Source of the DNA: Propioniciclava sinopodophylli
Lineage (GTDB): Bacteria; Actinomycetota; Actinomycetes; Propionibacteriales; Propionibacteriaceae
DNA: 64,000 nucleotides
Direction: 5' to 3'
NCBI RefSeq assembly: GCF_004324755.1
Contig: NZ_SDMQ01000006.1
Location: 1 to 64,000 of the forward strand
Part shown: piece after piece, positions 1 through 64,000 of the stretch
Numbering within the stretch: the stretch's first letter is position 1
Layout: every line of letters begins with the position of its first letter
The notes under the pieces: model-generated
Told to the model about the DNA's origin: nothing
Databases searched by the model: none
What the model saw: only the letters and a program-made list of their open reading frames with translations
Program-made: the position numbers and the translations under genes

Positions 1-319
1 CCTGAGCCACCAAAGGATGGGCTGTGACCTCCTGACCGCCGTACACCCACGAAGCAGCCTCGGCCGCGGTCACCTTCGACGACACCGCCAACAACGTCTT
101 CATACTCGTCCCCCGTGCGGTCTCAGCGGCCTTGGCCCGATCAGCCTCGGCGATCAACACCACCCGCAAAGCCTCCACCTGGCGCCCCAGCGCGACGACC
201 TCGCTCACCAACCCAAGCCGCCCCTCGGCGTCCAACCGACGGCGACCAGCATGGTCGATACTCGCCAGCAGCGAACGCGCACCAGCCAACGCGGAAGCGG
301 TGGGGGTCGGCTGGTCCAT
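1..319 (-). CDS. DUF222 (13E12 repeat) protein, N-terminal part, runs off window
   Basis: The frame read on the minus strand from ATG at 319 stays open to the window edge, giving 106 residues. It starts MDQPTPTASALAGARSLLA and continues as alanine-rich helices typical of the N-terminus of DUF222 proteins, with the pattern VEALRVVLIAEADR followed by SMKTLLAVSSKVTAAEA. In this family (13E12 repeat proteins of actinobacteria) an HNH nuclease domain usually follows at the C-terminus; that part lies outside the window. These genes are multicopy in many Propionibacteriaceae and are often treated as mobile or repeated. The assignment rests on the N-terminal pattern only. Confidence 0.7.
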   Translation of the reverse strand, partial: MDQPTPTASALAGARSLLASIDHAGRRRLDAEGRLGLVSEVVALGRQVEALRVVLIAEADRAKAAETARGTSMKTLLAVSSKVTAAEAASWVYGGQEVTAHPLVAQ

Positions 320-425
320 GCACCCAACGCTAAACACCACCACCGACAATCAGAACAACACATTCGAACCTGTGGACAACGCGACGAACCTATCCACACC
401 GGTCGAAACCCCTTGACAGGACCGG

Positions 426-461
426 CCCTTCGAGGCTCGCCCCGCTCACACCCCAGGGACC
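426..461. repeat. Dispersed REP-like motif, copy 1
   Basis: The motif begins CCCTTCGAGGCTCGC and ends CAGGGACC, directly abutting the stop codon of the phosphatase gene. A second, more complete copy lies at 21158-21194. Short elements of this type are scattered in intergenic DNA of many high-GC actinobacteria. Confidence 0.5.
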
Positions 462-1010
462 TCAGGCTGGTCCGTTCACGATGCCGCCGTTGGGAAGGTC
501 GAACCACTCGACGTCGCGGAAGCCGCGTCCCTGCAGCATGGACATCGCGATCTGGATCACGTGCCCGTGGGTCACCAGCACGATCGGTCCGGGGTGGGCG
601 GCCTCGATTCGGGCGAAGGTCTCGATGAGGCGGGCGTGGACGTCCGCGACGGACTCGCCGTTGCCCCACCGCACCTCATTGATGTGCTCCGCGCCCGGGC
701 TGAGGGCGGTCAGGTCGGCGAACAGCTGGCCCTCCATCGTGCCGAACGTCTGCTCGCGCAGGCCGGGCTCCAGGTACAGCGGCAGGTCCAGGACGCCGGC
801 GATGATCCGGGCGGTCGCGTGGGAGCGCTGCAGGTCGGACGACACGACGGCCGTCAGGTCGCGGCGTCCCGCCAGAAGGACCGCGGCGCCCTCGGCCTGG
901 GTGTGCCCGAGCGGCGTCAGGGGGCTGTCGAGCTGACCCACCACGCGTCCCTGCGCGTTCGCCACGCACTGCCCGTGGCGGACGAAGGTGAAACGGGGGT
1001 TCGATCTCAC
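462..1010 (-). CDS. Histidine phosphatase family protein
   Basis: Encodes 182 residues of the phosphoglycerate-mutase-like histidine phosphatase fold. The N-terminal phospho-acceptor motif is FVRHGQCVANAQGRV near residue 8, with the typical LTPLGHTQAEGAA following. The second catalytic histidine is in VLVTHGHVIQIAMSM near the C-terminus. The frame is open far upstream through the antisense of cobU, so the GTG at 1010, which places RHG near the N-terminus, is chosen as start. It diverges from cobU across 36 bases. CobC, an alpha-ribazole phosphatase of the same fold, is possible because of the B12 neighbours, but family members are too alike to decide. Confidence 0.85.
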   Translation of the reverse strand: MRSNPRFTFVRHGQCVANAQGRVVGQLDSPLTPLGHTQAEGAAVLLAGRRDLTAVVSSDLQRSHATARIIAGVLDLPLYLEPGLREQTFGTMEGQLFADLTALSPGAEHINEVRWGNGESVADVHARLIETFARIEAAHPGPIVLVTHGHVIQIAMSMLQGRGFRDVEWFDLPNGGIVNGPA

Positions 1011-1046
1011 GCCCCCAACATAGACTCCCGCGGGGATGGCTAGTGT

Positions 1047-1583
1047 GTGTCCGTGAATCGAGTCCTGGTCACCGGCGGCGTCCGGTGTGGTAAGTCCAGC
1101 CACGCCGAGGGTCTGCTGCGAGGCCTGGAGGGAGTGGCCTACGTGACGCCCGGCTACCCGGCCGACCCGACCACCGACGCGGAGTGGGCCGCTCGGGTGG
1201 CCCGGCACCGCCTCGCCCGACCCGCCGACTGGACCACCGTCGAGACCGTCGATGTCGCCGCCGCGCTCCGCGAGGCGTCCGGACCCACGCTCGTCGACTG
1301 CGTCGGCACGTGGATGACCCGCCAACTGGACGCCGTGGGCTGGGACACCCCGCGCCCCGAGGCGACCGCCCTCATCGAGGAGCGGATCGCCGACCTGGCC
1401 GCCGCGGTGGCGGCGCACCCCGGTCCGATCGTGATGGTCACCAACGAGGTGGGCTGGGGCGTCGTGTCCGAGCACGCGTCCGGACGCCTCTTCGCCGACC
1501 TGCTCGGACGCGCCAACCAGGCGCTGGGTGCCGTCGTCGACGACGTCGTGCTGATGGTCGCGGGACGGGCCGTGCGGTTGTAG
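1047..1583 (+). CDS. cobU: Bifunctional adenosylcobinamide kinase / guanylyltransferase CobU
   Basis: Phosphorylates adenosylcobinamide and transfers GMP from GTP to form adenosylcobinamide-GDP, the activated lower-loop precursor of B12. Its 178 residues begin with a P-loop in VTGGVRCGKSSHAEG. The family pattern RHRLARPADWTTVET follows near residue 55, then LVDCVGTWMTRQLD and TNEVGWGVVSEHASGRLF. The start is GTG at 1047, or GTG at 1053 two codons on. It is convergent with cobS (three bases between stops). The next two enzymes of the pathway, CobS and CobT, are adjacent on the other strand. Confidence 0.93.
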   Translation: MSVNRVLVTGGVRCGKSSHAEGLLRGLEGVAYVTPGYPADPTTDAEWAARVARHRLARPADWTTVETVDVAAALREASGPTLVDCVGTWMTRQLDAVGWDTPRPEATALIEERIADLAAAVAAHPGPIVMVTNEVGWGVVSEHASGRLFADLLGRANQALGAVVDDVVLMVAGRAVRL

Positions 1584-1586
1584 GGG

Positions 1587-2372
1587 TCAGCGGATCGCCA
1601 GGCCCAGCAGGACGCCGAGGGTCATCAACTCGACCGCCGCGCCCAACACGTCGCCGGTGATGCCGCCCAGCTTCCGGACGGCGAGCCCGACCGTCGCGCT
1701 GGTGGCCATGAGTCCGACCACCATGCCCCACGCCCATGCGTGCCGCGGGATGTCGCCGCCCAACACCGACCCGACCACCTCCGCCAGCACGAGGCCGCCC
1801 AGGAACAACCCCAGGTGCAGCGCCGTCACCAGCCACGGCGGCACCGACCCGGCCACGGCGGCGCCCAGCCCGTCGGGGCGCGCCGACGGGATGGGGCCCG
1901 AGCAGGCGGACGCCAGCGCCAGGCGTCCGGCACCCAGTGCCAGCGCGACGAACAACCAGCCGCCCGGACGGGCGAGCAGGTCCCCCACCAGCACCGCCTG
2001 CAGCCCCAGCACGAGGACGAGCGCGACGGCGCCCATCGGTCCGACGTCGCCGCGGCGCATGATCTCCAACGCCTGCCCTGCCGGACGCCCCGACCCCAGC
2101 CCGTCGGCGGTGTCGGCCAGCCCGTCTGCGTGAATGGCCCGCGTCATCAGCTGCACCAGCCCGATCGTCACCAACCCGGCAGCAAGAGGAGGCACCCCCA
2201 AGACCACCAGCCCCCACCCGGCTGCGGCAATGGCCACCATCACGGGTAGCACCACCAACCAGCCGGTCGACATCGCGACGCGGGCCACGGCGCGGTCGAC
2301 GGTGCGCGGCGGGGGGCCGGGGAGGGCGGTGAGCGTCCCCCAGGCCAGGCGCAATCCGTCGACGACCGCCAT
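1587..2372 (-). CDS. cobS: Adenosylcobinamide-GDP ribazoletransferase (cobalamin synthase)
   Basis: Membrane enzyme that joins adenosylcobinamide-GDP to alpha-ribazole (or its 5'-phosphate) to make adenosylcobalamin (phosphate). The 261-residue protein is almost wholly hydrophobic helices and carries the family signature HADGLADTADGLGSGRPAG near residue 85, followed by EIMRRGDVGPMG. Its start overlaps the cobT stop by one base (TGATG), so cobT and cobS are translated as a coupled pair. It depends on the products of cobU and cobT next door. Confidence 0.94.
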   Translation of the reverse strand: MAVVDGLRLAWGTLTALPGPPPRTVDRAVARVAMSTGWLVVLPVMVAIAAAGWGLVVLGVPPLAAGLVTIGLVQLMTRAIHADGLADTADGLGSGRPAGQALEIMRRGDVGPMGAVALVLVLGLQAVLVGDLLARPGGWLFVALALGAGRLALASACSGPIPSARPDGLGAAVAGSVPPWLVTALHLGLFLGGLVLAEVVGSVLGGDIPRHAWAWGMVVGLMATSATVGLAVRKLGGITGDVLGAAVELMTLGVLLGLAIR

Positions 2373-3388
2373 CAGATCTCCGACAGCAGGGCGACCTCGC
2401 GGAGCGCCGCGATCGCCGCGTTGAGGACGCCGACGGACAGCACGGCGCCCGACCCTTCGCCCAGGCGCATCCCGAGGTCGAGGATCGGCTCGAGACCGAG
2501 GTGCATTTGGGCCAGTGCGCAGCCCGGCTCGGTGGAGCGGTGCCCGGCGACCATCCAGTACCGCGCGCCCGGGACCAGTTCGTCGGCCAGCACTGCCTCC
2601 GCCGAGGCGATCAGCCCGTCGACGACCAACGGCACCCCGCGTCGGACGGCGCCGGTCATGAAGCCGACGGCGGCCGCGATGTCGGCCGAACCGAGCGCGG
2701 CCAGACGCTGGCGGGGGTCGATGGCGCGGTCCCCGACCCGGGAGAGTGCCTCATCGAGCAGGGCGGCCTTGCGGGCCAGCGATTCGTCGTCCAGCCCGGT
2801 CCCTCGCCCGGCGACGTCCGCGCCGCGCAGGTCGAGGCTGGCGGCCACCAGCGCGGCGGCCGGGGTGGTGTTGCCGATGCCGAGGTCACCGGCGATGAGC
2901 AGCTGTGCGCCGGCCTCGACGGCCTCGGCGGCGATGGTGTCGCCGGCGGCGAGGGCGCGCTCCAGCTCGTCGGGGGTCAGTGCGTCCTCGACGTGGATCG
3001 CGCGTGCCGGCCCCACGTGGAAGCGGCGCACGGCGTCCGGCACGCCCTGCAGCGATCGGACGCCGAGGTCGTACACGCTCACGGTCGCACCCACCGAGCG
3101 GGCCAGCGCGTTCACGCCCGCACGCCCGGCGAGGATGCCGTGCACCATCGCCGGCGTCACCTCGGCCGGGTAGGCCGACACTCCGGCCGCGGCGACGTCA
3201 TGGTCCCCGGCGAAGACCACAACGCGCACGTCGGTCAGCGGACGTGGCGGGCATTCGCCCTGGCAGGCCGCGACCCAGGCGGCCAGCGACTCGAGGCGTC
3301 CGAGCGCGCCCTGCGGTTTGGCCTGCGCATCGCTCAGGGCGTGCGCCTCGGCGCGGACATCGGGGTTCGGCGGCTGGATAGCGTTCAT
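2372..3388 (-). CDS. cobT: Nicotinate-nucleotide:dimethylbenzimidazole phosphoribosyltransferase
   Basis: Transfers phosphoribose from nicotinate mononucleotide to the lower-ligand base, giving alpha-ribazole phosphate for CobS. The 338 residues match the usual family length. Visible signatures are KPQGALGRLE near the N-terminus, VFAGDHDVAAAGVSAYP, and the LGIGNTTPAAAL loop in the centre; a conserved Glu near the C-terminus (GEGSGA) fits the catalytic base. First gene of the cobT-cobS pair, which lies opposite to cobU. The small gap to the next gene (44 bases) must hold divergent promoters for both. Confidence 0.94.
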   Translation of the reverse strand: MNAIQPPNPDVRAEAHALSDAQAKPQGALGRLESLAAWVAACQGECPPRPLTDVRVVVFAGDHDVAAAGVSAYPAEVTPAMVHGILAGRAGVNALARSVGATVSVYDLGVRSLQGVPDAVRRFHVGPARAIHVEDALTPDELERALAAGDTIAAEAVEAGAQLLIAGDLGIGNTTPAAALVAASLDLRGADVAGRGTGLDDESLARKAALLDEALSRVGDRAIDPRQRLAALGSADIAAAVGFMTGAVRRGVPLVVDGLIASAEAVLADELVPGARYWMVAGHRSTEPGCALAQMHLGLEPILDLGMRLGEGSGAVLSVGVLNAAIAALREVALLSEI

Positions 3389-3432
3389 CGCCAGCCATCA
3401 TCGCACTCTCGGGGCGTGGCAGTATCGTCGGC

Positions 3433-4062
3433 ATGACCCTCTGGCTGCCGCGCGGCTACTCGGCGGAGGCGGAGATCGAGGTCCGCCGCTCGCGGTTCAT
3501 CACCCGCCTCGCGCGCGTCGACGACGAGGACGCCGCGCGCGCCGTCATCGCCTCGGTGCGGGCCGCCTATCCGGACGCCCGCCACCACTGCCTCGCGTTC
3601 ATCGTCGACGTGCCGGACGCCCAACCCGTCGAGCGTTCCTCCGACGACGGGGAGCCGGCCGGCACTGCGGGGATGCCCATGCTGGAGGTCCTGCGCGGCG
3701 CGGGCGTCTCGAACGTGGTCGCAGTCGTCACGCGCTACTTCGGCGGCGTCCTGCTCGGGACGGGGGGCCTGGTGCGCGCCTACTCGGACGCCGTGGCGTC
3801 CTCCCTCGAACCGGCGCCCCGGGTGCGCCCGGTGGTCCGTCACCTGGTGGGGCTGCAGGTGCCGGCGGCCGATGCGGGGCGGGTGCAGGGCGCGTTGATG
3901 AACCGCGGCGTCGACGTGATGGACGCCGACTGGGGCGCGTCCGTGCTTCTGACGCTGGCCGTCGACGACCCGGACGCCGCCCTGCCGCTCGTGCGCGAGG
4001 TGGCGCAGTCGGACGTCGAGCTGGTGCCGCTGGGGTCGACGGTCACGGAGCGGCCCGCCTGA
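3433..4062 (+). CDS. YigZ / IMPACT family protein
   Basis: The 209-residue protein has the IMPACT N-terminal domain with SRFITRLARVDDE and the hallmark SSDDGEPAGTAGMPMLE around residue 75, then NVVAVVTRYFGGVLLGTGGLVRAYS. A ferredoxin-like C-terminal half follows. Relatives (YigZ, YvyE) are conserved bacterial proteins linked to translation, but their biochemical activity is not established. It stands alone, divergent from cobT. Confidence 0.88.
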   Translation: MTLWLPRGYSAEAEIEVRRSRFITRLARVDDEDAARAVIASVRAAYPDARHHCLAFIVDVPDAQPVERSSDDGEPAGTAGMPMLEVLRGAGVSNVVAVVTRYFGGVLLGTGGLVRAYSDAVASSLEPAPRVRPVVRHLVGLQVPAADAGRVQGALMNRGVDVMDADWGASVLLTLAVDDPDAALPLVREVAQSDVELVPLGSTVTERPA

Positions 4063-4258
4063 ACCGGCCTCAGCGGCCGGGTCCCCGCCCCGAACCGGCC
4101 TGCGCGGTCGTGGGGTCGATCGGCACGTTGATCGTCATGGTGTAGCCCTCGCTGGCGGAGCCGCGGAAGGTGGGCACCTGTGGTGTCCACCGTGCACCAG
4201 CCGTCTCGCCGCGGGCGATGTGTGGGCTGTGTGTTCGCTGTGATGCGCGAGGAGGCCC

Positions 4259-5728
4259 TCAGTGCGCGAGGACGGGCCCGTCGGTGTCCGACTCGGCGGG
4301 GCGGCGCAGGAAGAACCCTGCTACGACGGCGGCCGTCCACACGGCGCCCGCCCCCAGGAACCCCCAGTGCGCGCCCTCGAGCATGGCCGTCGAGGGGGAC
4401 GCCCCGGCCGCGGCCGCGGCGTCAGACTGCATGGCGAACACGGTGACGAACAGGGCCGTGCCGGCGGCACCGGCCACCTGCTGGATCGTGCCGATGAGCG
4501 CCGACCCGTGCGAGTAGAGGCGCTTGGGCAGCGAGCCCAGCGCGACCGTGAACAGCGGCGTGAAGATGAACGCGAACGACGTGGACATCGTCATGTGGCC
4601 GACCATCACCAGCCACCACGGGGTGGACGGGGTGAGGAAGGAGAACCCGACGAAAACCGCGAGCACCACCAGCGAAGCGGGGATCACCAGCGGGCGCGGC
4701 CCAACCCGGTCGTAGAGGCGTCCGATCAGCGGCCCCATCACGCCCATGGCGACGCCGCCGGGCAGCATCATCAGGCCGACCTGCAGAGGCTCCAGTCCGT
4801 ACACGCGCTGGAGCAGCAGCGGCAGCATGATGATCGTGCCGAACAGCGCCATCATGCCGATGGCCATCATCATCAGCGCGACGGTGAAGGTGCCGTGGGT
4901 GAAGGTGCGCAGGTCGAGGAAGGCGCGCTCCTGGGCCTGCAGCACGAACTGGCGGGCGGCGAACCCGATCAGGCCGGCGATGCCGGCGCCGATGGCGAGC
5001 ATGGGCTCCCAGAAGGGGATGGTGGTGTCGCCGATCAGCGACAGGCCGTAGATGAGGGGCCCGAAGGCAAGGACGGTCAGCGGGATCGACCAGCCGTCCA
5101 GCGGGACGGGGCGCGGCTCGTTGGCGTTGCGCAGCCGCATCCGGCCCAGCACGAGGATGGCCAGGGCGATCGGCAGCACGAAGGCGAAGATGAAGCGCCA
5201 CGACCCCAGCTGCAGCAGCAGGCCCGACAGGGTGGGCCCGGTCGCGGGGGCGACGGCGATGACCATCGAGATGTTGCCCATCATCTGGCCGCGTCCGTGC
5301 GGGGGCACCAGCTGCATGATGGTCGTCATCAGCAGCGGCATCATCATGGCCGTGCCGGACGCCTGCACGACCCGGCCCGAAAGCAGCACCGCGAAGGTCG
5401 GTGCGAGCGCGGCGATGGCGGTGCCGAGGCTGAACAGCCCCATGGCGAGGGTGAAGACGGTGCGGGTGGGGAAGCGCTCCAGCATCCAGCCGGTGATGGG
5501 GATGACGATCGCCATCGTCAGCATGAAGGCCGTGGTCAGCCACTGGGCGACGCGCTCGGTGACGCCGAAGTCGCCCATGATCTGGCTCAGGGCCACGTTC
5601 ATGGTCGTCTCGTTGAGGATGACGATGAAAGCGCCCACCAGGAGGATGGCGATGATCGACCGGTTGCCGGTCGGCTGGTCGGGCGTCACGGCGGACGGCT
5701 CCCTGCTCGGGCGGGCGGGTGCAGACAT
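4259..5728 (-). CDS. MFS transporter, DHA2 (EmrB/QacA) drug-efflux type
   Basis: A 489-residue inner-membrane transporter with the 14-helix layout of the DHA2 family. After a short cytosolic N-terminus comes IIAILLVGAFIVILNETTMN, the family's usual first helix, then QWLTTAFMLTMAIVIPITG and a loop containing ERFPTR. It most likely exports toxic compounds by proton antiport; the substrate cannot be read from sequence. A palindrome spans its promoter, suggesting control by a dedicated repressor that is not encoded next door. The 196 bases downstream, up to the YigZ gene, hold no clear gene. Confidence 0.88.
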   Translation of the reverse strand: MSAPARPSREPSAVTPDQPTGNRSIIAILLVGAFIVILNETTMNVALSQIMGDFGVTERVAQWLTTAFMLTMAIVIPITGWMLERFPTRTVFTLAMGLFSLGTAIAALAPTFAVLLSGRVVQASGTAMMMPLLMTTIMQLVPPHGRGQMMGNISMVIAVAPATGPTLSGLLLQLGSWRFIFAFVLPIALAILVLGRMRLRNANEPRPVPLDGWSIPLTVLAFGPLIYGLSLIGDTTIPFWEPMLAIGAGIAGLIGFAARQFVLQAQERAFLDLRTFTHGTFTVALMMMAIGMMALFGTIIMLPLLLQRVYGLEPLQVGLMMLPGGVAMGVMGPLIGRLYDRVGPRPLVIPASLVVLAVFVGFSFLTPSTPWWLVMVGHMTMSTSFAFIFTPLFTVALGSLPKRLYSHGSALIGTIQQVAGAAGTALFVTVFAMQSDAAAAAGASPSTAMLEGAHWGFLGAGAVWTAAVVAGFFLRRPAESDTDGPVLAH

Positions 5729-5773
5729 CGGGCTCCTGAGGACTCTGTGGGAGGAAGCCGGTCAGCACTGACC

Positions 5774-5821
5774 GCACGTGGGGGACGTCCCATGCTAGAT
5801 CGGCCCCCACGTGCTGAGCAA
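5774..5821 (-). promoter_or_regulatory. Promoter and palindromic operator candidate of the MFS gene
   Basis: On the minus strand a -35 box TTGCTC (5821-5816) and a -10 box TAGCAT (5797-5792) are 18 bases apart. A perfect 11-base inverted repeat, GCACGTGGGGG at 5774-5784 and its complement at 5804-5814, brackets the -10 box. This is the usual position for a repressor operator. Confidence 0.5.
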
Positions 5822-5861
5822 TGTGAGCGCAACTCGGCCACGGACTCGCCGCAGAAGGGGA

Positions 5862-5891
5862 TTGCTGCTCCCGGCGCCGCGGATCTATCCT
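5862..5891 (+). promoter_or_regulatory. Promoter candidate for the GNAT gene
   Basis: TTGCTG at 5862-5867 and TATCCT at 5886-5891 are separated by 18 bases and lie about 50 bases upstream of the GNAT start, which has GAGGAG just before it. Confidence 0.4.
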
Positions 5892-5939
5892 GCAATGCTG
5901 CCCGCCGGAGGGTGCGGCGGCCCCCCGAGGAGCACCCCC

Positions 5940-7013
5940 ATGAGCCTGGTCGTCACCCCGCTCGAGCTGCCCGAACGCTGGGACGAGCCCGGCCCGCGCG
6001 GCGACGCCTTCCGGGCCTTCCACGCCCACGCCGAGCGCTCCAACGCGATGCGGTTCGGGCCGGACGTCGTCGCCCGCAGCCCCGAGGAGCGCCTGGCGAG
6101 CCTCCAGCCGTCCCTGGCCGAGGCCTGCCGGGCCTTCGTCGCGCACCGTGACGGACAACTCGTCGGCGCCCTCAAGGTCTACACCCCGCTCCTGGAGTCC
6201 ACCGACGTCGCCGAGATCGTCATCTCGGCCGAGCCCGACCTGCCGGACGCCGAGGTGCTCGACCTCGTCGAGGAGCTCACCACCCACGGCGAACAGGTCG
6301 CCGCCGGGCTCGGGCGCGGTGACTTCCGCGGCGGGTCGCTGGCTGCGGCGTCCGGGGCGGTCACGGCCGCCACCGGGTTCGGCGGCGTCGACCCGGACCA
6401 CCCCGAGGTGGCTCCCCTGGTCGCCCGTGGGTACGTGCTCGAGCAGGTGTACCGGATCAGCATGGTCGACCTGGCGGCGCTGCCGGACCTCGACGAGCGC
6501 CTCGCCGCCGCCCGCGCCGGGGCGCCCGGCTACGACGTGGTGGCGTGGGCCGGCGAGACGCCGGCCCCCCACCGGGCCGGGATGTGCCGCCTCAAGGAAC
6601 AGATGGCGGCGGACGCCCCGGGCGGCGGCGTCCTCTTCGAGCCCGAGGTCTGGGACGACGCACGGCTGGCCGACTTCGAGGCCTCCGCGGCCAGCGGCGG
6701 GCGGACGATCCGCACCGTCGCCGCCGTCGAGGGTGCCACCGGCGAGCTGGTCGGCTTCACCAGCGCGTTCGTCGGCACCTCGACGGTGGTGAACCAGCAA
6801 GACACGGTCGTCGCAGGGGCGCACCGCGGCCACGGGCTGGGCGCGCTCATGAAGCTGGCCAACCTCGCCGAACTCCGCGAGCACCACCCCAACCACACCC
6901 GCGTGGTCACCTGGAACGCCGAGGAGAACCGGCCGATGCTCGCGGTCAACGAGGCGACCGGCTTCGTCACCGTCGTCCACGACGGCGTGTGGAAGCGCCG
7001 CAGCGTCAGCTGA
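5940..7013 (+). CDS. Tandem-GNAT N-acetyltransferase
   Basis: A 357-residue protein with two GNAT-like halves. The C-terminal half has the acetyl-CoA loop VAGAHRGHGLGALMK and the usual end pattern NRPMLAVNEATGFV; the N-terminal half is more diverged (VISAEPDLPDAEVLDLVEEL). ATG at 5940 is taken as start because GAGGAGCACCCCC precedes it. This two-domain arrangement is common among actinobacterial acetyltransferases of unknown substrate. Its end overlaps the convergent alpha-glucosidase gene by eight bases. Confidence 0.8.
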   Translation: MSLVVTPLELPERWDEPGPRGDAFRAFHAHAERSNAMRFGPDVVARSPEERLASLQPSLAEACRAFVAHRDGQLVGALKVYTPLLESTDVAEIVISAEPDLPDAEVLDLVEELTTHGEQVAAGLGRGDFRGGSLAAASGAVTAATGFGGVDPDHPEVAPLVARGYVLEQVYRISMVDLAALPDLDERLAAARAGAPGYDVVAWAGETPAPHRAGMCRLKEQMAADAPGGGVLFEPEVWDDARLADFEASAASGGRTIRTVAAVEGATGELVGFTSAFVGTSTVVNQQDTVVAGAHRGHGLGALMKLANLAELREHHPNHTRVVTWNAEENRPMLAVNEATGFVTVVHDGVWKRRSVS

Positions 7014-8718
7014 TCGACAGCCAGGCCGCCGCGTCGGACGGCAGGCGCCCGTCGACGAGGCCGACCGAGGTCACCAGCACCTCGCCGGCGGGCAGGTCGA
7101 CCGGATCGGCGCCGAAGTTGACCACAACCAGCGTGCCGGAGCCGCGCACGAACGCCAGCACGTCGCCGCCGTCGGCCTCGTGGAACTCCAGCGCGTCGGT
7201 GCGGAAGTCCGGCCGCTCGCGGCGCAGCTTCAGGGCCGCCCGGTAGAGGTTCAGCGTCGAGGCCGGATCGGCGTCCTGCTTCTCGGCGGTCAGCTCGCCC
7301 CAGTGGGCCGGCTGGGGGAGCCACGGGGCGGCGTCCGTGCCGAAGCCGAACGGCGCGACGCCACCCGACCACGGCAGCGGCACGCGGCAGCCGTCGCGAC
7401 CGCGCACGCGGTGGCCGGAGCGCTCCCAGGCCGGGTCCTGCAGCAGGGCCTCGGGGATGTCCTCGACCTCCTCCAGGCCGAGTTCCTCGCCCTGGTAGAT
7501 GTAGGCCGATCCGGGCAGCGAGAGCTCCAGCAGCGCGGCGGCGCGGGCGCGGCGGCGTCCGAGTTCGAGGTCGGTGGGCATCGTGATGAGCTGGGCGCCG
7601 AGCTCGATCGGGTCGCCGGCCGAGCCCAGCGGGTCGACCACCGTGTAGTCGACGCCCGTGATCGGCTTGCCGTAGCGGGTCGCCACGCGCACGTTGTCGT
7701 GGTTGCCGAGCACCCAGGTGGTGGGCGCGCCGACGGCCTCGTGCGCCGGGATCGTCTTGGCGATCACCGCGCGCTGCGAGCCGGCCGACCACTCCGAGAG
7801 CAGGGCGTCGAAGTTGAAGGTGGTGTGCAGCCGATCGGGGCGGACGTACTCCACGAGGCGCTCGATCGGGTCGAGGTAGGCCTCGGCCACGAACACGCGG
7901 CCGCCCAGCTCGGTGTTGGCGTACGAGTCGGCCACGGCTCGCCAGCGGCGCTGGATCTCGGGAACGCCCGTGTGGTCCCACTGCGGGGAGCCGACGCGCT
8001 TGTCGTTGCTGCCGAACCCTGTCTGCGGGTCGACCTCGATGTCGGGCAGGAGTGGGTCCTTTGACATCGAGTCGGCGACATCGACGCGGAAGCCGTCGAT
8101 GCCGCGGTCGAACCAGAACCGCAGCACGTCGTCGAACATGTCCGGGATCTCGGGGTTGTCCCAGTTCCAGTCCGGCTGGCTGATGTCGAACATGTGCAGG
8201 TACCACTGGCCGGGCGTGCCGTCGGCGTTGGTGGTGCGCGTCCAGGCGGGGCCACCGAAGACGGACGCCCAGTTGTTGGGCGGCAGCTCGCCGTCCTCAC
8301 CGCGCCCATCGCGGAAGATGTAGCGGTCGCGCTCGGGCGAGCCCGGGGCCGCGGCCAGCGCCTCCTTGAACCAGGGGTGCTCCCAGGAGGAATGGTTGGG
8401 CACCAGGTCGATGAACACGCGGATGCCGAGCTCGTGCGCCTTGGCGATGAACGCGTCGGCGTCGGCGAGGGTGCCGAAGTCGGGGGAGATGTCGCGGTAG
8501 TCGGCGACGTCGTAGCCGCCGTCCAGCAGCGGGGAGGGGTACCAAGGGCTCACCCACACCGCGTCGACGCCCAACTCGGCGAGGTAGCGGAGCTTCTCCG
8601 TGATGCCGCGGACGTCACCCGTGCCGTCGTTGTCAGCGTCCGCGAACGAGCGTGGGTAGACCTGATAGACGACGGCGTGGCGCCACCAGTCGGGGTCGAG
8701 GAAGTGCGGGTTGCTCAT
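7006..8718 (-). CDS. Alpha-glucosidase, glycoside hydrolase family 13
   Basis: Hydrolyses alpha-glucosidic bonds of oligosaccharides such as maltose or isomaltose in the cytosol. The 570-residue protein has the GH13 barrel with all key motifs: DLVPNHSS near residue 105, nucleophile Asp213 in GFRVDVADS, acid/base Glu279 in FVAEAYLD and Asp341 in LGNHDN. ATG at 8718 is preferred over the TTG three codons upstream. No signal peptide is seen. The neighbouring GH2 gene and this one suggest use of plant or dietary oligosaccharides, but no sugar importer lies nearby. Confidence 0.92.
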   Translation of the reverse strand: MSNPHFLDPDWWRHAVVYQVYPRSFADADNDGTGDVRGITEKLRYLAELGVDAVWVSPWYPSPLLDGGYDVADYRDISPDFGTLADADAFIAKAHELGIRVFIDLVPNHSSWEHPWFKEALAAAPGSPERDRYIFRDGRGEDGELPPNNWASVFGGPAWTRTTNADGTPGQWYLHMFDISQPDWNWDNPEIPDMFDDVLRFWFDRGIDGFRVDVADSMSKDPLLPDIEVDPQTGFGSNDKRVGSPQWDHTGVPEIQRRWRAVADSYANTELGGRVFVAEAYLDPIERLVEYVRPDRLHTTFNFDALLSEWSAGSQRAVIAKTIPAHEAVGAPTTWVLGNHDNVRVATRYGKPITGVDYTVVDPLGSAGDPIELGAQLITMPTDLELGRRRARAAALLELSLPGSAYIYQGEELGLEEVEDIPEALLQDPAWERSGHRVRGRDGCRVPLPWSGGVAPFGFGTDAAPWLPQPAHWGELTAEKQDADPASTLNLYRAALKLRRERPDFRTDALEFHEADGGDVLAFVRGSGTLVVVNFGADPVDLPAGEVLVTSVGLVDGRLPSDAAAWLSIS

Positions 8719-8774
8719 GGGGCACAAGCCAACCCGTCGCCGGGCCGCGGGTCAAGCGTTTCGGCCCGTTTATT

Positions 8775-10565
8775 TCACAACAAAGAAATAGGTGGGGGTT
8801 GAGCGCCGATCGCCTCGCGCAGCGCCCCCAGCGGCGCCTTCGGGGTGCGGTCGGGCCACGCCAGCCCGTTCTGCTCCTGCAGGCAGTCGGTCAGTTGCGT
8901 CCAGCAGAAGCCGACCAGCCCGGACGCCGCCCCCACCTTGGCGACCAACCCCGCGACCTTCCCCAGGAGGGCGGACGCGTCGGGGACGGCGCCGTAGCCC
9001 CACGAGTCGGCCTCCCGCGGTAGCGAGACGCCGCCGAACTCGCTCAGCACCGCCGGCGTGCCGGGGGTGGGGGCGTCCACGAGCAGCAGCTTGCCGCCGG
9101 GCCGCACGCCGCTCAGGGTGGCGGACACGGCGTCCGGCGACCCGTAGCGGGCGGCCAGCACGGCGGGGTCGTGGGTGTAGTCGTGCACGCCGACCAGGTC
9201 GCCGGCCACGTTCTCCCAGCCGTCGTTGCCGATCGCCAGCCGCGACGGGTCGAGGGCCTTGGCCAGCCAGTACGCCGCCCGCACGGCCGCCTGCTGCTGG
9301 GCCGAGTCGGCCACCTCGAACACGCCCCAACTCTCGTTGTAGGGCACCCACGCCACCACGCTGGGGTGGTTGCGGTCGCGCTCGACGAGCTCGGTCAGGG
9401 TCCGGCTGTTCAGGGCCGTCGACCGCGGCGTGTGCACATACGCCGCCGGGACGTCGGCCCACACCATCAACCCCACCTCGTCGCATGTGCGCAGGAACCG
9501 CGGGTCGGCGCTGACCTGGTGGATCCGCAGTCCGTTGAACCCCATCCCCTTGATGAGCTCGGCCTCCGCCCGCAGCGCCTCGAGCGACGGCGCGGTGAAG
9601 TGGGTGTCGGGCCAGTACGCCTGCTCCAGGACCAGCCGCGAGAAAACCGCCACGCCGTTGAGTTCGACGGTGCCGCCGCGCACGCCGATCGTGCGCAGCC
9701 CGGTGTAGCCGGCCACCTCGTCCAGGACCTCGTCGCCCCGCACCAGCCGCAGCCGCACGTCGATGAGCATCGGGTTGTCGGGGGTCCAGTAGAGCAGCGG
9801 GGTGTCGGCGTGCGCGGCCCGCCCCAGCCGGGCACCCACCTCGACCACGGACGCCGTGGCCCCGACCCGCACCGTGCCCAGATCGATGCCGGCCGCCGCG
9901 AAGGACGCCTCGACGGCCAGGTCGTCGTCCTCGGCCCAGCCCTCGATGCGGATGTCGCCGCGGAGGCGGCCGAACGTGTCCAGCGTCGTCCAGGCCACGG
10001 ACGCCAGCCGGGTCGCGGGCACGACCTCGAGCCACACCGAGCGCCAGATCCCCGACGAGCGGCCGTACCAGATGGCGTGCGGCTGGTCGTGCCAGTCCTG
10101 CTTGCCGCGGGGCTGTTCGAGGTCGCGGGCCAGGTCGGTCGCGGCGATGACGACCTCGTGGCCGGGGCCCTCGCCCAGGGCGTCCGTGATGTCGAGCGTG
10201 AACGGGGTGTAGCCGCCCTCGTGCCTGCCGACGAACTGCCCGTCGACCCACACGCGGGCCTCGTGGTCAACGCCCTCGCAGTGCAGCAGCAGCCGCTCGC
10301 CGGGCCCGGGCGCCTCGATGTCCGAGCCCAGCGTGAACGTGCGCCGGTAGCGCGGGTGGTCGCAGCGCTCCAGCCCCAACCCGGACGCCGCGGACTCGGG
10401 CGGGAACGGGACCTCGATCGTGCAGTCCCAGTCCCAGTCGCGGGGCGTGTCGCCGGGGCGGCCCTCGGCGAAGTCCCACGGCCCGTCGAGGCAGGCCCAG
10501 CGCGGGCGCGCGAACGTGGGGCGGGGGTGGTCGGGGGCAGGTCGGGCGGGGGGAGTGTCGACCAT
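8775..10565 (-). CDS. Glycoside hydrolase family 2 protein (beta-galactosidase/glucuronidase type)
   Basis: The 596-residue enzyme has the GH2 order: sugar-binding jelly-roll (RYRRTFTL, VWVDGQFVGRHEGGYTPFTLDIT), immunoglobulin-like domain, then a catalytic barrel. VPYNESWGVFEV carries the acid/base Glu and AVLSEFGGVSLP the likely nucleophile. The exact sugar is uncertain. ATG at 10565 has GGAGG seven bases upstream. No signal peptide is visible, so it acts on sugars that are already inside. It lies 13 bases after the EamA gene and is probably co-transcribed with it. Confidence 0.88.
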   Translation of the reverse strand: MVDTPPARPAPDHPRPTFARPRWACLDGPWDFAEGRPGDTPRDWDWDCTIEVPFPPESAASGLGLERCDHPRYRRTFTLGSDIEAPGPGERLLLHCEGVDHEARVWVDGQFVGRHEGGYTPFTLDITDALGEGPGHEVVIAATDLARDLEQPRGKQDWHDQPHAIWYGRSSGIWRSVWLEVVPATRLASVAWTTLDTFGRLRGDIRIEGWAEDDDLAVEASFAAAGIDLGTVRVGATASVVEVGARLGRAAHADTPLLYWTPDNPMLIDVRLRLVRGDEVLDEVAGYTGLRTIGVRGGTVELNGVAVFSRLVLEQAYWPDTHFTAPSLEALRAEAELIKGMGFNGLRIHQVSADPRFLRTCDEVGLMVWADVPAAYVHTPRSTALNSRTLTELVERDRNHPSVVAWVPYNESWGVFEVADSAQQQAAVRAAYWLAKALDPSRLAIGNDGWENVAGDLVGVHDYTHDPAVLAARYGSPDAVSATLSGVRPGGKLLLVDAPTPGTPAVLSEFGGVSLPREADSWGYGAVPDASALLGKVAGLVAKVGAASGLVGFCWTQLTDCLQEQNGLAWPDRTPKAPLGALREAIGAQPPPISLL

Positions 10566-10578
10566 GGGGAAACCTCCG

Positions 10579-11514
10579 TCAGGGATGGAGCTCGGGCTCC
10601 ATCGTGTCACGCGGCACCGTGGAGCGGGGGCCGAGCGTGGTGAGCACGACGGCGGACAGCAGCACTGCGGCGCCGAGGGCCGCCGGCGGCGTGAGCCACT
10701 CGCGGAACACCAGGGCGGCGAGCGTGGTCGCGGTCACCGGTTCGAGCAGGGCGACCAGCGAGCCGATCGTCCCCGACTGCGTGCGCAGCCCGCGCAGGTA
10801 GGACAGGTAGGACACGGCCGTCGGGACCAGCCCCAGGGCGACGACCAGCACCAGCGACAGCGGGGTGATGGTGAAGCCGATGGGTCCGAAGAGGGTGGCG
10901 ACCGCCAGCACCGCGGCCCCTCCGCCGAGAAACGCCAGACCCGTGCCCGTGGCGTCGTCGAAGTCCGGGTCGGGGTTGGCGCCCAGCAGCGAGATGCCCG
11001 CGAAGGACGCCCCGGCCACCAGCGACAGTCCCGCCCCGATCAGGGCGTCGCCGAACGCGATCCCCTCCGGCGGCGAGCCTGCCAGCAGGAGCAGCCCGAC
11101 CAGGGCGGCGCCCAGGGCGAGCGCGAGGCGTCCCGTGAGGCGGACCCGACCGGTGAGCGCCTCGATCGTGAGCACCATCAGCGGGGTCGACCCGATCGTG
11201 ATGAGCGTCGCGACGGCGATGCCCACGAAGCCGATCGCCGAGAAGAACGTCACCTGGTACAGCCCCGAGGCGAAGCCCAGCGCGGCCACCCGGCCCCACG
11301 CGGACGCCGTGCTCGGCAGCCGCAGCCGCCCGGTGAGCAGCACGAAGCCCAGGATCAGCAGGCCGCCGACGAGGATGCGGTACCCGCCCGCCGGCAGCAG
11401 GGCCAGCCCCGACTCACCGCGCAGCAGGACGCCGAGCGTGCCCGAGGTGCCCCAGGTCAGGCCGGCGAGCACGAGCCAGCCGAGGCCCGTCCGGTGGTGC
11501 GTCACGCGGGGCAT
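10579..11514 (-). CDS. EamA/DMT family transporter
   Basis: A 311-residue membrane protein with ten hydrophobic helices formed by two EamA repeats. The first begins GLGWLVLAGLTWGTSGTLGVLL; the second contains the conserved ALLEPVTATTLAALVFREWL near residue 265. Such proteins usually export amino acids, metabolites or nucleobases; the substrate is unknown. It is the upstream partner of the GH2 gene. Confidence 0.87.
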   Translation of the reverse strand: MPRVTHHRTGLGWLVLAGLTWGTSGTLGVLLRGESGLALLPAGGYRILVGGLLILGFVLLTGRLRLPSTASAWGRVAALGFASGLYQVTFFSAIGFVGIAVATLITIGSTPLMVLTIEALTGRVRLTGRLALALGAALVGLLLLAGSPPEGIAFGDALIGAGLSLVAGASFAGISLLGANPDPDFDDATGTGLAFLGGGAAVLAVATLFGPIGFTITPLSLVLVVALGLVPTAVSYLSYLRGLRTQSGTIGSLVALLEPVTATTLAALVFREWLTPPAALGAAVLLSAVVLTTLGPRSTVPRDTMEPELHP

Positions 11515-11550
11515 CCTCGCACGGCGCGCGTGGGCGCCCCCCGTGTGACG

Positions 11551-11668
11551 CTACTGCGAGATCTCCTCCACGACCTCGCGTGGTGCCCTCGTCGAGCTCG
11601 CGGGCGACGTCGGCTTGGGCCACCACACCGACGACCTTGCCGCCGTCGACAACCCAATCGGCGGGGTA
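11551..11668 (-). pseudogene. 3' remnant of a CBS-domain protein, frameshifted
   Basis: On the minus strand this stretch reads DWVVDGGKVVGVVAQADVAR and then, after a one-base frameshift near 11578, EVVEEISQ followed by TAG at 11551-11553. That is the typical end of small actinobacterial CBS-domain proteins. The upstream part of the gene is missing because the DUF2218 gene starts immediately beyond it. No start codon or ribosome site serves it. Confidence 0.6.
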
Positions 11669-11678
11669 GCTTTGCCCC

Positions 11679-12014
11679 ATGACGCAGATGACCAGCACCG
11701 CTTCGGTCGCCACCGACCGGCCGGGCCGCTACGCCAAGCAGCTCGCCTCGCACCTGGGCCGCAAGGTCGCCGCCGAGTGGGACGAGCAGGCCCAGGAGGG
11801 TTGGGTCGACTTCGGCTCGGGCCGGGTGACGCTGGCCGCGGGCGACGGCGTCCTGCTGATGGGCCTGGAGGCCGACGACGCCGAGGCGCGCGACCGGCTC
11901 GAGGGCGTGGTGGGGCGCCACCTGGTCAAGTTCGGTGCCAAGGACGAACTGGTCTGCGCGTGGGCGCGCACCGACGGCACGCCGGGCTCCGAGCACCGGC
12001 ACGAGGGGGAGTGA
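11679..12014 (+). CDS. DUF2218 domain protein
   Basis: A 111-residue protein whose pattern TDRPGRYAKQLASHLGRKV, followed by GWVDFGSGRVTL and RLEGVVGRHLVKFGAKDEL, matches DUF2218. Members are small cytosolic actinobacterial and proteobacterial proteins, some next to siderophore or iron genes; the function is not known. One base separates its stop from the VOC gene start, so the two are probably one transcript. Confidence 0.82.
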   Translation: MTQMTSTASVATDRPGRYAKQLASHLGRKVAAEWDEQAQEGWVDFGSGRVTLAAGDGVLLMGLEADDAEARDRLEGVVGRHLVKFGAKDELVCAWARTDGTPGSEHRHEGE

Positions 12015-12015
12015 C

Positions 12016-12423
12016 ATGGCCCTGAAGTGGTACACCGTCGTGGTCGACTGCCACGACCCGCAGGCCCAGGTGCACTGGTGGGCGCAGGCCCTCGACTGGG
12101 ACGTCGTCTACGACACCCCCGACGAGGCCGTCGCGATCCCGAAGGGGATGAGCGAGGACCCGGTCGACGACGTCGAGGAGTGGATGGCGCGCGGCCAGGG
12201 CCTCGTCTTCGTGCCGGTGCCCGAGGGCAAGACGGTGAAGAACCGGCTGCACATCGACCTCGCGCCCCACACGTCGCAGGACCGGGACGCCGAGATCGCC
12301 CGCCTGCTGGACCTCGGGGCGTCCCGGGTCGACGTGGGCCAGGACGACGCCGCCGTGACGTGGACCGTGCTGGCCGACCCCGAGGGCAACGAATTCTGCG
12401 TGCTGAGCACCCGCAACCGCTGA
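12016..12423 (+). CDS. VOC family (glyoxalase-like) protein
   Basis: The 135-residue protein has two beta-alpha-beta-beta-beta modules of the vicinal oxygen chelate fold. KWYTVVVDCHDPQAQVHWWA opens the first; the second ends TWTVLADPEGNEFCVLS, the typical last strand with its metal-ligand Glu position. RLHIDLAPHTSQDRDAEIARL is characteristic of the glyoxalase_6 group. Enzymatic role and substrate are unknown. Start ATG at 12016 follows GGGGGAG. Partner of the DUF2218 gene. Confidence 0.82.
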   Translation: MALKWYTVVVDCHDPQAQVHWWAQALDWDVVYDTPDEAVAIPKGMSEDPVDDVEEWMARGQGLVFVPVPEGKTVKNRLHIDLAPHTSQDRDAEIARLLDLGASRVDVGQDDAAVTWTVLADPEGNEFCVLSTRNR

Positions 12424-12453
12424 CGAACTGCCCCGCAGAGGTTCGGCAACCCC

Positions 12454-12494
12454 TTGCTGTGTGAAGTTTTGTGATCTATCGTTAGGAAAAGTTC
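12454..12494 (+). promoter_or_regulatory. Promoter and operator candidate of the erythronate operon
   Basis: TTGCTG (12454-12459) and TATCGT (12477-12482) are 17 bases apart, a good sigma-70 promoter. An imperfect inverted repeat, GAAGTTTT at 12463-12470 and AAAAGTTC at 12487-12494, overlaps spacer and -10 box. It is a plausible site for the DeoR-type regulator encoded third in the operon. Confidence 0.6.
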
Positions 12495-12536
12495 AGCCTG
12501 GCGGGAGCCTGGGCGCGTTCTCAACGAGGAGATCAC

Positions 12537-13781
12537 ATGACGATTCGGCTCGGCGTCATCGCCGACGACTTCACCGGCGCCACCGACATCGCCGGCTTCC
12601 TGGTGTCCAACGGGCTGTCGGCCGTGCAGGTCAACGGTGTGCCCGAGGGCCCGCTGCCGCAGGCCGACGCCATCGTGGTCAGCCTCAAGAGCCGCTCGAT
12701 CCCCGCCGACGAGGCCGTCAGCATGAGCCTGGCCGCCCTCGACGCGCTGCGCGCTGCCGGCGCCGAGCGCATCCTGTTCAAGTACTGCTCGACCTTCGAC
12801 AGCACGCCGGCCGGCAACATCGGCCCGGTCACCGACGCCCTCATGGCGGCCCTCGGCGCCGACCTCACCGTCATCTGCCCCTCGCTGCCGGTCAACGGCC
12901 GCACCGTCTACCAGGGCCACCTGTTCGTCGGCGACGTGCTGCTCAGCGAATCCGGCATGCGCAACCACCCGGTCACCCCGATGACCGACCCCAACCTCGT
13001 GCGCGTCATGGAGGCCCAGAGCTCCGGCCGGGCGGGCGTCGTCCCGTTCGCCGTCATCCAGCAGGGGCCGGACGCCACGCGCGCGGCCCTCGCGCGCCTG
13101 GCGGAGGACGGCGTCCGGTACGCCGTGCTCGACACGCTCACCGACGTCGACCTGACCACCATCGGAGCCGCGACCGTCGACCTGCCGCTGACCACGGGCG
13201 GGTCCGGCCTGGGCGCCGGCGTCGCGCGCGCGCTGGCGACCGGGACCGACGGCGTCCAGTCGGCGCCGTGGCAGCCGGTCGAGGGCCGGACGGTCGTGCT
13301 GTCGGGCTCCTGCTCGGTGATGACCAACGCGCAGGTCGCCGCCTACCGCGCCGATGCCCCGGCCCTGTCGGTCGACGTCGACCGCCTCGTCGCCGACCCC
13401 GACGCGTACCGCGCCGAGGTGCTCGCCTGGGTGCTCGCCCAGCCCGCCGAGCCCGCGCCGCTGGTGTACGCCACCGCCGGGCCCGACGAGGTCAGCCGCC
13501 TGCAGGAGGCCCACGGGGCCGCCGAGGTGTCCGAGGCCGTCGAGGCGCTGTTCGGCTGGCTCGCCCGCGAGCTGTCGGCCGCCGGCGTCCGCCGCTTCGT
13601 CGTGGCCGGGGGCGAGACGTCCGGGTCGGTGACCACCGCCCTGGGTGTCGACGGCTTCCACGTCGGCCCGCAGATCGCGCCGGGCGTGCCGTGGGTGCGC
13701 TCGCTCGACGACCGCACCGAGCTCGCGCTGAAGTCCGGCAACTTCGGCGACGTCGACTTCTTCACCCGCGCCCAGGCCTGA
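12537..13781 (+). CDS. otnK: 3-oxo-tetronate kinase OtnK (DUF1537 family)
   Basis: Phosphorylates 3-oxo-tetronate to 3-oxo-tetronate 4-phosphate. The 414 residues match the four-carbon acid sugar kinase family: N-terminal LGVIADDFTGATDIAGFL near residue 5, FKYCSTFDSTPAGNIGP near residue 85, and the nucleotide-binding end VVAGGETSGSVTTALGV and FGDVDFF. AGGAG stands before the ATG. It is first of six genes that together make a complete tetronate pathway: OtnI upstream in the chemistry, OtnC downstream. Confidence 0.92.
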   Translation: MTIRLGVIADDFTGATDIAGFLVSNGLSAVQVNGVPEGPLPQADAIVVSLKSRSIPADEAVSMSLAALDALRAAGAERILFKYCSTFDSTPAGNIGPVTDALMAALGADLTVICPSLPVNGRTVYQGHLFVGDVLLSESGMRNHPVTPMTDPNLVRVMEAQSSGRAGVVPFAVIQQGPDATRAALARLAEDGVRYAVLDTLTDVDLTTIGAATVDLPLTTGGSGLGAGVARALATGTDGVQSAPWQPVEGRTVVLSGSCSVMTNAQVAAYRADAPALSVDVDRLVADPDAYRAEVLAWVLAQPAEPAPLVYATAGPDEVSRLQEAHGAAEVSEAVEALFGWLARELSAAGVRRFVVAGGETSGSVTTALGVDGFHVGPQIAPGVPWVRSLDDRTELALKSGNFGDVDFFTRAQA

Positions 13782-13808
13782 CCCGCCCGAGAAACCAGGA
13801 GAGCCACC

Positions 13809-14588
13809 ATGCCCCGCTTCGCCGCCAACCTGTCCATGATGTTCACCGAGGTCGACTTCCTCGACCGCTTCGGCGCCGCCGCCCGTGCCGGCTTCAAGGC
13901 CGTCGAGTTCCTGTTCCCGTACGCCCACCCCGCCGGCGAGATCAAGGCGCGGCTCGACGAGCACGGCCTGGAGATCGCCCTGTTCAACTTCTACCCCGGC
14001 GACTGGGACGCCGGCGAGAAGGGCCTGGCCGCCATGCCGGGCCGCGAGGAGGAGTTCCTGGCCTCGGTCGACCAGGCGCTGGAGTACGCGCGAGCCCTCG
14101 GCGTGCCCAAGCTGCACCTGATGGCCGGCCTGGCCGACCCCGACTCGGCCGACCACCGGGTCCGGTACGTCAAGCACGTCCGGTACGCCGCCGAGCGGGC
14201 CGCAGCCGACGGCGTCCTGATCACGCTGGAGCCGCTGAACCCGTACAACGTGCCCGGCTACTTCCTGCCCAGCGTCGCGCACGTGCTCGACGTGCTGGCC
14301 GAGATCGACCGCCCCAACGTGAAGCTGCAGTACGACCTGTACCACGCCCAGCTCACCGACGGCGACATCACCCACCTCACCGAGGCGGTCGCCGACCGGA
14401 TCGGCCACGTGCAGCTGGCCTCGGTGCCCGAGCGGCACGAGCCCGACCGCGGCGAGCTGTACTACCCGTACGTGCTGGCCACGCTCGACCGGGTCGGCTA
14501 CGACGGCTGGGTCGGCTGCGAGTACAACCCGGCCGGCGAGACCACCGCGGGCCTGGGCTGGCTGGACGCCTACCGGGGCCAGTCGTGA
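13809..14588 (+). CDS. otnI: 2-oxo-tetronate isomerase OtnI
   Basis: Isomerises 2-oxo-tetronate to 3-oxo-tetronate. The 259-residue TIM-barrel protein belongs to the hydroxypyruvate isomerase-like family: it opens RFAANLSMMFTEVDFLDRF and contains ALFNFYPGDWDAGEKGLAA, LITLEPLNPYNVPGYFL with a metal-ligand Glu, and LQYDLYHAQLTDGD with Asp and His ligands. Hyi itself is close in sequence, but the neighbours OtnK, DenD and OtnC support the tetronate role. A GAGAGCC ribosome site precedes the ATG, and the stop overlaps the deoR-type gene. Confidence 0.9.
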   Translation: MPRFAANLSMMFTEVDFLDRFGAAARAGFKAVEFLFPYAHPAGEIKARLDEHGLEIALFNFYPGDWDAGEKGLAAMPGREEEFLASVDQALEYARALGVPKLHLMAGLADPDSADHRVRYVKHVRYAAERAAADGVLITLEPLNPYNVPGYFLPSVAHVLDVLAEIDRPNVKLQYDLYHAQLTDGDITHLTEAVADRIGHVQLASVPERHEPDRGELYYPYVLATLDRVGYDGWVGCEYNPAGETTAGLGWLDAYRGQS

Positions 14589-15355
14589 TCCCCGTCGAGC
14601 GCCAGCGGACCATCCTGCGCGTCCTGGCCGAGCAGGGGACGGCGAGCATCGCCGACCTCGTAACGCTCCTCGACGTGTCGCACATGACGGTCCGCCGCGA
14701 CATCGCCACCCTCGAGGCGCAGGGCCGGGTCAGCTCCGTCTCCGGTGGGGTGGCGTTGCCGTCCCGCCTGGCGCTCGACGACAGCCACGCCACCAAGGCC
14801 GAACTGCGGCCCGGCGAGAAGCGGGCCATCGCCCGGCGAGCCGCCGAGTTCGTCGGCCCCGGCAACCTCGTCTTCCTGGACGCCGGCACCACCACGCTGG
14901 CCATCGCCGAGGAAATCGCCGACCGGGCCGACCTCGTGGTCGTCACCAACGACCTCGTGATCGCCCGCCTGCTGGCCGAACGGTCCACCAGCGAGCTGTA
15001 CCTGGCCGCCGGCCAGGTCGACCGGGCCAACCTGTCCACCGAGGGCGAGTTGGTCGCCGACGCGATCGGGCGGTTCAACATCGACGTCGCGTTCCTGTCC
15101 ACCCCCGCCTTCGACGCCCGCGGCACCTCGATCGCGAGCGCCGCCAAGCGCACGGTCAAGGACGCGATCGTCGACCACGCCACCACCACCTACCTGGTCA
15201 CCGACAGCTCCAAGTACGGCCGCGTGATGGCGCACCGATCGGTCAAGCTCGGCCGGTTCGAGGCGCTGATCACCGACAGCGGCCTGTCCGAGGCGGCGCG
15301 GGACTCCCTCCGCGAGGCCGGCCTGAAAGTGGTCCTCGTGGACCCCGCGGACTGA
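14585..15355 (+). CDS. DeoR/GlpR family transcriptional regulator
   Basis: A 256-residue repressor type. The N-terminal winged helix is IPVERQRTILRVLAEQG through DVSHMTVRRDIATLEAQGRV, the signature of the DeoR family, and the C-terminal sugar-phosphate sensor domain contains FLDAGTTTLAIAEEI and VVTNDLVIARLL. The GTG start at 14585 overlaps the otnI stop (GTGA). Lying inside the operon it probably senses a phosphorylated tetronate intermediate and controls the promoter at 12454-12494; that is inferred from position. A 126-base gap separates it from denD. Confidence 0.88.
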   Translation: MIPVERQRTILRVLAEQGTASIADLVTLLDVSHMTVRRDIATLEAQGRVSSVSGGVALPSRLALDDSHATKAELRPGEKRAIARRAAEFVGPGNLVFLDAGTTTLAIAEEIADRADLVVVTNDLVIARLLAERSTSELYLAAGQVDRANLSTEGELVADAIGRFNIDVAFLSTPAFDARGTSIASAAKRTVKDAIVDHATTTYLVTDSSKYGRVMAHRSVKLGRFEALITDSGLSEAARDSLREAGLKVVLVDPAD

Positions 15356-15481
15356 ACCCGGCCCGCTGAGCGCGGCCCGCCGGGCCCGGCTCCCTGACCC
15401 GCCCCCAACCCCCAGTTCCCACCCCCCATCAGACCCCGGCGCGCCCTCGTGCCGGTCAACCCACCGAAAGGATGGTGCTCG

Positions 15482-16447
15482 ATGAAGGTCATCGTCACCG
15501 GCGGCGCCGGATTCCTCGGCAGCCGCGTCATCCGGCAGCTCCTGGCTGCCCAGGACCGGGGTTCGCTCCCGGTCGCCTTCGACGAGGTCGTCTCCCTCGA
15601 CCTCGCCCCCTGCCCCGTCGAGGACCCGCGCGTGGTCTCCCGCGTGGGCGACATCGCCGACCCCGAGCTGTTGCGCGAGGTCGTCGGCGACGACACCGTC
15701 GGCGTCTACCACCTGGCGGCCGTGCTCAGCGGCGGCTCCGAGGTGGACTTCGACCTGTCCATGCAGGTCAACGTCGACGGCACCCGCACGCTCCTCGAGG
15801 CCTGCCGCGCCGGCGGGACGAAGCCGCGCTTCGTCTTCACCAGCTCGCTGGCCGTCTTCGGGGGCACGATGCCCGACGTCGTCCCCGAGACGCTCGCCAC
15901 CCGGCCCGAGTCGACCTACGGCGCGCTCAAGGCCATCGGCGAGCTGCTCGTCAACGAGTACTCCCGCAAGGGCTTCGTCGACGGTCGCGTCCTGCGCCTG
16001 CCGACGATCTCGGTGCGCCCCGGCCAGCCCAACTCCGCGGCGTCCTCGTTCGCCAGCGGCATCATTCGCGAGCCGCTGAACGGCGAGCCGTCCACCTGCC
16101 CGGTGCCGCTCGACACCCGCATGTGGCTGTCGTCGCCGGACGCCGCGGTCGCCAACCTGGTGCACGCCTTCGTCGTCGACGGCGACGACCTGGGTCAGTG
16201 GCGCACCATCAACGTGCCCGGCGTCACCGTCACCGTCGGTGCGATGCTGGACGCCCTCACCGAGGTCGGCGGCGCTGAGGCCCGCGCCCTGGTCAGCCAC
16301 GAGGAGGACGCCCGGATCATGGACATCGTCTGCTCCTGGCCCGGTGACTTCGACGTCGAGCGCCCGCTGGCCCTCGGCTTCGTCCGGGACGCCTCGTTCA
16401 CCGACGCCGTCCGCCAGTACCGCGACGAGTTCGCACCGCAGGCCTGA
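15482..16447 (+). CDS. denD: D-erythronate dehydrogenase DenD
   Basis: Oxidises D-erythronate to 2-oxo-tetronate with NAD. The 321-residue extended short-chain dehydrogenase has the Rossmann glycine motif VTGGAGFLGSRVI at the N-terminus, the family's FTSSLAVFGG, and the catalytic YGALK (Tyr and Lys) near residue 143. RLPTISVRPGQPNSAASSFA and MWLSSPDAAVANL are features of the DenD group rather than UDP-sugar epimerases. ATG at 15482 has AAAGGATGG before it. It starts the pathway that OtnI, OtnK and OtnC complete. Confidence 0.88.
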   Translation: MKVIVTGGAGFLGSRVIRQLLAAQDRGSLPVAFDEVVSLDLAPCPVEDPRVVSRVGDIADPELLREVVGDDTVGVYHLAAVLSGGSEVDFDLSMQVNVDGTRTLLEACRAGGTKPRFVFTSSLAVFGGTMPDVVPETLATRPESTYGALKAIGELLVNEYSRKGFVDGRVLRLPTISVRPGQPNSAASSFASGIIREPLNGEPSTCPVPLDTRMWLSSPDAAVANLVHAFVVDGDDLGQWRTINVPGVTVTVGAMLDALTEVGGAEARALVSHEEDARIMDIVCSWPGDFDVERPLALGFVRDASFTDAVRQYRDEFAPQA

Positions 16448-16458
16448 GGGGAGTCGTC

Positions 16459-17868
16459 ATGCTGACCCTGTTGGAGACCCCCGTGGTCGGACCGACCGCC
16501 ATCATCGGCCTGGTCATCGCGATCGCGGTCCTGATCTTCCTGGTGCTGCGCACGAAGGTGCACGCGCTCATCGCGCTCGTCGTCGCGGCGTCCATCGCCG
16601 CGCTGAGCGCCGGCATGGCCCCTGATGCGGCCATCAAGTCCATCACGACGGGCTTCGGCTCGACGCTGTCGACGATCGGCCTGGTGGTCGGCTTCGGCGT
16701 GATGATGGGCGCGATCCTCGAGGTGTCGGGCGCCGCCGAGCGCCTGGCCCTGTCGATGATCCGCTGGCTGGGCAAGCGCAAGGAGGAGTGGGCGCTGGCG
16801 GGTGCGGGCTACATCATCTCGATCCCGATCTTCGTCGACAGCGCCTTCGTCATCCTCAACCCGCTGGTCAAGGCGCTGGCCCGCAGCGCGAACCGCTCGG
16901 TGCTCACCCTGGGCATCGCGCTGGCCGGCGGCATGGTGCTGACCCACCACGCGGTTCCGCCGACCCCCGGCCCGCTGGGTGCCGCGGGCATCTACGGCGT
17001 GCCGGTCGGCGACATGATCCTGTGGGGCGTGATCCTGACCATCCCCGCCCTGATCACCGTCACCCTGTACGCCCGGGTGATGGGCCCCCGCATCGAGAAG
17101 ATGATCGAGGTCGACACCGGCGAGCCGCTGGTCTCGGCGTCCGAGGCGCTGGCGGAGTTCAACGAGCTGGCGGCCGAGCGCGAGAAGGAACTGCCCTCGC
17201 TGTTCCTCTCGATGCTGCCGATCGTCGCGCCGATCCTGCTCATCTTCCTCAACACCGGTGTGGCCGCCTGGGCCGGCGTCAACGAGGGTGCGCTGCCGGA
17301 CTGGGTCGTCGCGACGACGTCCTTCATCGGCAACCCGGTCATCGCGGTCGGGCTCGGTGTGATCATCGCCATCTACGGCCTCACCCGGGGCACGAACCGG
17401 CACGACACGGTCGAGACCATGGAGAAGGGCATCGAGACCGCGGGCATCATCCTGCTCGTCACCGGTGCCGGTGGCGCGCTCGGGGCCGTGCTCCGCGACA
17501 GCGGCGTGGGCCAGTACATCGGCGAGTGGGTCGCGGGCCTGCCGCTGCCGTCGATCCTGATCCCGTTCTTCATCGCCACCATGGTGCGCCTGGTGCAGGG
17601 GTCGGGCACGGTTGCCATCATCACGTCCGCGTCGCTGTCTGCGCCGATCCTGGCGCAGATCCCCGACGTGAACATGGTGCTGGCCGCGCAGGCCGCCACC
17701 CTGGGCGCCATGATCTTCAGCTACTTCAACGACTCGCTGTTCTGGGTCGTGAACCGCATGCTGGGGGTCAAGGAGGTCAAGCACCAGCTGCTGACCTGGT
17801 CGATGCCGACGACGGTGGCTTGGGCCACTTCGCTCGTGGCCATCCTCGTGGCCGATATCTTCATGTGA
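16459..17868 (+). CDS. GntP family acid-sugar permease
   Basis: A 469-residue membrane protein with about twelve helices of the gluconate:H+ symporter family. Recognisable parts are IPIFVDSAFVILNPLVKAL, LALAGGMVLTHHAVPPTPGP (the conserved HHAVPPTPGP signature) and VRLVQGSGTVAIITSASL. Given its operon it most likely imports erythronate or a related four-carbon acid. Eleven bases separate it from denD and seventeen from otnC. Confidence 0.9.
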   Translation: MLTLLETPVVGPTAIIGLVIAIAVLIFLVLRTKVHALIALVVAASIAALSAGMAPDAAIKSITTGFGSTLSTIGLVVGFGVMMGAILEVSGAAERLALSMIRWLGKRKEEWALAGAGYIISIPIFVDSAFVILNPLVKALARSANRSVLTLGIALAGGMVLTHHAVPPTPGPLGAAGIYGVPVGDMILWGVILTIPALITVTLYARVMGPRIEKMIEVDTGEPLVSASEALAEFNELAAEREKELPSLFLSMLPIVAPILLIFLNTGVAAWAGVNEGALPDWVVATTSFIGNPVIAVGLGVIIAIYGLTRGTNRHDTVETMEKGIETAGIILLVTGAGGALGAVLRDSGVGQYIGEWVAGLPLPSILIPFFIATMVRLVQGSGTVAIITSASLSAPILAQIPDVNMVLAAQAATLGAMIFSYFNDSLFWVVNRMLGVKEVKHQLLTWSMPTTVAWATSLVAILVADIFM

Positions 17869-17885
17869 GTGGTGGAGGAGGACCG

Positions 17886-18503
17886 ATGGACAACATGGAC
17901 ACCCGTGACCAGGTCGTGGCGCTGGCCGGGAGCCTGTTCGACCGGGGGTACTCGGTGGGCAGCGCCGGCAACATCAGCGTGCGCATCCCCGGCGGGTACC
18001 TGATGACCCCGACGAATTCGTCGCTCGGACGCCTCGACCCGGCCCGCCTGTCGGTGCTGGACGAGGACTTCGTCCACACGGCGGGGGATCCCCCCTCCAA
18101 GGAGATCCCGATGCACAAGGCGGTGTACGAGGCGCGTCCCGACACCGGCGCGCTGGTCCACCTCCACTCCACCCACGTGACGGCGCTGAGCTGCCTGTGG
18201 GTGCCGGGTGAGCCCCTGATCCCGCCGTTGACGCCCTACTTCGTCATGCGGGTGGGGGCCGACGTCCCGGTCGTGCCGTACTTCCGCCCGGGCAGCGCCG
18301 ACGTCGTCGACGAGATCCGGGACGCCGCACGGCGCGGCCCGGCGGTCATCCTCGCCCACCACGGGAGCCTGGTCGCCGGGTCGTCGCTGGTGGCGGCGGT
18401 CAACGCGGCCGAGGAGCTCGAGGTGACCGCGCAGTTGGCCCTGCTGTTGCGGGGCAGTCAACCGCGCACGCTGGACGCCGAGCAGGTCGCTGAACTGCTC
18501 TGA
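17886..18503 (+). CDS. otnC: 3-oxo-tetronate 4-phosphate decarboxylase OtnC
   Basis: Decarboxylates 3-oxo-tetronate 4-phosphate to dihydroxyacetone phosphate and CO2, the last step into glycolysis. The 205 residues form a class II aldolase domain: SAGNISVRIPGGYLMTPTN near the N-terminus, the catalytic PSKEIPMHKAVYEARPD, the metal-binding LVHLHSTHVTALS and the third ligand in ILAHHGSLVAG. GGAGGAGG precedes the ATG. It is the last gene of the operon, followed by a hairpin. Confidence 0.9.
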   Translation: MDNMDTRDQVVALAGSLFDRGYSVGSAGNISVRIPGGYLMTPTNSSLGRLDPARLSVLDEDFVHTAGDPPSKEIPMHKAVYEARPDTGALVHLHSTHVTALSCLWVPGEPLIPPLTPYFVMRVGADVPVVPYFRPGSADVVDEIRDAARRGPAVILAHHGSLVAGSSLVAAVNAAEELEVTAQLALLLRGSQPRTLDAEQVAELL

Positions 18504-18536
18504 GCGTGCAGGTGTTCCTGCGACAGTCGAGCCGAG

Positions 18537-18562
18537 GGGCCCGGGGCATCTGCCCCGGGCCC
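18537..18562 (+). terminator. Hairpin terminator after otnC
   Basis: A perfect 12-base stem GGGCCCGGGGCA with its complement and a two-base loop lies 34 bases after the operon's last stop. No clear T-run follows, as is usual in actinobacteria. Confidence 0.7.
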
Positions 18563-18596
18563 TTGGCCAAACCGCCCCGGCGACGGATGATGAGGC

Positions 18597-18923
18597 ATGA
18601 AGGATTCCATCACCGCTGACGAGTTCACCGCGCAGGAGGGTGTCGCCGACTGGCGGGTGGCCGATGACGTGGCCAGCGCCCGCTTCCACACCGGGTCGTT
18701 CGCCACCGGCGTCGAGTTCGTGGTCGCGATCGGTCGGGACGCCGACGCCGCCGACCACCACCCCGACGTCGACCTGCGCTACGACCACGTGGACGTACGG
18801 TTGACCTCGCACGACGTCGGCGGGCTGAGCCGCCGCGACGTCGAGCTGGCCCGCAAGATCATCGAGGCTGCCCGCACGCTGGGCGCCCAACCCGACCCCG
18901 ACTTCGAGGAGGACGAGTCATGA
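18597..18923 (+). CDS. 4a-hydroxytetrahydrobiopterin dehydratase family protein
   Basis: A 108-residue protein of the pterin-4a-carbinolamine dehydratase family. The active-site region is [20 protein letters not shown], containing the conserved His-His-Pro and the later His. No aromatic amino acid hydroxylase is seen nearby, so it may act in another pterin-related role. It overlaps fumC by four bases (ATGA), implying co-translation. Confidence 0.88.
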
Positions 18924-20314
18924 GGACCGAGAAGGACAGCATGGGCACCATCGAGGTGCCCGACGACGCCTATTGGGGCGCACAGACGCAGCGCTCGATC
19001 GGCAACTTCGACATCGGCCGCGACACGTTCGTGTGGGGCCGGCCGATGGTGCGGGCCCTGGGCGTCCTGAAGAAGGCCGCCGCGCAGGCCAACGGGGAAC
19101 TCGGTGAGCTGCCGTCCGACGTGGCCGACCTCATCGTGCGGGCGGCCGACGAGGTGATCGCGGGTGACCTCGATGAGCACTTCCCGCTGGTGGTGTTCCA
19201 GACCGGTTCGGGCACCCAGTCGAACATGAACGCCAACGAGGTCATCTCCAACCGCGCCATCGAGCTGGCCGGCGGCGAGCGCGGCTCCAAGGAGCCCGTC
19301 CACCCCAACGACCACGTGAACCGTGGGCAGTCGAGCAACGACACCTTCCCGACGGCGATGCACATCGCGGTCGTCTCAGAGCTGAACGGCCGGCTCTACC
19401 CCCCGGTCGAGGCGCTGCGCGACGTGCTGGCGGCCAAGGCGTCCGCGTTCGCCGATGTCGTGATGGTCGGCCGCACCCACCTGCAGGACGCCACCCCCGT
19501 CACGCTCGGCCAGGTCATCGGCGGCTGGGTCGCCCAGCTCGACTTCGCGCTCGAAGGTGTTCGGGCCGCAGACGCCCGCGCCCGCGACCTCGCCATCGGC
19601 GGCACCGCCGTCGGAACGGGCCTGAACGCCCACCCCGACTTCGGGCGGTTGACCGCCGCCAAGATCTCGGCGGAGACCGGGCTCGAGTTCCGCCAGGCCG
19701 ACAACCTGTTCGCCGCCCTGTCGGCGCACGACTCGCTTGTCGAGGTGTCGGGCTCGCTGCGCACGCTGGCCGGCGCGCTGATGAAGATCGCCAACGACGT
19801 CCGCTGGTACGCCTCGGGGCCGCGCAACGGCATCGGCGAGCTGACGATCCCGGAGAACGAGCCGGGGTCGTCGATCATGCCCGGCAAGGTGAACCCCACC
19901 CAGTCGGAGGCGGTCACCATGGTGGTCGCGCGCGTGTTCGGCAACGACGTCACCGTCGCGTTCGCCGGCTCGCAGGGCAACTTCCAGCTCAACGTGTTCA
20001 AGCCCGTCATGGCGCACGCCGTGCTGGAGTCCATCCGTCTCATCGGGGATGCCTCGGCGTCGTTCAACGAGCACTGCGTCGCCGGGCTGGAGCCCAACCG
20101 CGAGCGCATCGAGGCCAACCTGTCCTCGAACCTCATGCTGGTCACGGCCCTCAACCGGCACATCGGCTACGACGCCGCGGCTGCCATCGCCAAGGACGCC
20201 CACAAGACCGGCTCGACCTTGCGCGAGGCGGCGATCCGGTCGGGCAAGCTCACAGGGGAGGAGTTCGACGCCTGGGTTGTCCCGGCGGACATGACCCACC
20301 CCAGCGCGGGGTAG
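18920..20314 (+). CDS. fumC: Class II fumarate hydratase
   Basis: Interconverts fumarate and malate in the TCA cycle and in the propionate/succinate branch. The 464-residue protein carries [35 protein letters not shown] and the lyase signature [15 protein letters not shown] near residue 315. Its start [20 protein letters not shown] is typical. Translation is coupled to the preceding dehydratase gene. No other TCA gene is beside it. A long hairpin lies 31 bases downstream. Confidence 0.95.
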
Positions 20315-20345
20315 GCACTTCGCAGCGGCTGGACACCCACCGGCG

Positions 20346-20415
20346 ACAGATGCACCTCGAAAGTGAATCTGCACCTGCTCCAGCAGAGGCAGATTCACTT
20401 TCGAGGTGCATCTGT
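20346..20415. repeat. Long perfect inverted repeat (27-base arms)
   Basis: The left arm 20346-20372 and right arm 20389-20415 are perfect complements over 27 bases, with a 16-base loop that itself can form CTGC/GCAG. It could end fumC transcription, but the length and the outer TGCACCTCGA motif recall the 64-base palindromes elsewhere in the window. The remaining 130 bases to the next gene show nothing clear. Confidence 0.85.
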
Positions 20416-20546
20416 GGTTCGCAGTGGTCGGCAGGACAGGTCTCGGGGTTCGGCTCGGGGGACGGCCTCATTCCCAGCCCCTGTGCCGGGGCTAGCCTGA
20501 GCCGGGTCACGAACGTGACGGACCGACCCACCAGGGAGGACGCAGC

Positions 20547-20837
20547 ATGACCGACCAGCCGCAGCAGTTTGGCAACACCGGCGAGTACGTCGACAAGGCC
20601 AAGGACTACGCGCAGCAGAACCCGGACCAGGCACGCAGCTTCATCGACAAGATCGAGGACTTCGTCGACGAGAAGACCGGCGGCAAGTACTCCGCGCAGA
20701 TCGACCAGGCTGGCGACTGGGTGGAGGGCCAGCTCGGCCTGCCGAACAACACAAACAACCCGCTGCCGACCGACCCCGGGCATGGCCCCGTCGACCCGGA
20801 GCCCCCCACGGATCCCGAGGCCCCGCCGACGGCCTGA
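20547..20837 (+). CDS. MT0933-like antitoxin-domain protein
   Basis: A 96-residue acidic protein with YVDKAKDYAQQNPDQARSF and KIEDFVDEKTGGKYSAQIDQ, the helical repeat of the MT0933/Rv0909-like antitoxin family, followed by a proline-rich disordered tail. The name comes from a mycobacterial toxin-antitoxin pair, but no toxin gene is adjacent here, so a stand-alone or stress-related role is likelier. GGGAGGA precedes the ATG, and a hairpin terminator follows. Confidence 0.72.
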   Translation: MTDQPQQFGNTGEYVDKAKDYAQQNPDQARSFIDKIEDFVDEKTGGKYSAQIDQAGDWVEGQLGLPNNTNNPLPTDPGHGPVDPEPPTDPEAPPTA

Positions 20838-20854
20838 CGCCACCAACGAGACTG

Positions 20855-20879
20855 GCCCGCACTCCGACGGAGTGCGGGC
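20855..20879. terminator. Hairpin terminator
   Basis: GCCCGCACTCC pairs perfectly with GGAGTGCGGGC around a GAC loop, 17 bases after the preceding stop. It also lies 28 bases beyond the convergent 41-residue gene and may serve both strands. Confidence 0.7.
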
Positions 20880-20907
20880 GAGTTCGTGTCTGCGCCGGGT
20901 CATGGCC

Positions 20908-21033
20908 TCACCGGTTCCACAGGTGGCGGAGGGCGTCGGGCTGGACCTTGTCGTACAAGGACACCGGTCGGTGGGGCCGTTCGGTGGCCAGCAGCTGGCG
21001 CAGGGTGCGCAGCAGGGAGCTGTGCTTGGGCAT
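20908..21033 (-). CDS. Small hypothetical protein (41 residues)
   Basis: ATG at 21033 has AGGGAGG seven bases upstream and opens a frame that begins MPKHSSLLRTLRQLLATERP and ends at a TGA 28 bases before a hairpin terminator. The peptide is basic and could form one amphipathic helix followed by a SLYDKVQPDALRHLW segment. I do not recognise it. The good ribosome site and the terminator support expression. It lies downstream of the other small gene at 21256-21345 and may share its promoter. Confidence 0.5.
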   Translation of the reverse strand: MPKHSSLLRTLRQLLATERPHRPVSLYDKVQPDALRHLWNR

Positions 21034-21157
21034 GGCAGAACCTCCCTTCGGGGGGCGCTGGGAATTGAATGGGGAAATGCGCGCACGAATGATTCAATGG
21101 GTGCGCGAAAGAATGCCCCTGGGGTCTGAAAATGGCTCTGCGTGAACCTTGGTCGTG

Positions 21158-21194
21158 CCCTTCGAGGCTCGCTGAAGCTCACACCTCAGGGACC
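21158..21194. repeat. Dispersed REP-like motif, copy 2
   Basis: It matches the copy at 426-461: CCCTTCGAGGCTCGCTG at the left and CTCAGGGACC at the right, with an internal AGCTCACAC. It sits between the two small minus-strand genes. Confidence 0.5.
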
Positions 21195-21255
21195 CGTGGC
21201 GCAGGAGGGGTAGGCAGGTCGCCGGCGAGGGGCGGCGTCAGGACGAGGCGGAGCC

Positions 21256-21345
21256 TCAGTCGTTGGCGCGGAGCCGAACCGGGGTGCCGACACCGACGAT
21301 GATGCCCGCGTTGCCGGCGACACTGCCTGCGGTGAAGTTCATCAT
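21256..21345 (-). CDS. Tiny hypothetical peptide (29 residues)
   Basis: Two ATG codons at 21345 and 21342 follow AAAGGTGGTGG and open a 29-residue frame beginning MMNFTAGSVAGNAGIIVGVG and ending in a basic segment TPVRLRAND. The middle is small and hydrophobic, so it could sit in a membrane. A near-consensus promoter lies 52 bases upstream. I do not recognise the peptide and no maturation or export genes are next to it. The following 220 bases to the 41-residue gene hold a REP-like motif and an AT-richer stretch. Confidence 0.5.
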   Translation of the reverse strand: MMNFTAGSVAGNAGIIVGVGTPVRLRAND

Positions 21346-21396
21346 GGGTACCACCACCTTTCTGGTTCGACGGGTGGCCGAAATGGCCCGTGCCTG

Positions 21397-21426
21397 AACT
21401 TAGACCAGCCTGACAATCAATGTCAA
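21397..21426 (-). promoter_or_regulatory. Strong promoter for the 29-residue gene
   Basis: Minus-strand TTGACA (21426-21421), an 18-base spacer and TAAGTT (21402-21397). The surrounding DNA is visibly AT-richer than the rest of the window. Confidence 0.6.
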
Positions 21427-21478
21427 CGCGAAAGCGCATTTCTTCCCCATTTCATCGCCGCTACTCTCTCCCGCACGC

Positions 21479-21583
21479 CTGATCGCTTTCGACGACGGCG
21501 CCCCGCTGGCGGCGTCCGACCACCCCGGCCGGAGAATGCACGCGGCGGTTCTGGCCGAGGTCGCCCGGCTCATCGCGCGCTAG
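21479..21583 (+). pseudogene. Possible 3' remnant of an unidentified gene
   Basis: The frame reads LIAFDDGAPLAASDHPGRRM and continues HAAVLAEVARLIAR before TAG at 21581-21583, a coding-like composition with no start codon or ribosome site. It looks like the C-terminal end of a lost protein directly in front of xthA. The family is not recognised. Confidence 0.25.
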
Positions 21584-21593
21584 CCTCGTCGGC

Positions 21594-22457
21594 GTGAGGA
21601 TCGCCACGTGGAACGTCAACTCCGTCAAGCAGCGCGTGCCCCGGCTCCTGCCGTGGCTGGAGCAGCGGCGTCCGGACGTGGTGTGCCTGCAGGAGACCAA
21701 GCTGTCGGACGAGGCCTTCGCCACGCTGCTGGCCGAGCCCCTCGCCGAGCGCGGCTACACGTTCGCCCACCACGGGCAGGGCCAGTGGAACGGCGTCGCC
21801 CTGCTGTCGCGGGTGGGCCTGGACGACGTCGAACGGGGCTTCCGCGGTCAGCCCGACTACGCCGACAAGGCCGAAGCGCGGGCGATCAGCGCGACGTGCG
21901 CGGGCGTCCGGGTGCACTCGCTGTACGTGCCCAACGGGCGCGAGGTGGCCTCCGACCACTACAGCTACAAGCTGGCGTGGCTCGGGGCGCTGCGGGACGC
22001 CGTGGCCGCCGGTCCCGACGCGGTGGCGTTGTGCGGCGACATCAACATCGCCCCGAAGGACGCCGACGTCTTCGACCCCGCCGCCTACGTCGGTCACACG
22101 CACGTGACCCCGCCCGAGCGGGACGCCGTGGCCGCGTTTGGTCTCGTCGACGTGCTGCGCGAGCGGTGGCCGGACGAGCGGGTGTTCTCCTACTGGGACT
22201 ACCGCGCCGGCATGTTCCACCAGGACCTCGGGATGCGGATCGACCTCATCCTGGCCTCTGCCCCCGTCGCCACCCGGGCCCGGGCGGCCTGGGTCGACCG
22301 CGAGGCGCGCAAGGGCAGGCTGCCCTCCGACCACGCGCCGGTCATCGTCGACCTCGACGAGGCGCCCGACGGTGACATCGGCCCGGTCGTGCCGCCGCCG
22401 TCGCGCCCGGCCACCCGCAAGCGGGTCACCCTCCCCCAGGGGTCGCGCGACGCCTGA
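21594..22457 (+). CDS. xthA: Exodeoxyribonuclease III
   Basis: Removes nucleotides from 3' ends and cuts at abasic sites in base excision repair. The 287 residues follow the exonuclease-endonuclease-phosphatase fold: MRIATWNVNSVKQRVPRLL, VCLQETKLSD (metal-ligand Glu), LYVPNGREV, LCGDINIAPKD, and the catalytic end RIDLILAS through LPSDHAPVIVDL. A roughly 30-residue proline/arginine tail extends beyond the fold. Start is GTG at 21594. Confidence 0.93.
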   Translation: MRIATWNVNSVKQRVPRLLPWLEQRRPDVVCLQETKLSDEAFATLLAEPLAERGYTFAHHGQGQWNGVALLSRVGLDDVERGFRGQPDYADKAEARAISATCAGVRVHSLYVPNGREVASDHYSYKLAWLGALRDAVAAGPDAVALCGDINIAPKDADVFDPAAYVGHTHVTPPERDAVAAFGLVDVLRERWPDERVFSYWDYRAGMFHQDLGMRIDLILASAPVATRARAAWVDREARKGRLPSDHAPVIVDLDEAPDGDIGPVVPPPSRPATRKRVTLPQGSRDA

Positions 22458-22539
22458 GAGCCCGCATCAGCGACCGGCACCAGGTAGGAGCCCTCGCTGC
22501 GGTGCAGCCTAAGGTGGCGACGAGACCGAGAGGAACGCC

Positions 22540-23685
22540 ATGACCTTCCTGACCGATGACCTGCTGGCACGCGTCCACGAGCGTGCGCCCGAGGTCGACG
22601 CCACCAACACCTTCCCGGACGCCGACCTGGCCGAGCTGCGCGACGCCGGCTACCTCGCCGCCTTCGTCCCCACCGAGTTCGGCGGCGGCGGGCTCACCCT
22701 GGAGGAGGTCTGCGCCGAGCAGACCCGGCTCGCGAAGGCGTCCCCCGCGACGGCGTTGGGCATCAACATGCACCAGATCATCGTCGGTGTGGGCCGCCAC
22801 CTCGTCGCCCGGGAAGTGACCGCGGGGGAGCGGATCCTGCGCGAGGCGGCGTCCGGGGAGGTCTTCGGGTTCGCGATCAGCGAGCCGGGCAACGACCTGG
22901 TGCTGTTCGGGTCGATCACCGACGCGCGCCCGGACGGGTCGGGCGGCTACACGTTCCACGGCCAGAAGGTGTTCACGTCGCTGGCCCCGGTCTGGACGCG
23001 CCTCCTCACCTTCGGAGCCGACCGCACCGACCCGGACGCCGTGCGCAACGTCTTCGCGGTGCTCACCCGGGACGCCGGCGGCTTCGAGATCGCCGACGAC
23101 TGGGACACCCTCGGCATGCGCGGCACGCAGTCCAACTCGACGAAGCTGGTCGGCGCCCCTGCCCCGGCCGACCGCGTCCTGCAGGTCGTCGACCCGGGTC
23201 CGTCGCTGGAGCCGATCGTGTTCGGCATCTTCGCCCACTTCGAGGCGCTGCTCGCCGCCACCTACCTCGGGCTGGGCCAGCGGGCCATCGAGGTCGCCGC
23301 GGAGCACGTGAAGAAGCGTCGCTCGGTGAAGAACGACGACGTCTACGCCAACGACCCGGACATCCGCTGGCGTCTGGCGGGCGCGGCGATCCGGATGAAC
23401 TCGGCCGCCGCCGAGGTCACGCTCATCGCGCGCGAGCTCGACGAGGGCCGCGAGTACGGCATGCTGTGGCTGCCCAAGCTGAGCGCGGCGAAGAACGCCG
23501 CGGCCGAGGCGTCCCTGCACGCGGTCGACCAGTCGATCCGCGCGTGCGGCGGGTCGTCGTACTCCAACAGCCACGAGCTGTCCCGCCTGCACCGCGACGT
23601 GCTGGCGGGGCTGTTCCAGCCGTCCGACCAGGAGTCACTGCACGGCGCCTGGGCGAACGTGGTGCTGGGCCCGGTCGCCCGCTGA
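22540..23685 (+). CDS. Acyl-CoA dehydrogenase family protein
   Basis: A 381-residue flavoprotein of the acyl-CoA dehydrogenase fold. FVPTEFGGGGLTLEE lies in the N-terminal helical domain, FGFAISEPGNDLVLFG at the FAD/substrate region (where the usual E-x-G is SEPGND), then DTLGMRGTQSNS and a C-terminal helical domain with RACGGSSYSNSHELSRLHRD. The catalytic Glu cannot be placed with certainty, so it may act on a non-fatty substrate. It stands alone. Confidence 0.85.
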   Translation: MTFLTDDLLARVHERAPEVDATNTFPDADLAELRDAGYLAAFVPTEFGGGGLTLEEVCAEQTRLAKASPATALGINMHQIIVGVGRHLVAREVTAGERILREAASGEVFGFAISEPGNDLVLFGSITDARPDGSGGYTFHGQKVFTSLAPVWTRLLTFGADRTDPDAVRNVFAVLTRDAGGFEIADDWDTLGMRGTQSNSTKLVGAPAPADRVLQVVDPGPSLEPIVFGIFAHFEALLAATYLGLGQRAIEVAAEHVKKRRSVKNDDVYANDPDIRWRLAGAAIRMNSAAAEVTLIARELDEGREYGMLWLPKLSAAKNAAAEASLHAVDQSIRACGGSSYSNSHELSRLHRDVLAGLFQPSDQESLHGAWANVVLGPVAR

Positions 23686-23715
23686 GGCACCCGAGGGGCT
23701 CTCGGCGGGGCGGTG

Positions 23716-24060
23716 TCAGCCGGTGGGGGTGCTTGACGGCTTCGACGGGTCGTAGACGAGGTCGGCGTAGTCGGGGTGGCGCTCGATCCACTCGTCCACG
23801 AATGAGCACAGGGGGAGCACCGTCTTGCCCTGGTCGCGGACGTGGTCCAGGGTGGCCCGGACGAGCTTGCTGCCCAACCCCGTGCCCTCCCAGCGGGGCT
23901 TCACCTCTGTGTGGTGGAACACCACGAGCTGCGAGGTCTCCTCATACGTCGTCCAGCCCAGCACGGTCCGGCCGTCGCGCACCTCGAAGCGCCGCCGCTC
24001 GGGGTTCTCGACCACCTCGACGCGTTCGAGGTCGACGTCGCGGCGGCTGGGCCACCTCAT
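23716..24060 (-). CDS. Small GNAT-type N-acetyltransferase (YjdJ-like)
   Basis: A 114-residue protein of the minimal GNAT group: VVENPERRRFEVRDGRTVLG, then FHHTEVKPRWEGTGLGSKLV with the acetyl-CoA loop, and a C-terminal CSFVDEWIERHPDYADLVY with the conserved Cys and Tyr. The acceptor is not known. It overlaps the SIMPL gene start-to-stop by four bases. Confidence 0.87.
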   Translation of the reverse strand: MRWPSRRDVDLERVEVVENPERRRFEVRDGRTVLGWTTYEETSQLVVFHHTEVKPRWEGTGLGSKLVRATLDHVRDQGKTVLPLCSFVDEWIERHPDYADLVYDPSKPSSTPTG

Positions 24061-24722
24061 CGGTGAGCCTCGAACCGCGCGTGCACGACGGCTTCGCCGC
24101 GGACGTCCTCGGGGGCCAGCCCACCGCCGCCTCCGGCGTCCTCCTTGAACGACATCCGCATCGCGCCGGACGCCACGGGCACCGGGCCGCCGGGCGGCTC
24201 AGCCGCGAGAAGGCCGGGGTCGGCGACCTCCTGGATCTCGATGTCCCGCCAGCCGGCCGCCTGCGCGATGGCAAGCGCGCGTCCGCGGGCCTCCTCGACC
24301 GCGCGGGTGAGCGCGGCGGCCTCGGTGGCCGTGCGGGTGGCGTCCGTCAGCGCCCACTCGACGTGCGTCACCTGGACGCCGTCGTGTTCGGCCCACCGGG
24401 TGGTCGCCTCGGCCATGGCGGTGAAGTCGCGGAACTTGGCCTTGAGGTTGGCACTCGCCCCGAAGCGTGGCGTCATGGGCTGGCCGTCGGGGCCCCACGG
24501 GCGCCACGAGCGGGTGACCAACGGGCCCACGCTGTACCAGGTGAGGGGGGCGTCCGACCCCTGCCGGAGGCGGTGCAGGTCGCGGCCCAGCGCGTCCACC
24601 ACCTCGGCCGCCGACCGGCTCGTGGCGGCGCGGTCGTCGCCCTCGAGGTCCACGAGCAGGTGCACCGTGCCACGCTCAGGCGCGATCGACCAGGCGTGGC
24701 TTCCGACGACCGTGATGCGCAT
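24057..24722 (-). CDS. SIMPL (DUF541) domain protein
   Basis: A 221-residue cytosolic protein matching the SIMPL/DUF541 fold: MRITVVGSHAWSIAPERGTV, a central SANLKAKFRDFTAMAEATTRW, and RAVEEARGRALAIAQAAGWR in the long helix. Unlike periplasmic relatives it has no signal peptide. Function of the family is not established. First gene of a pair with the GNAT gene (ATGA overlap). Confidence 0.85.
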   Translation of the reverse strand: MRITVVGSHAWSIAPERGTVHLLVDLEGDDRAATSRSAAEVVDALGRDLHRLRQGSDAPLTWYSVGPLVTRSWRPWGPDGQPMTPRFGASANLKAKFRDFTAMAEATTRWAEHDGVQVTHVEWALTDATRTATEAAALTRAVEEARGRALAIAQAAGWRDIEIQEVADPGLLAAEPPGGPVPVASGAMRMSFKEDAGGGGGLAPEDVRGEAVVHARFEAHR

Positions 24723-24876
24723 GACTACACCTTTCGTCCAGAGGTGGCTGGGTTCGGCGACGTTCGTTGCCCTTGATTCCGGTTTCCCGACGGTGCCCCG
24801 GGAGCGGCCCTAGCGCCAGACTAGTCTCACGAAGCGAAACTCATGAGGACGAGGCTGGAGCGGCGACTGGGAGCCG

Positions 24877-25539
24877 TCAGGCGAGCCCGTTGCGGTGGGC
24901 GATCACGACAAGCTGGGCGCGGTCGCGCGCGCCCAGCTTGAGCAGGATGTGGCTGACGTGCGTCCGTGCGGTCGCCTTCGAGATGAACAGCCGCTCGGCC
25001 AGCTCGTCGTTGTTGAGCCCCTCCGCGACCAGCTCGAGCACCTCGCGCTCCCGTTCGGTGAGGTCGTCCAGGCCCGGGTGACGAGGGGACGCCGTGGGTG
25101 TCCGTCGCTGCCCCGCGAACGTGCTGATCACCCGGCGCGTCACCGTGGGGGAGAGCAGCCCCTCGCCGGACGCCGCCGCCCGGATGGCGCGCACGATGTC
25201 GTCGGGGTCGGCGTCCTTGACGAGGAACCCGGACGCCCCCGCCTCCAGGGCCGCGAACACGTACTCGTCGAGCTCGAACGTCGTCAGCATGACCACGTGG
25301 GTGCCGGCCAGGTCGGGGTCGGCGGCGATGGTGCGCAGGGCGGTGAGCCCGTCGGTGCCGGGCATCCGGATGTCCATGAGCACCACGTCGGGCCGGTGCG
25401 CGCGTGCGGCCGCCACCGCTTCGTCGCCGTCGGCGGCCTCGCCCACCACGGTGAGGCCGGGCTCGGCCGCGACGAGGGCGCGCAGCCCCATCCGGACCAG
25501 GGCCTGGTCGTCGGTGATCAGCACGGTGATGTCGGTCAC
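24877..25539 (-). CDS. NarL/LuxR-type response regulator
   Basis: The 220-residue protein has a receiver domain with acidic pocket ITDDQALVRMGLRAL and phospho-acceptor Asp in VLMDIRMPGTDGLTAL, then KDADPDDIVRAIRAA, and a C-terminal LuxR helix-turn-helix ELVAEGLNNDELAERLF with ATARTHVSHILLKL. It pairs with the histidine kinase, whose stop overlaps its start by four bases. A repeated motif at 26756-26802 is a candidate target. Confidence 0.93.
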   Translation of the reverse strand: MTDITVLITDDQALVRMGLRALVAAEPGLTVVGEAADGDEAVAAARAHRPDVVLMDIRMPGTDGLTALRTIAADPDLAGTHVVMLTTFELDEYVFAALEAGASGFLVKDADPDDIVRAIRAAASGEGLLSPTVTRRVISTFAGQRRTPTASPRHPGLDDLTEREREVLELVAEGLNNDELAERLFISKATARTHVSHILLKLGARDRAQLVVIAHRNGLA

Positions 25540-26714
25540 GGTCGCTCCCGGGTGGGCAGGTGGGCACGGACGAGGAAGCGATCACCCTCGGGCCCGGCGA
25601 CGAGGGTGCCGCCGAGCGCCCCGACCCTCTCGCGCATGCCGCGCAGGCCGCCGCCCTCCGGTCCGGGGTGGGCCTGCGGGGCCAGCGGGTTGGTGACGGT
25701 GATGTCGAGACCGTGGGGCGTCCGCTCGGCGGCGACGGCGACGAGTGTGCCCGGCGCGTGCCGGATCGCGTTCGTGAGCGCCTCCTGCACCACGCGGTAG
25801 GCGGCGGCCTGCGCGGCGGCGCCGATGCCCGTGGCGTCCGGCAGTGGGGCCAGGTCGACCCGGACGCCCCCCGCCCGGACCTCGTCCACCAGGGCCGGGA
25901 CCGCGGCGAGGCTGGGTGCGGGCGCCAGCGGGCCGGCGTCGTCGCCGCGGAAGGCGCCGAGGGTGTGGCGGAGTTCGGCGAGGGCGTCCTTCGACGACGT
26001 GCGGATCGCCTCGAGCGAGGTGCGCGCCTGGCCCGGGTCGGCGTCCAGCACGCGCAGGGCGACGCCGGACTGCAGGGAGATCATCGACAGCGAGTGGCCG
26101 ACGACGTCGTGGATCTCGCGGGCGAGCCGCAGCCGCTCCTCGGACGCCGCGCGCTCGACCGCCTCGGCCTGCTCGCGGGCCCGGGTCTGGCGCCGGCCGA
26201 TGGCGAGCGCCACGAGCAGCGTGGGGATGAGCACCCACGCGAACTGGGTGCCGATCGAGGACCACATGCGCCAGTCGGTCAGGCCGAGGCCCGGGGCGTC
26301 CCACCATGTGGCCCAGAGGGCCACCAGGAGCAGGGGCAGCCACGCTGCGGCGCGGTTGAGCCCGCGGGCGCGCAGCAGGCCCAAAGAGAGCACGAGGGCG
26401 GGCACGAATCCGCCGAACGAGGGGCCGCCGAACGCGCCGTGCACGACGAGGCCGGCCACGCCGAGGAGGAAGCCCGGCAGAGGGCGGCGGTGCAGGAGCA
26501 GGATGCCCGCCACGACGGCGGCGATCGACGCGATGGCGGGAGCGGCGAAGGCCGCGTAGGCCTCGGGCGGGGGCGGCTCCATGGGCATCGGCGTCGGCTC
26601 GGTGCGCCACGACGCATCGCCGTAGTGCTGGGCGAAGGGGGCCACGCGCCAGGCGAACGCGAGCGCGACCGCCGAGCCGACGGCCCCGGCCACGGTGCGC
26701 ACGCGTCGGTCCAT
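25536..26714 (-). CDS. Sensor histidine kinase, HisKA_3 type
   Basis: A 392-residue membrane kinase. Several hydrophobic helices fill the first 180 residues; then REIHDVVGHSLSMISLQSG carries the phospho-accepting His, and VVQEALTNAIRHAPGT with GGGLRGMRERVGALGG form the ATP-binding domain. The signal it senses is unknown. It is co-translated with the response regulator and divergent from the SHOCT genes. ATG at 26714 is chosen because it opens the first hydrophobic segment. Confidence 0.92.
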   Translation of the reverse strand: MDRRVRTVAGAVGSAVALAFAWRVAPFAQHYGDASWRTEPTPMPMEPPPPEAYAAFAAPAIASIAAVVAGILLLHRRPLPGFLLGVAGLVVHGAFGGPSFGGFVPALVLSLGLLRARGLNRAAAWLPLLLVALWATWWDAPGLGLTDWRMWSSIGTQFAWVLIPTLLVALAIGRRQTRAREQAEAVERAASEERLRLAREIHDVVGHSLSMISLQSGVALRVLDADPGQARTSLEAIRTSSKDALAELRHTLGAFRGDDAGPLAPAPSLAAVPALVDEVRAGGVRVDLAPLPDATGIGAAAQAAAYRVVQEALTNAIRHAPGTLVAVAAERTPHGLDITVTNPLAPQAHPGPEGGGLRGMRERVGALGGTLVAGPEGDRFLVRAHLPTRERP

Positions 26715-26755
26715 GCGTCGAAGGCTACGACCTCGCCGGGGCGCCGGCATCCGCC

Positions 26756-26802
26756 TGCGTACGTAGGGCCGGGTACGTCGGGGTGCGTACGTGGGGCCGG
26801 GT
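26756..26802. promoter_or_regulatory. Direct repeat between kinase and SHOCT genes, operator candidate
   Basis: TGCGTACGTAGGGCCGGGT at 26756-26774 recurs at 26784-26802 with one change, 28 bases apart. Each copy contains a GTACGT core. The site sits in the divergent promoter region and is a plausible binding site for the neighbouring response regulator. Confidence 0.45.
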
Positions 26803-26857
26803 GAGGTTCATCGCCGGGGCCGATGGACGCGACGCCCCGCCGGCGTTCGATGGAGCC

Positions 26858-27211
26858 ATGAACGAAGCACTGCTCCCCCTGCACGTGACCGTCGTCGGCG
26901 GCCACTTCCTGCCCGGTCTCCTGGCCCTGATCCTCTGGATCGTCCTGTTCAAGGTGTTCTTCCGTCGCGGTGGCCTCGGGCCCGTCCGCTGGGACCCTCG
27001 CCGGCGTGCCGGCGAGGAGGGGTCGGCGGGCCGCCCCCGCCACGGCTTCGGCCCCGGTGCCGCCGGGCACCGCCCCCCGTGGACGCAGCCGTCGCCCGAG
27101 GAGGCGGCCCTGGCGACGCTGGCCGAGCGGCTGGCGTCCGGTGACATCACGCCCGACGAGTACCTCGAGCGCTCCAGCGCTCTGCGCGAGACCCGGGACC
27201 GGGGGGAGTGA
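26858..27211 (+). CDS. SHOCT-domain membrane protein
   Basis: A 117-residue protein with one hydrophobic helix (LPGLLALILWIVLFKVFF, near residue 18), a basic, glycine-rich linker, and a C-terminal SHOCT motif ATLAERLASGDITPDEYLER. SHOCT domains are short oligomerisation or tethering modules. ATG at 26858 follows TGGAGCC. The next gene overlaps by four bases and has the same build. Confidence 0.78.
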   Translation: MNEALLPLHVTVVGGHFLPGLLALILWIVLFKVFFRRGGLGPVRWDPRRRAGEEGSAGRPRHGFGPGAAGHRPPWTQPSPEEAALATLAERLASGDITPDEYLERSSALRETRDRGE

Positions 27212-27438
27212 GCGCCATGTGGATCATCGCCCTGGTGGCGTTCGTGGTGGTGCTCTCCCGCGTCGGGCGCATCGGCCCCTTCGCCTGGGACCCGGCCTGG
27301 CGCACCCGTCGTGCGGCCCTGTGCGCGCCGGCGTCTCCGTCGGACCAGGCCGAACGCATCCTGGCCCGCCGCCTCGCCGACGGTGACCTCACCGTCGACG
27401 ACTACTACGAGCGGCTGAGCCTGATCCAAGCCCGCTGA
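27208..27438 (+). CDS. Small SHOCT-domain membrane protein
   Basis: A 76-residue protein: an N-terminal helix MWIIALVAFVVVLSRVG and a C-terminal SHOCT motif RILARRLADGDLTVDDYYER. GTG at 27208 overlaps the previous stop; ATG at 27217 is the alternative start. The pair is probably regulated by the divergent two-component system. A long hairpin follows. Confidence 0.75.
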   Translation: MSAMWIIALVAFVVVLSRVGRIGPFAWDPAWRTRRAALCAPASPSDQAERILARRLADGDLTVDDYYERLSLIQAR

Positions 27439-27439
27439 A

Positions 27440-27485
27440 CCGCCGAGGACTCGTGGTCGTGTAGACGACCACGAGTCCTCGGCGG
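27440..27485. terminator. Strong bidirectional hairpin
   Basis: A perfect 21-base stem (27440-27460 with 27465-27485) and GTAG loop start right after the SHOCT stop codon. The motif GAGTCCTCGGCG reappears just beyond, at about 27496. Confidence 0.8.
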
Positions 27486-27514
27486 TAGTTAGGGGAGTCC
27501 TCGGCGAAACGGGG

Positions 27515-27631
27515 TCAGCGCAGGTCCTTGAGGTTGGCCGTGGCGATCCACACCGACCGCTCGGCGCGCAACACTCCCTCGGTGATCACGCGCCGGTGCA
27601 GTTCCTCACCCGACAACCAGTCGACCCCCAC
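27515..27631 (-). pseudogene. N-terminal fragment of a phospholipase D-like protein
   Basis: The minus-strand frame reads VGVDWLSGEELHRRVITEGV and then LRAERSVWIATANLKDLR before a stop at 27515. That resembles the first 40 residues of actinobacterial PLD-like proteins, in which SVWIATANLKD precedes the first HKD region. The remaining several hundred residues are absent, so the gene has been cut off close to the hairpin. Confidence 0.5.
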
Positions 27632-27650
27632 GAACCCGGACGCCCCGCCC

Positions 27651-28685
27651 TCAGCCCCTGCTCTGCCGCGCGCCGCGCCACAGGTCGATGCCGCCGTCGA
27701 CGGCGTGCTCGTCGATGGCCTCCAGTTCCGCGTCGGTGAACGTGAGGTTGTCCAGCGCGCCCAGGTTGTCGAGCAGCTGTTCGGGGCGCGAGGCGCCGAT
27801 CAGCACCGACGTCACCCGCTCGTCTCGCAGGCCCCACGCCAAGGCCATCTGGGCGAGGGACTGCCCGCGCCCGGCCGCGATGTCGTTGAGCGCGCGGATG
27901 TGTCCCAGCGCCTCGTCCGACAGCAACTCCGCACCCAACGACTTGCCCTGCGAGGCTCGCGAGTCGGCCGGCACGCCGTCGAGATAGCGCGAGGTGAGCA
28001 TGCCCTGGGCCAACGGCGAGAACGCGATGCAGCCCGCCCCGGCGTCCCCCAGCACGTCGAGCAGGCCGTCGTTCTCGATCCAGCGGTTGAGCATCGAGTA
28101 GCTGGGTTGGTGGATGAGCAGCGGCGTCCCCAGGTCGTTCAGGATGCGCACCGCCTGCTCGGTCAGCGCCGACGAGTACGACGAGATGCCGACGTACAGT
28201 GCGCGCCCGGAGCGGACGATGTGGTCGAGCGCCCCCATGGTCTCCTCCAGGGGCGTGTCCGGGTCGGGGCGGTGGTGATAGAAGATGTCGACGTAGTCCA
28301 GGCCCATCCGCTTCAGCGACTGGTCGCAGGACGCAATGAGGTACTTCCGCGAGCCGCCAACGCCGCCGTAGGGGCCAGGCCACATGTTCCACCCGGCCTT
28401 GGACGAGATCACCAGCTCGTCGCGCAACCCCGAGAACGACTCGCGCAGGTGGCGTCCGAAGTTGGTCTCGGCAGACCCGTTGGGAGGGCCGTAGTTGTTG
28501 GCCAGGTCGAAGTGCGTGACGCCGCGGTCGAACGCCGTCTCGAGGATCGCCCGCTGCCGCTCGAACGGCACGTCGTCGCCGAAGTTGTGCCACAACCCCA
28601 GGCTCACCGCGGGCAGCTTCAGCCCCGACCTCCCGATCGGGCGGTACTGCATGGTGTCGTAGCGGTCGTCGGCCGGTCGGTACAT
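27651..28685 (-). CDS. L-glyceraldehyde 3-phosphate reductase (aldo/keto reductase)
   Basis: A 344-residue TIM-barrel oxidoreductase of the YghZ/AKR14 group. The group's signature opening is MYRPADDRYDTMQYRPIG and SGLKLPAVSLGLWHNFGDD. The tetrad includes Asp and Tyr in FDLANNYGPPNGSAE, Lys in ISSKAGWNMWPGPYG and His in DIFYHHRPDPDTP. It reduces aldehydes such as L-glyceraldehyde 3-phosphate with NADPH. It stands alone with a remnant downstream. Confidence 0.9.
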   Translation of the reverse strand: MYRPADDRYDTMQYRPIGRSGLKLPAVSLGLWHNFGDDVPFERQRAILETAFDRGVTHFDLANNYGPPNGSAETNFGRHLRESFSGLRDELVISSKAGWNMWPGPYGGVGGSRKYLIASCDQSLKRMGLDYVDIFYHHRPDPDTPLEETMGALDHIVRSGRALYVGISSYSSALTEQAVRILNDLGTPLLIHQPSYSMLNRWIENDGLLDVLGDAGAGCIAFSPLAQGMLTSRYLDGVPADSRASQGKSLGAELLSDEALGHIRALNDIAAGRGQSLAQMALAWGLRDERVTSVLIGASRPEQLLDNLGALDNLTFTDAELEAIDEHAVDGGIDLWRGARQSRG

Positions 28686-28738
28686 GGATGAGCCCCCAAG
28701 TTGGTAGAAGGGTCCATTCTGTCACCCGGACGCGGGCG

Positions 28739-28970
28739 TCAGTCCTCGCGCGCCTCACGCGTGGCCTTCTCGTCGTTGGCCCTGTGTAGCGCCTCGACGA
28801 GCTCCACTTTGGTCATGCGTGAGCGCCCCTTCACGTCGAGCCGGCGGGCCAGCCCGAGCAGGTGCTCCTTGGTGGCGTTGGCGTCCACGCCACCCGCCGA
28901 CTCGCCACCCGACCGGGGTCGACGGCAGCTCGGACCTCCTCGCCGAGCCGTCCTTGTTCGTCTTCGGCAT
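28739..28970 (-). pseudogene. ChaB-family gene with internal deletion and frameshift
   Basis: ATG at 28970, preceded by GGAGGGACC, opens MPKTNKDGSARRSELPST, the characteristic start of actinobacterial ChaB-domain proteins. The ChaB core should follow but is missing; in another frame the sequence resumes with GGVDANATKEHLLGLARRLD and ends TKVELVEALHRANDE, the family's Rho_N/SAP-like tail. A deletion of about 60 codons with frame loss explains this. Confidence 0.65.
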
Positions 28971-29026
28971 GGTCCCTCCTTCCCGGTGACCCTACGCTGG
29001 CACCACCGATCAGACGAGGGGGGACG

Positions 29027-29230
29027 ATGGCACGATCGCTCGAGCAGAACATGGGGCCGGAGGCACTGACACGCGCTACCGGGCGCGACCACGAGCAGTG
29101 GCCTCAGCTGCTGACCGGAGCGAGCGGCGTCCCGGGCACGCTCACCTGCGAGAAGCCGCCCTCGGCCGAGGCCGCCGTCCTCGCCCGCGCCGAACTCTCC
29201 GACACCCTCACCGAGGCGCGTCGTGGCTGA
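29027..29230 (+). CDS. Small hypothetical protein, DUF4287-like N-terminus
   Basis: A 67-residue frame starts at ATG 29027 after GAGGGGGGAC. Its first part, PEALTRATGRDHEQWPQLL, resembles the DUF4287 helix pattern (ATGR followed by W), but the usual WWxQ second half is replaced by an unrelated acidic tail. It overlaps the nitronate monooxygenase start by eight bases, so the two are probably co-translated. It may be a shortened relative; the role is unknown. Confidence 0.45.
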   Translation: MARSLEQNMGPEALTRATGRDHEQWPQLLTGASGVPGTLTCEKPPSAEAAVLARAELSDTLTEARRG

Positions 29231-30152
29231 CCGGATGTCCGCCCTCGACGGGCTGCGCCTGCCCGTGGTGGCCGCACCCCTGTTCCTGGTGTCGACACCC
29301 GAGCTGGTCGTCGCGTGCTGCAAGGCCGGGGTGGTGGGCTCGTTCCCGGCCCTCAACCTGCGCACCACCGAGGACCTCGACACCTGGCTGACCACCATCA
29401 CCGATCAGCTCGAACCCGACGACGCCCCGTTCGCGGTCAACCTGATCGTCCACTCCTCCAACGGGCGGATTCGCGACGACCTGGCCGTGCTGGCCCGTCA
29501 CCGCGTCCCGATCGTCATCACGTCGCTGGGCGCGGCCGCCGAGGTCGTGGACGCCGTGCATGGCTGGGGCGGCATCGTCCTGCACGATGTCACCAACGAG
29601 CGGCACGCCCGCAAGGCCGCCGCGGCCGGGGTCGACGGGCTGATCCTCGTCGCCGCGGGCGCCGGTGGGCACGCCGGGGACACCAACCCGTTCGCGCTGG
29701 TCGCAGCCGTGCGGCCGTGGTTCGACGGGCTCGTGCTGCTGGCAGGCGCGCTCTCCACCGGCGCGGACGTCGCCGCCGCCCGCGCGCTCGGCGCGGACGC
29801 CGCCTACATCGGCACGCGCTTCGTCGCCACCGTGGAGTCGGGGGCGTCCGAGGCGTACAAGGGCATGGTCGTCGAGGCCGAGCCGCACGACATCGTCTAC
29901 ACGCCCTCGGTCAGCACCATCCCGGCCAACTTCCTGCGCGCGTCGCTGGCCGCCGCGGGCCTCGACCCGGACGCCCCGACCGGACCTGTTGACCTGGGGC
30001 ACGTCACCAACCCGAGCGAGGCCGACGCCAAGGCTTGGCGGGACATCTGGTCCGCCGGGCACGGCGTCGCCGCCATCGTGGACGTTCCGCACGTCGCCGA
30101 GCTCGTCGAGCGGATGGCCTCCGAGTACGAGCAGGCGCGGGGCCGGGTGTGA
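29223..30152 (+). CDS. Nitronate monooxygenase family protein
   Basis: FMN-dependent TIM-barrel enzyme of the 2-nitropropane dioxygenase family, 309 residues. LRLPVVAAPLFLVSTPELV opens the barrel, and GVDGLILVAAGAGGHAGDTN holds the FMN and catalytic His region (GxGGHxG). ALGADAAYIGTRFVATVES forms the phosphate-binding end. It oxidises alkyl nitronates or similar compounds. GTG start at 29223; the stop overlaps the next gene (GTGA). Confidence 0.88.
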   Translation: MADRMSALDGLRLPVVAAPLFLVSTPELVVACCKAGVVGSFPALNLRTTEDLDTWLTTITDQLEPDDAPFAVNLIVHSSNGRIRDDLAVLARHRVPIVITSLGAAAEVVDAVHGWGGIVLHDVTNERHARKAAAAGVDGLILVAAGAGGHAGDTNPFALVAAVRPWFDGLVLLAGALSTGADVAAARALGADAAYIGTRFVATVESGASEAYKGMVVEAEPHDIVYTPSVSTIPANFLRASLAAAGLDPDAPTGPVDLGHVTNPSEADAKAWRDIWSAGHGVAAIVDVPHVAELVERMASEYEQARGRV

Positions 30153-31276
30153 CCGGCCACGCCGACGGGCTCGCGCCCGAGACCCGCGCGGTCGCGCTCG
30201 GCCGCCCCCCGCGGACGCCCGGCTCGGCGGTCAACCCGCCGGTCGAGCTGACCAGCACCCACGTCACGCCCGGCGACTTCGCCGACGGCGTCCCGATCTA
30301 CGGCCGCTACACAAACGCCACCTGGGCCGCCCTGGAGGAGGTGCTCGGCGGGCTGGAGCACGGCCGGGCGGTCACCTTCGCGTCCGGCATGGCGGCCGGC
30401 ACGGCCCTGTTCGCGCTCGTGCCCCGGGGTGCCCGGGTCGTGATGGGGGAGACGTCGTACAACGCCATGCTCGCGTTGGCACGTGAACTCGACGCGGTGG
30501 GGGACCTGCGGCTCACCCTGGTCGACGTCGCCGACACGGACGCCGTGCGCGCGGCCCTGCCGGGGGCCGACTGGCTGCTGCTCGAGTCGCCGACCAACCC
30601 GCTGCTGGAGGTCGCCGACCTGCCCGCCCTCATCGCCGCTGCCCGGGACGCCGACGTCCGGGTGGGCGTCGACAACACCTTCGCCACGCCGCTGCTGCAG
30701 AACCCGCTCGACCTCGGGGCGGACGTCGTGCTGCACTCGGCGACCAAGTACCTCGCCGGCCACTCCGACGTGCTGCTCGGGGCGCTCGTCACCACTGACG
30801 ACGCCCTGCACGAGCGTCTGGTCGACCACCGTACGCTGCGCGGGGCGATCCCCGGGCCTTTCGAGGCGTGGCTGGCGCTGCGCGGCGTCCGCACCCTCGG
30901 CGTCCGGCTGGCCCGCCAGCAGGAGACCGCCGCCGAGCTCGCCCGGCGCCTGGCCGAGCACCCGGCGGTGGCGCGCGTCCGCTACCCGGGGCTGCCCGAC
31001 GACGCCGGCCACGCGGTCGCCGCCCGCACGATGCGCGGGTTCGGCGCGATGGTCGCCATCGAGCCCGTCGGGGGCCGGGAGGCGGCCACGGCCGTCACCC
31101 AGCGCGTCCGGCTGTGGACGCCGGCCACGAGCCTGGGCGGGGTGGAGTCGCTGATCGAGCGGCGGCGGCGCATCCCGTCGGAGCCGACCACGGTGCCCGA
31201 GGCGCTACTGCGCCTGTCGGTCGGCCTCGAGGACGTCGAGGACCTCTGGCGCGACCTCGACGCGGCCCTCGGGTGA
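30149..31276 (+). CDS. Cys/Met metabolism PLP enzyme (cystathionine gamma-synthase/lyase type)
   Basis: A 375-residue fold-type I PLP enzyme. YGRYTNATWAALEEVLGGLE is the family opening, FASGMAAGTALF binds cofactor phosphate, and VLHSATKYLAGHSDVLLGAL holds the Schiff-base Lys. LWTPATSLGGVESLIERR is typical of cystathionine gamma-lyase/synthase. Synthase and lyase activity cannot be separated by eye. GTG at 30149 overlaps the nitronate monooxygenase stop, so the genes are coupled. Confidence 0.88.
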   Translation: MTGHADGLAPETRAVALGRPPRTPGSAVNPPVELTSTHVTPGDFADGVPIYGRYTNATWAALEEVLGGLEHGRAVTFASGMAAGTALFALVPRGARVVMGETSYNAMLALARELDAVGDLRLTLVDVADTDAVRAALPGADWLLLESPTNPLLEVADLPALIAAARDADVRVGVDNTFATPLLQNPLDLGADVVLHSATKYLAGHSDVLLGALVTTDDALHERLVDHRTLRGAIPGPFEAWLALRGVRTLGVRLARQQETAAELARRLAEHPAVARVRYPGLPDDAGHAVAARTMRGFGAMVAIEPVGGREAATAVTQRVRLWTPATSLGGVESLIERRRRIPSEPTTVPEALLRLSVGLEDVEDLWRDLDAALG

Positions 31277-31316
31277 CGGGTCGGCGCAGCACGGGCGGGT
31301 GGGGCGCCACCCCCGG

Positions 31317-31380
31317 GTGTGCACTTCGAGGCGGCGATCCGCCCGCTGTGGCGCTAGTTCTGTGAGCTCGAACCGCACAC
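31317..31380. repeat. 64-bp palindromic element, copy A
   Basis: Begins GTGTGCACTTCGAGGCGGCG and ends GAGCTCGAACCGCACAC; the outer ends pair with each other. It is identical to copy B (33934-33997) and matches the reverse complement of copy C (61344-61407) at most positions. Its inner stem is degraded compared with copy C. Confidence 0.85.
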
Positions 31381-31436
31381 CTGGCGGGCGGCGGGCGGCG
31401 CGGGCGAAGGCGCGGGCTGGCTGGTGGGCTGGCGTC

Positions 31437-32723
31437 TCAGGCGATCCGGTCGATCACGATCGGACGCCGTTCGACGGTCGTGCCCGGATCCGCCCACGTG
31501 AGGGCGCCCTCGAGCGCCTCGAACGCTCGCGGGAACTTGGCCTCGTCGGAGGTGTGCAGCGTCATGACGGCGTCGCCGGCGCGGACGGAGTCGCCCGGCT
31601 TGGCGTGCAGCTCGACGCCGGCGGCGAAGTCGACCGGGTCCTCCTTGCGGGCGCGCCCGGCGCCCAGGCGCCAGGCGGCGACGGCGATGCCCATCGCGTC
31701 CATGTCGGAAAGGACGCCGTTGGCCTCGGCGGTCACCGTGTGCGTGTGGGCGGCGACGGGCAGGTCGGCGTCCGGGTCGCCCCCCTGGGCGGCCACCATC
31801 CGCTTCCAGACGTCCATCGCCCGGCCGTCGGCGAGGGCGGCCTCCACGTCGGCGTCCGGCTGGCCGGCCGCGGCGAGCATCTCGCGGGCCAGCGCGACGG
31901 TGAGCTCGATGATGTCGGACGGCCCGCCGCCGGCGAGCACCTCGACCGACTCGCGCACTTCGAGCGCGTTGCCGACCGTCAGGCCCAGCGGCACGGACAT
32001 GTCCGTGAGCAGCGCCACCGTCGTCAGGCCCGCGTCGGTGCCGAGGTCGACCATCGTGCGCGCCAACTCCCGGGCGCGCTCCTCGTCGCGCATGAACGCG
32101 CCCGCGCCGGTCTTCACGTCGAGCACCAGCGCGCCGGTGCCCTCGGCGATCTTCTTGCTCATGATCGAGCTCGCGATCAGCGGGATCGCCTCGACGGTCG
32201 CGGTGGTGTCGCGCAGGGCGTACAGCTTCTTGTCGGCCGGGGCCAGGCCCGCCCCCGCCGCACAGATCACGCCACCGACCTCGCGCAGGATCGTCATCAT
32301 CTCGTCGTTGGACAGCGCCGCCCGCCAGCCGGGGATGGACTCCATCTTGTCCAGCGTCCCCCCGGTGTGGCCCAGGCCGCGGCCCGACAGCTGCGGCACC
32401 CGGACGCCGAACGCGGCGACCAGGGGCACCAGCGGCAGCGTGATCTTGTCGCCCACACCGCCTGTGGAGTGCTTGTCAGCGGTGGCGCCGAGCACGGTGA
32501 AGTCGAGGCGCTCGCCGGAGTTGATCATCGCGTTGGTCCAGCGGACGATCTCGCCGCGCTGCATCCCGTTGAGGAAGATCGCCATCGCCAGGGCCGACAT
32601 CTGTTCGTCGGCGACGACCCCCCGGGTGTAGGCGTCCACCACCCAGTCGATCTGCTCGTCGGACAGCACGCCGCCGTCCCGCTTGGTCCGGATGACGTCA
32701 ACAGCATCGAAGCGCTCAACCAT
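31437..32723 (-). CDS. deoA: Thymidine phosphorylase
   Basis: Cleaves thymidine or deoxyuridine with phosphate, for pyrimidine salvage. The 428-residue protein begins MVERFDAVDVIRTKRDGG and carries the family signature STGGVGDKITLPLVPLVAAF with SGRGLGHTGGTLDKMESIPG, then phosphate-binding residues near IASSIMSKKIAEG. The frame is open further upstream but the ATG at 32723 matches family starts. Its last 20 or so codons are present again at 34084-34150, outside the gene. Confidence 0.94.
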   Translation of the reverse strand: MVERFDAVDVIRTKRDGGVLSDEQIDWVVDAYTRGVVADEQMSALAMAIFLNGMQRGEIVRWTNAMINSGERLDFTVLGATADKHSTGGVGDKITLPLVPLVAAFGVRVPQLSGRGLGHTGGTLDKMESIPGWRAALSNDEMMTILREVGGVICAAGAGLAPADKKLYALRDTTATVEAIPLIASSIMSKKIAEGTGALVLDVKTGAGAFMRDEERARELARTMVDLGTDAGLTTVALLTDMSVPLGLTVGNALEVRESVEVLAGGGPSDIIELTVALAREMLAAAGQPDADVEAALADGRAMDVWKRMVAAQGGDPDADLPVAAHTHTVTAEANGVLSDMDAMGIAVAAWRLGAGRARKEDPVDFAAGVELHAKPGDSVRAGDAVMTLHTSDEAKFPRAFEALEGALTWADPGTTVERRPIVIDRIA

Positions 32724-32780
32724 GCGTGCCAGCCTAAGGGTTCCGTAGGCGCCGAATCCTCGACGGTGGAGGAGTGGGGC

Positions 32781-32894
32781 ATGGACGACGAGCAGTTCGC
32801 GAAGATGCTGGACGCGCCGGGGTTCATCGTGGACCCCCGGTGGAGAGGAGGCGGCCACGGCGTCCGCCCTTGCGGCCGACGAGGCTGTGGCTGA
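32781..32894 (+). CDS. Possible small protein or gene fragment (37 residues)
   Basis: ATG at 32781, with GGAGGAGTGGGGC before it, opens MDDEQFAKMLDAPGFIVDPR. After VDPRW the coding-like pattern moves to the frame of the pirin gene (EEAATASALAADEAVADAGR), suggesting a frameshift in a once longer small gene that runs up to the pirin start. No family is recognised. Confidence 0.3.
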   Translation: MDDEQFAKMLDAPGFIVDPRWRGGGHGVRPCGRRGCG

Positions 32895-32904
32895 TGCTGG
32901 CCGG

Positions 32905-33891
32905 GTGAGCAACACCGAGACCCATCCCGACGTCCGGGTCTGCGAGCACGGGCACCAGCACCCGCCCACGCAGGTCGACACCTACCCGCCCAAGGACGTG
33001 CCCCTGGGCGGCGAGGACTCCCTGCGCGTGCGCCGCACCTTGCCGAACATGAGTCGATCCTTCGTCGGCGCGTGGTGCTTCATCGACCACTACGGTCCCG
33101 AGGAGGGGGCGTGCATGGACGTGCCGCCGCACCCGCACACCTCCCTCCAGACCGTGTCGTGGCTGTTCAGTGGCGAGATCGAGCACCGCGACTCCGGCGG
33201 CGTGCACGCGATGGTGCGCCCGGGCGAGGTGAACCTGATGACCTCCGGGTACGGCATCGCGCACTCGGAGGTCTCGGCCCACAGCCGGGCCGCGCTGCAC
33301 GGCGTCCAGCTGTGGGTCGCCCTGCCGGAGCACAGCGCCGATCTCACGCGCGAGTTCCAGCACTTCGTGCCCGACGTGGACGCCCCCGCCCCCGGCGTCC
33401 GCGCACGCACGTTCATCGGACGCCTCGGGGACCAGCCCTCGCCCATCAACACCGTGACGCCACTGCTGGGGTCGCAGGTCATCCTGGAGCCCGGCGCCAC
33501 GTGGGAGACGGCGGTCGACCCGGGCTTCGAGCACGGCGTCCTGGTGGACACGGGGTGTGTCGACTTCGACGGCGTCCGCCTCGACAACGCGGTGCTCGGC
33601 GTCCGCGACGCGGGGCTGGACCACCTGCGCCTGCACAATCCGACGGACGCCCCCGCCCGGCTCATGCTGCTGGGCGGCGAGCCTTTCGACGAGGGCATCG
33701 TGATGTGGTGGAACTTCATCGGCCGCAGCCACGACGACATCGTCCGGCTGCGCAAGGAATGGAACGACGCGCCGGAGGACCGCTTCGGCCGCGTGGACGG
33801 CTACCGCGGCTCCACGGCCCGCCTCAAGGCGCCCGCCCTGCCGTCCGACCTGCGACTCAAGCGCCGCTTCCGGCGCGGGCGGGAAACCTGA
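32905..33891 (+). CDS. Pirin family protein
   Basis: A 328-residue bicupin protein. The N-terminal cupin has the metal ligands in PPHPHTSLQTVSWLFSGEIE (two His) and HRDSGG, followed by NLMTSGYGIAHSEVS with another His and Glu. The C-terminal cupin includes LMLLGGEPFDEGIVMWWNFI. Pirins are iron proteins with proposed quercetinase or regulatory roles. GTG at 32905 is the likely start; GTG at 32887 is possible. The deoA-pirin block lies between direct repeats. Confidence 0.9.
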   Translation: MSNTETHPDVRVCEHGHQHPPTQVDTYPPKDVPLGGEDSLRVRRTLPNMSRSFVGAWCFIDHYGPEEGACMDVPPHPHTSLQTVSWLFSGEIEHRDSGGVHAMVRPGEVNLMTSGYGIAHSEVSAHSRAALHGVQLWVALPEHSADLTREFQHFVPDVDAPAPGVRARTFIGRLGDQPSPINTVTPLLGSQVILEPGATWETAVDPGFEHGVLVDTGCVDFDGVRLDNAVLGVRDAGLDHLRLHNPTDAPARLMLLGGEPFDEGIVMWWNFIGRSHDDIVRLRKEWNDAPEDRFGRVDGYRGSTARLKAPALPSDLRLKRRFRRGRET

Positions 33892-33933
33892 GCCCGAGGC
33901 TTGCTGGGCCTGGCGGGTAGTACGACACCCTGG

Positions 33934-33997
33934 GTGTGCACTTCGAGGCGGCGATCCGCCCGCTGTGGCGCTAGTTCTGTGAGCTCGAACCGCACAC
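33934..33997. repeat. 64-bp palindromic element, copy B
   Basis: Identical over all 64 bases to copy A at 31317-31380, and followed by the same CTGGCGGGCG and then, further on, by a duplicate of the deoA gene end. It lies 42 bases after the pirin stop. Confidence 0.85.
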
Positions 33998-34061
33998 CTG
34001 GCGGGCGAGGACACCTGGCGGGCACGCACACCTGGCGGGCGAGGACACCTGGCTGGCGCGG
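33994..34061. repeat. 17-bp tandem repeat, four units
   Basis: Units ACACCTGGCGGGCGAGG, ACACCTGGCGGGCACGC, ACACCTGGCGGGCGAGG and ACACCTGGCTGGCGCGG follow each other directly. Only the first unit's start is present at the matching place after copy A, so the array expanded in this copy. Confidence 0.85.
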
Positions 34062-34083
34062 CGCGGGACGGCTGGCTGGCGCG

Positions 34084-34150
34084 TCAGGCGATCCGGTCCG
34101 TCACGATCGGACGCCGTTCGACGGACGCGCCCGGATCCGCCCGAGTGAGT
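34084..34150 (-). pseudogene. Duplicated 3' end of deoA
   Basis: The minus strand repeats the last 20-odd codons of thymidine phosphorylase including its TGA (GGCGATCCGGTC and GATCGGACGCCGTTCGACGG are shared), with about eight substitutions relative to 31437-31503. No upstream part of the gene is present. It marks the right end of the direct repeat that brackets deoA and pirin. Confidence 0.75.
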
Positions 34151-34365
34151 GAGGGCCTTCAAGATCGCCGATCACGGTTGGGTAACGATCCTACGGCGCG
34201 GTTGAGGGGTCGTTTCCGGGGTGGCGCGGCAAAGCAGGTGGTCAGGGCTCCGAAGGTAGCACTTTCGTCGCACATCGCAGGCCGTCTCCGCCTCATCCTT
34301 TTGGGGGAGAGGAGGCCTTCACGGGGACACGCCTCTGCGTTTCTGGGCGTCGTGAACAGTGCGAG

Positions 34366-34462
34366 GATGAGTCGAGTCGTCCCACCCCCGCGACAGTGCT
34401 TTCCCCCAGGAAGAGTCACATCAACTACGTACGGCCCGTCCCCCGACGGGCCGTACGCCTTT
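34366..34462 (+). ncRNA. 6C-like small RNA candidate
   Basis: In this gene-free stretch two short stems with cytosine-rich loops follow each other: GTCGT-CCCACCCCC-GCGAC at 34376-34394 and CTTTC-CCCCA-GGAAG at 34399-34413. A strong intrinsic terminator comes 14 bases later. Two C-rich hairpins plus terminator are the hallmark of the actinobacterial 6C RNA. The identification rests on this layout, not on a covariance search. Upstream 34151-34365 shows no gene; a GGTTGGGTAACGATCCTACG segment there is unexplained. Confidence 0.5.
34428..34457 (+). terminator. Intrinsic terminator of the 6C-like RNA
   Basis: A 13-base perfect stem CGTACGGCCCGTC with its complement around a CCCC loop is followed by CCTTTTCC, the clearest intrinsic terminator in the window. 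Confidence 0.85.
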
Positions 34463-34536
34463 TCCACTGCTCGCACCGCCCTGAAGCACGCACTTTCGCG
34501 GTCGGCCCCCGACCTCGGGCGAGAGCCGAACTGCGC

Positions 34537-36030
34537 TCAGAACAGGGCGAGGACCGTCTCCAGAGTGTCCGCCTGGCTGGCGGTCTTGTCGTCGCGGTAG
34601 CGCACCACCCGCGCGAAGCGCAGGGCGACGCCACCGGGGTAGCGCGTCGAGCGCTGCAGGCCGTCGAAGGCGATCTCGACGACCTGCTCGGGGCGGACGA
34701 ACACCACGTGCCCCTCGCGGTGGGTCTCCAGCGCGAGGAACCGTCCGGTCTGCCAGCGCAGCATCTCGTCGGTCATGCCCTTGAAGGTCTTGCCGAGCAT
34801 CACGAACCCGCCGGCCCCATCACGCGCCCCCAGGTGGATGTTGGACAGCCAGCCCCGGCGGCGTCCCGACCCCCACTCGACGGCCAGCACCACCAGGTCG
34901 AGCGTGTGGACGGGCTTGACCTTGACCCAGGCCGAGCCGCGGCGTCCGGCGTCGTAGGGGGCGTCGACGTCCTTGACCACGACGCCCTCATGGCCCTGGA
35001 CGAGCACGTGGTCGGTGAAGGCCTGCGCGACGGCGGGCTGGTCGGTGACCGTGCGCTGCACCATGTGCCGGGCGGGCACCCGCTCGGCCAGCCGCGCCAG
35101 ACGCTCGGACAGTGGCAGGTCCAGCAAGGGTTCGCCGTCGAGCAGCAGCGCGTCGAAGAAGTAGGGCGTCAGCCCGCCCGCGGCGCCCGAGGCGGTGTCC
35201 TGGAAGAGGCGGGGGCGCCCGTCGGCGTCCAGCGCGAGGGCCTCGCCGTCGGCGATGAGGGTGTCGGCGTCGATGGCGCGCACGACGTCGGCCACCGCGG
35301 GGAACCGCTCGGTCACCTCGTCGAGCGAGCGCGTGTAAAGACGCACCTCGTCACCGCGTTTGTGGGCCTGGATGCGGATGCCGTCGAGCTTGGCCTCCAC
35401 CGCCACCGGACGCCCGGGTGCGGCCTTCTCCAGCGCGTCGGCGACAGTCGGGGCGGACGCCGCGAGCATCGGCAGCACGGGGGTGAAGACCCGCACCCGG
35501 TACACGGCCAAGCCCTCGGCCCCCTCGGTCAGCGCCGTGAGCGCGACGGCGGGGATCGACCCGGCCAGCATGGCGGCACGCCGCACCTCGGCCAGCGCCA
35601 CTCCGGCCGCCTTCGCGATCGCTTCGACGAGCAGTCCGGCGAGCGCGCCCTGCCGAAGGTCCCCGGTGACCAGGGCCGCGAGGTAGCGCTGCTCGCGCTC
35701 GGTCGCCCGCCCGAGCAGGTCGGCCAGGGCCTCGGTGCGCGCGGCCTGCGAGCCCGGGCCGGACAGGGTGGCCAGGTGGGCGAGGGCGGCGTCCACTTCC
35801 AGCACGGTCAGCGTGGGGTCGGACGCCGCGGGAGCCGGCGTGGCGAATGCGCGCCAGCCGACGCCGGTGCGCCGCTGGCGGATCGCCCCGCCCAGGTAGG
35901 TGGCGGCCACCTCGACCTCGGCGGCGTCCGCACGGCCGAGCACCTCGGCGAGGTGCGCGACCTTCTGCGAGCGCGACCGGGTCGCGGCGACCCGCTCGGA
36001 GGCCTGGGCCAGATCGTCGAGGAGGATCAG
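34537..36030 (-). CDS. ATP-dependent DNA ligase LigB-type
   Basis: A 497-residue ligase with an N-terminal DNA-binding domain (SRSQKVAHLAEVLGRAD through RQGALAGLLVEAIAKAAG), the adenylation domain with nucleophile Lys in VAVEAKLDGIRIQAHKRG, and an OB-fold end (GYPGGVALRFARVVRYRDDK-like). It seals nicks with ATP, beside the essential NAD-dependent ligase. No ATG, GTG or TTG occurs near the expected N-terminus; CTG at 36030, overlapping the upstream stop as CTGA, is the best start. An ATC two bases on is another option. Confidence 0.88.
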   Translation of the reverse strand: MILLDDLAQASERVAATRSRSQKVAHLAEVLGRADAAEVEVAATYLGGAIRQRRTGVGWRAFATPAPAASDPTLTVLEVDAALAHLATLSGPGSQAARTEALADLLGRATEREQRYLAALVTGDLRQGALAGLLVEAIAKAAGVALAEVRRAAMLAGSIPAVALTALTEGAEGLAVYRVRVFTPVLPMLAASAPTVADALEKAAPGRPVAVEAKLDGIRIQAHKRGDEVRLYTRSLDEVTERFPAVADVVRAIDADTLIADGEALALDADGRPRLFQDTASGAAGGLTPYFFDALLLDGEPLLDLPLSERLARLAERVPARHMVQRTVTDQPAVAQAFTDHVLVQGHEGVVVKDVDAPYDAGRRGSAWVKVKPVHTLDLVVLAVEWGSGRRRGWLSNIHLGARDGAGGFVMLGKTFKGMTDEMLRWQTGRFLALETHREGHVVFVRPEQVVEIAFDGLQRSTRYPGGVALRFARVVRYRDDKTASQADTLETVLALF

Positions 36031-36233
36031 AGTTCCGGCGCCCCGTCCGAGTCCTCCTCGCGGACGGCGACCTTCTCCTCGTCCGCGGGGCGGTCGAGGG
36101 GGCTGACGTCGGCGTCCGAGGGAACCTGGGTGTCGGCGACCGAGTCGCCGTCGATGCGGGGGGCGTAGTCGCCGGCAGCCGAGCCGGTGAGGTTGTCGCG
36201 CAGTTCGTCGAGTGGGCCGGTGGAGTCGGTCAT
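36027..36233 (-). CDS. Small acidic hypothetical protein (68 residues)
   Basis: ATG at 36233 follows AGGAGGAACC. The protein begins MTDSTGPLDELRDNLTGSAA and is rich in Asp, Glu and Ser throughout, so it is probably disordered. The pattern with YAPRIDGDSVADTQVPSDAD is unknown to me. Its stop overlaps the probable CTG start of the ligase gene, so it may set ligase translation. Confidence 0.6.
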   Translation of the reverse strand: MTDSTGPLDELRDNLTGSAAGDYAPRIDGDSVADTQVPSDADVSPLDRPADEEKVAVREEDSDGAPEL

Positions 36234-36389
36234 GGTTCCTCCTGCGGTGGATGTGCCCCCAAGTCTGCACGCTCGCCGCAGCGCCCGCCATGGCTGTGAA
36301 AGCTCATCCCCCGGCGCGTCCGGCCGGGATCGCGCGCGCGTCGCCCGTAACCTCGGCAGCACGCCAACCGATCCGATAGGGGACCGTAC

Positions 36390-37751
36390 GTGCGACAGGT
36401 GCCTTCCTCCGCCTGCTCCACGGCTCCCGGCCGACGCGCCGTCCGCGCGCTCGCTGCCGGAGCCGCCAGCATCGCCCTCCTGTGGGGCGCCGTGCTGCCC
36501 GCGAGCGCCGACCCGTTGTCCGACCGACACGCCCAGATCGCCCGCGAGCTCGAACAGAGCCGCGCCGCGATCGACGAGCACAGCTCCGAGTTGGCGGACG
36601 CCGAGGCCGCGCTCGAGGCGTCCCAGCGGCAGCTCGACGAGGCGCGCGCCGCACTGGACAGGACGCGCGCCGACCTCGTCGAGGCCGAGCGCCTCGACGA
36701 CGAGCTGGCCGAAGAGCTGCGCCGCCAGCGGGCCCTGCTGCGCACAGCGCAGGCGGAGACCGCGCAGGCGCGCGACCACGTGGCCGAGCAGCAGAAGCTC
36801 ATCAGCAGCGCCGCCCGGGACGCCTACCAACGCCAGACCAACCTCGCCGGCATCGTCGTGGTGCTCGGGGGGCGCAACCCCAGCGAGATCGGCCAGCGCC
36901 TCCAGTGGGACACCACGATCTTCGACTCCACCGCCCAGCGGATGGACGAGCTGAAGGTCCTCGAGCGTCGCCTCGCGGACGCCGAGGCCGCCCAGGCGGC
37001 CATCGAGGCGAAGGTGGCCGCCGACAAGCGTCGCAGCGCCGACAACGTCGCCCGCATCACCCGGCTGGAGCGCTCCGCGGTCGCGCAGGAGTCCGAGGTG
37101 GCCGCGCTCGTGACACGCAACGAGGCGTTCCGCACCGAGGCCCAGAGGGCGCTGGACGCAGACAACGTCGCCTACCAGTCCCTGCTCGCCGAGGAGGCGA
37201 AGGTGCAGGGCGAGGTGGCCAGCCGCGCCGCAGAGCAGCTCGCCCGGGGCGGATCGCGCGAGGACATCGTCCGCCTCGTGGCGATGGGCGTGGTGTCCAG
37301 CGACCCGAAGACGTACCCGCTGGTCAACGACGGGCCGCAGATGATCCTCAGCCGGCACGGCTTCATCCGGCCGGTGCTGGCGCGCCCGGGCTCGCCGTTC
37401 GGCCCCCGGTTCCACCCGATCCTGAAGTACTGGCGCGCGCACAACGGCAACGACTGGGGTGCCGCCTGCGGCGTCCCGCTGTACGCGGCCCAGTCGGGCA
37501 CGGTCGTGAAGGCCGGCTGGCAGGGCGGCTTCGGCAACTACGTGGTCATCGACCACGGCGTCATCGGCGGCAAGTCGCTGATGACCGGGTACGCCCACCA
37601 GTCGCGGATGGCCGTGAGCACGGGCCAGCGCGTCGACATGGGCCAGCTCATCGGCTACGTCGGCACGACCGGCCTGTCGACCGGCTGCCACCTGCACCTG
37701 CAGGTCTACGAGAACGGGACGCCCGTCGACCCGATGCGCTACATCCCCTGA
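36390..37751 (+). CDS. Secreted M23 peptidase with coiled coil (EnvC/NlpD-like)
   Basis: A 453-residue exported cell-wall hydrolase. A Sec signal peptide (ALAAGAASIALLWGAVLPASA, cleavage near residue 40) is followed by a long coiled coil (about residues 45-290) and an M23 domain. Zn ligands are His and Asp in AHNGNDWG and the His pair in GCHLHLQVYENG; GYAHQSRMAVSTGQRV is the conserved middle part. It likely cleaves peptidoglycan cross-links during division. GTG at 36390 is the start. Confidence 0.9.
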   Translation: MRQVPSSACSTAPGRRAVRALAAGAASIALLWGAVLPASADPLSDRHAQIARELEQSRAAIDEHSSELADAEAALEASQRQLDEARAALDRTRADLVEAERLDDELAEELRRQRALLRTAQAETAQARDHVAEQQKLISSAARDAYQRQTNLAGIVVVLGGRNPSEIGQRLQWDTTIFDSTAQRMDELKVLERRLADAEAAQAAIEAKVAADKRRSADNVARITRLERSAVAQESEVAALVTRNEAFRTEAQRALDADNVAYQSLLAEEAKVQGEVASRAAEQLARGGSREDIVRLVAMGVVSSDPKTYPLVNDGPQMILSRHGFIRPVLARPGSPFGPRFHPILKYWRAHNGNDWGAACGVPLYAAQSGTVVKAGWQGGFGNYVVIDHGVIGGKSLMTGYAHQSRMAVSTGQRVDMGQLIGYVGTTGLSTGCHLHLQVYENGTPVDPMRYIP

Positions 37752-37775
37752 CCGGCACCGATCAGGGGCCGGGCG

Positions 37776-40112
37776 TCACCCCACCGACGCGAGCGCGAGC
37801 GGCAGGACGGCGTCCGCCCCGGCCCGGCGTAGCAGGCGCCCGGCGACCGTCATCGTCCAGCGCGAGTCGACGAGGTCGTCGATCAGCAGCACCGGGCCCT
37901 CGAGCGCGGCGAGGCGCTCGGCCATCGCCGGCGGCACGGTGAACCGACCCCACACGTCGCGCACCCGGTAGGCCGAGTTGGTCGAGCCCCGCAACGGCTC
38001 CGCGGACGGCACCAGCTCCAGCGGGCCCAGCAACTCCAGCCGGCCTGCCGCGGCGACGCCCGTGGCCAGCGACTGCACCAGCCGAGGGCGCCCGAGGCTC
38101 GGCACCCACACCACGGCGGCGGGGCGGGCATCCCAGTCCCAGCCGGCCAGCACGCGCACGACCGCGCGGCCCAGCTCCGGGGGCACCTCGGCGTCGACCG
38201 CCCGGCCCCCGGTGTCGGTGGCGAACAGGTCGCGCAGGCGTCCGCCCCAGCCGAGGTCGGTGAGCCGTGCGACGACGCGCCCCTGCGCGACCTGCTCCTC
38301 GGGCGGGATCTTGCCCTTCACGGGGCGGCCGTCGACGAGCAGGCCCAGCGTGTCGAGCCCGGTGGGCCACAGCGCGCGCGGGGCCAGCGGCACGCCGACG
38401 TGGTCGAGGGTCTCCTTGGCCCGGTCGAGCGTGCCGACGGTCACTTCGGTCGGGAACCACGGTCGGGTGCACACGTCGCACCGCCCGCACGGAGTCGTGT
38501 GCGGGTCGTCCAGCGCCGAGGTGAGGAAGGCCATGCGGCACTGCTCGCCCGGTCGCGCCTTGTCGGTGCCCAGCCGCTGGTAGGCCAGCATGGCGTCCTG
38601 CTCGGCGACCCGGGCGGCGGCGACCCGCTCGTAGCGCTCGGTGTCGTAGACCCACGGGGCCCCGGTCGAGACCCAGCCGCCCTGGACGTACTCGACCGCC
38701 CCGTCGACGGCGAGCACCTTGAGCAGCAGCTCCAGCGGGCTGCGCCGGATGTCGACCCGCGCCTCCAGCGCCGCCACCGACAGCGGGCCGCCCGCCTCGC
38801 CGAGGGCCCCGAGCACGGCGTCCGCCTTCGCCTGGGTCGGCATCGCGTTGGTGGCGAACCAGTGCCAGATGTCCCGGTCCTCCGTGCCCGGCAGCAGCAG
38901 GACGTCGGCGCTCGCCGTCGCGCGGCCCGCGCGGCCGACCTGCTGGTAGTACGCCACCGGCGAGCTGGGAGCGCCGACGTGCACGACGAAGCCGAGGTCG
39001 GGCTTGTCGAACCCCATGCCGAGGGCCGAGGTCGCCACCAGAGCCTTCACCTCGTTGCGCTTCAACGCCCCCTCGGCGGCCTCGCGCTCGGCGGCGTCCG
39101 TGCGGCCGGTGTAGGGGAGCACGCGGTGGCCGGCCTTGGCCAGCAGCGCGGCGGCGTCCTCCGCCGCGGACACGGTCAGGCAGTAGACGATGCCGCTTCC
39201 GGGCAGCGCGTCCAGGTGTTCGGCGAGCCAGGCGAGCCGCCGCGCCGGGGTGCCGAGCTCGAGGACGCCGAGCCGCAGCGACTCCCGTGCCAGCGGGCCC
39301 CGCAGGGTGAACACCTCGTGGCCGCCCGCGGCCATCTGCTCGGCCACATCGGCGACCACGCGCTCGTTGGCGGTCGCGGTCGTGGCCAGCACCGGCACGG
39401 ACGCCGGCAGCTCGGCGATCAGGTCGCGGATGCGCCGGTAGTCGGGCCGGAAGTCGTGGCCCCAGTCGCTGATGCAGTGCGCCTCGTCGATCACCAGCAG
39501 CCCGCACCGGGCGACCAAGGTCGGCAGCTGCTCGGCCCGGAACCTCGGGTTCACCAGCCGCTCGGGGGAGACGAACAGCACGTCCACGTCGTCGTCTGCC
39601 AGGTGCTGCTCGATCTGGCGCCATTCGGTCACGTTGGCGGAGTTGATCGCCGCCGCCCGGACGCCCGCGCGTTCGGCCGCCGCGACCTGGTCGCGCATCA
39701 GCGCCAGCAGGGGCGACACGATCAGGGCCGGTCCGGCGCCCGCGCGGCGCTGCAACAGCGCCGCGATGAAGTAGACCGCCGACTTGCCCCAGCCCGTCCG
39801 CTGCACCACCAACGCCCGTTCGTGCCGGGCGACCAGCGCCTCGATGGCCTCGAACTGGCCGGGGTGGAACTCGGCGTCGGGGCGTCCGGTCAGGTCGCGC
39901 AGGACGGCCACCGCCTCCTCGCGCAGGCCCTCGGCGCCGCGGTCCACCGCCGGCGCCGGGGACACGGGGCGCGTTTCGGGTCGCGTCGGACGCCGGGTGG
40001 GCGGGGGAGTCGTCGCCTCGGCGTCCGGTGGGAGCCACGCATCCTGCGGATCCGGTGGGAGGTCGTCCAAGTCGGCTGGCGGCTCCTCGGCCCAGAACTC
40101 CCGTTGCGTCAT
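37776..40112 (-). CDS. recQ: RecQ-family DNA helicase with C-terminal PRTase-like domain
   Basis: A 778-residue superfamily 2 helicase. After a proline-rich N-terminus of about 60 residues come FHPGQFEAIEALV, Walker A VVQRTGWGKSAVYF, motif II VIDEAHCISDWGHDFRPDYR, and the helicase C part GMGFDKPDLGFVVHVGAPSS. A Cys cluster (GEQCRMAF, PCGRCDVC) forms the RecQ zinc site. The last 100 residues contain GPVLLIDDLVDSRWTMTVAG, a phosphoribosyltransferase PRPP-type loop. ATG at 40112 is chosen; the open frame extends further but without family resemblance. Confidence 0.9.
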   Translation of the reverse strand: MTQREFWAEEPPADLDDLPPDPQDAWLPPDAEATTPPPTRRPTRPETRPVSPAPAVDRGAEGLREEAVAVLRDLTGRPDAEFHPGQFEAIEALVARHERALVVQRTGWGKSAVYFIAALLQRRAGAGPALIVSPLLALMRDQVAAAERAGVRAAAINSANVTEWRQIEQHLADDDVDVLFVSPERLVNPRFRAEQLPTLVARCGLLVIDEAHCISDWGHDFRPDYRRIRDLIAELPASVPVLATTATANERVVADVAEQMAAGGHEVFTLRGPLARESLRLGVLELGTPARRLAWLAEHLDALPGSGIVYCLTVSAAEDAAALLAKAGHRVLPYTGRTDAAEREAAEGALKRNEVKALVATSALGMGFDKPDLGFVVHVGAPSSPVAYYQQVGRAGRATASADVLLLPGTEDRDIWHWFATNAMPTQAKADAVLGALGEAGGPLSVAALEARVDIRRSPLELLLKVLAVDGAVEYVQGGWVSTGAPWVYDTERYERVAAARVAEQDAMLAYQRLGTDKARPGEQCRMAFLTSALDDPHTTPCGRCDVCTRPWFPTEVTVGTLDRAKETLDHVGVPLAPRALWPTGLDTLGLLVDGRPVKGKIPPEEQVAQGRVVARLTDLGWGGRLRDLFATDTGGRAVDAEVPPELGRAVVRVLAGWDWDARPAAVVWVPSLGRPRLVQSLATGVAAAGRLELLGPLELVPSAEPLRGSTNSAYRVRDVWGRFTVPPAMAERLAALEGPVLLIDDLVDSRWTMTVAGRLLRRAGADAVLPLALASVG

Positions 40113-40181
40113 GCGTCCACTCTGGCACGAGCCGCCGACAGTTCCGTCGCCGGGGTCGCCTCCCAGCGTCCTGCGTCGCTC

Positions 40182-40307
40182 GTGCAGGTGGGCGCGGGCG
40201 TCCGCCTTTGTCGGCCACGGGCCGGACGCCGTGGGCGAGGCCTGGGCATCACCGCGGTGCTCTTCGTCATCATGGGTGTCTACCAGCTCTGGAACGCCAT
40301 AACCTAG
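40182..40307 (+). CDS. Possible small membrane peptide (41 residues)
   Basis: GTG at 40182 opens a frame ending LGITAVLFVIMGVYQLWNAI, a credible transmembrane helix, six bases before the next gene. The first half is arginine-rich and no clear ribosome site is present, so the start is uncertain. It may be a leader or partner of the following membrane protein. Confidence 0.35.
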   Translation: MQVGAGVRLCRPRAGRRGRGLGITAVLFVIMGVYQLWNAIT

Positions 40308-40313
40308 GCAACC

Positions 40314-40964
40314 ATGGGAGCGACAAGGGCGGTGCAGCCCCGCCCGTTCGGGCTGGGCTGGTGGGTGGTGCTGGTCACCCTCGGCGGGCTGCTGAGCCTC
40401 TTCGCACCGGCCTTCGGGTTCCTGCTCGCCGAACGGCTCGGCACCCCGCCGTGGCTCACCTACCCCACGGTCGCGCTCGCGGGCGCGGTCATGGGGCTGG
40501 TGCTCGGGGCCGCCCAGGCCGGAGCGCTGAGCGGGACGGCGGTCGCCGTGCCGCGCGCCGGCTGGACGCTCGTCACCAGCGCCGGCGCGATGGTGGCGTG
40601 GGCGGTGGGCATGCTGCCAGTCACCCTCGAGCAGCTCGGTGAGCCGCTCAACCTGGCCTCGCGCCGCGTGCTGGCGGCCTTGCTGGCCGGCGCCGTCGTG
40701 CTCGTCATCGCCGTCCCGGCGCTGCAGTGGCTGCTGCTGCGCCGGGTCGTGCGCAAGGCCTGGCTGTGGATCCCGCTCACGGTCGTCGCCGCCGCGACCG
40801 GCCTGGGCATCGCCTGGGTCGCCCGCCAGGTCATGGACCCCGCCACCGCCGACGGCGCCCTCACCGGCTCGCTGGCCATGGCGGCCGTGCTCGCGCTGGC
40901 GTTCGCCCTTGTCACGGGCGTCGGGTTGCGCTGGCTCGCCGGCTCCCCGCGCCGCACCGACTGA
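40314..40964 (+). CDS. Hypothetical integral membrane protein
   Basis: A 216-residue protein with six hydrophobic segments, starting GLGWWVVLVTLGGLLSLFAP. No family is recognised. The second helix is followed by LLAERLGTPPWLTYPTVALA. It lies divergent from recQ and 175 bases before amtB; function is unknown. Confidence 0.7.
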   Translation: MGATRAVQPRPFGLGWWVVLVTLGGLLSLFAPAFGFLLAERLGTPPWLTYPTVALAGAVMGLVLGAAQAGALSGTAVAVPRAGWTLVTSAGAMVAWAVGMLPVTLEQLGEPLNLASRRVLAALLAGAVVLVIAVPALQWLLLRRVVRKAWLWIPLTVVAAATGLGIAWVARQVMDPATADGALTGSLAMAAVLALAFALVTGVGLRWLAGSPRRTD

Positions 40965-41013
40965 GGGAGCTGTCGGCCGTCTCGTCGCCGCCGTTGCGTG
41001 ATCGTTGCACGCC

Positions 41014-41051
41014 GTAACACGGCCGACGCGGAACGCGCACCTGCGTGAAAC
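41014..41051 (+). promoter_or_regulatory. GlnR-type box upstream of amtB
   Basis: GTAAC-n6-GACGC-n6-CGCAC-n6-GAAAC keeps the exact spacing of the actinobacterial GlnR box (GTnAC-n6-GAAAC, twice). The outer half-sites match the consensus fully and the inner ones partly. It ends 88 bases before amtB, an expected GlnR target under nitrogen limitation. Confidence 0.5.
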
Positions 41052-41139
41052 ACCGATCCCGTGAGATGGGCCTCGGCGCCCCGTGGGGGCGGGAACGACG
41101 ACAGCCGCGGGAGCGGTCACGTGAGAAAGGTCCAAGGAG

Positions 41140-42426
41140 ATGGAAACGGAAGCGATGTGGGGGGTGGCATCCCAGGTCTGGGTGATGGTCTCCGCGGCCC
41201 TCGTCCTGCTGATGACGCCGGGTCTGGCGTTCTTCTACGGCGGGCTGTCGCGAGCTCGTTCGGCGATCAACATGATGATGATGAGCTTCGGCGCGATGGG
41301 GCTCGTCGCGGTGGTGTGGGTCCTGTGGGGCTACTCGATGAGCGGCGGCGGCACCAGCATCGCCGGGATCGTGGCCGACCCGATCACCGCCTTCGGCCTG
41401 CAGAACCTGCCCGGTGAGGACCTGGTCGGCGTCGGCTACGGCTCGACCTTCGCGATCATCACGGTCGCCCTCATCTCGGGAGCGGTGGCCGACCGTGCCC
41501 GCTTCAAGGCGTGGATGGTCTTTGTCCCGCTCTGGGTCACCCTCGTTTACGCCCCGCTGGCCTACATGGTCTGGGGTGGCGGTCTGCTCGGGGCCGACGG
41601 CGCGATCGGTTCGGTCGTCGGTGAGGCCCTCGACTTCGCCGGTGGCCTCGTGGTGCACATGGCGGCCGGTCTGGCCGCGCTCGTCCTGGCCGTGATGATC
41701 GGACGCCGCGCCGGCTTCGCGCCGTCGCTGCACAAGCCGCACAACGTCCCCTTCGTGATGCTGGGCGCCGCGCTGCTGTGGTTCGGTTGGTTCGGCTTCA
41801 ACGGTGGCGCCGCGGGCTCCCTCGCCGAGGGCGGACTGATCTGGGTCAACACCCTCGTCGCACCGGGTGCCGCCCTGGTGGCCTGGCTGTTCGCCGAGCA
41901 GCTGCGGGACGGTCGCATGACCTCCATCGGAGCCGCCTCTGGCATCGTGGCCGGCCTGGTCGCGATCACCCCGGCCTGTGCCTTCGTCACCCCGCTGGGC
42001 GCGCTCATCATCGGCGCCGTCGCCGGCGCCATCTGCTGCTTCGCGGTCAACGTGAAGTTCAAGCTCGGCATCGACGACTCCCTCGACGTGGTCGGCCTGC
42101 ACTTTGTCGCCGGCCTCTGGGGCACACTCGCCATCGGCCTGTTGGCCGTGGCGCAGGAGGACGGCCGAGCCGGCCTCCTCTACGGCGGCGGCTTCTCGAT
42201 CATGACCTCGCAGGTCGTGGCCGTGCTGGTCACCACCGTCTACACCGTGGCCGTGACCGCGCTGATCGCCTTCGCGATCCACAAGACCATGGGCTTCCGC
42301 ATCGCGCCGGAGGACGAGGTCGGCGGCATCGACCTGTCCGAGCACCGCGAGACCGCCTACGACCTCGAGGTGGCGCTGGCCTACACCGGTGCGACCGACG
42401 AGGCCGGGGAGCTCGAGAAGCACTGA
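41140..42426 (+). CDS. amtB: Ammonium transporter
   Basis: A 428-residue, eleven-helix Amt/MEP/Rh protein. LMTPGLAFFYGGLSRARSAI near residue 25 and FAGGLVVHMAAGLAALVLAV hold the two conserved pore regions (the HMAAG His is one of the pore pair). GLWGTLAIGLLAV and a cytosolic tail follow. AAGGAGATGG lies before ATG at 41140. No glnK or glnD is beside it, unlike in many actinobacteria. A hairpin terminator follows. Confidence 0.95.
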   Translation: METEAMWGVASQVWVMVSAALVLLMTPGLAFFYGGLSRARSAINMMMMSFGAMGLVAVVWVLWGYSMSGGGTSIAGIVADPITAFGLQNLPGEDLVGVGYGSTFAIITVALISGAVADRARFKAWMVFVPLWVTLVYAPLAYMVWGGGLLGADGAIGSVVGEALDFAGGLVVHMAAGLAALVLAVMIGRRAGFAPSLHKPHNVPFVMLGAALLWFGWFGFNGGAAGSLAEGGLIWVNTLVAPGAALVAWLFAEQLRDGRMTSIGAASGIVAGLVAITPACAFVTPLGALIIGAVAGAICCFAVNVKFKLGIDDSLDVVGLHFVAGLWGTLAIGLLAVAQEDGRAGLLYGGGFSIMTSQVVAVLVTTVYTVAVTALIAFAIHKTMGFRIAPEDEVGGIDLSEHRETAYDLEVALAYTGATDEAGELEKH

Positions 42427-42446
42427 CCACCCACCCCAACCGATAC

Positions 42447-42476
42447 GGGCCCCGCCTCGACTAGCAGGCGGGGCCC
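42447..42476. terminator. Terminator between amtB and the convergent gene
   Basis: An 11-base perfect stem GGGCCCCGCCT with its complement and an eight-base loop begins 20 bases after the amtB stop and can serve both converging genes. Confidence 0.75.
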
Positions 42477-42503
42477 GACTTCTGCTGCTGGGTCGGACCG
42501 GCC

Positions 42504-42983
42504 TCAGTCGCAGTTCCCGCAAGCGCCCGTGGTCGTGAGCTGCAGGAAGCAGCGCGGACAGAACTTGGGTTCTGGGGTGCTACGGGTCGGCGTCCGCGGG
42601 GTGGTGGCTCGGGGCGACTGCGACCGCGACGTCGGCGTTCGGGGTGCGGAGGCGGACGCGCCCAGCGTCGACAGGGCGATCCCGAGCCACTCGGGGTCGC
42701 ATTCGTGGTTCGCCCACGGGCCCTCGAACACGACGTAGCCCGGGGCGATGACCATGACGAGGCGGTCCTGGGCATCGAAGCAGCGGATGTAGCGGTCGTC
42801 GGCGGTTCGGGAGAAGCGGGCGACGCCGGTGCGCTGGAGGTGGCGGTCGAGGATGTCGGTGTCGTTGCCTGACCAACGGCGGTTCCAGCCGTGCACCTCG
42901 CTGCGGGCCATCGTGCGGCGCCCGGGTGCGGCCACCGCCGCCCGTAGGTGTTCCAGTTCGCTGTCGCTTGGTCGTGTGGCCAT
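42504..42983 (-). CDS. Hypothetical protein with C-terminal zinc ribbon
   Basis: A 159-residue protein. The N-terminal 100 residues (SDSELEHLRAAVAAPGRRT, then RYIRCFDAQDRLVMVIAPGY) look like a globular domain I cannot name. A Ser/Thr/Pro-rich linker leads to FCPRCFLQLTTTGACGNCD, two CxxC pairs fit for one zinc ion. It could be a regulatory or nucleic-acid-binding protein. ATG at 42983 lacks a strong ribosome site. Confidence 0.65.
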   Translation of the reverse strand: MATRPSDSELEHLRAAVAAPGRRTMARSEVHGWNRRWSGNDTDILDRHLQRTGVARFSRTADDRYIRCFDAQDRLVMVIAPGYVVFEGPWANHECDPEWLGIALSTLGASASAPRTPTSRSQSPRATTPRTPTRSTPEPKFCPRCFLQLTTTGACGNCD

Positions 42984-43037
42984 GGGGTCAGGCTAGTTGC
43001 CCGGGCACGGCGGCCCAGAGCCAACCCGGACGCTGCG

Positions 43038-43604
43038 TCAGAAGTCGATGCCGCGCCGGGCACGCACACCTGTTTGGTAGGCGTGCTTGACGTTGCGCAT
43101 CTCGGTGACCGTGTCGGCCAGGTCGACCAACTCCGCGGGGGCGTTGCGGCCGGTGCAGATGACGTTGGTGGTGGCGAACCGCGAGCGCAGGGCCTCGATG
43201 ACCGCGGCGGTGTCCACCCAGCCGTAGTTCATGGGGTAGGTCACCTCGTCGAGGATCACGAGCCGGTACTCCCCAGAGGCCAACACCTGCGATGCGATCC
43301 GCCAGGCCTCGCGCGCGATGCCGGCCGAGCGGTCCAGGTCGTCGCTCTCCCAGGTGAACCCGTCGCCGTGGGTGAGCCAGGTGACGCCGAGCCGGCGGGC
43401 GACCTCGGCCTCGCCGACGCGCCACTGGCCCGACTTCATGAACTGCACCACGCACACCGGCCACCCGCGGGCGACCGAGCGCATCAGCGTGCCGAAGGCC
43501 GCGGTCGACTTGCCCTTGCCGTCGCCGGTGTTGACGATCAGCAGCGAGTCGACGTTGCGGCGCTCGCGCGGCGGATGGTGGACGGGCAGGGCATCGGAGC
43601 TCAT
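43038..43604 (-). CDS. cobO: Cob(I)yrinic acid a,c-diamide adenosyltransferase
   Basis: Transfers the 5'-deoxyadenosyl group of ATP to corrinoid cobalt. The 188 residues match CobO/BtuR: P-loop LLIVNTGDGKGKSTAAFGTL near residue 22, CVVQFMKSGQWRVGE, and LVILDEVTYPMNYGWVD with NVICTGRNAPAELVDLADTV. It is the last gene of the riboswitch-controlled btuF-btuC-btuD-cobO operon, with a four-base overlap. Imported corrinoids would be adenosylated here before CobU. Confidence 0.93.
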   Translation of the reverse strand: MSSDALPVHHPPRERRNVDSLLIVNTGDGKGKSTAAFGTLMRSVARGWPVCVVQFMKSGQWRVGEAEVARRLGVTWLTHGDGFTWESDDLDRSAGIAREAWRIASQVLASGEYRLVILDEVTYPMNYGWVDTAAVIEALRSRFATTNVICTGRNAPAELVDLADTVTEMRNVKHAYQTGVRARRGIDF

Positions 43605-44461
43605 CGGGTTCCTCCAAGCTGGTCGGGTCGATGTGCGGCACGCGGGTGCGGGGGTTGCGTCGCACGGATCGGGACGACCGCGGGCCCTGCCGGCCGGTCG
43701 AGCACCTCGACGCGCGCACCGTAGGTGGCGCCCAGACGGGCCGCGCTCAACACGTCGGCGGGCGGGCCGTCGTGCACCACGCGGCCCTGGTCGAGCAGCA
43801 CCATCCGGTCGGCGTACTGCGCGGCGAGGGTGAGGTCGTGCATGGCGGCCAGCACGGTCAGGCCGCGTTCGGCGCGCAGTTCGTCGACGAGGTCGAGCAC
43901 GGTCTGCTGGTGGCCGATGTCGAGGGCGCTGGTCGGTTCGTCGAGCAGCAGCAGGCGGGGTTGCTGGCACAGGGCGCGCGCCAGGATGCACCGTTGCAGT
44001 TCACCGCCCGAGAGTTGGTCGGCCGGTCGGTCGGCGAACCCGGCCAGACCCAGGCGGGCGATCTCGTGGTCGACGGCGTCCCGGTCGGCGGCCGACTCGG
44101 TGGCGAACCGGCCGAGGTAGGGTGTCCGGCCCAGGGCGATGAGGTGGCGCGCCGACATGCCGGGCGGGACCACGGGGCGCTGCGGCATGAGCGCCACCAC
44201 CCGGGCCAGGGCGCGGCGGCCCAGGGCCATCGGGTGGTGGCCGTCGACGCGCAGCTCGCCCGTGGCGGGCAGAAGCCCGGCGACCGCGTGCAGGAGGGAG
44301 GTCTTGCCGGCGCCGTTGGGTCCGACCAGCGCCACCCACTCGCCGGTGCGGACGGTCATGGTGAGGTCGCTGACCACGGCGTTGTCGCCCCGGTGGACCC
44401 CGACCCCACGGCAGCTCAGCACGTCGGCGCTCGTGGGGTTGGTCGTGCTCGCGGGGGTCAT
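43601..44461 (-). CDS. btuD: ABC transporter ATPase, BtuD/FecE type
   Basis: A 286-residue ATP-binding subunit. Walker A is ALVGPNGAGKTSLLHAVAG, the signature is DQLSGGELQRCILARALC, and Walker B LLLLDEPTSALDIGHQQT; the H-loop is in LAAMHDLTLAAQYAD. It powers corrinoid import with the adjacent permease and binding protein. The cobalamin riboswitch upstream and cobO downstream support B12 rather than iron-siderophore uptake, though the families are close. Confidence 0.87.
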   Translation of the reverse strand: MTPASTTNPTSADVLSCRGVGVHRGDNAVVSDLTMTVRTGEWVALVGPNGAGKTSLLHAVAGLLPATGELRVDGHHPMALGRRALARVVALMPQRPVVPPGMSARHLIALGRTPYLGRFATESAADRDAVDHEIARLGLAGFADRPADQLSGGELQRCILARALCQQPRLLLLDEPTSALDIGHQQTVLDLVDELRAERGLTVLAAMHDLTLAAQYADRMVLLDQGRVVHDGPPADVLSAARLGATYGARVEVLDRPAGPAVVPIRATQPPHPRAAHRPDQLGGTR

Positions 44462-45555
44462 GCAGCCACCTTGTTGCGGCGCAGCACGACGAGGAAGAAA
44501 GGCGCGCCCACCAGCGCGGTCACCACGCCGATCGGGAGTTCGGCGGGCGCGACGGCTGAGCGGGCCACCACGTCGGCCAGCACCAGGAACGCCGCGCCGA
44601 AGGTCATCGACAGCGGCAGCAGCAGCCGGTGCGAGGCCCCGAACACGATGCGCACCGCATGGGGGACGATGATGCCGACGAACCCGATGAGCCCGCTCAC
44701 GGCCACGACCGACGTCGTGCCGAGCGTCGCGATGAGCACCAAGGTGAGCCGCACGCGGGCCACGTCGACGCCCAGGCTGGCGGCCTCGACGTCGCCGACG
44801 GCCAGCACGTCAAGGGTGCGGCGGTGCAGCAACAACAGGGCCCAGCTGAGGGCGACCGGAGGCAGGACCATGACCACGTCGGTCCAGCCGTTGGTGCTCA
44901 GGCGGCCGAGCATCCAGGAGTAGACCGCCAGCAGCGAGTCGTCAAAGCGCTGCTGCACGAAGTTCTGGACGGCGCTGAAGAACGCGGCCACCGCGACGCC
45001 GGCCAGCACGATCACGGCTGAGGTGCGTCCTCCGCCGACGGTGTTGCCCAGCGCGTAGGTGGCCGCCACGGCGAGCAGCCCACCGCCGAAGGCGAGCAGC
45101 GGCACGACGAACGGCAAGCCGGCCCCACCCTGCACGATCGCCAAGGTTGCCCCGAGCCCGGCACCCGCGGAGACGCCCAGCAGGTAGGGATCGGCCAAGG
45201 GGTTGCGGAACACGCCTTGGTAGGCCGCGCCCGACACAGCCAGGCTCGCCCCCACCAGCGCGCCGAGCACGACGCGCGGCAACCGGATCTGCCACAGGAT
45301 CGCCTGCTGCTGGGCCGTCAGGCCCGAGTCGACGTGGACACCGGGCAGGGCCCCGACGAGTTCGAGCAGCACGCTGCGTGCGGTCAGGCCCGCGGGGCCC
45401 ACGAGGGCGCCCAGGAGCAGGGCGCCGGCCAGCACGATCGAGGCCAGGACCCACCGGCTGGGCCGCACCCACCGCCACCGGGACCAGGCCCGGATGGCGG
45501 TGGGGACGGTGACCCCGGGGTGGTCGGTGGATTCGACCGTGCGCGAGGTGGTCAT
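44458..45555 (-). CDS. btuC: ABC transporter permease, BtuC/FecCD type
   Basis: A 365-residue permease with about ten helices. Landmarks are LWQIRLPRVVLGALVGASLA, AYQGVFRNPLADPYLLGVSA (the FecCD signature) and GFVGIIVPHAVRIVFGASHR near the end. It overlaps btuF and btuD by four bases each. ATG at 45555 matches family starts. It forms the channel of the corrinoid importer. Confidence 0.9.
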   Translation of the reverse strand: MTTSRTVESTDHPGVTVPTAIRAWSRWRWVRPSRWVLASIVLAGALLLGALVGPAGLTARSVLLELVGALPGVHVDSGLTAQQQAILWQIRLPRVVLGALVGASLAVSGAAYQGVFRNPLADPYLLGVSAGAGLGATLAIVQGGAGLPFVVPLLAFGGGLLAVAATYALGNTVGGGRTSAVIVLAGVAVAAFFSAVQNFVQQRFDDSLLAVYSWMLGRLSTNGWTDVVMVLPPVALSWALLLLHRRTLDVLAVGDVEAASLGVDVARVRLTLVLIATLGTTSVVAVSGLIGFVGIIVPHAVRIVFGASHRLLLPLSMTFGAAFLVLADVVARSAVAPAELPIGVVTALVGAPFFLVVLRRNKVAA

Positions 45556-46544
45556 GCCTTGGCGAGCTCCAGCGTGGAGACGACCTCGCCCAGGTTCTCG
45601 ACGAAGTCGGCCACGCGCGGACCCCACCGGCTGGCGATGTCCTCATCGAGCACGATGACCTGCTTCTGCTCGACGGCACGGATGCCCGCCCAACCCGGGC
45701 GCTGCGCGACGAGCTCGGGCGTGACGCTGCAGCACTGGCTGTCGGCCAGCAGGATGAGGTCGGGGTTGGCGCTGACGACGTACTCCTCCGACAGCTGCGG
45801 GTAGTCGTCGCCGGCCGCGGCGGTGGCGTCGGCGATGCTGGTGAGTCCGTACAGGGAGTACACGGCCCCGATGAACGTGTTGCCCGTCACCGTGTAGAGG
45901 GCCGGGTCGAGCTCGTGGAAGTAGGTCACGCCCGACAGGTTCGGGGCCTTGGCGACCGCGGCGTCGATCCGTTGCTTCATGCTGCTGATGAGCGTCGCCG
46001 CCTCGGACGTGTGCCCGGTCGCGGCACCGATGCGCTCGATCTGGCCGTAGGCCTCCTCGAACGTCTTCGCGCTGGGCACCACGAGGGTGGGCACGGAGGC
46101 CTTTGCGAGGCTGGCGACGAGGTCGGCGTCCTTGCTGGCGGTGACGACCAGGTCGGGGGACTGAGCGAGGATCGCCTCGACGTTCGGCTTGAAGCCAGAC
46201 AGGTCGGTGCGCGGCGCCTCGGCCGGGTAGTCGGACTGGTCGTCGACGGCCTTGACCTGCGGGCCCGCGCCGATCGCGAAGAGGGTCTCGGTGGCGGTGG
46301 GGCTGAGGGAGACGATCGCTTCGGGCAACTTGTCGATCGTCACCTTCGTGGTGCTGTCGGCGGCACCGCTGGTCACCTCGACGGGGAAGGCCGCGGCGCT
46401 CACGGCCGGGGTCGTAGCGGCGGTGTTGGCCGGGGTGCCCGCGGGGGCCGGCGCCGACATGGGGGTGCAGCCGGCGAGGGCGAGCAAGAGCGCGACGGCG
46501 CCCAGCCAGACCCTGCGCGACAGGGGTGCGGATGAGTGGTGCAT
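45552..46544 (-). CDS. btuF: Corrinoid-binding lipoprotein, BtuF type
   Basis: A 330-residue solute-binding lipoprotein. The signal WLGAVALLLALAGCTPMSAP ends in a lipobox (LAGC). After a Thr/Ala-rich linker, the TroA/BtuF fold begins ITIDKLPEAIVSLSPTATET-like, with LFAIGAGPQVKAVDDQSDYP and LAQSPDLVVTASKDADLVAS. GGAGGATCACCC precedes the ATG at 46544. The cobalamin riboswitch in its leader identifies the ligand class. Confidence 0.88.
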   Translation of the reverse strand: MHHSSAPLSRRVWLGAVALLLALAGCTPMSAPAPAGTPANTAATTPAVSAAAFPVEVTSGAADSTTKVTIDKLPEAIVSLSPTATETLFAIGAGPQVKAVDDQSDYPAEAPRTDLSGFKPNVEAILAQSPDLVVTASKDADLVASLAKASVPTLVVPSAKTFEEAYGQIERIGAATGHTSEAATLISSMKQRIDAAVAKAPNLSGVTYFHELDPALYTVTGNTFIGAVYSLYGLTSIADATAAAGDDYPQLSEEYVVSANPDLILLADSQCCSVTPELVAQRPGWAGIRAVEQKQVIVLDEDIASRWGPRVADFVENLGEVVSTLELAKA

Positions 46545-46589
46545 GGGTGATCCTCCGTATTCGGTGCGGAGGACGAAGTCGTCGGCCGC

Positions 46590-46775
46590 AACGGGCGGAG
46601 GCCCTGCTGCACGAACTGTCCCTTCGTCCGAGGACAAGTTGCGTGGTCGTGGCGGAGGTGACCTGGCTCGACCGACTCGGTGGTCGGTTCCACAGTTGCG
46701 GTACAGCGCCGGGTTCTCACCGGACTTCACTGCCCTCCACGACACCCCCACGGCGTGGGAGCTTGGCCGACTCTA
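46590..46775 (-). promoter_or_regulatory. Cobalamin riboswitch upstream of btuF
   Basis: Minus-strand core elements in order: GGGCAGTGAAGTCCGGTGAG, AACCCGGCGCTGTACCGCAA, then CTGTGGAACC and the B12-box-like GAGCCAGGTCACCTCCGCC (about 46651-46669). They follow the class I cobalamin riboswitch order. A downstream stem and the Shine-Dalgarno GGAGGATC at the gene start suggest translational control. The remaining 155 bases to the MATE gene show no feature. Confidence 0.85.
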
Positions 46776-46929
46776 CTCCACAGTGCGGGGGTGCGCCGAT
46801 TGCGTCCCGCGGCTTGCGTCCCGTCGGTTGCGCGTCCCGATGCGCCGACAGGACACAACCGGGATCATCCTCAAGATCGAGACCGGACCCGGGTTCGAGG
46901 CGCTGCCGCAGACGCTGCTCGAAGCGGCC

Positions 46930-48324
46930 TCACCCCCGGCAGCTCGCAACCGGCTCCAACACCCCGGTCGCCTCGGCCTCGGCCAGCGCACGCTCGGCCA
47001 GCACCAACCGGCGCCGTTGCAGGAACCACGCCGCCGCGAGCGGGACCAACGCGCCCACCCAGGCCAAGGGCGCTGCCAACGTCACGCCCAAGAATCCCAA
47101 TGGCGCGACCAACATCAGCCCGACAGCAGCGCGGGCCAGCAACTCCATCACGCCCGCGACGGTCGGTACCCAGGTCGAGCCCATGCCCTGCAGCGCACCG
47201 CGCCACACGAACAGCAGCGCCAGCACCCAGTACAGCGACCCGTTGATCACCAGGTACTCATGGGCCATCGCGACCACGCGATGCTCGCCCGGGCCGACGA
47301 ACAGCCCGGCCAAGTCAGTCCCGAACAGCAGGATCGCCAAGCTCAGCACCAGCGACAACCCCATCGCCATCAACGCGGTCTGCCGCACGCCGTAGCGGAT
47401 CCGCCACCACTGGCCGGCGCCCCGGTTCTGGGCCACGTAGGTGCTGATCGCCACGCCCACCGACGCGAGCGGGATCACGGCAACCTGGTCGACCCGCAGC
47501 GCAGCGGTGAAGGCGGCCACGGCGTCCGTGCCGAGGGAGTTGATGCCGTACTGCAGCACGGCCGCGCCGATGGCGATCACCGACATCTGGAAGCCCATGC
47601 TGAGGCCCAGGCGCGCAGCTTCGCCGAGTTCAACCCTCCCGACTCGCCAGTCAGCCGCGCGCAGACGCAACTGGGGGATGCGGAACCCGATCAGCACCAG
47701 GCACAGCGCCACCGAGATGCCCTGGGCGGCCACGGTCGCCAGGGCGGCGCCGCCCACACCCCACCGGAATACCGCGATGAACAGCAGGACGAGCCCCACG
47801 TTGAGGACGCTGGCGATGATCAGGAAGACCAGGGGCGTCCGGGAGTCACCCAGGGCGCGAATCATCGAGCTGAGGAAGTTGAACCCCACCGTGACCACGC
47901 TGCCGGCGAAGAAGACAGACAAGAAGGTCTGGGCGTCCGGCATGAGTTCGGCGGGCGTGCCCAGCAGGCTGAGTAGGGCGTGCGAGCCGAGGGTGCCGAC
48001 CAGGGTGATCGCGAGCGCGATGAGCCCGGCCACGATCGCCCCGGCCGCGACGGCCCGGCGCGTGGCGCGCAGGTCCCCGCTGCCGAATGCGCGCGCGACG
48101 GGGATGCCCATGCCCGTCGACGCGCCCATCGCGAAGCCGAAGAGCAGGAACTGCAAGCTCCCGGACGCCCCGACCGCGGCCAGGGCGTCGACGCCGAGGA
48201 GGCGTCCGACGACGAGGGTGTCGGCGACGGCGTAGAGCTGCTGGAAGAGATTGCCCAACAACAAGGGCAGCGTGAACAGGATGATGAGCCGGACGGGTGG
48301 GCCAACGGTAAGGGACTTGGTCAT
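46930..48324 (-). CDS. MATE family efflux transporter
   Basis: A 464-residue membrane protein with twelve helices in two related halves: LIILFTLPLLLGNLFQQLYA at the start, VADTLVVGRLLGVDALAAVG, and in the second half SMGFQMSVIAIGAAVLQYGI. It exports drugs or metabolites in exchange for Na+ or H+. ATG at 48324 follows GGAAAG. A promoter candidate lies at 48409-48437. It is not part of the B12 operon since the riboswitch lies downstream of it. Confidence 0.9.
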   Translation of the reverse strand: MTKSLTVGPPVRLIILFTLPLLLGNLFQQLYAVADTLVVGRLLGVDALAAVGASGSLQFLLFGFAMGASTGMGIPVARAFGSGDLRATRRAVAAGAIVAGLIALAITLVGTLGSHALLSLLGTPAELMPDAQTFLSVFFAGSVVTVGFNFLSSMIRALGDSRTPLVFLIIASVLNVGLVLLFIAVFRWGVGGAALATVAAQGISVALCLVLIGFRIPQLRLRAADWRVGRVELGEAARLGLSMGFQMSVIAIGAAVLQYGINSLGTDAVAAFTAALRVDQVAVIPLASVGVAISTYVAQNRGAGQWWRIRYGVRQTALMAMGLSLVLSLAILLFGTDLAGLFVGPGEHRVVAMAHEYLVINGSLYWVLALLFVWRGALQGMGSTWVPTVAGVMELLARAAVGLMLVAPLGFLGVTLAAPLAWVGALVPLAAAWFLQRRRLVLAERALAEAEATGVLEPVASCRG

Positions 48325-48408
48325 GACAGCTTTCCGGGCAGCGAAGACAGGTCGGCTCCGCTGCCGGTGGATGGTGGTTGGTGTGGTGCGCACGTGGCGC
48401 GTTCACCG

Positions 48409-48437
48409 ACCCTACTCCTGTCACAGGCGATCGTTAA
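48409..48437 (-). promoter_or_regulatory. Promoter candidate of the MATE gene
   Basis: Minus-strand TTAACG (48437-48432) and TAGGGT (48414-48409) are 17 bases apart, with an 85-base leader to the start. The rest of 48325-48597 shows no gene. Confidence 0.4.
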
Positions 48438-48597
48438 CGCAGTTGGCAAGGTTGTCGCGTGTTGGTGCTGCGAACGTGCCCACCCGGACGCGGTGGGCAT
48501 GTGTCGACGGCGCTCGAAAACTGGGCGGTAACGGCGCTCGATCCCCACCCGGGACCACAGACCAGATGTCAACCCAACTCGCTGCTGACCCAGCCAG

Positions 48598-48699
48598 TCA
48601 CCGTCGAGGGTGGGTCTGCGTGTACCGCTTGCCGGAGTGGATTCCCGCCTCGTGGAACAGGGTCGCCACCGTGCACCAGAAGGTGTGGGGATGGCCCAC
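48598..48699 (-). pseudogene. Tyrosine recombinase (integrase) C-terminal remnant
   Basis: The minus-strand frame reads GHPHTFWCTVATLFHEAGIH and then SGKRYTQTHPRR before a stop at 48598. Phage-type integrases have PHTFR-x-TVATL-x-x-EAGI at this place, followed by a helix, LGH and TQ-x-Y. Here the HxxR Arg is altered (HTFWC), the LGH part is missing and only RYTQTHP remains. It lies 27 bases after the arsA stop, at the left edge of the arsenic genes. Confidence 0.45.
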
Positions 48700-48725
48700 A
48701 CGAACCCAGCCTTGGTGGCTCAACG

Positions 48726-50501
48726 CTACCGAGCGGCCAGGACCTCCTGCGGCCGGACCAGGTCCTCGAGGGCCGGGACGCCGATGGGCTCCCGCGACTG
48801 GAGGGGCACGACCGCGACCCTGGGGGCGATGGCGCGCACTCGGTTGAGGTGTTCGGCCTCGTTGTTGGCTCGACGGACGAGGAACGGCGAGGTGGGCGCG
48901 GCGGCGCTGAGCGAGTTGTTGACGACCCATGCCCAGGGGTGGATGTGGGCGCGCTCGAGGTCCTCGACGAGTTCCTCGGCCTCCAGGATGGGGGTGGTCT
49001 CGGGCAGGGTGACGATGATGATCCTGGTGTGCCCGGGATCCTGGAGGCGCATCAGGGGCGTGGTGTTCCGCGTCCGTTGGCTCTCGTCGAGGTGGCGCAT
49101 GATGTCGCGGTGGTAGGAGCCGGTGGCGTCCATGAGGAGCAGCGTGTGGCCGGTGGGTGCGGTGTCCATGACGACGAACTGCGTCCGGGCCTGGTTCACC
49201 GCACGACTGAACTCCTGGAAGACGGCGACCTCCTCGGTGCAGGGGCTCATCAGGTCCTCCAGCAGCGCGGCTCGGCCGGCGTCGTCCAGGTTCTTGCCCT
49301 TGGTGGCCATCACGCGGTCCCGGTAGGCCTGCGTGGCCTGTTCAGGGTCGATGGCGTCGACGGTGAGGTTGGCCACGCCGGCCTCGAGGGTGGCGCTCAG
49401 GTGGGCGGCGGGGTCAGTGGTCGTGAGGTGGACGCGGTGGCCCCGTTCGGCGAGTGCCACCGCGATGGCGGCCGCGATCGTGGTCTTGCCGACGCCGCCC
49501 TTTCCCATCGTCATCACCAGCCCGTGGCCTTGGGCCTCGAGGTCGTCGATCAGCGAGGACAGTCCGGCCGGAGCGTCCCCACCGACCAACAGTGCCTCCG
49601 GCGCCTCGCCGGCGGGGAGGTCGTCCGAGAACAGGTGCTCGAGGGCGGGCAGGCCGACCATGTTGGTCGGTTTGAGGGCGATCTCGTCCCTGGCCAGCCC
49701 GGTCAGGGTGGCGGGCAGGTTCGCGAGAACCTGTTGCTCGCGGTCGCGGATCGCTTGGTGGAGGGAGTCTCCCGCGGGGCTGGGGGGCAGGACGCCGTTG
49801 AGGACGAGGTGGGTCGGGCGGATGCCGAGTGCAGAGAGCTCGTCGTGGGTGCGGGCGACCTCCCTGAGGGTGCTGGCCTGGGCGCGGGCGACCAGCACCA
49901 ACCGGGTCGTGCCTGGATCGGTCAGGGCCTGCACGGCCGCGCGATACGTGGCACGGTTCTTCTCCAGCCCGCTCATCGGGCCCAGGCACGAGGCGTCGCC
50001 CTTGCCCTGGTCGAGGAAGCTCGTCCAGCTGCCGGGCAGTTGCAGCAGCCGGATGGTGTGCCCCGTGGGGGCCGTGTCGAAGATGACGTGGTCGAAGCCC
50101 GCGGTCTCGGTGGGGTCGGCGAGCAGCATGGTGAACTCGTTGAACGAGGCGATCTCGGTGGTGCAGGAGCCGGACAGCTGTTCGGTGATGGCCGCGATCT
50201 CGACGGGGGGCAGCAGCGGACGCACGGGCGCCAGGATCTGCTCCCGGTAGTCGGCGGCTGCCTGGGCGGGGTCGATCTCGATGGCGGACAGGCCGGGGAC
50301 CTGCGTGATGGCGGTGACCCGGTTGCCGATCGCTGTGCCGAAGACCTGCCCCACGTTGCTCGCGGGGTCGGTGCTGACCAGCAGCACGCGCTTCCCGCGC
50401 CGGGCCAGCACCACCGCGCTGGCGCACGCGATGCTGGTCTTGCCCACGCCCCCCTTGCCGGTGAAGAACAGGTGGCGGGGCGGGTTGTCGAGGAAGCGCA
50501 T
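48726..50501 (-). CDS. arsA: Arsenite efflux ATPase ArsA (two-domain)
   Basis: Soluble ATPase that energises arsenite extrusion. The 591-residue protein has two homologous halves, each with a P-loop (LFFTGKGGVGKTSIACASAV near residue 11, VMTMGKGGVGKTTIAAAIAV near residue 335) and a DTAPTGHT signature. Metal-site Cys lie in GSCTTEI and SPCTEEV. It pairs with Acr3 and takes arsenite from ArsD, whose gene is 30 bases upstream. Confidence 0.95.
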   Translation of the reverse strand: MRFLDNPPRHLFFTGKGGVGKTSIACASAVVLARRGKRVLLVSTDPASNVGQVFGTAIGNRVTAITQVPGLSAIEIDPAQAAADYREQILAPVRPLLPPVEIAAITEQLSGSCTTEIASFNEFTMLLADPTETAGFDHVIFDTAPTGHTIRLLQLPGSWTSFLDQGKGDASCLGPMSGLEKNRATYRAAVQALTDPGTTRLVLVARAQASTLREVARTHDELSALGIRPTHLVLNGVLPPSPAGDSLHQAIRDREQQVLANLPATLTGLARDEIALKPTNMVGLPALEHLFSDDLPAGEAPEALLVGGDAPAGLSSLIDDLEAQGHGLVMTMGKGGVGKTTIAAAIAVALAERGHRVHLTTTDPAAHLSATLEAGVANLTVDAIDPEQATQAYRDRVMATKGKNLDDAGRAALLEDLMSPCTEEVAVFQEFSRAVNQARTQFVVMDTAPTGHTLLLMDATGSYHRDIMRHLDESQRTRNTTPLMRLQDPGHTRIIIVTLPETTPILEAEELVEDLERAHIHPWAWVVNNSLSAAAPTSPFLVRRANNEAEHLNRVRAIAPRVAVVPLQSREPIGVPALEDLVRPQEVLAAR

Positions 50502-50531
50502 GGCCGGGTCTCCTTCTGGCTCGGTGGGGAA

Positions 50532-50903
50532 TCAGCAGCAGCCGGTGGAGCCGCCACAACCACCGGCGGTGGACAGGGGCAATTCGATGCGCAGTGCCGG
50601 TGTGACGCCCGCCCACTGCTGCAGCTCCTCGCGCGTGGGGTAGCGGCCGGTGAGCACGGTGATGTCGTCCACCACGGTCAGGGGCAGGCCGGCGGAGCCG
50701 ACGGTCTGGACGAAGGCCACCGCGATCGGGTTCGCCGCGAAGGCCGCCGGATCGGTCGCCAGGTTGGCCCGGGCGATGTCGACGCCCTCGCCTTTCACGG
50801 CGTTCAGGTCCGCGGTGAACCGGACCAGGCTCTCGTCGACGTCGGTGCCACACACACCGGTGTTGCAGCACAGTGCGGGTTCGAAGACGCGGATGACGGC
50901 CAT
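50532..50903 (-). CDS. arsD: Arsenic metallochaperone ArsD
   Basis: Delivers arsenite to ArsA. The 123-residue protein has the conserved Cys12-Cys13-Cys18 triad in FEPALCCNTGVCGTDVD and a second vicinal pair at the very end (GGCGGSTGCC). VQTVGSAGLPLTVVDD is the typical thioredoxin-like middle. It is the first gene after a palindromic operator, followed by arsA. Confidence 0.94.
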   Translation of the reverse strand: MAVIRVFEPALCCNTGVCGTDVDESLVRFTADLNAVKGEGVDIARANLATDPAAFAANPIAVAFVQTVGSAGLPLTVVDDITVLTGRYPTREELQQWAGVTPALRIELPLSTAGGCGGSTGCC

Positions 50904-50922
50904 GGCCCCTCCCAGTGACTAA

Positions 50923-50974
50923 TTGACGCTCATCGATATAGCCCTAGGGTAGCCCATATCGACGTGCGCCAATG
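50923..50974 (-). promoter_or_regulatory. ArsR-type operator before arsD
   Basis: ATTGACGCTCATCGATAT (50923-50940) and ATATCGACGTGCGCCAAT (50957-50974) form an 18-base inverted repeat with three mismatches and a 16-base centre containing CCCTAGGG. The half-site TCGATAT recurs in the arsR-acr3 region, supporting binding by the same repressor. Confidence 0.6.
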
Positions 50975-50998
50975 CGATCCCGGAGAAGTCGGCGTCGG

Positions 50999-51376
50999 TC
51001 AGCAGCAGCGAGGGCCCTCGGTGGATTCGCCGAGGAAGTCCCGCGCGACATCGAGGACGTTCCTCACCACGGTGTAGTGGGCCCAGCGCCCACGCTGCTC
51101 GCGCGTGACCAGCCCGGCCTCGGTGAGCTTCTTCAAGTGGTGGGAGAGGGTGGGCTGGCTGATACCCAGGGCGTCCGGGAGGTGGCAGGCGCAGGCCGTG
51201 CCGTCCGGGGAGGCGGCCAGGTGCGCCAGGAGCCGCACCCGGGTCGGGTCGGCCAGCGCCTTGAACGTGTCGGCGAGGCAACCGGCGCGCTCGGCGGGCA
51301 TCACGTCGGGGGCCGCCGTGGCACACGTCTCGGCCTCGATGACGAGATTGCTGAGGTCCAGTGCCGCGCGTGCCAT
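50999..51376 (-). CDS. arsR: ArsR family arsenite-responsive repressor
   Basis: A 125-residue winged-helix repressor. FKALADPTRVRLLAHLAASP is the family start, CACHLPDALGISQPTLSHHL gives the recognition helix with two Cys nearby, and YTVVRNVLDVARDFL ends the dimer helix; two more Cys close the chain (PRCC). It should release its operators when As(III) binds these thiols. It is divergent from acr3 and upstream of arsD. Confidence 0.93.
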   Translation of the reverse strand: MARAALDLSNLVIEAETCATAAPDVMPAERAGCLADTFKALADPTRVRLLAHLAASPDGTACACHLPDALGISQPTLSHHLKKLTEAGLVTREQRGRWAHYTVVRNVLDVARDFLGESTEGPRCC

Positions 51377-51382
51377 CCGGCC

Positions 51383-51449
51383 AGTGTAGCCGCCATATTG
51401 ACAGGTGTCGATGCAGTCGGGAAGGATGAGGATCGAACGTCGTCGATAT
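51383..51449. promoter_or_regulatory. Overlapping divergent arsR/acr3 promoters with operator half-sites
   Basis: For arsR (minus): TCGACA (51411-51406), 17 bases, TACACT (51388-51383). For acr3 (plus): TTGACA (51398-51403), 18 bases, AAGGAT (51422-51427). The half-sites TTGACA/TGTCGA at 51398-51411 and GTCGATAT at 51442-51449 recall the arsD operator. Confidence 0.6.
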
Positions 51450-51462
51450 GAGAGGTGCGATC

Positions 51463-52593
51463 GTGGCGCCCACCCAAACCCACTCGGCAGCCCACGCGAC
51501 CGTGGCCGCGAAGATGAGCGTCCTGGACCGGTTCCTCCCGGTGTGGATCATCGCCGCGATGGCGGTCGGGCTGCTGCTCGGACGCCTCGTGCCGGGCCTG
51601 GCCCCGGCCCTCGAAGCGGTGAAGATCGGGTCGGTGTCGCTGCCCATCGCCTTGGGCCTGCTCGTGATGATGTACCCGGTGCTGGCCAAGGTCCGGTACG
51701 ACGAGACCCACCGCGTCACGGCCAACAAGCGGCTGATGGCCCTCTCCCTGGTGCTCAACTGGGTGCTCGGCCCTGCGCTCATGTTCGCGCTGGCGTGGCT
51801 GTTGCTGCCCGACCTCCCCGAGTACCGGACAGGCCTGATCATCGTCGGGTTGGCCCGCTGCATCGCGATGGTGCTGATCTGGAACGACCTCGCCTGCGGC
51901 GACCGCGAGGCCGCCGCGGTCCTGGTCGCGGTCAACTCGGTGTTCCAGGTCATCGCCTTCTCCGCGCTGGGCTGGTTCTACCTGCAGGTCCTGCCGAGCT
52001 GGCTGGGCCTACCGACCACCTCGGCGGAGTTCTCCGTGTGGGCGATCTTCGTGAGCGTGCTGGTGTTCCTCGGGATCCCGCTGGCCGCCGGGTTCCTCAC
52101 CCGGTACGTCGGTGAGCGCGCCAAGGGGCGCACCTGGTACGCAGAGCGGTTCCTGCCGAGGCTCGGGCCTTGGGCGCTGTACGGGCTGCTGTTCACCATC
52201 GTGCTGCTGTTCGCCCTGCAGGGCGACGAGATCCTCTCCCGACCGCTCGACGTGGCCCGGATCGCGCTACCCCTGCTGGCGTACTTCGCGCTGATGTGGC
52301 TCGGCTCGCTGCTGGCCTCGCGCGCGGTTGGCCTGGACTACGCGCTCTCGGCCACCGTCGCGTTCACCGCGGCCGGCAACAACTTCGAGCTCGCCATCGC
52401 GGTCGCGATCGGCACCTTCGGCATCACCTCCGGCCAGGCGCTGGCCGGAGTGGTCGGCCCGCTGATCGAGGTGCCGATCCTCGTGGGCCTCGTCTACGTC
52501 AGCCTGTGGCTGGCCCCGCGCCTGTTCCCCGGCGACCCCAGCGTCCCGTCCCGCTCGACCGCATCGACCCCTTCGTCCCCTTCGTCCCCTTGA
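51463..52593 (+). CDS. acr3: Arsenite efflux permease Acr3
   Basis: A 376-residue membrane carrier of the ACR3/BASS type with ten helices. LSVLDRFLPVWIIAAMAVG-like opening, IVGLARCIAMVLIWNDLACG with the essential conserved Cys, and TFTAAGNNFELAIAVAIGTF-like region are diagnostic. GTG at 51463 has GAGAGGTGCG before it; ATG at 51448 in the same frame has no such site and lies in the operator. It leads the plus-strand arsenic transcript. Confidence 0.94.
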   Translation: MAPTQTHSAAHATVAAKMSVLDRFLPVWIIAAMAVGLLLGRLVPGLAPALEAVKIGSVSLPIALGLLVMMYPVLAKVRYDETHRVTANKRLMALSLVLNWVLGPALMFALAWLLLPDLPEYRTGLIIVGLARCIAMVLIWNDLACGDREAAAVLVAVNSVFQVIAFSALGWFYLQVLPSWLGLPTTSAEFSVWAIFVSVLVFLGIPLAAGFLTRYVGERAKGRTWYAERFLPRLGPWALYGLLFTIVLLFALQGDEILSRPLDVARIALPLLAYFALMWLGSLLASRAVGLDYALSATVAFTAAGNNFELAIAVAIGTFGITSGQALAGVVGPLIEVPILVGLVYVSLWLAPRLFPGDPSVPSRSTASTPSSPSSP

Positions 52594-52601
52594 GGAGACC
52601 C

Positions 52602-53456
52602 ATGACCACCGATCGCCGTCCCACCGTCCTGTTCGTCTGCGTGTCGAACGCCGGCAAGTCCCAGATGGCCGAGGCGCTCCTGCGCCGCAGGGTCGGGGAC
52701 GCCGTCGCCATCCACTCCGCCGGTACCAGGCCCAAGCCGGTCGAGGCCGGCGTGAACGCCGAGTCCGTGGCGTCCGTGGTCGAGGTCGGCGCCAGCATGG
52801 CCGGCGCCACCCCCAAGGGCATCGATCCCGACCTGCTCCGCACCGCCGACCGGGTCGTCATCCTCGGGGCGGACGCCCAGGTCGAGCCGGTCGAGGGCAT
52901 GAAGGCCACCATCGAACGCTGGGAGACCGATGAGCCCAGCCTCCGCGGCATCGAGGGCGCGGCCCGAATGAACATCATCCGCGACGACATCGACGCCCGC
53001 GTTGGGGCGCTGGCGTCCGAACTCGGTGTCGAGCAGCGCCCCTCGGTCATGTTCGTGTGCGTGCACAACGCCGGGCGGTCCCAGATGGCGGCTGCCTATG
53101 CCCACCACCTCTCCGGCGGTGCGGTCGAGGTGCGCTCAGCCGGCTCGGCCCCGGCCGAGACCATCAATCCCGCGGTGCGGGAGGCGCTGCTGGAGGAGGG
53201 AATCGACATCTCGGCCGAGAAGCCGAAGGTGCTGACCGACCAGGCCGTGCGGGCGTCCGACGTCGTCATCACCATGGGCTGCGGCGACACCTGCCCGTTC
53301 TATCCGGGCAAGCGCTACGAGGACTGGGTGCTGGAGGACCCGGCCGGCCAGGGCGTGGACGCCGTGCGCCCCATCCGCGACGACATCAAGCGCCGCGTGA
53401 CCGAGCTGCTCGCGTCGCTCGACGTACCCGTCCAGCCGCTGCCCGGCGACCGGTGA
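52602..53456 (+). CDS. Fused double-domain arsenate reductase (two LMW-phosphatase folds)
   Basis: A 284-residue protein with two low-molecular-weight phosphatase-like domains. Domain 1 (about 8-135) has FVCVSNAGKSQMAEALL, where Lys replaces the P-loop Arg as in the actinobacterial mycothiol-transferase group. Domain 2 (about 147-280) has FVCVHNAGRSQMAAAY and TMGCGDTCPFYPGKRYEDW, the full Cys relay. It could couple arsenate binding as a mycothiol adduct to reduction. It follows acr3 by eight bases. Usually these are separate genes. Confidence 0.88.
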   Translation: MTTDRRPTVLFVCVSNAGKSQMAEALLRRRVGDAVAIHSAGTRPKPVEAGVNAESVASVVEVGASMAGATPKGIDPDLLRTADRVVILGADAQVEPVEGMKATIERWETDEPSLRGIEGAARMNIIRDDIDARVGALASELGVEQRPSVMFVCVHNAGRSQMAAAYAHHLSGGAVEVRSAGSAPAETINPAVREALLEEGIDISAEKPKVLTDQAVRASDVVITMGCGDTCPFYPGKRYEDWVLEDPAGQGVDAVRPIRDDIKRRVTELLASLDVPVQPLPGDR

Positions 53457-53466
53457 GGGGCCTGCC

Positions 53467-54075
53467 GTGATCCCGGACGCCTACGAGACCCTGAAGGCCG
53501 ACCTCGAGTACAGCTACCGGGGCGTGTTCACCCCCGATGACGTCGCCGAGGCGGTCGACGCCGCGCGCGCCCTGCTGGAACCCCGCGCGCACGTGGAGAC
53601 CTTTCTGCCCGTCCTCGTGGCGCGGCAGGCCCGCGAGCAACTGATGGCCAAGGCCCAGGCCGAGGGGCGGGTCGCGAAGAAGGTCCCCGAGGTCCTGTTC
53701 ATCTGTGTCCACAACGCCGGACGGTCCCAGATGGCCGCAGCCCTCACCGAGCACCTGTCCGCGCGCCGGGTCCACGTCCGCTCGGCCGGCTCCCAGCCCA
53801 CCGGGGACATCAACCCCCTCGTGGTCGAGGCGCTGGCCGAGCGCGGCATCGCCCTGACCGCCGCCTACCCCAAGCCGCTCACCGACACCGTCGTTCAGGC
53901 TGCCGACGTCGTGATCACCATGGGGTGCGGCGACACGTGCCCCTACTACCCGGGCAAGATCTACGAGGACTGGCAGGTCGCCGATCCCGCCGGCCAGCCG
54001 CTCCCCGTGGTGCGTGACATCCGCGACGACCTGCAGCAGCGGGTCGCCGAACTCCTGCGCCGCATCCTCGACTGA
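53467..54075 (+). CDS. arsC: Arsenate reductase with N-terminal helical domain
   Basis: A 202-residue reductase. The first 70 residues are a helical bundle (VFTPDDVAEAVDAARALLEP) found in actinobacterial ArsC proteins and proposed to mediate dimerisation; the rest is the LMW-phosphatase fold with FICVHNAGRSQMAAALTEHL and VITMGCGDTCPYYPGKIYED. It reduces arsenate to arsenite. GTG at 53467 starts it, ten bases after the double ArsC gene. Domain 2 of that gene is very similar, so duplication is likely. Confidence 0.92.
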   Translation: MIPDAYETLKADLEYSYRGVFTPDDVAEAVDAARALLEPRAHVETFLPVLVARQAREQLMAKAQAEGRVAKKVPEVLFICVHNAGRSQMAAALTEHLSARRVHVRSAGSQPTGDINPLVVEALAERGIALTAAYPKPLTDTVVQAADVVITMGCGDTCPYYPGKIYEDWQVADPAGQPLPVVRDIRDDLQQRVAELLRRILD

Positions 54076-54087
54076 AGAAGGTCCCTC

Positions 54088-54561
54088 ATGTCCCCCGAAT
54101 CCGACCCGGCACACCGCAACGTCCACCAAGCGGTCCAGGAGCACTACACGGCCACCGCCCGCGCCCATCTCCAGGTCCTCGACACCCCGAACGCCGCGAG
54201 CGGGGCCGCGTGTTGTGGGGGCGGCGGGTGCTGCGGTTCGTCGCCGGCGGGTTCCACGACGGACGACCCCATCACGCGCAACCTGTACGACCCACACACC
54301 CCGTTCGAGGCGGCGCTGGCGGCCTCCCTGGGGTGCGGAAACCCCACGGCCCTCGCGGCGCTGGAACCGGGCCAGGTCGTGCTCGACCTCGGTTCCGGCG
54401 GCGGGCTCGACGTCCTACTCTCCGCCCGCCGCGTCGCCCCCGACGGCCACGCCTACGGTGCTGCCGCCACTGGGGGACAGCCATGGCTTGCAGCGCTCAA
54501 TTGCCGACCAGTACCGCGCATCGAGTTGGATGTCGAACCCGTACCGACCCAAGTCATGTAG
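54088..54561 (+). pseudogene. arsM: Arsenite methyltransferase arsM, 3' truncated
   Basis: ATG at 54088, after AAGAAGG, opens a protein with the family's N-terminal Cys-rich loop (GAACCGGGGCCGSS) and SAM motif I (VVLDLGSGGGLDVLLSARRV). Arsenite methyltransferases run to about 270 residues, but after DGHAYG (near 54460) the sequence is unrelated and ends at 54561. More than half the catalytic domain is lost, so methylation is not expected. It would have been the fourth gene of the acr3 transcript. Confidence 0.85.
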
Positions 54562-54804
54562 GTGCTGCTTCAGGTTCTTGATCAAGGCGAGGAGCTCTCG
54601 GCTGTTCTCCGCCCAGTAGTGGTGTGTTGACTCCGCGCGACCATTGATGGCAAGGAAGTGATCGTTCAACTGCTCGTGAAGGACCGCGAACATGTGCCCG
54701 AACTGGGTGTCGCTATAGAGCCGCGTGAAAGAGGGGTCCGCGGGCTTCGCTGCATACTCCTCGATCACGTCGTGGAGCATCAGGTCCGCAGGGGTGGCCG
54801 GCAT
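54415..54804 (-). CDS. Hypothetical protein with lost C-terminus
   Basis: ATG at 54804, with GAGGAGACTG before it, opens a 129-residue frame; ATG at 54822 is the alternative. It contains FTRLYSDTQFGHMFAVLHEQ and STHHYWAENSRELLALIKNL, a helical protein I do not recognise. After CKPWLSPSGGS (near 54460) the residues are the antisense of arsM, so the native C-terminus is missing. The GC content is visibly lower than in neighbours, suggesting transfer. Confidence 0.5.
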   Translation of the reverse strand: MPATPADLMLHDVIEEYAAKPADPSFTRLYSDTQFGHMFAVLHEQLNDHFLAINGRAESTHHYWAENSRELLALIKNLKQHLHDLGRYGFDIQLDARYWSAIERCKPWLSPSGGSTVGVAVGGDAAGGE

Positions 54805-54923
54805 CAGTCTCCTCGGGATCATGTCCTGCGGGAACCTGAGAGTTGTTCCTCAGGGGTTTCATATGAAGCAAAGTCGGAGGTTCTTGAAGAGTTCCCTGCA
54901 TCTCGACAAGACGCCCGAGGGCT

Positions 54924-57581
54924 CTAGCGCTGCATGTCCACGAACCGACTGAGGGCACCCTGGAACGCCACTGGCAGGGTGTCGGTGGCACCGTTTCGAT
55001 GCTTGGCCACGATGAAGTCGGCCTCTCCCTGGCGAGGGGACTGCTTGTCGTAGGCATCCTCACGGTGGAGGAGGATCACCATGTCCGCATCCTGCTCCAG
55101 GGAGTTGTGCACGCTGATGCCATCAGCGATGAAGTTGTGGGTGTCCAGAACGGTCGCGTCGTAGACCTCTTCCTCGCCCACGAACTCGATGGAGGCGACG
55201 GCGTCCCAGTAGATGTCGCTGGTGGCCTCGCGTTCGAGTTCTGCCGACCCCACGATGCGGGCAGCACGAGCCAAGCGCTCGCGACTGGGGGAGTGCTTCC
55301 ACATCGTCGAGCCGCAGAACTGCGTCTCCATGGCAGCAGCGAACTGACGGTGGGTCATGCCGGCCGTCACCAACTGTGCGCGCACCTTCCGCCAAGCCTC
55401 GGCGGGCACGGTGTCCAGGTTCGTGTTCGGGACGATGCCCTCGAGATTCCGCAAGACCTCGTTGACACCTTCGCGGCGGGCGCCCCAGACGCCGATCTCC
55501 CAGCAGAACAAGCGCTGGGCTGCCGCGCCGTTGATAAGCACGTGGTAGCCGTCGCGGTAGCCGGCCTTCTGGGCTGTCTTGAGGCGTGCGACGATGCCGA
55601 AGCGACCGAGCAGACGCATGACGTCGTCGGCCAGTCGGCGGCTGGAGGTCGCGTAGTAGATGCGTCCTTGCCCGGCCTTGTCGTCCCAGCGGACCGACCC
55701 GTCTGTGGCCCACAAGTGGCTCAGGAAGAGGCCGACCTGCTCGCGCGGCAACTGGTGCACCCAGTCGGGCACGAACTTCTCGTGCGAACGCTTCCCGAAT
55801 AGACCCATCTCGTCCAGCCACGCGGCGATTGGGTTGCGGCGTCCGTGCGTCAGGTGGAACGGCGCAGGCAGGCGCAGCGTCGTCACGCGAGCGGCGGCGT
55901 ATTCGTCACGCACGGCCGTGATGCCGAACCGACGATCCGCAGCGTCCGCGACGATCTCGAGGTTCAACTCGTCGATGGATGCGTAACGGATCGGCTGGCG
56001 CTTCACGAACGAGCCGTCACCCAGCAGGTGCGCGAGCAGGATCACTTCGTCGTCATCGCGCTGGATCGGATTCAGCGGCTGGGGCACCATCCTTGGGATC
56101 GCCACGCGAGTGCCCTCGGTCAGTTCGCCCAGCGGCACCCAGCCGCCGTAGGTCAGGAAGGGGTGGTTGGCCGACGCCTTCACCTCGCGTCCGGACGCCA
56201 ACCGCAGCCGGAAGACCTCCTTGACCCCCGACGAGAAGACGTGCGTCATGGGGCGGGCGACCAAGCGACCCGAGGCGTCCAACGACCACACCGGCACGTT
56301 GCGCTCACCTGACTCCAGCAGCGAACCCATCGTCACCTCGGCACCCGTGTCGGCGCGCAGCACGCGCGTGTCGGCGGTCAGGCAGCCTGACTCGCGCAGG
56401 TCCGACAGCATCGGCTTCTTGTCCTGGCGCGCCTCGGGGCCACGGTTGAGCTGCGACAGCGCGACGACGGGAACCTCGAGTTCCTTGGCCAAGAGCTTGA
56501 TCTGGCGGGAGAACTCCGAGACCTCGAGCTGGCGGGATTCGACCTTCTTGCCCGAGGTCATCAGCTGCATGTAGTCGATGATGATCAGCTTGAGGTCGTT
56601 GCGCTGCTTCAGGCGGCGCGCCTTGGCGCGGATCTCCATCATCGTCAGGTTGGGGGAGTCGTCGATGAACAGCGGCGCCCGCGACACCTGCGCGGTCTTG
56701 TTCGAGATGCGCTGCCAGTACTCCTCGGTCATGTCGCCCTTGCGGATCGCGTTCAGCGGCACGCCCGACTCCGCGGACATGAGGCGCATCACGATCTCCG
56801 ACTTCGTCATCTCCAGGCTGAAGAAGACCGAGCACAGGCCGTGGCGAATGGACGCCGCGCGTGCGAAGTCCAGCCCCAGCGTCGACTTACCCATGCCGGG
56901 ACGGGCGGCGATGATGATCATCTGGCCCGGGTGTAGCCCGTTGGTCAGGTGGTCCAGGTCGATGAACCCGGTCGGGACTCCGGCCATCTGGCCGTGCTGG
57001 GTCAGCGCCTCGATCTCGTCGAGGGTAAGCTCCACCAGCTCCGACAAGGGCTGGTAGTCCTCCTTCGTCCGGTTCTCGGCGACCTCGTAGATCGTCTGCT
57101 GGGCCCGGTCGACGATGCCGGTGACGTCACCCTCGGCCTGGTAGCCCATCTGGGAGATCTTCATCGACGCATCGACCAGACGACGCAGGATCGCCTTGTC
57201 GCGGACGATCTCGGCGTAGTAGGTGGCGTTCGCCGTCACCGACACCGAGGACAGCAGCTCATGCAGGTAGATGTGGCCGCCGATCTGGCTGATCTGGCCC
57301 TTCTTGCCGAGGTGGTCGGCCACCGTGATGGCGTCCACCGGCTCGCCGGCGCCGTAGAGGTCCATGACCGCGTCAAAGACGTACTCGTGCGCGGGCCGGT
57401 AGAAGTCGCGGCCCTTCAGCACTTCGGTGACCTCGCCGATCGCGTCCTTGCTCAACAGCATCGCGCCGAGCACGCTCTGCTCGGCGGCCAGATCCTGCGG
57501 GGGCGTCCGATCGGCGTAGCCGCTGCCGCGCTGCTCGAAGGGGACGACATTGTCCGACCACTGCCCACGCTGCTCCGACAT
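54924..57581 (-). CDS. dnaB: Replicative DNA helicase DnaB with intein
   Basis: The 885-residue precursor holds DnaB in two parts. N-extein (1-399) covers the N-terminal domain, Walker A in AARPGMGKSTLGLDFAR, motif II KLIIIDYMQLMTSG and VALSQLNRGPEARQDKKPML; C-extein (827-885) begins SLEQDADMVILLHRED and ends FQGALSRFVDMQR. Spliced, it gives a normal 458-residue hexameric helicase. A DnaA-box-like cluster lies upstream. rplI and ssb, frequent neighbours, are not in the window. Confidence 0.95.
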   Translation of the reverse strand: MSEQRGQWSDNVVPFEQRGSGYADRTPPQDLAAEQSVLGAMLLSKDAIGEVTEVLKGRDFYRPAHEYVFDAVMDLYGAGEPVDAITVADHLGKKGQISQIGGHIYLHELLSSVSVTANATYYAEIVRDKAILRRLVDASMKISQMGYQAEGDVTGIVDRAQQTIYEVAENRTKEDYQPLSELVELTLDEIEALTQHGQMAGVPTGFIDLDHLTNGLHPGQMIIIAARPGMGKSTLGLDFARAASIRHGLCSVFFSLEMTKSEIVMRLMSAESGVPLNAIRKGDMTEEYWQRISNKTAQVSRAPLFIDDSPNLTMMEIRAKARRLKQRNDLKLIIIDYMQLMTSGKKVESRQLEVSEFSRQIKLLAKELEVPVVALSQLNRGPEARQDKKPMLSDLRESGCLTADTRVLRADTGAEVTMGSLLESGERNVPVWSLDASGRLVARPMTHVFSSGVKEVFRLRLASGREVKASANHPFLTYGGWVPLGELTEGTRVAIPRMVPQPLNPIQRDDDEVILLAHLLGDGSFVKRQPIRYASIDELNLEIVADAADRRFGITAVRDEYAAARVTTLRLPAPFHLTHGRRNPIAAWLDEMGLFGKRSHEKFVPDWVHQLPREQVGLFLSHLWATDGSVRWDDKAGQGRIYYATSSRRLADDVMRLLGRFGIVARLKTAQKAGYRDGYHVLINGAAAQRLFCWEIGVWGARREGVNEVLRNLEGIVPNTNLDTVPAEAWRKVRAQLVTAGMTHRQFAAAMETQFCGSTMWKHSPSRERLARAARIVGSAELEREATSDIYWDAVASIEFVGEEEVYDATVLDTHNFIADGISVHNSLEQDADMVILLHREDAYDKQSPRQGEADFIVAKHRNGATDTLPVAFQGALSRFVDMQR
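55104..56384 (-). other. DnaB intein with LAGLIDADG homing endonuclease
   Basis: A 427-residue intein sits between RESG and SLEQD, the site of the Synechocystis DnaB intein. It starts Cys (CLTADTRVLRADTGAEV) and ends ADGISVHN, with block B VKASANHPFLTYG. Endonuclease motifs are ILLAHLLGDGSF and FLSHLWATDGSVRW. All splicing residues are present: Cys1, the block B His, final His-Asn and Ser+1. Confidence 0.93.
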
Positions 57582-57704
57582 CCCACTCCCTCATCCGACC
57601 TGCTCCCACTCAAGCGGCAGGGTCTGACACTTCCTGGCCGTCGGGGGTTCAGACGACGTTAGACCCTGTGTGCCCCGCCGCCAAACGAGTCATCCACCCC
57701 CGGT

Positions 57705-57939
57705 TGTGGATGAACTGTGGATGACTGTGGACCCACGGCGTCCGGCCTGTGCGCGACACGCCGTCGTAGCTGGGGATCCCGCAGAACTTCTCGCCTCAAC
57801 CGCGCTCCGGCTAGGGCGTATGGTGCGTGGAGGCTGGGGATGGGGGAGACTTTTCACTTCTTGGGATGAGTGGCGCCGGAGGTTGACCACCCTCCCGTGC
57901 GGGGTGCTATGGGGCCGAGTCATGCACCGGTTGTCCACA
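57705..57939. other. DnaA-box-like cluster upstream of dnaB
   Basis: TGTGGA repeats at 57705, 57716 and 57726 in the phase TGTGGATGA, TGTGGATGA, TGTGGACCC, and a perfect actinobacterial box TTGTCCACA lies at 57931-57939. No gene is seen in 57582-58023 apart from these boxes and the csoR control region. They may regulate dnaB or bind spare DnaA. Confidence 0.4.
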
Positions 57940-57982
57940 GGGACGAGGGTATCTGCTCAAGTGTCGCTGAGCTTTGGGGGAA

Positions 57983-58003
57983 CACACCCCTGGGGGGTAT
58001 GAT
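57983..58003 (+). promoter_or_regulatory. CsoR operator and -10 box of the copper operon
   Basis: CACACCCCTGGGGGGTATG (57983-58001) is a pseudo-palindrome with the C/G-run core typical of CsoR sites, and it overlaps a TATGAT -10 box at 57998-58003. No good -35 is visible. Confidence 0.65.
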
Positions 58004-58023
58004 TTCCGGTGCGAGGAGGAAAC

Positions 58024-58410
58024 ATGACCGAGCGCACCATCCCCACGATCCCCGACGACGCGAGCACGCTGGACGTGGCGTCGCCAGCCGGCTGTGGCTG
58101 CCACGGTGAAGCCGCGGACGCCGACCACCAGCACGGCTACATCACGGCGAAGGAGAACTACCAGCGCCGCCTGCGCCGCATCGAGGGTCAGGCCCGCGGG
58201 CTCCAGCGCATGGTGGAGGAGGAGAAGTACTGCATCGACATCCTGACGCAGATCTCCGCCATGACGAAGGCGCTGCAGTCCGTCGCGCTCGAACTCCTCG
58301 AGGACCACATGGCCCACTGCGTGGTCGCAGCCGCCCGCGAGGGTGGCCCGGCCGCGGAGGAGAAGATCCAGGAGGCGTCCGAAGCGATCGCGCGCCTCGT
58401 CCGCAGCTGA
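58024..58410 (+). CDS. csoR: Copper-sensing repressor CsoR
   Basis: A 128-residue all-helical repressor that leaves DNA on Cu(I) binding. YQRRLRRIEGQARGLQRMVE is the family start; Cu ligands are Cys in EEKYCIDILTQISAM and His/Cys in LLEDHMAHCVVAAAR (the C-H-C set). An extra N-terminus of about 45 residues carries GCGCHGEAADADHQHGY, possible additional metal ligands. GAGGAGG precedes the ATG. First gene of csoR, CopZ-like, copA. Confidence 0.93.
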   Translation: MTERTIPTIPDDASTLDVASPAGCGCHGEAADADHQHGYITAKENYQRRLRRIEGQARGLQRMVEEEKYCIDILTQISAMTKALQSVALELLEDHMAHCVVAAAREGGPAAEEKIQEASEAIARLVRS

Positions 58411-58435
58411 CCCACCATTCACAAGGAGAATCACC

Positions 58436-58888
58436 ATGGTTGACCTCACGATCAAGGACGCCAACGCCGCCGCCTCCGGCGGGGGGTGTGGCTGTGGCGG
58501 CTGTGGCTGTGGCGGCGACGCCCAGGCCACCCCGGTGCAGGAGCCCCAGGCCCAGGCCGCCGGCTGCAACTGCGGCCCGGACTGCGACTGCGGCTGCCAG
58601 GAGGGCAAGCCCTGTACCTGCGGCGACAAGGCCTCGTCCGGCTCGGCCGCACCGTCGGCCGCCAGCGGCGTCATCGGTGGCGGCCAGGTGGCCCAGTACA
58701 CCGTCTCCGGCATGACCTGCAGCCACTGCGTCAACGCGGTCACCGAGGAGATCTCCGCGATCCCCGGCGTCACCGACGTGCAGGTCGACCTGGAGTCCGG
58801 CTCGCTGAAGGTGGCCTCGGAAGCCCCGGTCGACTTCGACCGCATCGTGGAGGCCGTCGCCGAGGCGGGCGACTACACCGTCTCCTGA
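58436..58888 (+). CDS. Cys-rich (metallothionein-like) protein fused to a CopZ domain
   Basis: The 150-residue protein has an N-terminal Cys-rich segment (about 15-65) with GGGCGCGGCGCGGD and CNCGPDCDCGCQEGKPCTCG, eleven Cys in all, then a Ser/Ala linker and a C-terminal HMA domain (about 85-150) with the Cu site in YTVSGMTCSHCVNAVTEEIS. The HMA part is the usual CopZ chaperone that hands Cu(I) to CopA. The Cys-rich part resembles bacterial copper metallothioneins and could store copper. AAGGAG precedes the ATG. Confidence 0.85.
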   Translation: MVDLTIKDANAAASGGGCGCGGCGCGGDAQATPVQEPQAQAAGCNCGPDCDCGCQEGKPCTCGDKASSGSAAPSAASGVIGGGQVAQYTVSGMTCSHCVNAVTEEISAIPGVTDVQVDLESGSLKVASEAPVDFDRIVEAVAEAGDYTVS

Positions 58889-58894
58889 TGATTC

Positions 58895-58928
58895 CCCGGC
58901 TGGGCCTGTCGAGGCAGGCCCAGCCGGG
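58895..58928 (+). terminator. Hairpin between CopZ-like gene and copA
   Basis: A perfect 14-base stem CCCGGCTGGGCCTG with a six-base loop starts seven bases after the CopZ-like stop. It may reduce transcription into copA, giving more chaperone than pump. Confidence 0.7.
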
Positions 58929-59024
58929 CCCCACACCTGAATACCCAACCCTTCCGCCAGGGCCGGTCAGTCCTCGGGGTCGCCCGACCACCCGCCGGTC
59001 CTCCGCACCAAGGAGTGATCCACC

Positions 59025-61295
59025 GTGGCCATCACGCCCACGACAAACGACGAGCGACGTGAATCGTTCGAACTCGACATCGACGGCATGACCTGCGCGA
59101 GCTGCGCGGCCCGCATCGAGAAGAAGCTCAACAAGGTCGACGGCGTCATCGCGTCCGTCAACTACGCCACCGAGAAGGCCAAGGTCCTGGCCCCGCTCGG
59201 CACCACCACCTCCGACCTCATCAAGGTCGTCGAGGCCACCGGCTACGGCGCACGGCGTCCCGACCCGGCGGCGCCCCAGGTCGACCGCGCGGCCCCCATC
59301 CGCCGGGACCTGGTGCTCAGCGCCGTCCTCGCCGTCCCCGTCATCGCGATCGCGATGGTTCCCGCCCTGCAGTTCCCGGGCTGGACGTGGGCGTCCCTGC
59401 TGCTGACCGCGCCCGTCTACTTCTGGGCCGGACGCCGCTTCCACCACTCCGCGTGGGTCAACCTCAAGCACGGCGCCACCACGATGGACACCCTGATCTC
59501 GCTCGGCACCTCCGCCGCGTTCTGGTACTCGGTGTGGGCACTGCTCTTCACCCACGCCGGCGACCTCCACTACACGCACCCCTTCGAGTTCTCGATCGGG
59601 CGCTCGGACGGAGCCTCGGTCTACTTCGAGGCCGTCGCCGGCATCACGACGTTCCTGTTGGCCGGACGCTGGTTCGAGGCCCGCTCCAAGAGCCAGAGTT
59701 CCGAGGCGCTGCGCGCCCTGCTGACGCTCGGGGCGTCCGAGGCCACCGTGTTGCGCGACGGCGTGGAGCAGCGCCTTCCCATCGACTTCCTCAAGCTGGA
59801 CGACGAGTTCGTCGTCCGCCCGGGCGAGAAGATCGCGACGGACGGTGTGATCGTGTCGGGCACCGGCGCCGTCGACGAGGCGATGGTCACCGGTGAGTCG
59901 GTTCCCGTCGACAAGCACCCGGGCGATCGCGTGCTCGGCGCCACGCTGAACGCGAACGGACGCCTCGTCGTGCGCGCCACCGCGCTCGGCGGCGACACCG
60001 AGCTGGCCCGCATGGCGCGCATGGTCGAGGAGGCCCAGACCCGGAAGGCGCCGATCCAGGCGCTCGCCGACAGGATCTCGGGCATCTTCGTGCCCATCGT
60101 CCTCGTCATCGCCGCGCTGACCTTCGTGGGGTGGCTGCTGGCGGGGGAGGGCATCCTGTTCGCCGCCACGGCGGCGGTGGCCGTGCTGATCATCGCCTGC
60201 CCGTGCGCCCTCGGCCTCGCCACCCCGACCGCCCTGTTGGTCGGCACCGGCGTCGGCGCCCGGATGGGCGCGATCATCGCCGGCCCGGACGTGCTCGAGC
60301 GCGCCCGAGCCGTCCGCACCATCGCGCTGGACAAGACCGGCACCGTCACCCGCGGCGACCTGCGCGTCGTGGCCGTCCACCCGGCCGACGGGGTCACGGA
60401 GGCCGAGCTGCTCCGCCTGGCCGGCACAGCCGAGTCCGGCTCGGAGCACCCCCTGGCCCGCGCCATCGTCGCGGCGGCGTCCGATGGCGGGCTGGGCGAG
60501 CTGGGGCAGTTCGAGAACACCCCCGGCGAGGGCGTCCGCGCGCTGGTCGACGGGGTCGAGGTCGCCGTCCTGCGGCCGGACGCCGCCGAGGGCTTGCCTT
60601 CCGCGCTCGCGTCCGTCATCGAGGACGCCCAAAGTCGCGGCGAGACGCCCGTCGTGGTGCAGGTCCGGCTCCCTGGGCCGGTCGACGGGGCATCGCCGAG
60701 CTCAGACAGCCGGGACGGCTCAGGCGGCCGCGCAGTCGGGGTCATCTCCCTGGCCGACACGGTCAAGGAGTCGTCGGCCGAGGCGATCGGCCGGATGAAG
60801 GATCTCGGCCTGACCCCGGTGCTGCTGACCGGCGACAACGAACGCGCCGCACGCGCGGTGGCGACACGGGTCGGCATCGACGAGGTGCGCGCGAACGTGC
60901 GCCCCGAGGGCAAGGTCGAGGTGGTCCGCGAGCTGCAGGCCCGCGGGCAGGTGGCGATGGTCGGCGACGGCGTCAACGACGCGGCCGCGCTCGCGGCGTC
61001 CGACCTCGGCATCGCCATGGGGTCGGGAACCGACGCCGCCAAGGAGGCCGCCGGCATCACCCTGATGCGCGGCGACCTCATGCTGGCGGTCGACGCGATC
61101 CGGCTGTCGCGGCGCACGCTGCGCACGATCCGGACCAACCTGTTCTGGGCGTTCGCGTACAACGTCGCCGCGATCCCGCTGGCCGCGCTGGGCATGCTGA
61201 CGCCGATGATCGCCGGCGCCGCCATGGCGTTCAGCTCGGTGTTCGTCGTCGCCAACTCGCTGCTGCTGCGCGGGTTCCGTCCCTCGACCCGCTGA
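59025..61295 (+). CDS. copA: Copper-exporting P1B ATPase CopA
   Basis: A 756-residue membrane pump for Cu(I). One N-terminal HMA domain has [20 protein letters not shown]; eight helices follow, with [16 protein letters not shown]-type actuator loop, CPC in [20 protein letters not shown], phosphorylated Asp in [15 protein letters not shown], and [21 protein letters not shown] Ser/Gly-rich insert lies in the nucleotide domain near 60680-60730. GTG at 59025 follows AAGGAG. It completes the CsoR regulon. Confidence 0.94.
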
Positions 61296-61343
61296 GCGGC
61301 CCATGACCCGATCCTCCCAGCCCTGAGTCCGTCGCCCGCCCCG

Positions 61344-61407
61344 GTGTGCACTTCGAGCTCGCAGAACCATCGCCACAGCGATGGGATCGCCGCCTCGAAG
61401 TGCACAC
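61344..61407. repeat. 64-bp palindromic element, copy C
   Basis: GTGTGCACTTCGAG at the left pairs with its near-perfect complement at the right end, and an inner stem CCATCGC/GCGATGG is intact. Read backwards it matches copies A and B. It lies between the convergent copA and YchJ-like genes. Confidence 0.85.
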
Positions 61408-61472
61408 CCGTGGGCGCACACCACCCCCTGCCTGAGCTCGTCGAGGGGCCTCGACGAACCGGCCGACCGTGA

Positions 61473-61853
61473 CTAGTGGAGCGTGCCGTTCACGTACACC
61501 CAGCGCCCGTCCAGCAGGGCGAAGCGCGACGTCTCGCGCAGGACGCCCGCGTGGCGCCCCGACTCCCAAGAGGCGGCGAACCGGACAGTTCCGTCGTCCT
61601 CCCAGGCCGAGCCCTTGGTGGTGTCCTCGATGACCAGGCCGGTCCAGGTCATGGCCGGGTCGAGGTCGACCGAGGCGGGCCGGGTGGAGGGGTGCCACGA
61701 CTCCAACAGGTAGCCCTCCAGGCCGAGCGCGAACGCGGAGTACCGCGACCGCATCAGCTGGACGGCCGTGGCCGCCACGCGGCGTCCGTCGTGGATCGCG
61801 CCGCAGCACGCCTCGTAGGGCCTGCCCGTTCCGCAGGGGCAGGTCTCACGCAT
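61473..61853 (-). CDS. YchJ family (UPF0225) protein
   Basis: A 126-residue protein with an N-terminal SEC-C-like metal motif CPCGTGRPYEACCG and a NTF2-like domain: TAVQLMRSRYSAFALGLEGY, then SWHPSTRPASVDL and a C-terminal FALLDGRWVYVNG. Members are small metal-binding proteins of unknown function. It overlaps the glycosyltransferase gene upstream by eight bases. Confidence 0.88.
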   Translation of the reverse strand: MRETCPCGTGRPYEACCGAIHDGRRVAATAVQLMRSRYSAFALGLEGYLLESWHPSTRPASVDLDPAMTWTGLVIEDTTKGSAWEDDGTVRFAASWESGRHAGVLRETSRFALLDGRWVYVNGTLH

Positions 61854-63171
61854 CGCCGTTGGGCGGGATCGCCTTCATGGACTCGGGGACCTCCTCGCCC
61901 GCCGCGAGCGCCCGGTACAGGTCGAGAATCGCGGCGGACTGGTTCGCGATCGTCCACCAGCCCGCCATCTGGCGTGACCGCGCCTGGGCGGCGGCCTTGA
62001 ACTCGGGGTCGGACAGCTTGTGCAGCATCATCACCAGCTGGCGGGCCAGCGACTCCGGCGTCGGGCGCGCGATGGCGCCGTTGACGCCCTCGTCCAGCAC
62101 CAGTCGCAGCTCGTGGTCGACCGACACGATCGGCAGCCCCGCGTGGGCGGCCTCGTGCAGCACCAGTGCCTGGGTGTCGGTGAGCGACGGGAACGCGAAC
62201 ACGTCCGCCGAGGCGTAGTAGGGGCCGAGCTTGTCGCGCGGAACCTGACCGACCAGTGTGACGCCGCCGCGGGAACGGGCCCGGCGCAGCCGCGTCTCCA
62301 GGACGGGCGGCGCGGCGTGCCAGTCGCCGACCACCATGAGCTCGGCCTCCGGGATCTCCTCGCGCACCCACTCGAACGCCTCCAGCAGCAGCGAGACGTT
62401 CTTCTCGGCGGCGATCCGCCCCACGTACAGGATGCGGGGGCCGGACGCCGGGGGCAGCGGCTCGCCGGGCGGGAGGGCGTCCGCCCCGTTCGGGACGACC
62501 TTGATGTGGCTGCGGGGGGAGAGCTCGCGGACGCGGGTGGCCGTCTTGTCCGACGGCGTGGTGACCAGGTCGGCGGCCTGCAGCATGGCGCGGGCGGCGT
62601 TCAACAGGTTGCGCCGGGACATGCCGCGCTTCCAGAACTTCACGCTCATCCAGCGGCGCATGTCCTGCAGGGCGGGGCGCTTCATGCCGTGCGCGGACGC
62701 CTTGATCAGGCGGTAGTAGGCGTCGAGGAACGGCGTCAGCAGCGCGTAGTGGTCGGCGTACGCCTCGAAGTCGGTGTGCCACGTGACCATGAGAGGCACC
62801 TCGAGGCGGTCTGCCGCCCAGACGCCGAGCATCCCGGCCGCACCCAGCCCGTGCACGTGGATGACGTCCGGCGGGTCGGCGGCGAAGGCGTCCAGCGCCT
62901 GCTCGAAGCCCCGCCCGTTCGGCACGGCCATCGGCATGCCCGGTAGGCGGATCGACTTCAGCCGCACCTCGGTGCGCCCAGGCTCCCCGCGGTGGGGGTT
63001 CGGGCCGTCGCACGCGGGCGCCACGACCTGCACGTGGCATCCCGCCTTCAGCAGCTCGCCCTCGAGGAACTGCACGGCGTACAGCAGTCCGGAGTGCCCG
63101 GGCCCGTACATGTCGGTGAAGAGCGCGACCTTGAGGGGGGCCTCCGCGGTCGGGCTTGTCGTCTCGTCCAT
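61846..63171 (-). CDS. Glycosyltransferase family 4 (GT-B)
   Basis: A 441-residue enzyme of the GT4 class, close to diacylglycerol or phosphatidylinositol-type transferases. N-terminal KVALFTDMYGPGHSGLLYAV and VIHVHGLGAAGMLGVWAADR fit acceptor binding; ILYVGRIAAEKNVSLLLEAF and FAFPSLTDTQALVLHEAAHA give the donor site with E-x7-E-like motif. Substrate is unknown, possibly a cell-envelope lipid. ATG at 63171 is chosen from family resemblance. Confidence 0.87.
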   Translation of the reverse strand: MDETTSPTAEAPLKVALFTDMYGPGHSGLLYAVQFLEGELLKAGCHVQVVAPACDGPNPHRGEPGRTEVRLKSIRLPGMPMAVPNGRGFEQALDAFAADPPDVIHVHGLGAAGMLGVWAADRLEVPLMVTWHTDFEAYADHYALLTPFLDAYYRLIKASAHGMKRPALQDMRRWMSVKFWKRGMSRRNLLNAARAMLQAADLVTTPSDKTATRVRELSPRSHIKVVPNGADALPPGEPLPPASGPRILYVGRIAAEKNVSLLLEAFEWVREEIPEAELMVVGDWHAAPPVLETRLRRARSRGGVTLVGQVPRDKLGPYYASADVFAFPSLTDTQALVLHEAAHAGLPIVSVDHELRLVLDEGVNGAIARPTPESLARQLVMMLHKLSDPEFKAAAQARSRQMAGWWTIANQSAAILDLYRALAAGEEVPESMKAIPPNGDA

Positions 63172-63307
63172 CGCTGGGGAGTCTAGGTCACCGGTTGGCA
63201 GTCCTCGAACGGAGCGCACCGGGGGCCGGTGGGGCTCGACTTCGACGAGCTTAGCCATCTTTCGATGACTAGCAGAAACGCTTGACGTCCGTGGTAGACA
63301 GGATGCC

Positions 63308-64000
63308 ATGACCGATCTGCATGCCATCGACCGCACCGCACGATCCCTGACCATCGACGAGGGCGGGTTCCCCGCCCAGGAGCAGCAGCCCCCGGGCCTC
63401 ACGTCCGAGATGGAGCCGCACCCCGACCACGGCGAGGAGACCTGGGTCGGCCGCGACCGGCTCTCGGGCCTGAAGGCCCTCATCACCGGCGGCGACTCCG
63501 GCATCGGCCGCGCCGTGGCGATCGCCTTCGCCCGCGAGGGCGCCGACGTCGCCCTGAACTACCTGCCCGACGAGCAGTCCGATGCCGAGGACACCAAGAA
63601 GTGGGTCGAGAAGGCCGGACGCCGCTGCGTGCTGGTGCCTGCCGACATCAGTGACGAGAAGGCCGCCCGCGCGATGGTCGACGAGGCCGCGGAGGGCCTG
63701 GGAGGCCTGGACGTCCTGGTCAACAACGCCGGCTTCCAGTGGGGACGCCGTGAGCACGGCCTTGCCTCGGTGAAGACCGACGAGATGGACCAGGTCATGA
63801 AGGTGAACCTGTACGCGCTGATCTGGGTCAGCCAGCAGGCGCTGAAGCACCTGGGCAAGGGCTCCAGCATCATCAACGTGAGCTCGATCCAGGCCTACGA
63901 CCCCTCCGAGGCGCTCATCGACTACGCCTCGACCAAGGCGGCGATCAACAACATCACCGTGAACCTCGCCCAGGAGCTGGGGGAGAAGGGCATCCGCGTG
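63308..64000 (+). CDS. SDR family oxidoreductase, partial (runs off window)
   Basis: 231 residues are visible. A 50-residue N-terminal extension typical of the YghA/YhdF group (PGLTSEMEPHPDHGEETWVG) precedes the Rossmann motif ALITGGDSGIGRAVAIAFAR, then LVNNAGFQWG, and the catalytic Ser and Tyr/Lys in NVSSIQAYDPS and DYASTKAAINN. It is an NAD(P)-dependent alcohol or sugar dehydrogenase, often linked to stress. The C-terminus lies outside. The 136-base gap before it carries its promoter. Confidence 0.9.
   Translation, partial: MTDLHAIDRTARSLTIDEGGFPAQEQQPPGLTSEMEPHPDHGEETWVGRDRLSGLKALITGGDSGIGRAVAIAFAREGADVALNYLPDEQSDAEDTKKWVEKAGRRCVLVPADISDEKAARAMVDEAAEGLGGLDVLVNNAGFQWGRREHGLASVKTDEMDQVMKVNLYALIWVSQQALKHLGKGSSIINVSSIQAYDPSEALIDYASTKAAINNITVNLAQELGEKGIRV

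Follow-up and report, generated by a model that had tools for sequence, protein, structure and literature searches.

The closest published architecture that we found is the CopZ copper chaperone of Archaeoglobus fulgidus, whose fused N-terminal Cys-rich domain, as described in passages of PMC7558416, contains an iron-sulfur cluster and has Cu(II)-reducing activity. The protein analysed here, from Propioniciclava sinopodophylli, is also extended at its N terminus, but, to judge by those passages, the added domain is of a different kind, with short, repeated Cys motifs reminiscent of metallothioneins. Functionally, the nearest protein in Actinomycetota, likened by description only, is MymT of mycobacteria, which the same passages present as a small Cys-rich copper protein predicted to bind up to six Cu(I) (PMC7558416) and which, unlike the fusion, stands alone. 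Csp proteins, which store copper in the cytosol, can be supplied with Cu(I) by CopZ in Streptomyces lividans, as the same passages state (PMC7558416). Unlike the arm of the fusion, a Csp is a protein of its own that folds as a four-helix bundle. For fungal, mollusc and tunicate metallothioneins, capacities altered by tandem duplication of Cys modules are reported (PMC8283569, PMC9781358, PMC12508003); these eukaryotic proteins stand on their own, whereas in Propioniciclava the module array sits on a chaperone. CopZ/Atx1-type chaperones (PF00403) resemble the C-terminal 60 residues of the fusion, a complete HMA domain with MTCSHC encoded in a csoR-copA operon, but they lack the additional stretch of some 80 residues, rich in Cys, that makes up its N-terminal half. 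A full-text literature search, outside which subscription papers mostly fall, returned neither a published account of a CopZ-module fusion nor a paper containing both CGPDC and metallothionein.

The stretch of DNA that we analysed (64,000 nucleotides, hereafter the window) belongs to a genome of 3.07 Mb. The fusion gene lies 25 nt downstream of csoR and 136 nt upstream of copA (see the table below). An initial sequence-only reading had proposed a csoR-fusion-copA operon, and Pfam bears out the identities of both flanking genes. The csoR product contains a Trns_repr_metal domain (104.7 bits, above the cut-off of 22.8), and the copA product additionally scores above the cut-off of the NCBIfam copper-translocating ATPase model TIGR01511. 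We consider it rather probable that the fusion is a copper chaperone under CsoR control to which an unfolded buffer is attached, one that holds Cu(I) as thiolate and gains or loses capacity with the number of modules. Elsewhere in the window, positions 54924-57581 on the minus strand encode a DnaB replicative helicase that contains an intein, the latter with an endonuclease domain of the LAGLIDADG type (PF14890, PF14528), and the neighbour of copA at 61473-61853, also on the minus strand, is a YchJ-like protein with a SEC-C motif.

Table. Features of the csoR-fusion-copA locus, in window coordinates, and module peptides of other loci, with the locus given before each range.
Feature	Coordinates	Strand	Description	Basis
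CsoR/RicR-type operator candidate	57986..57998	+	ACCCCTGGGGGGT, 26 nt 5' of the csoR ATG	
csoR	58024..58410	+	copper-sensing repressor, CsoR/RicR type, N-terminal tail rich in Cys/His	PF02583, E 3.3e-30
Metallothionein-module/CopZ fusion gene	58436..58888	+	150 aa, ATG start	ORF, Pfam, orthologues
Module A	58487..58510	+	CGCGGCGC, residues 18-25, 4 Cys	orthologue conservation
Module B	58565..58621	+	CNCGPDCDCGCQEGKPCTC, residues 44-62, 7 Cys	pattern, orthologues
HMA (CopZ) domain	58697..58870	+	residues 88-145, Cu(I) site MTCSHC	PF00403
Inverted repeat between fusion and copA	58895..58928	+	perfect 14 bp, 6-nt loop	
copA	59025..61295	+	P1B-type ATPase, one N-terminal HMA domain	PF00122, PF00702, PF00403
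Mini-metallothionein peptides beside a TACANNTGTA box	L132:5296-5410, L313:3467-3576, L314:2746-2860, L315:4779-4896			

The fusion protein consists, in order, of MVDLTIKDANAAASGGG, module A, a linker, the module B cluster CNCGPDCDCGCQEGKPCTCG, a second linker, and the HMA domain. Its N-terminal part contains 11 Cys (residues 18, 20, 23, 25, 44, 46, 50, 52, 54, 60 and 62), to which the Cys pair of MTCSHC is additional. The HMA domain matches PF00403 with E 6.6e-15 and 55.7 bits (cut-off 24.8) and has its CxxC site, as expected of an HMA chaperone, although curated CopZ models of NCBIfam stay below their cut-offs (best 60.6 bits against 85, and 55.2 against 91). The proposal that a metallothionein-like segment and a complete CopZ domain share one chain is thus upheld. 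A search of the N-terminal part against protein families, which had also been suggested, could be carried through, but for the 84 residues alone neither Pfam nor NCBIfam gave a match at E <= 1; likewise, no metallothionein family model matched the N-terminal half, or a four-module protein of P. tarda, at E <= 1. What identifies this half as metallothionein-like is its density of CxC motifs together with Cys that are kept by selection (see below). The Cys-rich segment is composed of two modules, A and B, of which B can be amplified in tandem. The 7-Cys pattern of module B occurs once in the 64 kb of the window and in none of 100 shuffles.

An AlphaFold2 model, built on an alignment of 6 sequences and with no metal, has a mean pLDDT of 56.9. 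Residues 1-45, 47-58 and 63-82 fall under 50 and are predicted to be disordered. The HMA half reaches pLDDT values of 67-82 by blocks of 10 residues and folds as beta-alpha-beta-beta-alpha (strand 84-91, helix 96-107, strands 112-118 and 123-128, helix 134-144, and a strand near 148-149). A disordered arm beside a folded HMA domain, as modelled, would be expected for an apo-metallothionein joined to CopZ. Were the arm instead to supply a copper target different from CopA, to sense redox state or to reduce Cu(II), the N-terminal domain of A. fulgidus CopZ, for which passages of PMC7558416 describe a reductase role, would provide the precedent for such a Cys-rich addition. However, the arm has metallothionein-like Cys spacing, predicted disorder and tandem repetition, all unlike a folded iron-sulfur domain, and a folded N-terminal domain of the Archaeoglobus type was not found in the model (pLDDT under 50) or by Pfam (no domain at E <= 1). 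We therefore regard this alternative as very improbable.

Orthologues were sought in 57 genomes, of which 13, with the window genome counted in, belong to Propioniciclava; we take the genus in a wide sense, with records that include P. tarda, P. soli, Propioniciclava sp. and Nigerium massiliense. Module A, at least one module B and the HMA domain occur together in nine genomes (G000-G003 and G005-G009), and two more (G011 and G012) have module A and the HMA domain without module B. In G004, module B lies at a contig end, with no module A ahead of it, and the sequence stops before any HMA domain; G010, a genome that is 73% complete, has no fusion in the stretch read and instead a different CopZ, with a CACC motif, ahead of copA. 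All 11 complete orthologues sit between csoR and copA. The module A site has three or four Cys in each of these 11, and module B is present in nine of them with the same Cys spacing, in 0, 1, 2 or 4 copies across the set: two in tandem in G002 and four in G003 (P. tarda DSM 22130). Counted by script in ten orthologues, the N-terminal Cys number 3, 4, 10, 11 (five genomes), 18 and 31; the script pattern did not match G006, in which we counted 10 by eye. The linkers differ among orthologues in both length and sequence. Since two of the 11 orthologues lack module B with the operon kept, this module is dispensable.

These patterns bear on whether the two halves exchange copper at all. The arm could be a detoxification metallothionein that is tethered to CopZ for co-expression, with no transfer of copper between the halves. 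The variable linkers suggest no conserved, fixed contact between the halves; module B is also found alone and on unrelated proteins, so that it needs no partner; and two orthologues do without it. Yet a separate metallothionein gene would suffice for such a role, and none of the 11 complete orthologues lacks the fusion, in which module A sits directly on the CopZ chain throughout. Mere tethering thus appears unlikely to us, and we continue to favour a chaperone that draws on its own attached buffer.

The Cys of module B are under evident constraint. Over 14 copies of the module, 98 of 98 Cys codons are kept (81 TGC and 17 TGT), and pN and pS are 0.099 and 0.455, compared with 0.114 and 0.311 for the HMA domain; module B is under purifying selection. 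The sequence-only reading had itself named an outcome that would count against a metallothionein, namely that the Cys-rich stretch is a variable spacer of low complexity that close relatives lack. The orthologues mostly refute this, as module A recurs in 11 of 11 and module B in nine of 11 with the same Cys spacing, although the loss of module B in two of 11 and the variability of the linkers agree with it in part. More generally, a disordered spacer with no metal role would account for the predicted disorder and for Gly/Ala/Ser-rich linkers of variable length, but not for the retention of all Cys in 14 module copies despite synonymous differences, nor for the same 7-Cys spacing in other phyla. 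That reading is already largely refuted, and we give it hardly any weight. In a CopA tree, the genus groups with support of 94/93, just below our threshold of 95/80. Branches that reach the threshold require two separate changes for the two species without module B, and the two-copy and four-copy species fall on different branches. The simplest history is a single ancestor with both A and B, followed by two losses and two amplifications of B.

The fusion is restricted to Propioniciclava in the genomes read, which answers the suggestion that the same architecture be looked for in Propionibacteriaceae: it is present in that family, in this genus only. A profile of module B matched strongly in 10 of 198 genomes of the family, all Propioniciclava (E <= 2.7e-10), and three further family matches were weak (E >= 1.2e-3). 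One of these weak matches, L048, is a Cys-rich protein that stands alone and has 107 residues when read from the first visible ATG, or 88 from a nearer Met. Over a sample of 396 genomes of the phylum, the only strong match was that of the window itself; L053 and L055, which are Streptomyces-like and of the class Actinomycetes, gave weak matches to short proteins ending CGCGSGCGCGCQSGNPCQCG/CGCGSGCGCGCQSG-PCQCG, with the Cys spacing of module B. The 16 best-matching loci of the same family outside the genus have no Cys-rich CopZ start, their CopZ being plain, and one same-family match (G016) that seemingly reached residue 18 proved on reading to be a plain CopZ as well. We also considered a wider class of Cys-tailed CopZ in Actinomycetota and rejected it: among the matches listed in a search of 394 genomes of the class, eight loci that reach the N-terminal half were read, and none has module A or B; in two of them, L296 and L300, the HMA domain is preceded by a short motif, SCC or CSCC. 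Separately, we observed a second actinobacterial type of CopZ, in which a short CxCC or SCC motif precedes the HMA domain (L002, L293, L296 and L300). The window genome encodes a CopZ of this type on another contig (G000:C8).

Module B itself has a much wider distribution than the fusion. A DNA pattern for CxCGx[DE]CxCGCxxGxxCxC found 97 stretches in the genome collection. Readable loci were obtained for 80 of them; 22 of these loci were set aside by eye as CG-type repeats or reading-frame noise, leaving 58, seven of them from Propioniciclava. An HMA motif shares the open reading frame of the module in six of the 58, all Propioniciclava, and the seventh Propioniciclava locus is cut. Among the other 51 loci, 17 encode a short protein, with a length of 28 to 86 residues when counted from the first ATG; examples come from Nocardia, Bacilli and Erysipelotrichaceae, and in form these proteins are mini-metallothioneins. 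By Pfam, the module is also embedded in, or attached to the end of, methylmalonyl-CoA mutase (L058), diaminopimelate epimerase DapF (L064), phosphomannose isomerase (L082), a Band 7 protein (L093), a YlbF-type protein (L105) and FKBP (L088), and ahead of a SIMPL domain in L061, each such graft resting on a single assembly, many of which are metagenome bins from rumen and other sources. Even outside the Cys, the residues of the module (GPDC, CGCQEGK) hardly differ from phylum to phylum; this similarity suggests a common origin together with horizontal spread, 19 residues being too few for proof.

The nearest Pfam model to the stand-alone relatives of module B is PF02067 (Metallothionein family 5, dipteran). 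With two stand-alone peptides it scores 17.1 and 15.1 bits and stays below its cut-off of 25, which a repeated-module protein of Erysipelotrichaceae (L078) exceeds with 30.9 bits; it matches neither the fusion protein of the window nor the four-module P. tarda protein. The resemblance is likely due to convergence or very remote kinship. Carriage by viruses or phages was considered and discarded: among 109 viral stretches with 102 open reading frames of module length, two passed a filter for non-repetitive sequence, and both were CG-type repeats, hence noise. In plasmids, 157 records match the fusion protein, none over 80% of it, and the 30 matches listed are to the HMA part; the stand-alone module peptide has no plasmid match. 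The P. tarda protein matches seven phage records, all in the HMA part only.

A link to copper outside Propioniciclava comes from Patescibacteria. In a Candidatus Shapirobacteria locus (L132), an HMA/DsbD_2 gene with a weak cupredoxin match is followed by a P1B ATPase (PF00122, PF00403, CPC motif) and then by a 28-residue peptide that comprises little beyond module B. The sequence TACANNTGTA, which we take to be a CopY box, that is, an operator of the CopY/BlaI type, precedes or overlaps each of the three gene starts (three boxes against 0.03 expected, with three reached in 0 of 200 shuffles). Three more genomes with a module peptide emerged from samples of the class (233 genomes) and the family (34 genomes), with family-profile E-values that are inflated for two of the three because the profile included their own modules. 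The fetched stretches of L313, L314 and L315 contain exactly one TACANNTGTA box each, adjoining the peptide; counted from coordinates, it lies 22-23 nt before the peptide ATG in L313 and L315. The peptide of L314 has five of the seven Cys and no clear start. A Penicillinase_R regulator (PF03965, BlaI/CopY family) adjoins the peptide in L313 and L314. BlaI/MecI regulators use a box resembling that of CopY, and the box alone is therefore no proof of copper. The combination of box and pump in L132 constitutes a copper link that is independent of Propioniciclava.

A P1B pump was found nearby only in L132 among 39 non-Propioniciclava loci scanned by motif, and TACANNTGTA was found upstream of the module only in L132 among the 58 loci kept. 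Most module carriers thus show no copper context and may bind other metals, and there are only two places where the link between module and copper is firm. Bacterial modules rich in CxC are able to bind several metals. The arm of the fusion might accordingly bind Zn(II) or Cd(II) and serve redox purposes or buffer zinc, in which case it would lie in a copper operon by accident; this versatility and the many module loci with no copper gene in the DNA examined would fit such a role, but the arm is surrounded by a CsoR-type regulator, CopA and CopZ, and operator boxes with a copper-pump neighbour recur in a separate phylum. We judge Zn(II) or Cd(II) to be an improbable ligand. We tentatively propose, as a possibility, that module B is a dispersed, self-sufficient 19-residue, 7-Cys copper-thionein cassette of many bacterial phyla, which has moved both as a mini-metallothionein on its own and as a graft onto unrelated proteins, and whose graft onto CopZ in Propioniciclava gave the chaperone its own Cu(I) store, with a size tuned in each species by cassette number.

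With regard to regulation, the csoR product scores 142 bits against the NCBIfam RicR model, below the cut-off of 175, and by that model it is not RicR, the regulator that controls MymT. The sequence ACCCC-N2..6-GGGGT, which we assume to be the form of the CsoR operator, lies just 5' of csoR in 11 of 12 Propioniciclava loci, the exception being G002. The single operator-like site of the window is not significant alone, since at least one match occurred in 16 of 100 shuffles. Upstream of the module, this form was found in the stretch examined of two of the 58 loci, both Propioniciclava. The sequence-only reading had further pointed to extra N-terminal Cys and His in CsoR as a sign of a locus enriched in thiol ligands. 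The tail is real, but it is variable within the genus, and CsoR proteins of other genera, in which CopZ is plain, have tails like it (L020, L021 and L027); it therefore gives no support for a special link with the fusion. A hairpin 3' of the fusion was considered as a conserved attenuator and rejected, with a perfect stem of nine or more in only five of 11 orthologous loci. A promoter scan of 57600-61600 found no sigma-70-type site, and Rfam had no match in the window.

A chaperone with an attached buffer would operate as follows. Excess Cu(I) would free CsoR from the operator ahead of csoR, and csoR, fusion and copA would then be expressed together. The N-terminal Cys modules would take up several Cu(I) as thiolate clusters and so serve as a local buffer, and the C-terminal CopZ domain would carry one Cu(I) via MTCSHC to CopA, a delivery that we infer from the gene neighbourhood. 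Joining both in a single chain would concentrate the donor cluster in the vicinity of the chaperone site, and loss or tandem duplication of module B would change the capacity, given the 3 to 31 N-terminal Cys of the orthologues. The identity of the metal as Cu(I), its binding in clusters, the buffering role and the transfer between halves are all presumed here. One protein would thus probably both take up excess copper and deliver copper for export.

Copper storage in bacteria, by metallothioneins and Csps, and copper delivery, by CopZ, have been treated as the jobs of separate proteins, and the Propioniciclava fusion would be a natural version of both in one chain. The recurrence of the 7-Cys module in distant phyla, accompanied in Patescibacteria by an operator of copper type, suggests a class of bacterial metallothioneins that is unmodelled by Pfam and NCBIfam. 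Within the genus, close species with 0, 1, 2 or 4 modules form a natural series for the hand-over of Cu(I) from store to chaperone, and this series also fits the question of whether storage capacity sets copper tolerance.
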